This document shows, in pieces, positions 1 through 12,815 of a DNA stretch of 12,815 nt (positions are counted from its first letter, which is position 1; each line of letters begins with the position of its first letter). Below the pieces are notes generated by a model. The model was given only the letters and a program-made list of their open reading frames with translations, did no database searches and was not told where the DNA came from. Origin of the DNA: a bacterium (lineage in GTDB: Bacteria; SM23-31; JAUVVT01); the NCBI GenBank assembly GCA_030616165.1, contig JAUWXV010000094.1, forward strand, positions 1 to 12,815, in the 5' to 3' direction. The translations under genes were made by a program, and so were the position numbers.

Positions 1-16
1 GTAAACCAAAATGTTC

Positions 17-45
17 TTGACTTCTCATCATTAAATTGTTATATT
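17..45 (+). promoter_or_regulatory. Candidate sigma70-type promoter
   Basis: TTGACT at 17-22 and TATATT at 40-45 are separated by exactly 17 bases, each one mismatch from the consensus hexamers. No gene follows for almost 600 bases, so if it is used it would make a non-coding RNA or a very long pyrE leader. Chance matches are common in DNA this rich in A and T. Confidence 0.3.
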
Positions 46-212
46 ATTACATAACACAAAATAAAAATATTATATTATATACTAACACAAATAATTTTTT
101 AGAGACCGCTGAAAAATTATTATAAAATATTACTTCCAACAGGATTTGATTTAAATTTTACTGTGGTTTATGAATCTAATCAAATACTTGTTATATAAAA
201 TCTTATATGTAG

Positions 213-233
213 GGACAGAACAGTGTTCTGTCC
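213..233. repeat. 21-base palindromic element, REP-like
   Basis: Arms GGACAGAACA (213-222) and TGTTCTGTCC (224-233) are perfect inverted copies around one central G, preceded by TAG and followed by seven A residues. As RNA it would form a strong short hairpin. On neither strand is it followed by a T run, so it is not an intrinsic terminator. The GTAGGGAC...GTCC form resembles small palindromic interspersed repeats seen between genes in many environmental bacterial genomes. That resemblance is my inference; there is no second copy in this window. Confidence 0.5.
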
Positions 234-441
234 AAAAAAATAAACGAAAGACTCACTTAAAATGTACTTTATTCCCGTTTTTCAGCTAACTCTTTAAATG
301 AAAAATAAAATATTGAATCAATAAAATGAACAATAACAATTTATTAAATACAATCAATGAAATCTATTGCCAAAAAAAATGCCCTTTTTTTCGAATAAAT
401 ATTACCTTTAACCATTGAATTTAAATAAGTTAACCCTGGCA

Positions 442-504
442 CAAAATTCCCATAAACTCACCTATTTGGGAAAAATGGGAATTTTGACACTTTTTTCCCA
501 TTTT
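442..504 (+). promoter_or_regulatory. Competing hairpins upstream of pyrE (possible attenuator)
   Basis: A 12-base arm at 442-453 (CAAAATTCCCAT) is perfectly complementary to 475-486 (ATGGGAATTTTG), with a 21-base loop. Four bases later comes a T6 run (491-496), so this fold is terminator-like. The same central segment (472-481) can pair instead with TTCCCATTTT at 495-504. The two folds exclude each other, which is the architecture of an attenuator or antiterminator. It lies about 130 bases before pyrE, a gene often controlled by attenuation. No known riboswitch or PyrR-binding consensus was recognised, and low sequence complexity may exaggerate the pairing. Confidence 0.35.
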
Positions 505-633
505 AACAACAGCAGATGTATTTTATCAAAAATTACAGAAAAACCCAACAAATTAATTGATTTTAATTGAAAATTTAATTAACTTCTATAAATTCAAAAA
601 TAATTAATCAACGACTAAAAAAACATACTTTTT

Positions 634-1215
634 ATGGACGAGATTCAACAATATCGGGAAAAACTTTTTAAACTACTTGCAGAGAGGTCACTTTCATTTG
701 GTCATTTTGTCTTGACCTCCGGGAGAGTGAGTGACCATTACTTTGATTGCAAAAAGGTTACAAGAAACTCCGAGGGAAAATTTCTTGTAGGAAATGTGTG
801 TTTCTATGAGATATTAAAATTTGACCCAACAATTGACGGGATTGGAGGTCTAACTATGGGGGCAGACCCTATATGTGATGCTGTTAGCCTGATCAGTTAT
901 ATGAAAAAACATCCGATTGAATCTATTATTGTTAGAAAAGAACCTAAATCTCACGGAACGAAAAAAGATATAGAAGGAAACATTGAAGAAGTTTCAAAAA
1001 TTATGGTAGTGGATGATGTAATTACTACTGGAGGCTCAACCCTAAAGGCAATTGAGGTCATTTCAAACTATCCAAACGTTCAGATTGTTGGAGCAATGGT
1101 TTTAGTTGATAGAGAAGAAGGAGGAAGAGAAAACATTACGAATAAGGGATTCAAAGTTATATCTATATTTAAAGAAAGTGAATTGATTGATTATTCAAAA
1201 AGTACAAAATCTTAA
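634..1215 (+). CDS. pyrE: Orotate phosphoribosyltransferase
   Basis: This enzyme joins orotate to PRPP to make orotidine 5'-phosphate, the fifth step of de novo UMP synthesis in the cytoplasm. The 193-residue length is slightly short for the family (usually about 180-215). Visible signatures in order are the N-terminal LTSGRVSDHYFD segment (27-38), the catalytic-loop motif RKEPKSHG (101-108) with the Lys and His expected to act on PRPP, the PRPP-binding motif VVDDVITTGGST (125-136) with the Asp pair D127/D128, and VDREEGG (158-164). The ATG is the only sensible start because the next in-frame Met is at residue 75, beyond the substrate segment. No Shine-Dalgarno sequence precedes it. fliN follows after 71 bases on the same strand. 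No other pyrimidine gene is present. The possible attenuator at 442-504 could control it. Confidence 0.95.
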   Translation: MDEIQQYREKLFKLLAERSLSFGHFVLTSGRVSDHYFDCKKVTRNSEGKFLVGNVCFYEILKFDPTIDGIGGLTMGADPICDAVSLISYMKKHPIESIIVRKEPKSHGTKKDIEGNIEEVSKIMVVDDVITTGGSTLKAIEVISNYPNVQIVGAMVLVDREEGGRENITNKGFKVISIFKESELIDYSKSTKS

Positions 1216-1286
1216 ACTTTTATTTTATCAAATATCAAGAATTTAGAATCTTTTGACGATAGATAATATAAAAGGAGAATCAATAT

Positions 1287-1610
1287 ATGCCAGAGTATGA
1301 TAGTGTAAAGTTCGAAAATTTAGACAGTGAAAAAAATGAATCCCCAAGAGATAATACTACGAACATGCTTGGCGATATTTATCTTCCCGTATCTATTGAA
1401 CTTGCAAGAACACGCCTTTTAATTGGAGAGGTAATGGAGCTTGAAATAGGGGCAATTATTGAATTTGATAAATTGGCTGGCGAAACTGTTGACCTGTTAG
1501 TAAATGATAAAAAATTTGCCGAAGGGGAGGTTGTTGTAATTGATGAACACTTTGGTATTAGAATCACAAACCTTGTTTCAACAATCGATGTTGAACTCGA
1601 AACAAGATAA
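1287..1610 (+). CDS. fliN: FliN-type flagellar motor switch protein (SpoA domain)
   Basis: FliN forms part of the cytoplasmic C-ring of the flagellar motor, where it works with FliM and FliG in switching and export. This 107-residue protein has a polar, probably disordered N-terminus (1-27) and then one SpoA domain (about 28-100). Family hallmarks are LPVSIELARTRLLIGEVM (33-50), the IGAIIEFDKLAGETVDLLV stretch (54-72), and GEVVVIDEHFGIRIT (80-94), which matches the usual GEVVVVDxxFGxRI ending. AAGGAG at 1272-1277 sits nine bases before the ATG. It lies behind pyrE rather than in a flagellar cluster, and an intrinsic terminator follows 30 bases after the stop. The related type III secretion SpoA proteins are an alternative, but length and motifs favour FliN. 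Confidence 0.88.
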   Translation: MPEYDSVKFENLDSEKNESPRDNTTNMLGDIYLPVSIELARTRLLIGEVMELEIGAIIEFDKLAGETVDLLVNDKKFAEGEVVVIDEHFGIRITNLVSTIDVELETR

Positions 1611-1640
1611 ACCCATTTTTTGTAAATATATGTAAAATAG

Positions 1641-1665
1641 GGATATGCAAATATCCTTTTTTTTT
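1641..1665 (+). terminator. Intrinsic terminator after fliN
   Basis: GGATAT (1641-1646), a GCAA tetraloop of the stable GNRA type, and ATATCC (1651-1656) form a six-pair stem that weaker A-T and G-T pairs can extend outward. Nine T residues follow directly (1657-1665). It ends the pyrE-fliN transcript. In the opposite direction, for fxsA, the stem is not followed by a clean T run, so it is mainly one-directional. Confidence 0.8.
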
Positions 1666-1679
1666 ATTATCAAGCAAAC

Positions 1680-2087
1680 CTAATATTCAAAGTCATCATT
1701 AATCTCGATATACACATTATTTGATTGTATCCAGTTATTAAATTTGTTCTTCAAATATCTTTTTATAAAATTTCTGCTTTTAGGGTAAAGGAGCAGAAAG
1801 CCAGCCAAATCGGTCAATATTCCAGGTGTAATCAAAAATCCCCCCGCTAATATTATTAAAAAACCATCTATCAATTCCTCAGAAGGCATAATTCCAATTT
1901 TTAGGTTTTCTTTAATCTTATAAATAGTCATTAATCCCTGACGTTTTGTGAGATAAGCCCCAACAATCCCAGTAATAATAATGAGTAAGATTGTTGGAAG
2001 GGTTCCGATTCCTCTTCCTATATCTATAAGTATCCATATCTCAATAATAGGAACTGTCACAAAAAGAATTAGCAATTTAAAAAACAT
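1680..2087 (-). CDS. fxsA: FxsA-family inner membrane protein
   Basis: This small 135-residue integral membrane protein belongs to the FxsA family, named for the Escherichia coli protein that relieves exclusion of phage T7 by the F plasmid. Its cellular role is otherwise poorly known. Hydrophobic segments lie at about 4-26, 30-48 and 75-101. Family marks are PIIEIWILIDIGRGIGTLPT (13-32), the Gly-Ala-Tyr-Leu-Thr stretch near 43-47 followed by RQG, and LITPGILTDLAGFLLLYP (85-102), close to the conserved PGxxTDxxGxxLL(I/Y)P signature. The tail is charged and ends in an acidic DDFEY. The start lies 31 bases after the recJ stop, so the two genes probably share a transcript. No clear ribosome binding site is visible. 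Confidence 0.88.
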   Translation of the reverse strand: MFFKLLILFVTVPIIEIWILIDIGRGIGTLPTILLIIITGIVGAYLTKRQGLMTIYKIKENLKIGIMPSEELIDGFLIILAGGFLITPGILTDLAGFLLLYPKSRNFIKRYLKNKFNNWIQSNNVYIEINDDFEY

Positions 2088-2118
2088 ATTATTTGAAGAT
2101 AATTTATGAATGCAATGA

Positions 2119-3816
2119 TTATTTTAAATCTTTAACCTTTAGTTGTATAGATTTTTTCCCACACCAATAGTTTTCATCGATATGAAAAGCCATATCCAGA
2201 TTTTTAGCACCCGGTTCAAGGCGATATTTAAGATTACCCATACCAAATCCTATAACATCGAAAATAACATAATGGTCTCTTACTTTAAACTTGAGATGAT
2301 TATTTTTCAGTACTTTAGGGTCATCGACAACCTGGAGATTTCTCGCAACAAAAAGTGGTTTTTCATTTTCAGGTCCATAAGGTTCAAAGTATTTTAACAT
2401 TCTCACGATTTCTTCGTTTATATCATCAAGAACAATATATCCGTCTATCTTAAGTTTTGGCACCAGAGTATCGTATGATAATTTTTTACTCACAATCTCC
2501 TCAAAAAGATATATAAATTTATCTATATTTTCTTCCTTAATAGTAAGACCGGCAGCAAGTTTATGACCGCCAAATTCAACCATAATTTCAGAGCACTCCT
2601 TTAACGCTGAATAGATGTCAAACTCAGGAATAGAACGCGCTGAACCCTTCCCAATCCCATCACTAATAGATATCATTACTGTTGGTCTGTAAAATCTTTC
2701 TACTATCCTTGAGGCACATATTCCAATAACACCGAGGTGCCAGTTTTCCTTAGCAAGTACAATGGTATAATCACTTTTAGGGTCGAACCTTTCTTCCACA
2801 AGTTCCAAGGCATCTTTCAGGATATTTTCATCTATGATTTTTCTTTTCCTATTCTGGTTTTCTAAAATATTAGCAATACTCAAAGCCTCATTTATATCAT
2901 CAGTAATAAGGAGTTGGACACCTTTTTCAGCGCTTCCGATTCTTCCACCAGCATTTATTCTGGGAGCAATTCCAAAAATGATATTCCAATTTGTAATTTC
3001 AGTATTAGTCATCCCAGCAGTTTCAAGAAGGGCCATTACACCAAGTGAGGGGTCAGACTTAATCTTCTCAAGACCTTTCTTAACAATAAAGCGGTTTTCT
3101 CCCAGAAGAGGAACAACATCAGCAGCAGTTCCGATAGCCACAATATCAATAAACTTCAGTGCATCTGCAGGGTCGGAACCAGCTTTTTCTATAATACCCT
3201 GAATCAATTTGAACACAACTCCGACTCCTGCAAGTTCTTTAAATGGATAATTGTCATCTCTTTGTTTTGGATTCAGAATAGAAAGAGCTCCTGGTAATTC
3301 ATCTAAAGGTTCATGATGGTCACAGATTATAAAATCTATTTTGTTTTCTTTTGCGAATGAAATTTCTTTATGATTAGTTATTCCACAGTCAACTGAAATC
3401 ATCAGACTCGCACCTCTATTTATACCTTCTTTTATGCCATTTATAGAAAGTCCATAACCCTCTTTTATTCTCTCCGGTATATAAAATGATACTTCACCTC
3501 CCATCTCTTTTAGTAGAATATAAAGTATAGCAGTTGCAGTAACTCCATCAACGTCATAATCACCATAAATGATGATTTTTTCTTTGCTTTTGACCGCCGT
3601 TAAAATTCTATCCACTGCCTCACCCATCCCCTTCATAAGAAATGGGTCATGCATAGAATCGGCAGAGGGCTTTAAAAATGCAACAGCCTCTTGATAGGTA
3701 TCTACATCCCTGCTTAATAGTATATTAGCAATGATCTCAGGTACCTGAAGCTCCTCTGCAAACATTTTCGATATTTTAGTATCAATATTTTTCCTGAATA
3801 CCCATTGAGAATCCAT
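2119..3816 (-). CDS. recJ: Single-stranded-DNA-specific exonuclease RecJ
   Basis: RecJ degrades single-stranded DNA 5' to 3' in recombinational and mismatch repair. Residues are counted from a possible TTG start at 3822; the ATG at 3816 (residue 3) is preferred because neither has a Shine-Dalgarno sequence. DHH-phosphoesterase metal motifs are YGDYDVDGVTATAIL (86-100, with D88, D90 and D92), SVDCGITNH (143-151), and CDHHEP (167-172). GTAADVVPL (231-239) and APRINAGGRIGSAEKG (286-301) follow. The DHHA1 part carries GGHKLAAGL (418-426), and the C-terminal OB-fold region begins with PYGPENEKP (481-489). All catalytic motifs are intact and the 565-567 residue length is normal. It is upstream of fxsA and divergent from the M14 operon. 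Confidence 0.96.
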   Translation of the reverse strand: MDSQWVFRKNIDTKISKMFAEELQVPEIIANILLSRDVDTYQEAVAFLKPSADSMHDPFLMKGMGEAVDRILTAVKSKEKIIIYGDYDVDGVTATAILYILLKEMGGEVSFYIPERIKEGYGLSINGIKEGINRGASLMISVDCGITNHKEISFAKENKIDFIICDHHEPLDELPGALSILNPKQRDDNYPFKELAGVGVVFKLIQGIIEKAGSDPADALKFIDIVAIGTAADVVPLLGENRFIVKKGLEKIKSDPSLGVMALLETAGMTNTEITNWNIIFGIAPRINAGGRIGSAEKGVQLLITDDINEALSIANILENQNRKRKIIDENILKDALELVEERFDPKSDYTIVLAKENWHLGVIGICASRIVERFYRPTVMISISDGIGKGSARSIPEFDIYSALKECSEIMVEFGGHKLAAGLTIKEENIDKFIYLFEEIVSKKLSYDTLVPKLKIDGYIVLDDINEEIVRMLKYFEPYGPENEKPLFVARNLQVVDDPKVLKNNHLKFKVRDHYVIFDVIGFGMGNLKYRLEPGAKNLDMAFHIDENYWCGKKSIQLKVKDLK

Positions 3817-4408
3817 ATTCAAATAATCTTTTTGATAATAAACAAATTATTTACAGAAACACCAGTAAAGAAGGTTTTTATGTATATTTATGTTTAAATT
3901 TAATAAAATTAGTTATTGAAATCAATTTAATTTTAATTTTCTTCGAAATAACTCCATTTTTGAAAGACTGCAATAATAGTGACAGAGATATTGCTTCATC
4001 CCGAATACTCATGTATTTTCTATGCATGATTAAATTTATTAAATTTAATATAAGAAAATCATAAATATTAAAAAAGCAATTAATAAAAGACTGATGATAT
4101 ATGGCGATATTATTTGTTTTTAATAATATTAAAATACTGAATATAAAAATAAATATTTCATGGTAAAGGAGAATTGAGTCTTACATCTTCCCAGAACACT
4201 TTCTCATTCGTTTTATTTAGATGGATTACCATTCAATTGTGATAAATTTCACGATAAAATCAACTAAAAATTTGCAAATAAATGATAAAATATTTTGCAT
4301 TCTACCAGATATATTTGTATATTAAATAAAATACATTCCTTATATTGCCATTCTTTCTCGTAAAAAACCATTGATCATACTTCAATAAACTAATTTTAGG
4401 AGGTAAAA
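3817..4408. other. Divergent AT-rich intergenic region between recJ and the M14 operon
   Basis: This 592-base spacer must hold the promoters of both recJ (leftward) and the M14 operon (rightward). No credible gene was found. An A/T-only palindrome occurs at 4118-4134 and is probably compositional. A purine-rich AAAGGAG near 4165-4171 has a TTG two bases beyond it that opens only 22 codons, which is not convincing. One promoter-like pair at 4295-4323 is listed separately. Confidence 0.55.
4295..4323 (+). promoter_or_regulatory. Candidate promoter of the M14-M14-ThuA operon
   Basis: TTGCAT (4295-4300) and TATATT (4318-4323) are spaced by 17 bases and would start RNA about 80 bases before the GTG of the first M14 gene. 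The -10 hexamer is one base from consensus and the -35 is poor. The surrounding sequence is very A/T-rich, so this is only a reasonable candidate. Confidence 0.25.
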
Positions 4409-6298
4409 GTGTATAATGTCTTGAAGTTTTTTCATTTTCGGCGATTTGGAGTTACTTCTCTCACAGTTTTCTGTACTTTTCTCCTTTTTGTCTCGACGGT
4501 AGCTGCCCAGGATTTCTCTAAGTATCATACGTATGATGAACTAACCAGAGTGCTGAGGCTCATAGTAAATGACCACAAAAATATCGCCAAATTAGAATCG
4601 ATAGGCAAAACGCTTGAGGGACGTGATATCTGGCTGGTGGAGATTGCCAATCCAAAAGATGTTCCGGTAGAGCAGCGTCCGGCACTGTTTATCGGTGCTA
4701 ATTTTGAAGGAGATCACCTGATTGGCAGTGAAATTGCGCTTTATATTGTAGATTATCTGCTGAAAAATTACAATTCCAGTTCAGAGGTTAAGGAAAAAAT
4801 TGACAATCATGTATTTTACATTGTTCCACGCGTTAATCCAGACGCGGCTGAAATGTTTTTTGCGAACGTGAAAATCGGCCGAAAAACAAACACAAGACCA
4901 TATGATGGAGACAATGACGGGAGGATGGATGAAGATGGGCCAGAGGATTTGAATAAAGACGGCTGTGTTACGGTTATGCGTGCCAGGGATACTGAAGGGG
5001 AATATATGATTAATCCCGGAGAACCGCGGCTAATGAAGAAAGCTGACCCAAAGAAGGGTGAAACCGGCATTTATAAGCTGTACCGGGAAGGTATCGATAA
5101 CGATAAAGACGGTTTTATAAACGAGGATCCACCCGGCGGCATCGATATAAACCGAAACTTTCAGCATGAATATCCATACTACAATCCGGATGCCGGCTGG
5201 CATATGATAAGCGAACTTGAATCGCGCGCGATTATTGGCTGGATAATCGCACACCGCAACGTAGCGATTATACTCACCTTTGGAGAAAGCGATAACTTAA
5301 TCACTGCACCAAACTCCCGAGGACAGCTTGGTCCTGCAAAGGAAATCGACCTGTTTAAATTTGCAGATGCGAGTAATGATGGTGCCAGTGAAGTTGGAAT
5401 ATTCCCGACAGGACGCAGAGTATCAGGTTTTAGGGGTCCCAGGAGTCAGCCAACTCAACAGCAGCAACCACCATCAAGGGGTCGTCCTTCCAGAGGCCCT
5501 GCTACGACAGTTGACACGACTGACATCGAATATTTTAGTACAATCAGTAAAAAATATGTTGAACTTACTGGCATCAAAAATCAGCCGGTAGTGCGGAAAC
5601 CACAGGGTGCCTTCTTCCAGTACGGATATTATCAATTCGGCGTACCTTCTTTTTCAACCCCCGGATGGGGTATTCCCAGTTTAGCATCGGACAGTCTGCA
5701 GGGGCGACAGAGCCAGCGTGGCGCTGGCAGTCTCAGACCATCCGGCAGGGGACAGACTGCCGATATCGATAGCCTGTTGCTGAAATGGATGGACAGCGAG
5801 GGCGTCGATGGATTTGCAAACTGGACTAAATACAACCATCCCGAACTTGGCGAAGTGGAAATAGGCGGATTTAAACCTTATGCGGTAACCAATCCCCCTG
5901 CCGAGAAAATTGCTTCTCTCGGCGCTTCTCACGCTGGATTTGCTGTGTACTTGAGTACACTCTTCCCGCAGGTGAAAATTGCGAAAACTGAAGTTACTAA
6001 CCACAGCGGCGGCATATTCCGTATCAAGGCTGAGGTTGAAAACACAGGATTTTTACCAACAGCACTTGCTCACGGTGTTCATTCACGTTCCGTGAAACCG
6101 ACAATGGTGCAGCTCGGTATTGAGCCCGAAGCAGTCATTTCTGGCAATAATAAGACAAGTTTCTTCCAGGCACTTGCCGGTTCAGGAAAACGTCAGAAAT
6201 ACGAATGGCTTATAAAAGGAAAACGCGGTGCCAGAATTGAACTCAAGGTCGTCTCGCAAAAGGGAGGGTCTGACAAAACTACGATAACTCTGAAATAG
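4409..6298 (+). CDS. Secreted M14 carboxypeptidase-like protein, predicted inactive
   Basis: The start is GTG, five bases after AGGAGG (4398-4403). A signal peptide covers about 1-33 (hydrophobic core 15-31, probable cut after VAA). The M14 zinc-carboxypeptidase-like domain spans about 38-430, and a conserved HPELGEVEIGG motif (477-487) and a beta-rich C-terminal domain (about 521-629) follow. VFYIVPRVNPD (135-145) and the substrate-binding INRNF (247-251) are kept. Compared with the paralogue downstream, the HxxE zinc motif reads E100-G-D-H103, the third zinc His is G292 (next residue E293) and the catalytic Glu is P418, so ordinary peptidase activity is unlikely. Three DxDxDG-like loops (166-171, 180-185, 230-235) may bind calcium. 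Two disordered Q/P/R/S/G-rich inserts lie at about 336-368 and 430-450. It may bind peptides, glycans or its active neighbour; this is inference. Confidence 0.85.
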   Translation: MYNVLKFFHFRRFGVTSLTVFCTFLLFVSTVAAQDFSKYHTYDELTRVLRLIVNDHKNIAKLESIGKTLEGRDIWLVEIANPKDVPVEQRPALFIGANFEGDHLIGSEIALYIVDYLLKNYNSSSEVKEKIDNHVFYIVPRVNPDAAEMFFANVKIGRKTNTRPYDGDNDGRMDEDGPEDLNKDGCVTVMRARDTEGEYMINPGEPRLMKKADPKKGETGIYKLYREGIDNDKDGFINEDPPGGIDINRNFQHEYPYYNPDAGWHMISELESRAIIGWIIAHRNVAIILTFGESDNLITAPNSRGQLGPAKEIDLFKFADASNDGASEVGIFPTGRRVSGFRGPRSQPTQQQQPPSRGRPSRGPATTVDTTDIEYFSTISKKYVELTGIKNQPVVRKPQGAFFQYGYYQFGVPSFSTPGWGIPSLASDSLQGRQSQRGAGSLRPSGRGQTADIDSLLLKWMDSEGVDGFANWTKYNHPELGEVEIGGFKPYAVTNPPAEKIASLGASHAGFAVYLSTLFPQVKIAKTEVTNHSGGIFRIKAEVENTGFLPTALAHGVHSRSVKPTMVQLGIEPEAVISGNNKTSFFQALAGSGKRQKYEWLIKGKRGARIELKVVSQKGGSDKTTITLK

Positions 6299-6361
6299 GT
6301 GTTTAAAAAATAAGTTTGTCAAACAATATAAATTCAATAAAAATGTGGAGGAATATTACCG

Positions 6362-8149
6362 GTGAAAGTATTATATAAAGTATTTGCAAGTCTGGTAATA
6401 ATAATGTTCGTGTTTGCGCTGACCCCCACTATTATGGTCGGGCAGAGCGCATCCGATCCGCAGATTAAGGTCAAAATCGATTTTAACCGCTGGCACGACG
6501 TCCCAGAATTATATGCTGACATGAAACGCTTACAACAGGCGTGGCCCAGATTTCTCAAGTTGGAATCGATTGGCAAGAGTCACAATGGCCTGGATATTAT
6601 GGTCATGACAATTAATAATCCTGACACTGGTCCTGAAATGAGCAAAGCTGGAATGTACGTTGAGGCAAACATTCACGGCAACGAAATACAGGGTGGAGAA
6701 ATCTGTTTGTACACAATCTGGTATCTGATGGAGAATTACGGCAGAATCGATAATATTACCCGCCTGGTTGATGAACGCGTGTTTTACATTGTTCCGACGG
6801 TGAATCCTGACGGTCGTCAGTATTTTATGGAAGGAGCCGGGGGCGGAGCGCGCAGCGGACATGTCCCGGTTGACAGCGACAATGACGGTCTCTACGATGA
6901 GGACGGTCCGAATGACCTGAATGGAAATGGTGTTATTGAACAGATTCGTAAATACGTTCCTGGTAAAGGAACACACCGTATCAGTCATATTGATAAACGT
7001 ATTATGGAGCCGGTTCCATTTGGTGAAACTGGAGATTATATTATACTTGGTTCGGAAGGTATAGACGATGATGGCGACGGCAGGGTCAACGAGGATGGTC
7101 CCGGTGGGTACGATCCGAACAGAAACTGGGGGACCGACTGGCAGCCCAATTACGTCCAGGGTGGGTCGATGGATTATCCCTTCCAGCTTCCTGAAGCACG
7201 TGCGGTTAACGACTTCCTGATGTCTCATCCGAACATTGCCGGTGCCCAGTCATATCATAATTCCGGCGGTATGATTCTCCGTGGTCCGGGGGCTGAATGG
7301 CAGGGAGCATATCCCCGTGAGGATATTCAGGTGTATGATGAACTTGGAAAAAATGGCGAACGCATCCTGCCGTTTTACCGCTATATTGTGATATGGAGTG
7401 GTCTATACACGGTTCACGGCGGTTCAATTGACTGGACTGATGACGGGCTTGGCATTATTACCTTCTCCAACGAATTGTGGAGCGGCGGTCAATATTTTAC
7501 CAGTCCTGAACTCAAAGAACAACAGAAGGACCCGGAGAGTCCGATCAGCTCGCGCGTGTCCAGTTATTTCTTCGATGACTATCTTGAATTCGGCGACAAG
7601 TTTATGGAATGGAAGGAGTTCGATCATCCGCAGTATGGAAAAGTTGAAATTGGCGGTTCGTGGAGAAAGACCCGTGGACGTGTTCCGCCGCGATTTATGA
7701 ACGAGGAACTCTGCCACCGTAACATGGCATTTACCCTGTACCAGGCTGATGAAATGCCTATGATTAAAATGGGTGAAACTGAAGTGGAAAAAGTGGACGG
7801 AAATGTCTATAAGGTGTTAGTCGACATCACCAATCCGAAAGTGGCACCGACGATTACCGTCCGTGCTGCGCGGAACAAAGTAGTAAAACCCGACCTGCTG
7901 ATGCTCGAAGGCAAAAATGTCGAAGTTATATCCGCAAGTTGGATAGACAATAAAGAAGTCTATAAATACCGCCCAAGCGTGACCAATCTCATTGACCAGC
8001 AAGACCTGAAGCGAATCATAGTCCGCAGTGGACATTACGGAAAAACAACCAAAACCATACAGTATTTGGTAAAAGGCAGCGGCGAAATTAACATTACCTA
8101 TGACAGCGTTAAGGGCGGCAAAGCCACGACGAAAGTCAATTTGCGATGA
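6362..8149 (+). CDS. Secreted M14 zinc carboxypeptidase, catalytically intact
   Basis: M14 metallopeptidases remove C-terminal residues from peptides; the exact substrate here is unknown. The GTG start follows GGAGGA (6347-6352) by nine bases and 63 bases after the previous stop. A signal peptide covers about 1-29. The catalytic domain keeps zinc ligands H105 and E108 (NIHGNE) and H299 (QSYHNSGG), substrate residues in VNPDG (147-151), R164 and DPNRNW (251-256), GGSIDW (353-358), and general base E371 in FSNELW. Ca-binding-like loops lie at 171-176, 185-190 and 235-240. DHPQYGKVEIGG (421-432) leads into a C-terminal beta domain (about 466-595). It is paralogous to the gene upstream, with shared LESIGK, VFYIVP and DEDGPxDLN blocks, and was probably produced by tandem duplication. 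ThuA follows 34 bases later. It probably acts in the periplasm or outside the cell. Confidence 0.92.
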   Translation: MKVLYKVFASLVIIMFVFALTPTIMVGQSASDPQIKVKIDFNRWHDVPELYADMKRLQQAWPRFLKLESIGKSHNGLDIMVMTINNPDTGPEMSKAGMYVEANIHGNEIQGGEICLYTIWYLMENYGRIDNITRLVDERVFYIVPTVNPDGRQYFMEGAGGGARSGHVPVDSDNDGLYDEDGPNDLNGNGVIEQIRKYVPGKGTHRISHIDKRIMEPVPFGETGDYIILGSEGIDDDGDGRVNEDGPGGYDPNRNWGTDWQPNYVQGGSMDYPFQLPEARAVNDFLMSHPNIAGAQSYHNSGGMILRGPGAEWQGAYPREDIQVYDELGKNGERILPFYRYIVIWSGLYTVHGGSIDWTDDGLGIITFSNELWSGGQYFTSPELKEQQKDPESPISSRVSSYFFDDYLEFGDKFMEWKEFDHPQYGKVEIGGSWRKTRGRVPPRFMNEELCHRNMAFTLYQADEMPMIKMGETEVEKVDGNVYKVLVDITNPKVAPTITVRAARNKVVKPDLLMLEGKNVEVISASWIDNKEVYKYRPSVTNLIDQQDLKRIIVRSGHYGKTTKTIQYLVKGSGEINITYDSVKGGKATTKVNLR

Positions 8150-8183
8150 GAACATTTTCTCTTCAATTTTGTAAGGAGGGCTT

Positions 8184-8990
8184 ATGAAGTATTTAAATCT
8201 ATTTAATAATATCAACGCCCGCAGTGTAAAAAAATCAATGAGCATTAACTGCATTGTATTCGCAGTTATAATGTTTATTGTTATTAGTCTTCTTGTTATA
8301 AATTGCGGGAATGCGCAACCGGAAACATTTAAAGTGCTTGTTTTTTCAAAAACTGCTGGATTTTATCACGGAATTATTCCCACGGGAATTGCTGCTATTC
8401 AAGAATTGGGCATGCAGAACAATTTTGATGTTGATACAACAGCCAATGCGGAACTTTTAACGGACGATAATCTCAAGCAATACAAAGTTGTTGTATTTAA
8501 TAATACAACTGGTGATGCGCTCGATGATGCTCAACAGGCAGCATTTGAGCGATATATTCAAGCCGGCAACGGCTATTTGGGGATACATGCAGCTTCCGAC
8601 ACAGAATATGATTGGGCATGGTATGGTGGACTTATCGGCGGCGCTTATTTTTTAAGCCATCCAAAAGTTCAAAAGGCAGTCATAAGGGTAGAAGACGGAA
8701 ATCATATATCTACCAAAATGCTCCCCGAACGGTGGGAATGCTATGATGAATGGTATAACTTCCGCGAGAACCCCAGGGAAAAGGTCACGGTGCTTGCCTC
8801 GCTGGATGAAAGTTCATATTCTCCCGGGAAGGGAGCAATGGAAGACCATCCAATCATATGGTGTCATGAGTATGATGGCGGCAGGGCTTTTTATACCGGA
8901 TTGGGTCATACGAAAGAGACTTTCTCTGGCCCGCTCTACTTAGAGCATCTTCTTTGTGCTATAAAATGGGCTGCGGGTGTCAGCGAATAA
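8184..8990 (+). CDS. Exported ThuA-domain protein, possible lipoprotein
   Basis: ThuA-like domains have a class I glutamine amidotransferase-like fold. The founding rhizobial ThuA acts in trehalose use, and most members, often exported and near carbohydrate genes, have no known reaction. AAGGAGG (8173-8179) lies four bases before the ATG. The 268 residues start with a long basic N-region, a membrane segment (about 22-39) and C41 in LLVINCGNAQ. This could be a lipobox with unusual Asn before Cys, or a plain signal anchor; M19 is a possible later start. The domain (about 48-264) shows KVLVFSKTAGFYHG (50-63), GYLGIHAASDT (130-140) with His where amidotransferases have a nucleophilic Cys, CYDEWYNF (186-193), and FYTGLGHTKETF (236-247). 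It is the last gene of the M14 operon, converging on the TPR-methyltransferase gene with 78 bases between. Confidence 0.87.
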   Translation: MKYLNLFNNINARSVKKSMSINCIVFAVIMFIVISLLVINCGNAQPETFKVLVFSKTAGFYHGIIPTGIAAIQELGMQNNFDVDTTANAELLTDDNLKQYKVVVFNNTTGDALDDAQQAAFERYIQAGNGYLGIHAASDTEYDWAWYGGLIGGAYFLSHPKVQKAVIRVEDGNHISTKMLPERWECYDEWYNFRENPREKVTVLASLDESSYSPGKGAMEDHPIIWCHEYDGGRAFYTGLGHTKETFSGPLYLEHLLCAIKWAAGVSE

Positions 8991-9068
8991 TGGTAATTAT
9001 TCCTTTATTGATAAATTATATTTATGGTTAATGAGACCAGCAGTAGTGGTTTGGTCTAAAGGTAGGGA

Positions 9069-10784
9069 TTACGCAGAACGATAGCGGATTCCGAGCCATT
9101 TCTGCTGGTCTGCACCAGATTCTGCGGTAATCTCTTCCCAGAATAGACCCTCCTTATCACGGAAATATACAGGAATATTCTCCGGGCTGAATCGGCGGAC
9201 ATGTTCAGGAAATTCTCGTGTTTCCCTGAAAATAATCTGGTATATCATTTCCAGGTGGGTATATGGAACTGTGATGAAAACGTATCCTCCCGGTTTCACC
9301 ACTTTCTCAACTGCCTTCAGCGCAGAATCCACATCTTGTATGTGTTCTAAAATTTCCATCAAGATGGCTCCATCGAATCGGTTTTCGGGGAAGAGGGTAT
9401 CAATCTGGTCTGCAAGAGATACGTGGAATTCAAGTTGACTTGTAAAATTCTTATGACTGGCAAGATATCGTTGAGTCTCTTTGATATTTTTCTCTGCTAT
9501 GTCAACTCCGGTCATATTATATCCTTCTTCTGCCAGTGCAAAACAGAACTCTCCCTTGTGACAGCCTACATCCACCAATGAGTGTATTCCCGGAAAGGAT
9601 TTGATTTGATTTATAAGCCAGCCATAACGTTTCATTGATGTTACATCAAACTGAGGCAGTGAGATGTCGGCGGATTCATCATATAATTTTTTGTAGGCAT
9701 CTGAATCAAAAAGGTGATTAATCTTATTCTGTGTTTCTTTGTACCGCTGGACTATTTCTTGAATATGAGGAAGCTTGCGGGCTGCTTTCTCCAGGAGCCA
9801 GTATGCCTGTTCATGGCAGTCTTTTAATTCCAATCGCTGTGCATAAAACAAAATCATTTCTGCAAGAAATTCTAAAAATTTTCGTTTAATTCCATCCGGG
9901 TCATTCTTTACCTGAAGTTCACCAACCTCCATGATAGTTACCTGGTATGGTGCAAAGTTGTGCATTTCAATGAGTATGTCTTGCGATTCTTGGGACGTGC
10001 ACAGGACATAATCGATATTTCTTATTCGCTCCGAATCGGTCAGGCTTAATGGTTCAGGAATTGTATCAAAAATCAGAATTTTACATAAAACTGGCAGATT
10101 ACTTTCGTAGAATGAAGGGTCATTTTTAACAAGAGTAATATCCAGCGGGGCAAAATAATGTTCTGAACGGTCGAAGGAATCGTTTAATGGAATAGTCTTA
10201 AACCCAGGACTTTCAAACAGGCCGTAAAGATATTCGAGACCAACTCCAAGACCTACCTTAATAGGCACATCAGCAGGAGAGGGAGAAACTGCAAAAGGAA
10301 TAGGAGTTAGAGCAGAAGCCAAAATTTGAACTCGATTCTCTATGACTTCATTAGTCGGCTCCAGCTCGAAAGCCTTTTTATAACAGACAAAAGCTGAGTT
10401 ATACTCCGCAAATACAATATAGCAATCGCCCAGTCTCAAAAAGTTTTCTGCTCTTTCCGGATTTATTTGTGATAGAAAGGTGTAAAGTTTTTCGGCTTTT
10501 CGGTACTTTTTCGTAGAAAAATAGAGGTCAGCAATGTTCGTAATTGCGTCAATGTTCTCCGTGTCTGATTCACACGCTTTTTGAAAAAATGACTCTGCTT
10601 CTTCGACACGGTTTTCCCGATAGGCGGCAACACCCAGGTTATTCCATGCAGGAGAACAGTTCGGGTCAATTTCAACAACCTGCTGAAAGCACTTCACAGC
10701 AGAAAAAGTGTCACCGGACTGGAAAAGAGCTAATCCTCGATTATAGAGTTCGGTGACTTGTTTGTCCTGTTTTTCTGTTCCCAT
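9069..10784 (-). CDS. TPR-repeat protein with C-terminal SAM-dependent methyltransferase
   Basis: This 571-residue, probably cytoplasmic fusion has three parts. Residues 10-147 are about four tetratricopeptide repeats, for example AVKCFQQVVEIDPN (29-42), AWNNLGVAAYRENRVEEA (46-63) and AFVCYKKAFELEPTN (131-145). Residues about 174-290 look like a worn half of a GT-B glycosyltransferase, with DYVLCTSQESQDILIE (258-273) recalling the region where such enzymes read Ser-Glu-Phe; this is inference. Residues about 380-571 are a class I methyltransferase with motif I LVDVGCHKGEF (403-413), acidic D428 in TGVDIAE, FDGAILMEILEHI (470-482) and VVKPGGYVFITVPY (495-508), in the UbiG/Methyltransf_11 style. 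The substrate is unknown; surface polysaccharide or protein glycan modification is plausible. The ATG lacks a Shine-Dalgarno sequence. Confidence 0.88.
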   Translation of the reverse strand: MGTEKQDKQVTELYNRGLALFQSGDTFSAVKCFQQVVEIDPNCSPAWNNLGVAAYRENRVEEAESFFQKACESDTENIDAITNIADLYFSTKKYRKAEKLYTFLSQINPERAENFLRLGDCYIVFAEYNSAFVCYKKAFELEPTNEVIENRVQILASALTPIPFAVSPSPADVPIKVGLGVGLEYLYGLFESPGFKTIPLNDSFDRSEHYFAPLDITLVKNDPSFYESNLPVLCKILIFDTIPEPLSLTDSERIRNIDYVLCTSQESQDILIEMHNFAPYQVTIMEVGELQVKNDPDGIKRKFLEFLAEMILFYAQRLELKDCHEQAYWLLEKAARKLPHIQEIVQRYKETQNKINHLFDSDAYKKLYDESADISLPQFDVTSMKRYGWLINQIKSFPGIHSLVDVGCHKGEFCFALAEEGYNMTGVDIAEKNIKETQRYLASHKNFTSQLEFHVSLADQIDTLFPENRFDGAILMEILEHIQDVDSALKAVEKVVKPGGYVFITVPYTHLEMIYQIIFRETREFPEHVRRFSPENIPVYFRDKEGLFWEEITAESGADQQKWLGIRYRSA

Positions 10785-11882
10785 TGGACTTAATTAATAA
10801 TATTCACTACTTTTTACTGTAATATATGACATAAATACTAAAGGTCAAATATTTTATTTTTTTTATATAATTTTTATTGGTTAATAGAGATTTTTATGAA
10901 TAAGAACATAATAAGCACTTTTTTTCCGTATTGCAATCTTAAGGACGTATGATAAATCCCATAAGAATTTTGATATTTACTGTAATGAAACTGAAAAAAT
11001 ATCAATTAGAGGGATTTTTTACTTTTCTCCTGTTATCATCAAGAATATTATGAACCAAAAACTGAATAATGTCTATATGACATAATCAGGTTTTAAAAAA
11101 AACTTGACAAACTGGAAAAATATTATTAATTTTCAGGAAAATTTGTAAAGATGGAACTTTAAAATCCAGAAAAATGTTATTTTAGAAAAAACTTGATACT
11201 AAAATATATTATTACATATTTGCATTCAATATAATAAACCTTTTTATCTTATATATTTGTTATAATTACACCTTATATTAAAAAGAAGGAGGAATTAACG
11301 GTAAAAATCTTAAATATTCATGAATTTACTCGACGTCACGTTTATTGATTTTTACCGGAAGAACAGAATTACGTTCTTTACAATTTTTTTCTCTAACTCT
11401 TTAGACAGCCTTTTTCTGTATGGAATTCCAATTATCTTTGAAAAGGGTGAATATGTTTTACTGCAATTATGATTTGTAACTTGTAAAAGAGGCATTTTCA
11501 ATTTTTTTATACTAACTTTTTCTTTTCTACCTCTGAGGCTGAACATGTATTTATACATGAATTTTGGAAATTCATTTGCTTTGTTACGGTAACCATTTTA
11601 TTTCTTGATAACTTGTCAAATACAGATATATGGATTTCCTCAGTCTGTTGATAAAATAAATTAGGATACTATGACTCTATTAATATTTCCATTTAATTCA
11701 ATTAAATTGTTGAAATCAATTTGGGGAATATACTTGTATCATTCTGGATTGTTTGTTTCATTTTGAGCATAGATTGGTATGTTTTTTAATATTATAAAAT
11801 GATAATACGTCAGCATCGTATTATCGTAGATGATAATATATTCTATAAAATTTTACTATCACTTAATCTTAGGAGGATTGTG
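10785..11882. other. Long AT-rich non-coding region
   Basis: No credible gene is seen in about 1.1 kb. It must contain promoters for the leftward TPR-methyltransferase gene and the rightward lipoprotein gene. It holds a 12-base direct repeat (TATATGACATAA at 10823-10834 and 11074-11085), a second imperfect repeat around AAAAAACTTGAYA (11097-11109 and 11186-11198), a perfect TTGACA at 11104-11109 with only a weak -10, a strong but orphan Shine-Dalgarno at 11285-11292, a CATGTAT/ATACATG hairpin at 11544-11559, and a dyad at 11799-11827. Weak 50- to 70-codon frames around 11320-11558 could be the remains of a decayed gene, but nothing in them is recognisable. Confidence 0.5.
11799..11827. promoter_or_regulatory. 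Dyad upstream of the lipoprotein gene
   Basis: GATAATACG (11801-11809) and CGTATTATC (11817-11825) are perfect inverted copies around a seven-base centre. A G-T and an A-T pair extend the stem to 11799-11827. It lies 55 bases before the ATG and just after a TATAAA-like stretch (11793-11798), a suitable place for an operator or a 5' leader hairpin. It has no T run, so it is not a terminator. The regulator is unknown. Confidence 0.4.
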
Positions 11883-12536
11883 ATGAAAAAAATTGTCTAT
11901 GTAATTCTATTATTATCCTTATCGTTAGTCATAAGATGTGCAAGTACTGGGGGTTTGACAGTCCTTGAAGAGGCGATAGAGGATAATGTTATGATTGTTG
12001 GTAATGCGATTGTAGAGAATATCGACCAAGGATTTGCTTTTGATAATTGGGACTTAGGTTTCGAAGTTGTCATTGTAGGCAGAATTGCTGACGGTACATT
12101 GAATCAATATACGGTTCCCGCAGATAACAGGGGTTATTATTGTTTACAAAATGTTCCACCGGGTCAATACGCGTTGAAGGCGCTTATAATACCTGTAACA
12201 GGAGGCAGGCCCCTAAAAATTGTCAATAATTTGAACACTTTCGACTCGGAATTTTATCGTATGAGGTATCCGGAGCGTCCTATTGAAAAAAAAGCAGAAT
12301 GGCTGCCGATGAAGAAGAGGGAACGAGTCATTAATTTTGGGATAAAGTGGTTTGGCTTGCGTACCGCCCGGATTGAAGATATGGACATAAATGCAATTGG
12401 AAAAATAATGCTGATGCAATTCTCAGAGAGCATTCGTTCAAGACGAATGTGGGATCAAGGTTATCCACATTCGCGCCAGGACCCGTTAATCCATTTTAAG
12501 GAAAGATTTCCTGAATCTGGATGGTGGAAATTATAG
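11883..12536 (+). CDS. Putative lipoprotein with carboxypeptidase-regulatory-like segment
   Basis: I do not recognise the family. ATG 11883 is chosen because AGGAGG (11871-11876) sits six bases before it and a signal peptide starts there; the frame stays open upstream to 11799, but that part has no ribosome site and runs through a dyad. The product is 217 residues. MKKIVYVILLLSLSLVIRC is a signal sequence ending at C19, a lipobox-like site with unusual Arg before Cys, followed by ASTGG typical of lipoprotein tethers. Residues about 36-105 look beta-rich, and DNRGYYCLQNVPPGQYALKA (81-100) matches the Gly-x-Tyr ... Val-Pro-Pro-Gly-x-Tyr pattern of carboxypeptidase-regulatory or prealbumin-like beta sandwiches. 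The second half is basic and aromatic, ending ESGWWKL, with no recognisable motif. It is probably an envelope protein with its own promoter. Confidence 0.75.
   Translation: MKKIVYVILLLSLSLVIRCASTGGLTVLEEAIEDNVMIVGNAIVENIDQGFAFDNWDLGFEVVIVGRIADGTLNQYTVPADNRGYYCLQNVPPGQYALKALIIPVTGGRPLKIVNNLNTFDSEFYRMRYPERPIEKKAEWLPMKKRERVINFGIKWFGLRTARIEDMDINAIGKIMLMQFSESIRSRRMWDQGYPHSRQDPLIHFKERFPESGWWKL
12431..12473 (+). repeat. Overlapping inverted repeats inside the lipoprotein gene, with a DnaA-box match
   Basis: CATTCGT (12431-12437) pairs with ACGAATG (12443-12449), while the overlapping CGAATGTGG (12444-12452) pairs perfectly with CCACATTCG (12465-12473). The central arm can therefore join only one partner at a time. 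TTATCCACA at 12461-12469 is an exact DnaA-box sequence, but no cluster of such boxes is present. The segment codes for ordinary residues near the C-terminus, so the structure could be accidental. Confidence 0.4.
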
Positions 12537-12577
12537 AGACTGATAAATTCTTGATGGTTATCTTTGAGGAAAAAGGA

Positions 12578-12589
12578 AACAGCGCTGTT
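12578..12589. promoter_or_regulatory. Perfect 12-base palindrome, possible operator
   Basis: AACAGCGCTGTT is fully self-complementary and stands out as G/C-rich in an A/T-rich gap. It is 42 bases after the lipoprotein stop and about 33 bases before the TATAAT box at 12622, a position suited to a dimeric repressor or activator acting on transcription to the right. Confidence 0.3.
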
Positions 12590-12633
12590 AATTTATTGAA
12601 ATAATTGGTTTTAAGTTTAAATATAATCTTAGA

Positions 12634-12767
12634 AAGGGGTGGTGTTTAACATAATATAAAAGAAGTAAGGAAGAAAGAAAGTAAGTATTAATTTAAAATA
12701 TAACTAATACGGGGCTTTTGAAAAGGCAGATAGGGTGCCCTATCAACTCTATTCTGCCTTTTTTTTT
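12634..12767 (+). ncRNA. Candidate small RNA or leader RNA
   Basis: A perfect TATAAT at 12622-12627 would start RNA near 12634, and a strong terminator ends at 12767, giving about 134 bases. No open frame of note lies between them. The 5' half is purine-rich (GGGGTGG, then AAGAAGTAAGG and following repeats to about 12685) and the 3' half is a nested hairpin. The only -35-like match, TTGAAA at 12596-12601, is 20 bases from the -10, too far for a good promoter. It could instead be the lipoprotein 3' end or the leader of a gene beyond the window. No known riboswitch class was recognised. Confidence 0.3.
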
Positions 12768-12777
12768 GGCCCCCGTA
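12708..12777 (+). terminator. Nested intrinsic terminator
   Basis: AAAAGGCAGA (12721-12730) pairs with TCTGCCTTTT (12753-12762), with a small TAGG/CCTA hairpin in its loop. Nine T residues follow the GC-rich part (12759-12767). Outside this, TACGGGG (12708-12714) pairs with CCCCGTA (12771-12777), enclosing the whole terminator and its T run. The inner fold alone is a sound terminator for RNA from the lipoprotein gene or from a start near 12634. The outer stem can form only if RNA polymerase reads past the T run. Confidence 0.7.
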
Positions 12778-12815
12778 AAATAAAATCTTATCTGAGAAAA
12801 AAAAGAACACTACTA

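Follow-up and report, generated by a model that had tools for sequence, protein, structure and literature searches.

The 12,815-nucleotide stretch of bacterial DNA analysed here (the window) carries two adjacent homologues of the M14 metallocarboxypeptidases, ORF A and ORF B, on the same strand (Table 1). The zinc-binding and catalytic residues of the family are in place in B and seem to be missing from A. The question raised by this locus is whether A is a decaying copy, an enzyme with a re-built metal site or a conserved pseudopeptidase, and what such a protein may do beside an intact sister. A preliminary description, made from the window's sequence, had noted that the HxxE motif is inverted to ExxH in A and had put forward these same readings.

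Pfam assigns PF00246 to both ORFs, and NCBIfam returned no family for either. ORF A scores 102.8 bits against PF00246 (curated cut-off 21.6), which also matches all 20 members of one set of A homologues (A1). The protein consists of a putative signal peptide, an M14 domain with acidic inserts and a C-terminal beta domain, in this order. A structure comparison with the AlphaFold model of A (mean pLDDT 72) retrieved carboxypeptidases N, T and D, of which the best match is carboxypeptidase T from Thermoactinomyces (1obr and mutants, 21% identity). Because the model matches this enzyme with a Z score of about 26 over about 267 residues, the predicted fold of A is that of an M14 carboxypeptidase. 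G292 and P418 lie at strand ends of middling confidence, separated by low-confidence loops. The region from the third zinc ligand to the position of E270 is thus poorly modelled, and the assignment of residues there rests on sequence. The model of B, built from 16 sequences, is of low confidence (pLDDT 58) and was left out of the analysis.

Table 1. Features of the A-B locus, in window coordinates. CPA residues follow the bovine numbering.
Feature	Position	Strand	Basis
ORF A, M14 pseudopeptidase, probably exported (judged from its N terminus), 629 aa	4409..6298	+	residue 1 = GTG at 4409
Signal-peptide-like segment of A (residues 1-34), with AQ-D following a hydrophobic run	4409..4510	+	read from sequence
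E100-G-D-H103, replacing HxxE (zinc ligands 1 and 2; CPA H69, E72); E100 at 4706-4708, H103 at 4715-4717	4706..4717	+	BLASTP, profile-profile, MAFFT, column counts
K159, likely place of Arg127 (column equated with CPA R127 by eye)	4883..4885	+	column counts
First acidic loop, DxDxDGxxDE, calcium-loop-like; Asp/Glu near-invariant in A and B	4904..4960	+	MAFFT
Second acidic loop, DxDxDGxxxED; acidic residues invariant in A	5096..5128	+	MAFFT
NRN, N248-R249-N250 (CPA N144/R145, substrate carboxylate site)	5150..5158	+	column counts
H253, A-specific conserved residue (73/77 A; not conserved as His in B)	5165..5167	+	column counts
G292-E293, replacing the third zinc ligand His (CPA H196) and the residue next to it; G292 at 5282-5284, E293 at 5285-5287	5282..5287	+	BLASTP, profile-profile, column counts
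P418, replacing the catalytic Glu (CPA E270), at a position that is P or D in most A	5660..5662	+	profile-profile, column counts
A-B gap, 63 bases; GGAGG at 6347-6351, 10 bases before the B start	6299..6361	+	sequence
ORF B, intact M14 metallocarboxypeptidase homologue, 595 aa, constant partner of A	6362..8149	+	Pfam, alignment, loci
B zinc ligands H105, E108 (HxxE)	6674..6685	+	MAFFT, column counts
B third zinc ligand H299	7256..7258	+	HHalign, column counts
B catalytic E371	7472..7474	+	HHalign, column counts

A and B can be aligned by BLASTP over 268 residues (36% identity, E = 2e-45), and two ungapped segments bring together ANFEGDH of A and ANIHGNE of B, and TFGESDNLI of A and SYHNSGGMI of B. 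The profile-profile alignment of the two families (HHalign, E = 5.7e-74) sets G292 against H299 and P418 against E371, the latter two within the paired segments FGVPSFSTPGW (A) and LGIITFSNELW (B). A MAFFT alignment of 119 sequences places the residues of A against B in the same way. The alignment that underlies the loss of residues therefore appears sound, and the main observations of the preliminary description hold: the residue coordinates of E100, H103, G292, E293 and P418 are exact when residue 1 is the GTG codon, the three methods concur on the change from HxxE to ExxH and on the third ligand, and HHalign and MAFFT on the catalytic Glu. The GGSIDW of B is indeed lost, GAFFQY standing at that place in A, and the NRN of the substrate site is retained, all three residues being present in the window protein. 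By its sequence, ORF A lacks every zinc and catalytic residue and is, for this reason, very probably catalytically dead. B, judging from its motifs, is probably an active enzyme.

The acidic M14-domain inserts of A, which are found in ORF B too and hardly vary in either family, resemble calcium loops of the EF-hand or dockerin type. A structural calcium is likely kept in A despite the loss of zinc.

To see how far these losses extend, 77 A proteins and 74 paired B proteins were aligned. The A homologues come from the small phylum of the window itself, from Acidobacteriota/Aminicenantota, from Gemmatimonadota and from Bacteroidota. None of the 77 A has the canonical residue at H69, E72, H196 or E270; in B these positions are H in 74/74, E in 74/74, H in 71/71 and E in 68/69. 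The place of the first zinc His is occupied in A by E (64), S (6), D (5), G (1) or A (1), that of the zinc Glu (position 103) by H (45), Q (10), V (7), R (3), I (3), N (2), T (2), D (2) and others, that of the third ligand by G (60), S (14), D (2) or N (1), and that of the catalytic Glu by P (34), D (34), Q (5), T (2), K (1) or N (1). The likely Arg127 position is Arg in 73/73 B proteins and mixed in A (R, K, S, T, A, P and others). Asn144 is kept in 53 and Arg145 in 56 of the 77 A; the pair is lost in about a quarter of them.

Other residues are conserved specifically in A (N161, D213, F251, H253, Y383 and Y407), and N161 and Y407 occur in all 77 proteins. The preliminary description had named conservation among homologues as the check on its altered residues, free variation under an unchanged gene order being its sign of simple decay. 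E100 (64/77) and position 292 (G or S in 74/77) are kept, both at the 18th percentile of entropy in the A domain, whereas H103 (45/77) and E293 (88th percentile) vary freely. Position 295 is D or N, with Asn in 34/77. The ExxH arrangement is an old feature, because it is the commonest one in A, is found in two separate large branches and goes with parsimony root states of E at position 100 and H or R at position 103. The exact exchange of Glu and His is common and old in the A subfamily without being its defining feature, which is the loss of all four catalytic positions. The pocket of A gives the picture of a site that was rebuilt and held, rather than one that is drifting.

In a tree of 47 sequences, A and B each form one clade with 100/100 support, the other active M14 proteins of these genomes falling on B's side, and a FastTree analysis of 160 sequences (151 A and B) gives the same split. 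The pair is old and did not arise as a recent tandem copy. For A, dN/dS is 0.18 when the window is compared with its nearest relative and 0.03–0.30 for other pairs, close to the values of B (dS is saturated in some pairs), and its rate of evolution is about 1.3 times that of B. The patristic distances of A and B across 69 loci are correlated (r = 0.954; none of 999 shuffles is as high). This correlation mostly reflects shared descent and is expected of a co-inherited unit; contact is not provable from it alone. The loss of residues is conserved, B is constantly adjacent, dN/dS is about 0.03–0.3 and the A and B trees match. On these grounds A appears to be a conserved, ancient pseudopeptidase under purifying selection, not a product of random decay. 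The conserved pseudo-peptidase subfamily that had been proposed is thus strongly supported by a single clade, purifying selection, many phyla and a constant partner.

In 74 of 78 loci (58/61, and 16/17 further A loci) the gene immediately 3' of A, in the same orientation, is B; in the four exceptions a contig edge lies within 200 bases of A. The two open frames abut or overlap in nearly all of the 61 loci. In the window, no terminator-like site is seen in the 63-base gap, and this gap, its ribosome site and the conserved order make it likely that A and B are on one transcript. No other constant neighbour was found across the A-B loci. The ThuA-like gene that follows the pair in the window (PF06283, E = 1.2e-76; 8184-8990) was considered as part of the system and set aside because it adjoins the pair in the window only. 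A sortilin/VPS10-BNR gene lies 5' of A in L015, L019, L025, L106, L027, L085, L122 and other loci; it recurs in about 16 loci but was likewise rejected as a constant part, because it stands in either orientation. No A-B fusion proteins were seen: open frames of more than 1000 aa in GC-rich loci, taken as candidates, are by their coordinates other-frame overlaps of A and B.

A search for close relatives in the genome collection gave 19 A loci, from which the A profile was made. In the small phylum to which the window belongs, five of six genomes have A by this profile, and the sixth yields nothing but a weaker hit of the active-paralogue type. The profile also finds A in 55 of the 396 genomes that represent the phylum of G008 (an Aminicenantes genome), in 10 of 200 sampled Gemmatimonadota genomes and in 6 of 296 sampled Bacteroidota genomes. 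Among those 396 genomes, the B profile finds 57, of which 53 also have A. In the other four, A is below the cut-off (1), A is cut by a contig end (1) or the match belongs to a different M14 family (2), and the two A genomes without B at the cut-off are explained by contig ends only. A and B therefore co-occur in this phylum, the apparent cases of one without the other being contig ends, fragments, sub-cut-off A or a different M14 family. The host organisms are mostly uncultured and known from metagenome bins. Five genomes (G008, G009, G014, G234 and G282) each contain two divergent A-B pairs, both complete, which looks like duplication of the pair as a whole. Two A genes (L013:3812-6013 and L100:2469-4457) each have one in-frame TAG in a frame that is otherwise open, which is either a sequencing error or a true stop.

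Three of the explanations that compete with a conserved pseudopeptidase concern the active site itself. Simple decay, in which A would be a pseudogene-like paralogue with a drifting active site, could account for the variation at positions 103, 293 and 159 and for the somewhat faster evolution of A, but it is refuted by frames that are intact in nearly all 77 loci and by the low dN/dS. The invariance of N161 and Y407 and the presence of one deep clade in several phyla also speak against it, which leaves it a negligible probability. It is also highly improbable that the alignment is wrong and that other His or Glu residues fill the zinc site of an active A. The low confidence of the model at protein residues 240-267 and 309-365 would leave some room for this, but BLASTP, HHalign and MAFFT are concordant, ligand positions 1 and 2 fall in a core that is free of gaps and well modelled, and H253 is the sole A-specific conserved His of the domain. 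The re-built metal site suggested by the preliminary description, with E100, H103 and E293 (or H253 and D/N295) holding a metal for a new activity, would fit the frequency of E100, the presence of H253 in 73/77 proteins and the ExxH motif shared by two large branches. However, position 103 also accepts Q, V, R, I, N, T or D, E293 is one of the least conserved residues, 295 is often Asn, Pro or Asp has replaced the catalytic Glu, and A does not maintain the Arg127 place. This proposal is not supported and seems very unlikely.

The reading that we consider probable is that A is a non-catalytic partner of B with a metal-free pocket, acting as a heteromer or as a binder of the same substrate. A would be exported, as its N terminus suggests, and made from the same transcript as B. 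It would bind B directly or bind B's substrate, and shape the substrate site, stability or activity of B, which would do the cutting. A metal-free, Glu-centred hydrogen-bond network of E100 with His or Gln at position 103 probably closes what was once the zinc pocket. A keeps the fold, the acidic loops and, in most of the family, the Asn-Arg pair that binds carboxylates, so it may still hold on to peptide C-termini that it does not cut. A link between A and B is favoured because of the strict adjacency without any other constant neighbour. The same adjacency speaks against the idea that A shares B's transcript but, without forming a complex with it, binds peptides or surfaces (peptide C-termini, cell-surface polymers). 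N248 and R249, kept in most A, the C-terminal beta domain and the precedent of the vertebrate M14 pseudopeptidases, which are extracellular binders (PMC11266112), favour this idea. The loss of the Asn-Arg pair in about a quarter of A counts against it, and we regard this idea as rather unlikely. A and B might also act independently on one substrate. A bolder form of the partner reading, to which we give tentative credit and somewhat less than even chances, is an obligate heteromer in which one subunit is active and the other free of zinc. It would be the first such two-gene enzyme in M14, and the Glu-based pocket of the dead subunit would read peptide C-termini for the active one.

Pseudoenzymes as such are familiar. 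Here, bacterial proteins of one clade have lost the zinc site completely and stand beside an active sister in several phyla, which suggests a two-subunit carboxypeptidase, and the automatic annotation "zinc carboxypeptidase" (PF00246) is misleading for genes like A. A literature search, in which most subscription papers were out of reach, gave no description of a bacterial M14 pseudopeptidase or of an M14 pair. Carboxypeptidase T, the closest match in fold, is unlike A an active zinc enzyme, with no known pseudoenzyme partner.

Metalloproteases of other families offer parallels. TldE is the subunit of TldD/TldE that has no metal site, and the genes tldD and tldE lie apart in E. coli. TldD/TldE is a heterodimeric bacterial metalloprotease whose family differs from that of A-B (PMC5810440). 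The M16B pairs (alpha/beta MPP, SPH2681/SPH2682, TTHA1264/TTHA1265 and AlbE/AlbF) resemble A-B in that an active zinc subunit and an inactive homologous subunit are encoded by separate genes, which are neighbours in bacteria; their fold and family are unrelated, and the M16B heterodimer is proven by structure, whereas the A-B heteromer is one that we infer (PMC12731061).

In the 2024 review of metallopeptidase pseudoenzymes, the prokaryotic case named is an M16 operon, and the M14 pseudopeptidases of its table, AEBP1, CPXM1, CPXM2, CPD-III and Ecm14, are all eukaryotic and all keep H69 (PMC11266112). Like A, CPD domain III, AEBP1/ACLP, CPXM1, CPXM2 and the fungal Ecm14 have the M14 fold, have lost catalytic residues and are conserved in evolution; they are exported, as A probably is (PMC11266112, PMC7706225). 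Unlike them, A has lost H69, E72, H196 and E270 altogether, and its gene lies in bacteria, in a unit of two genes of which the other encodes an intact sister. CPD-III is in one chain with active domains, whereas A and B are separate proteins.
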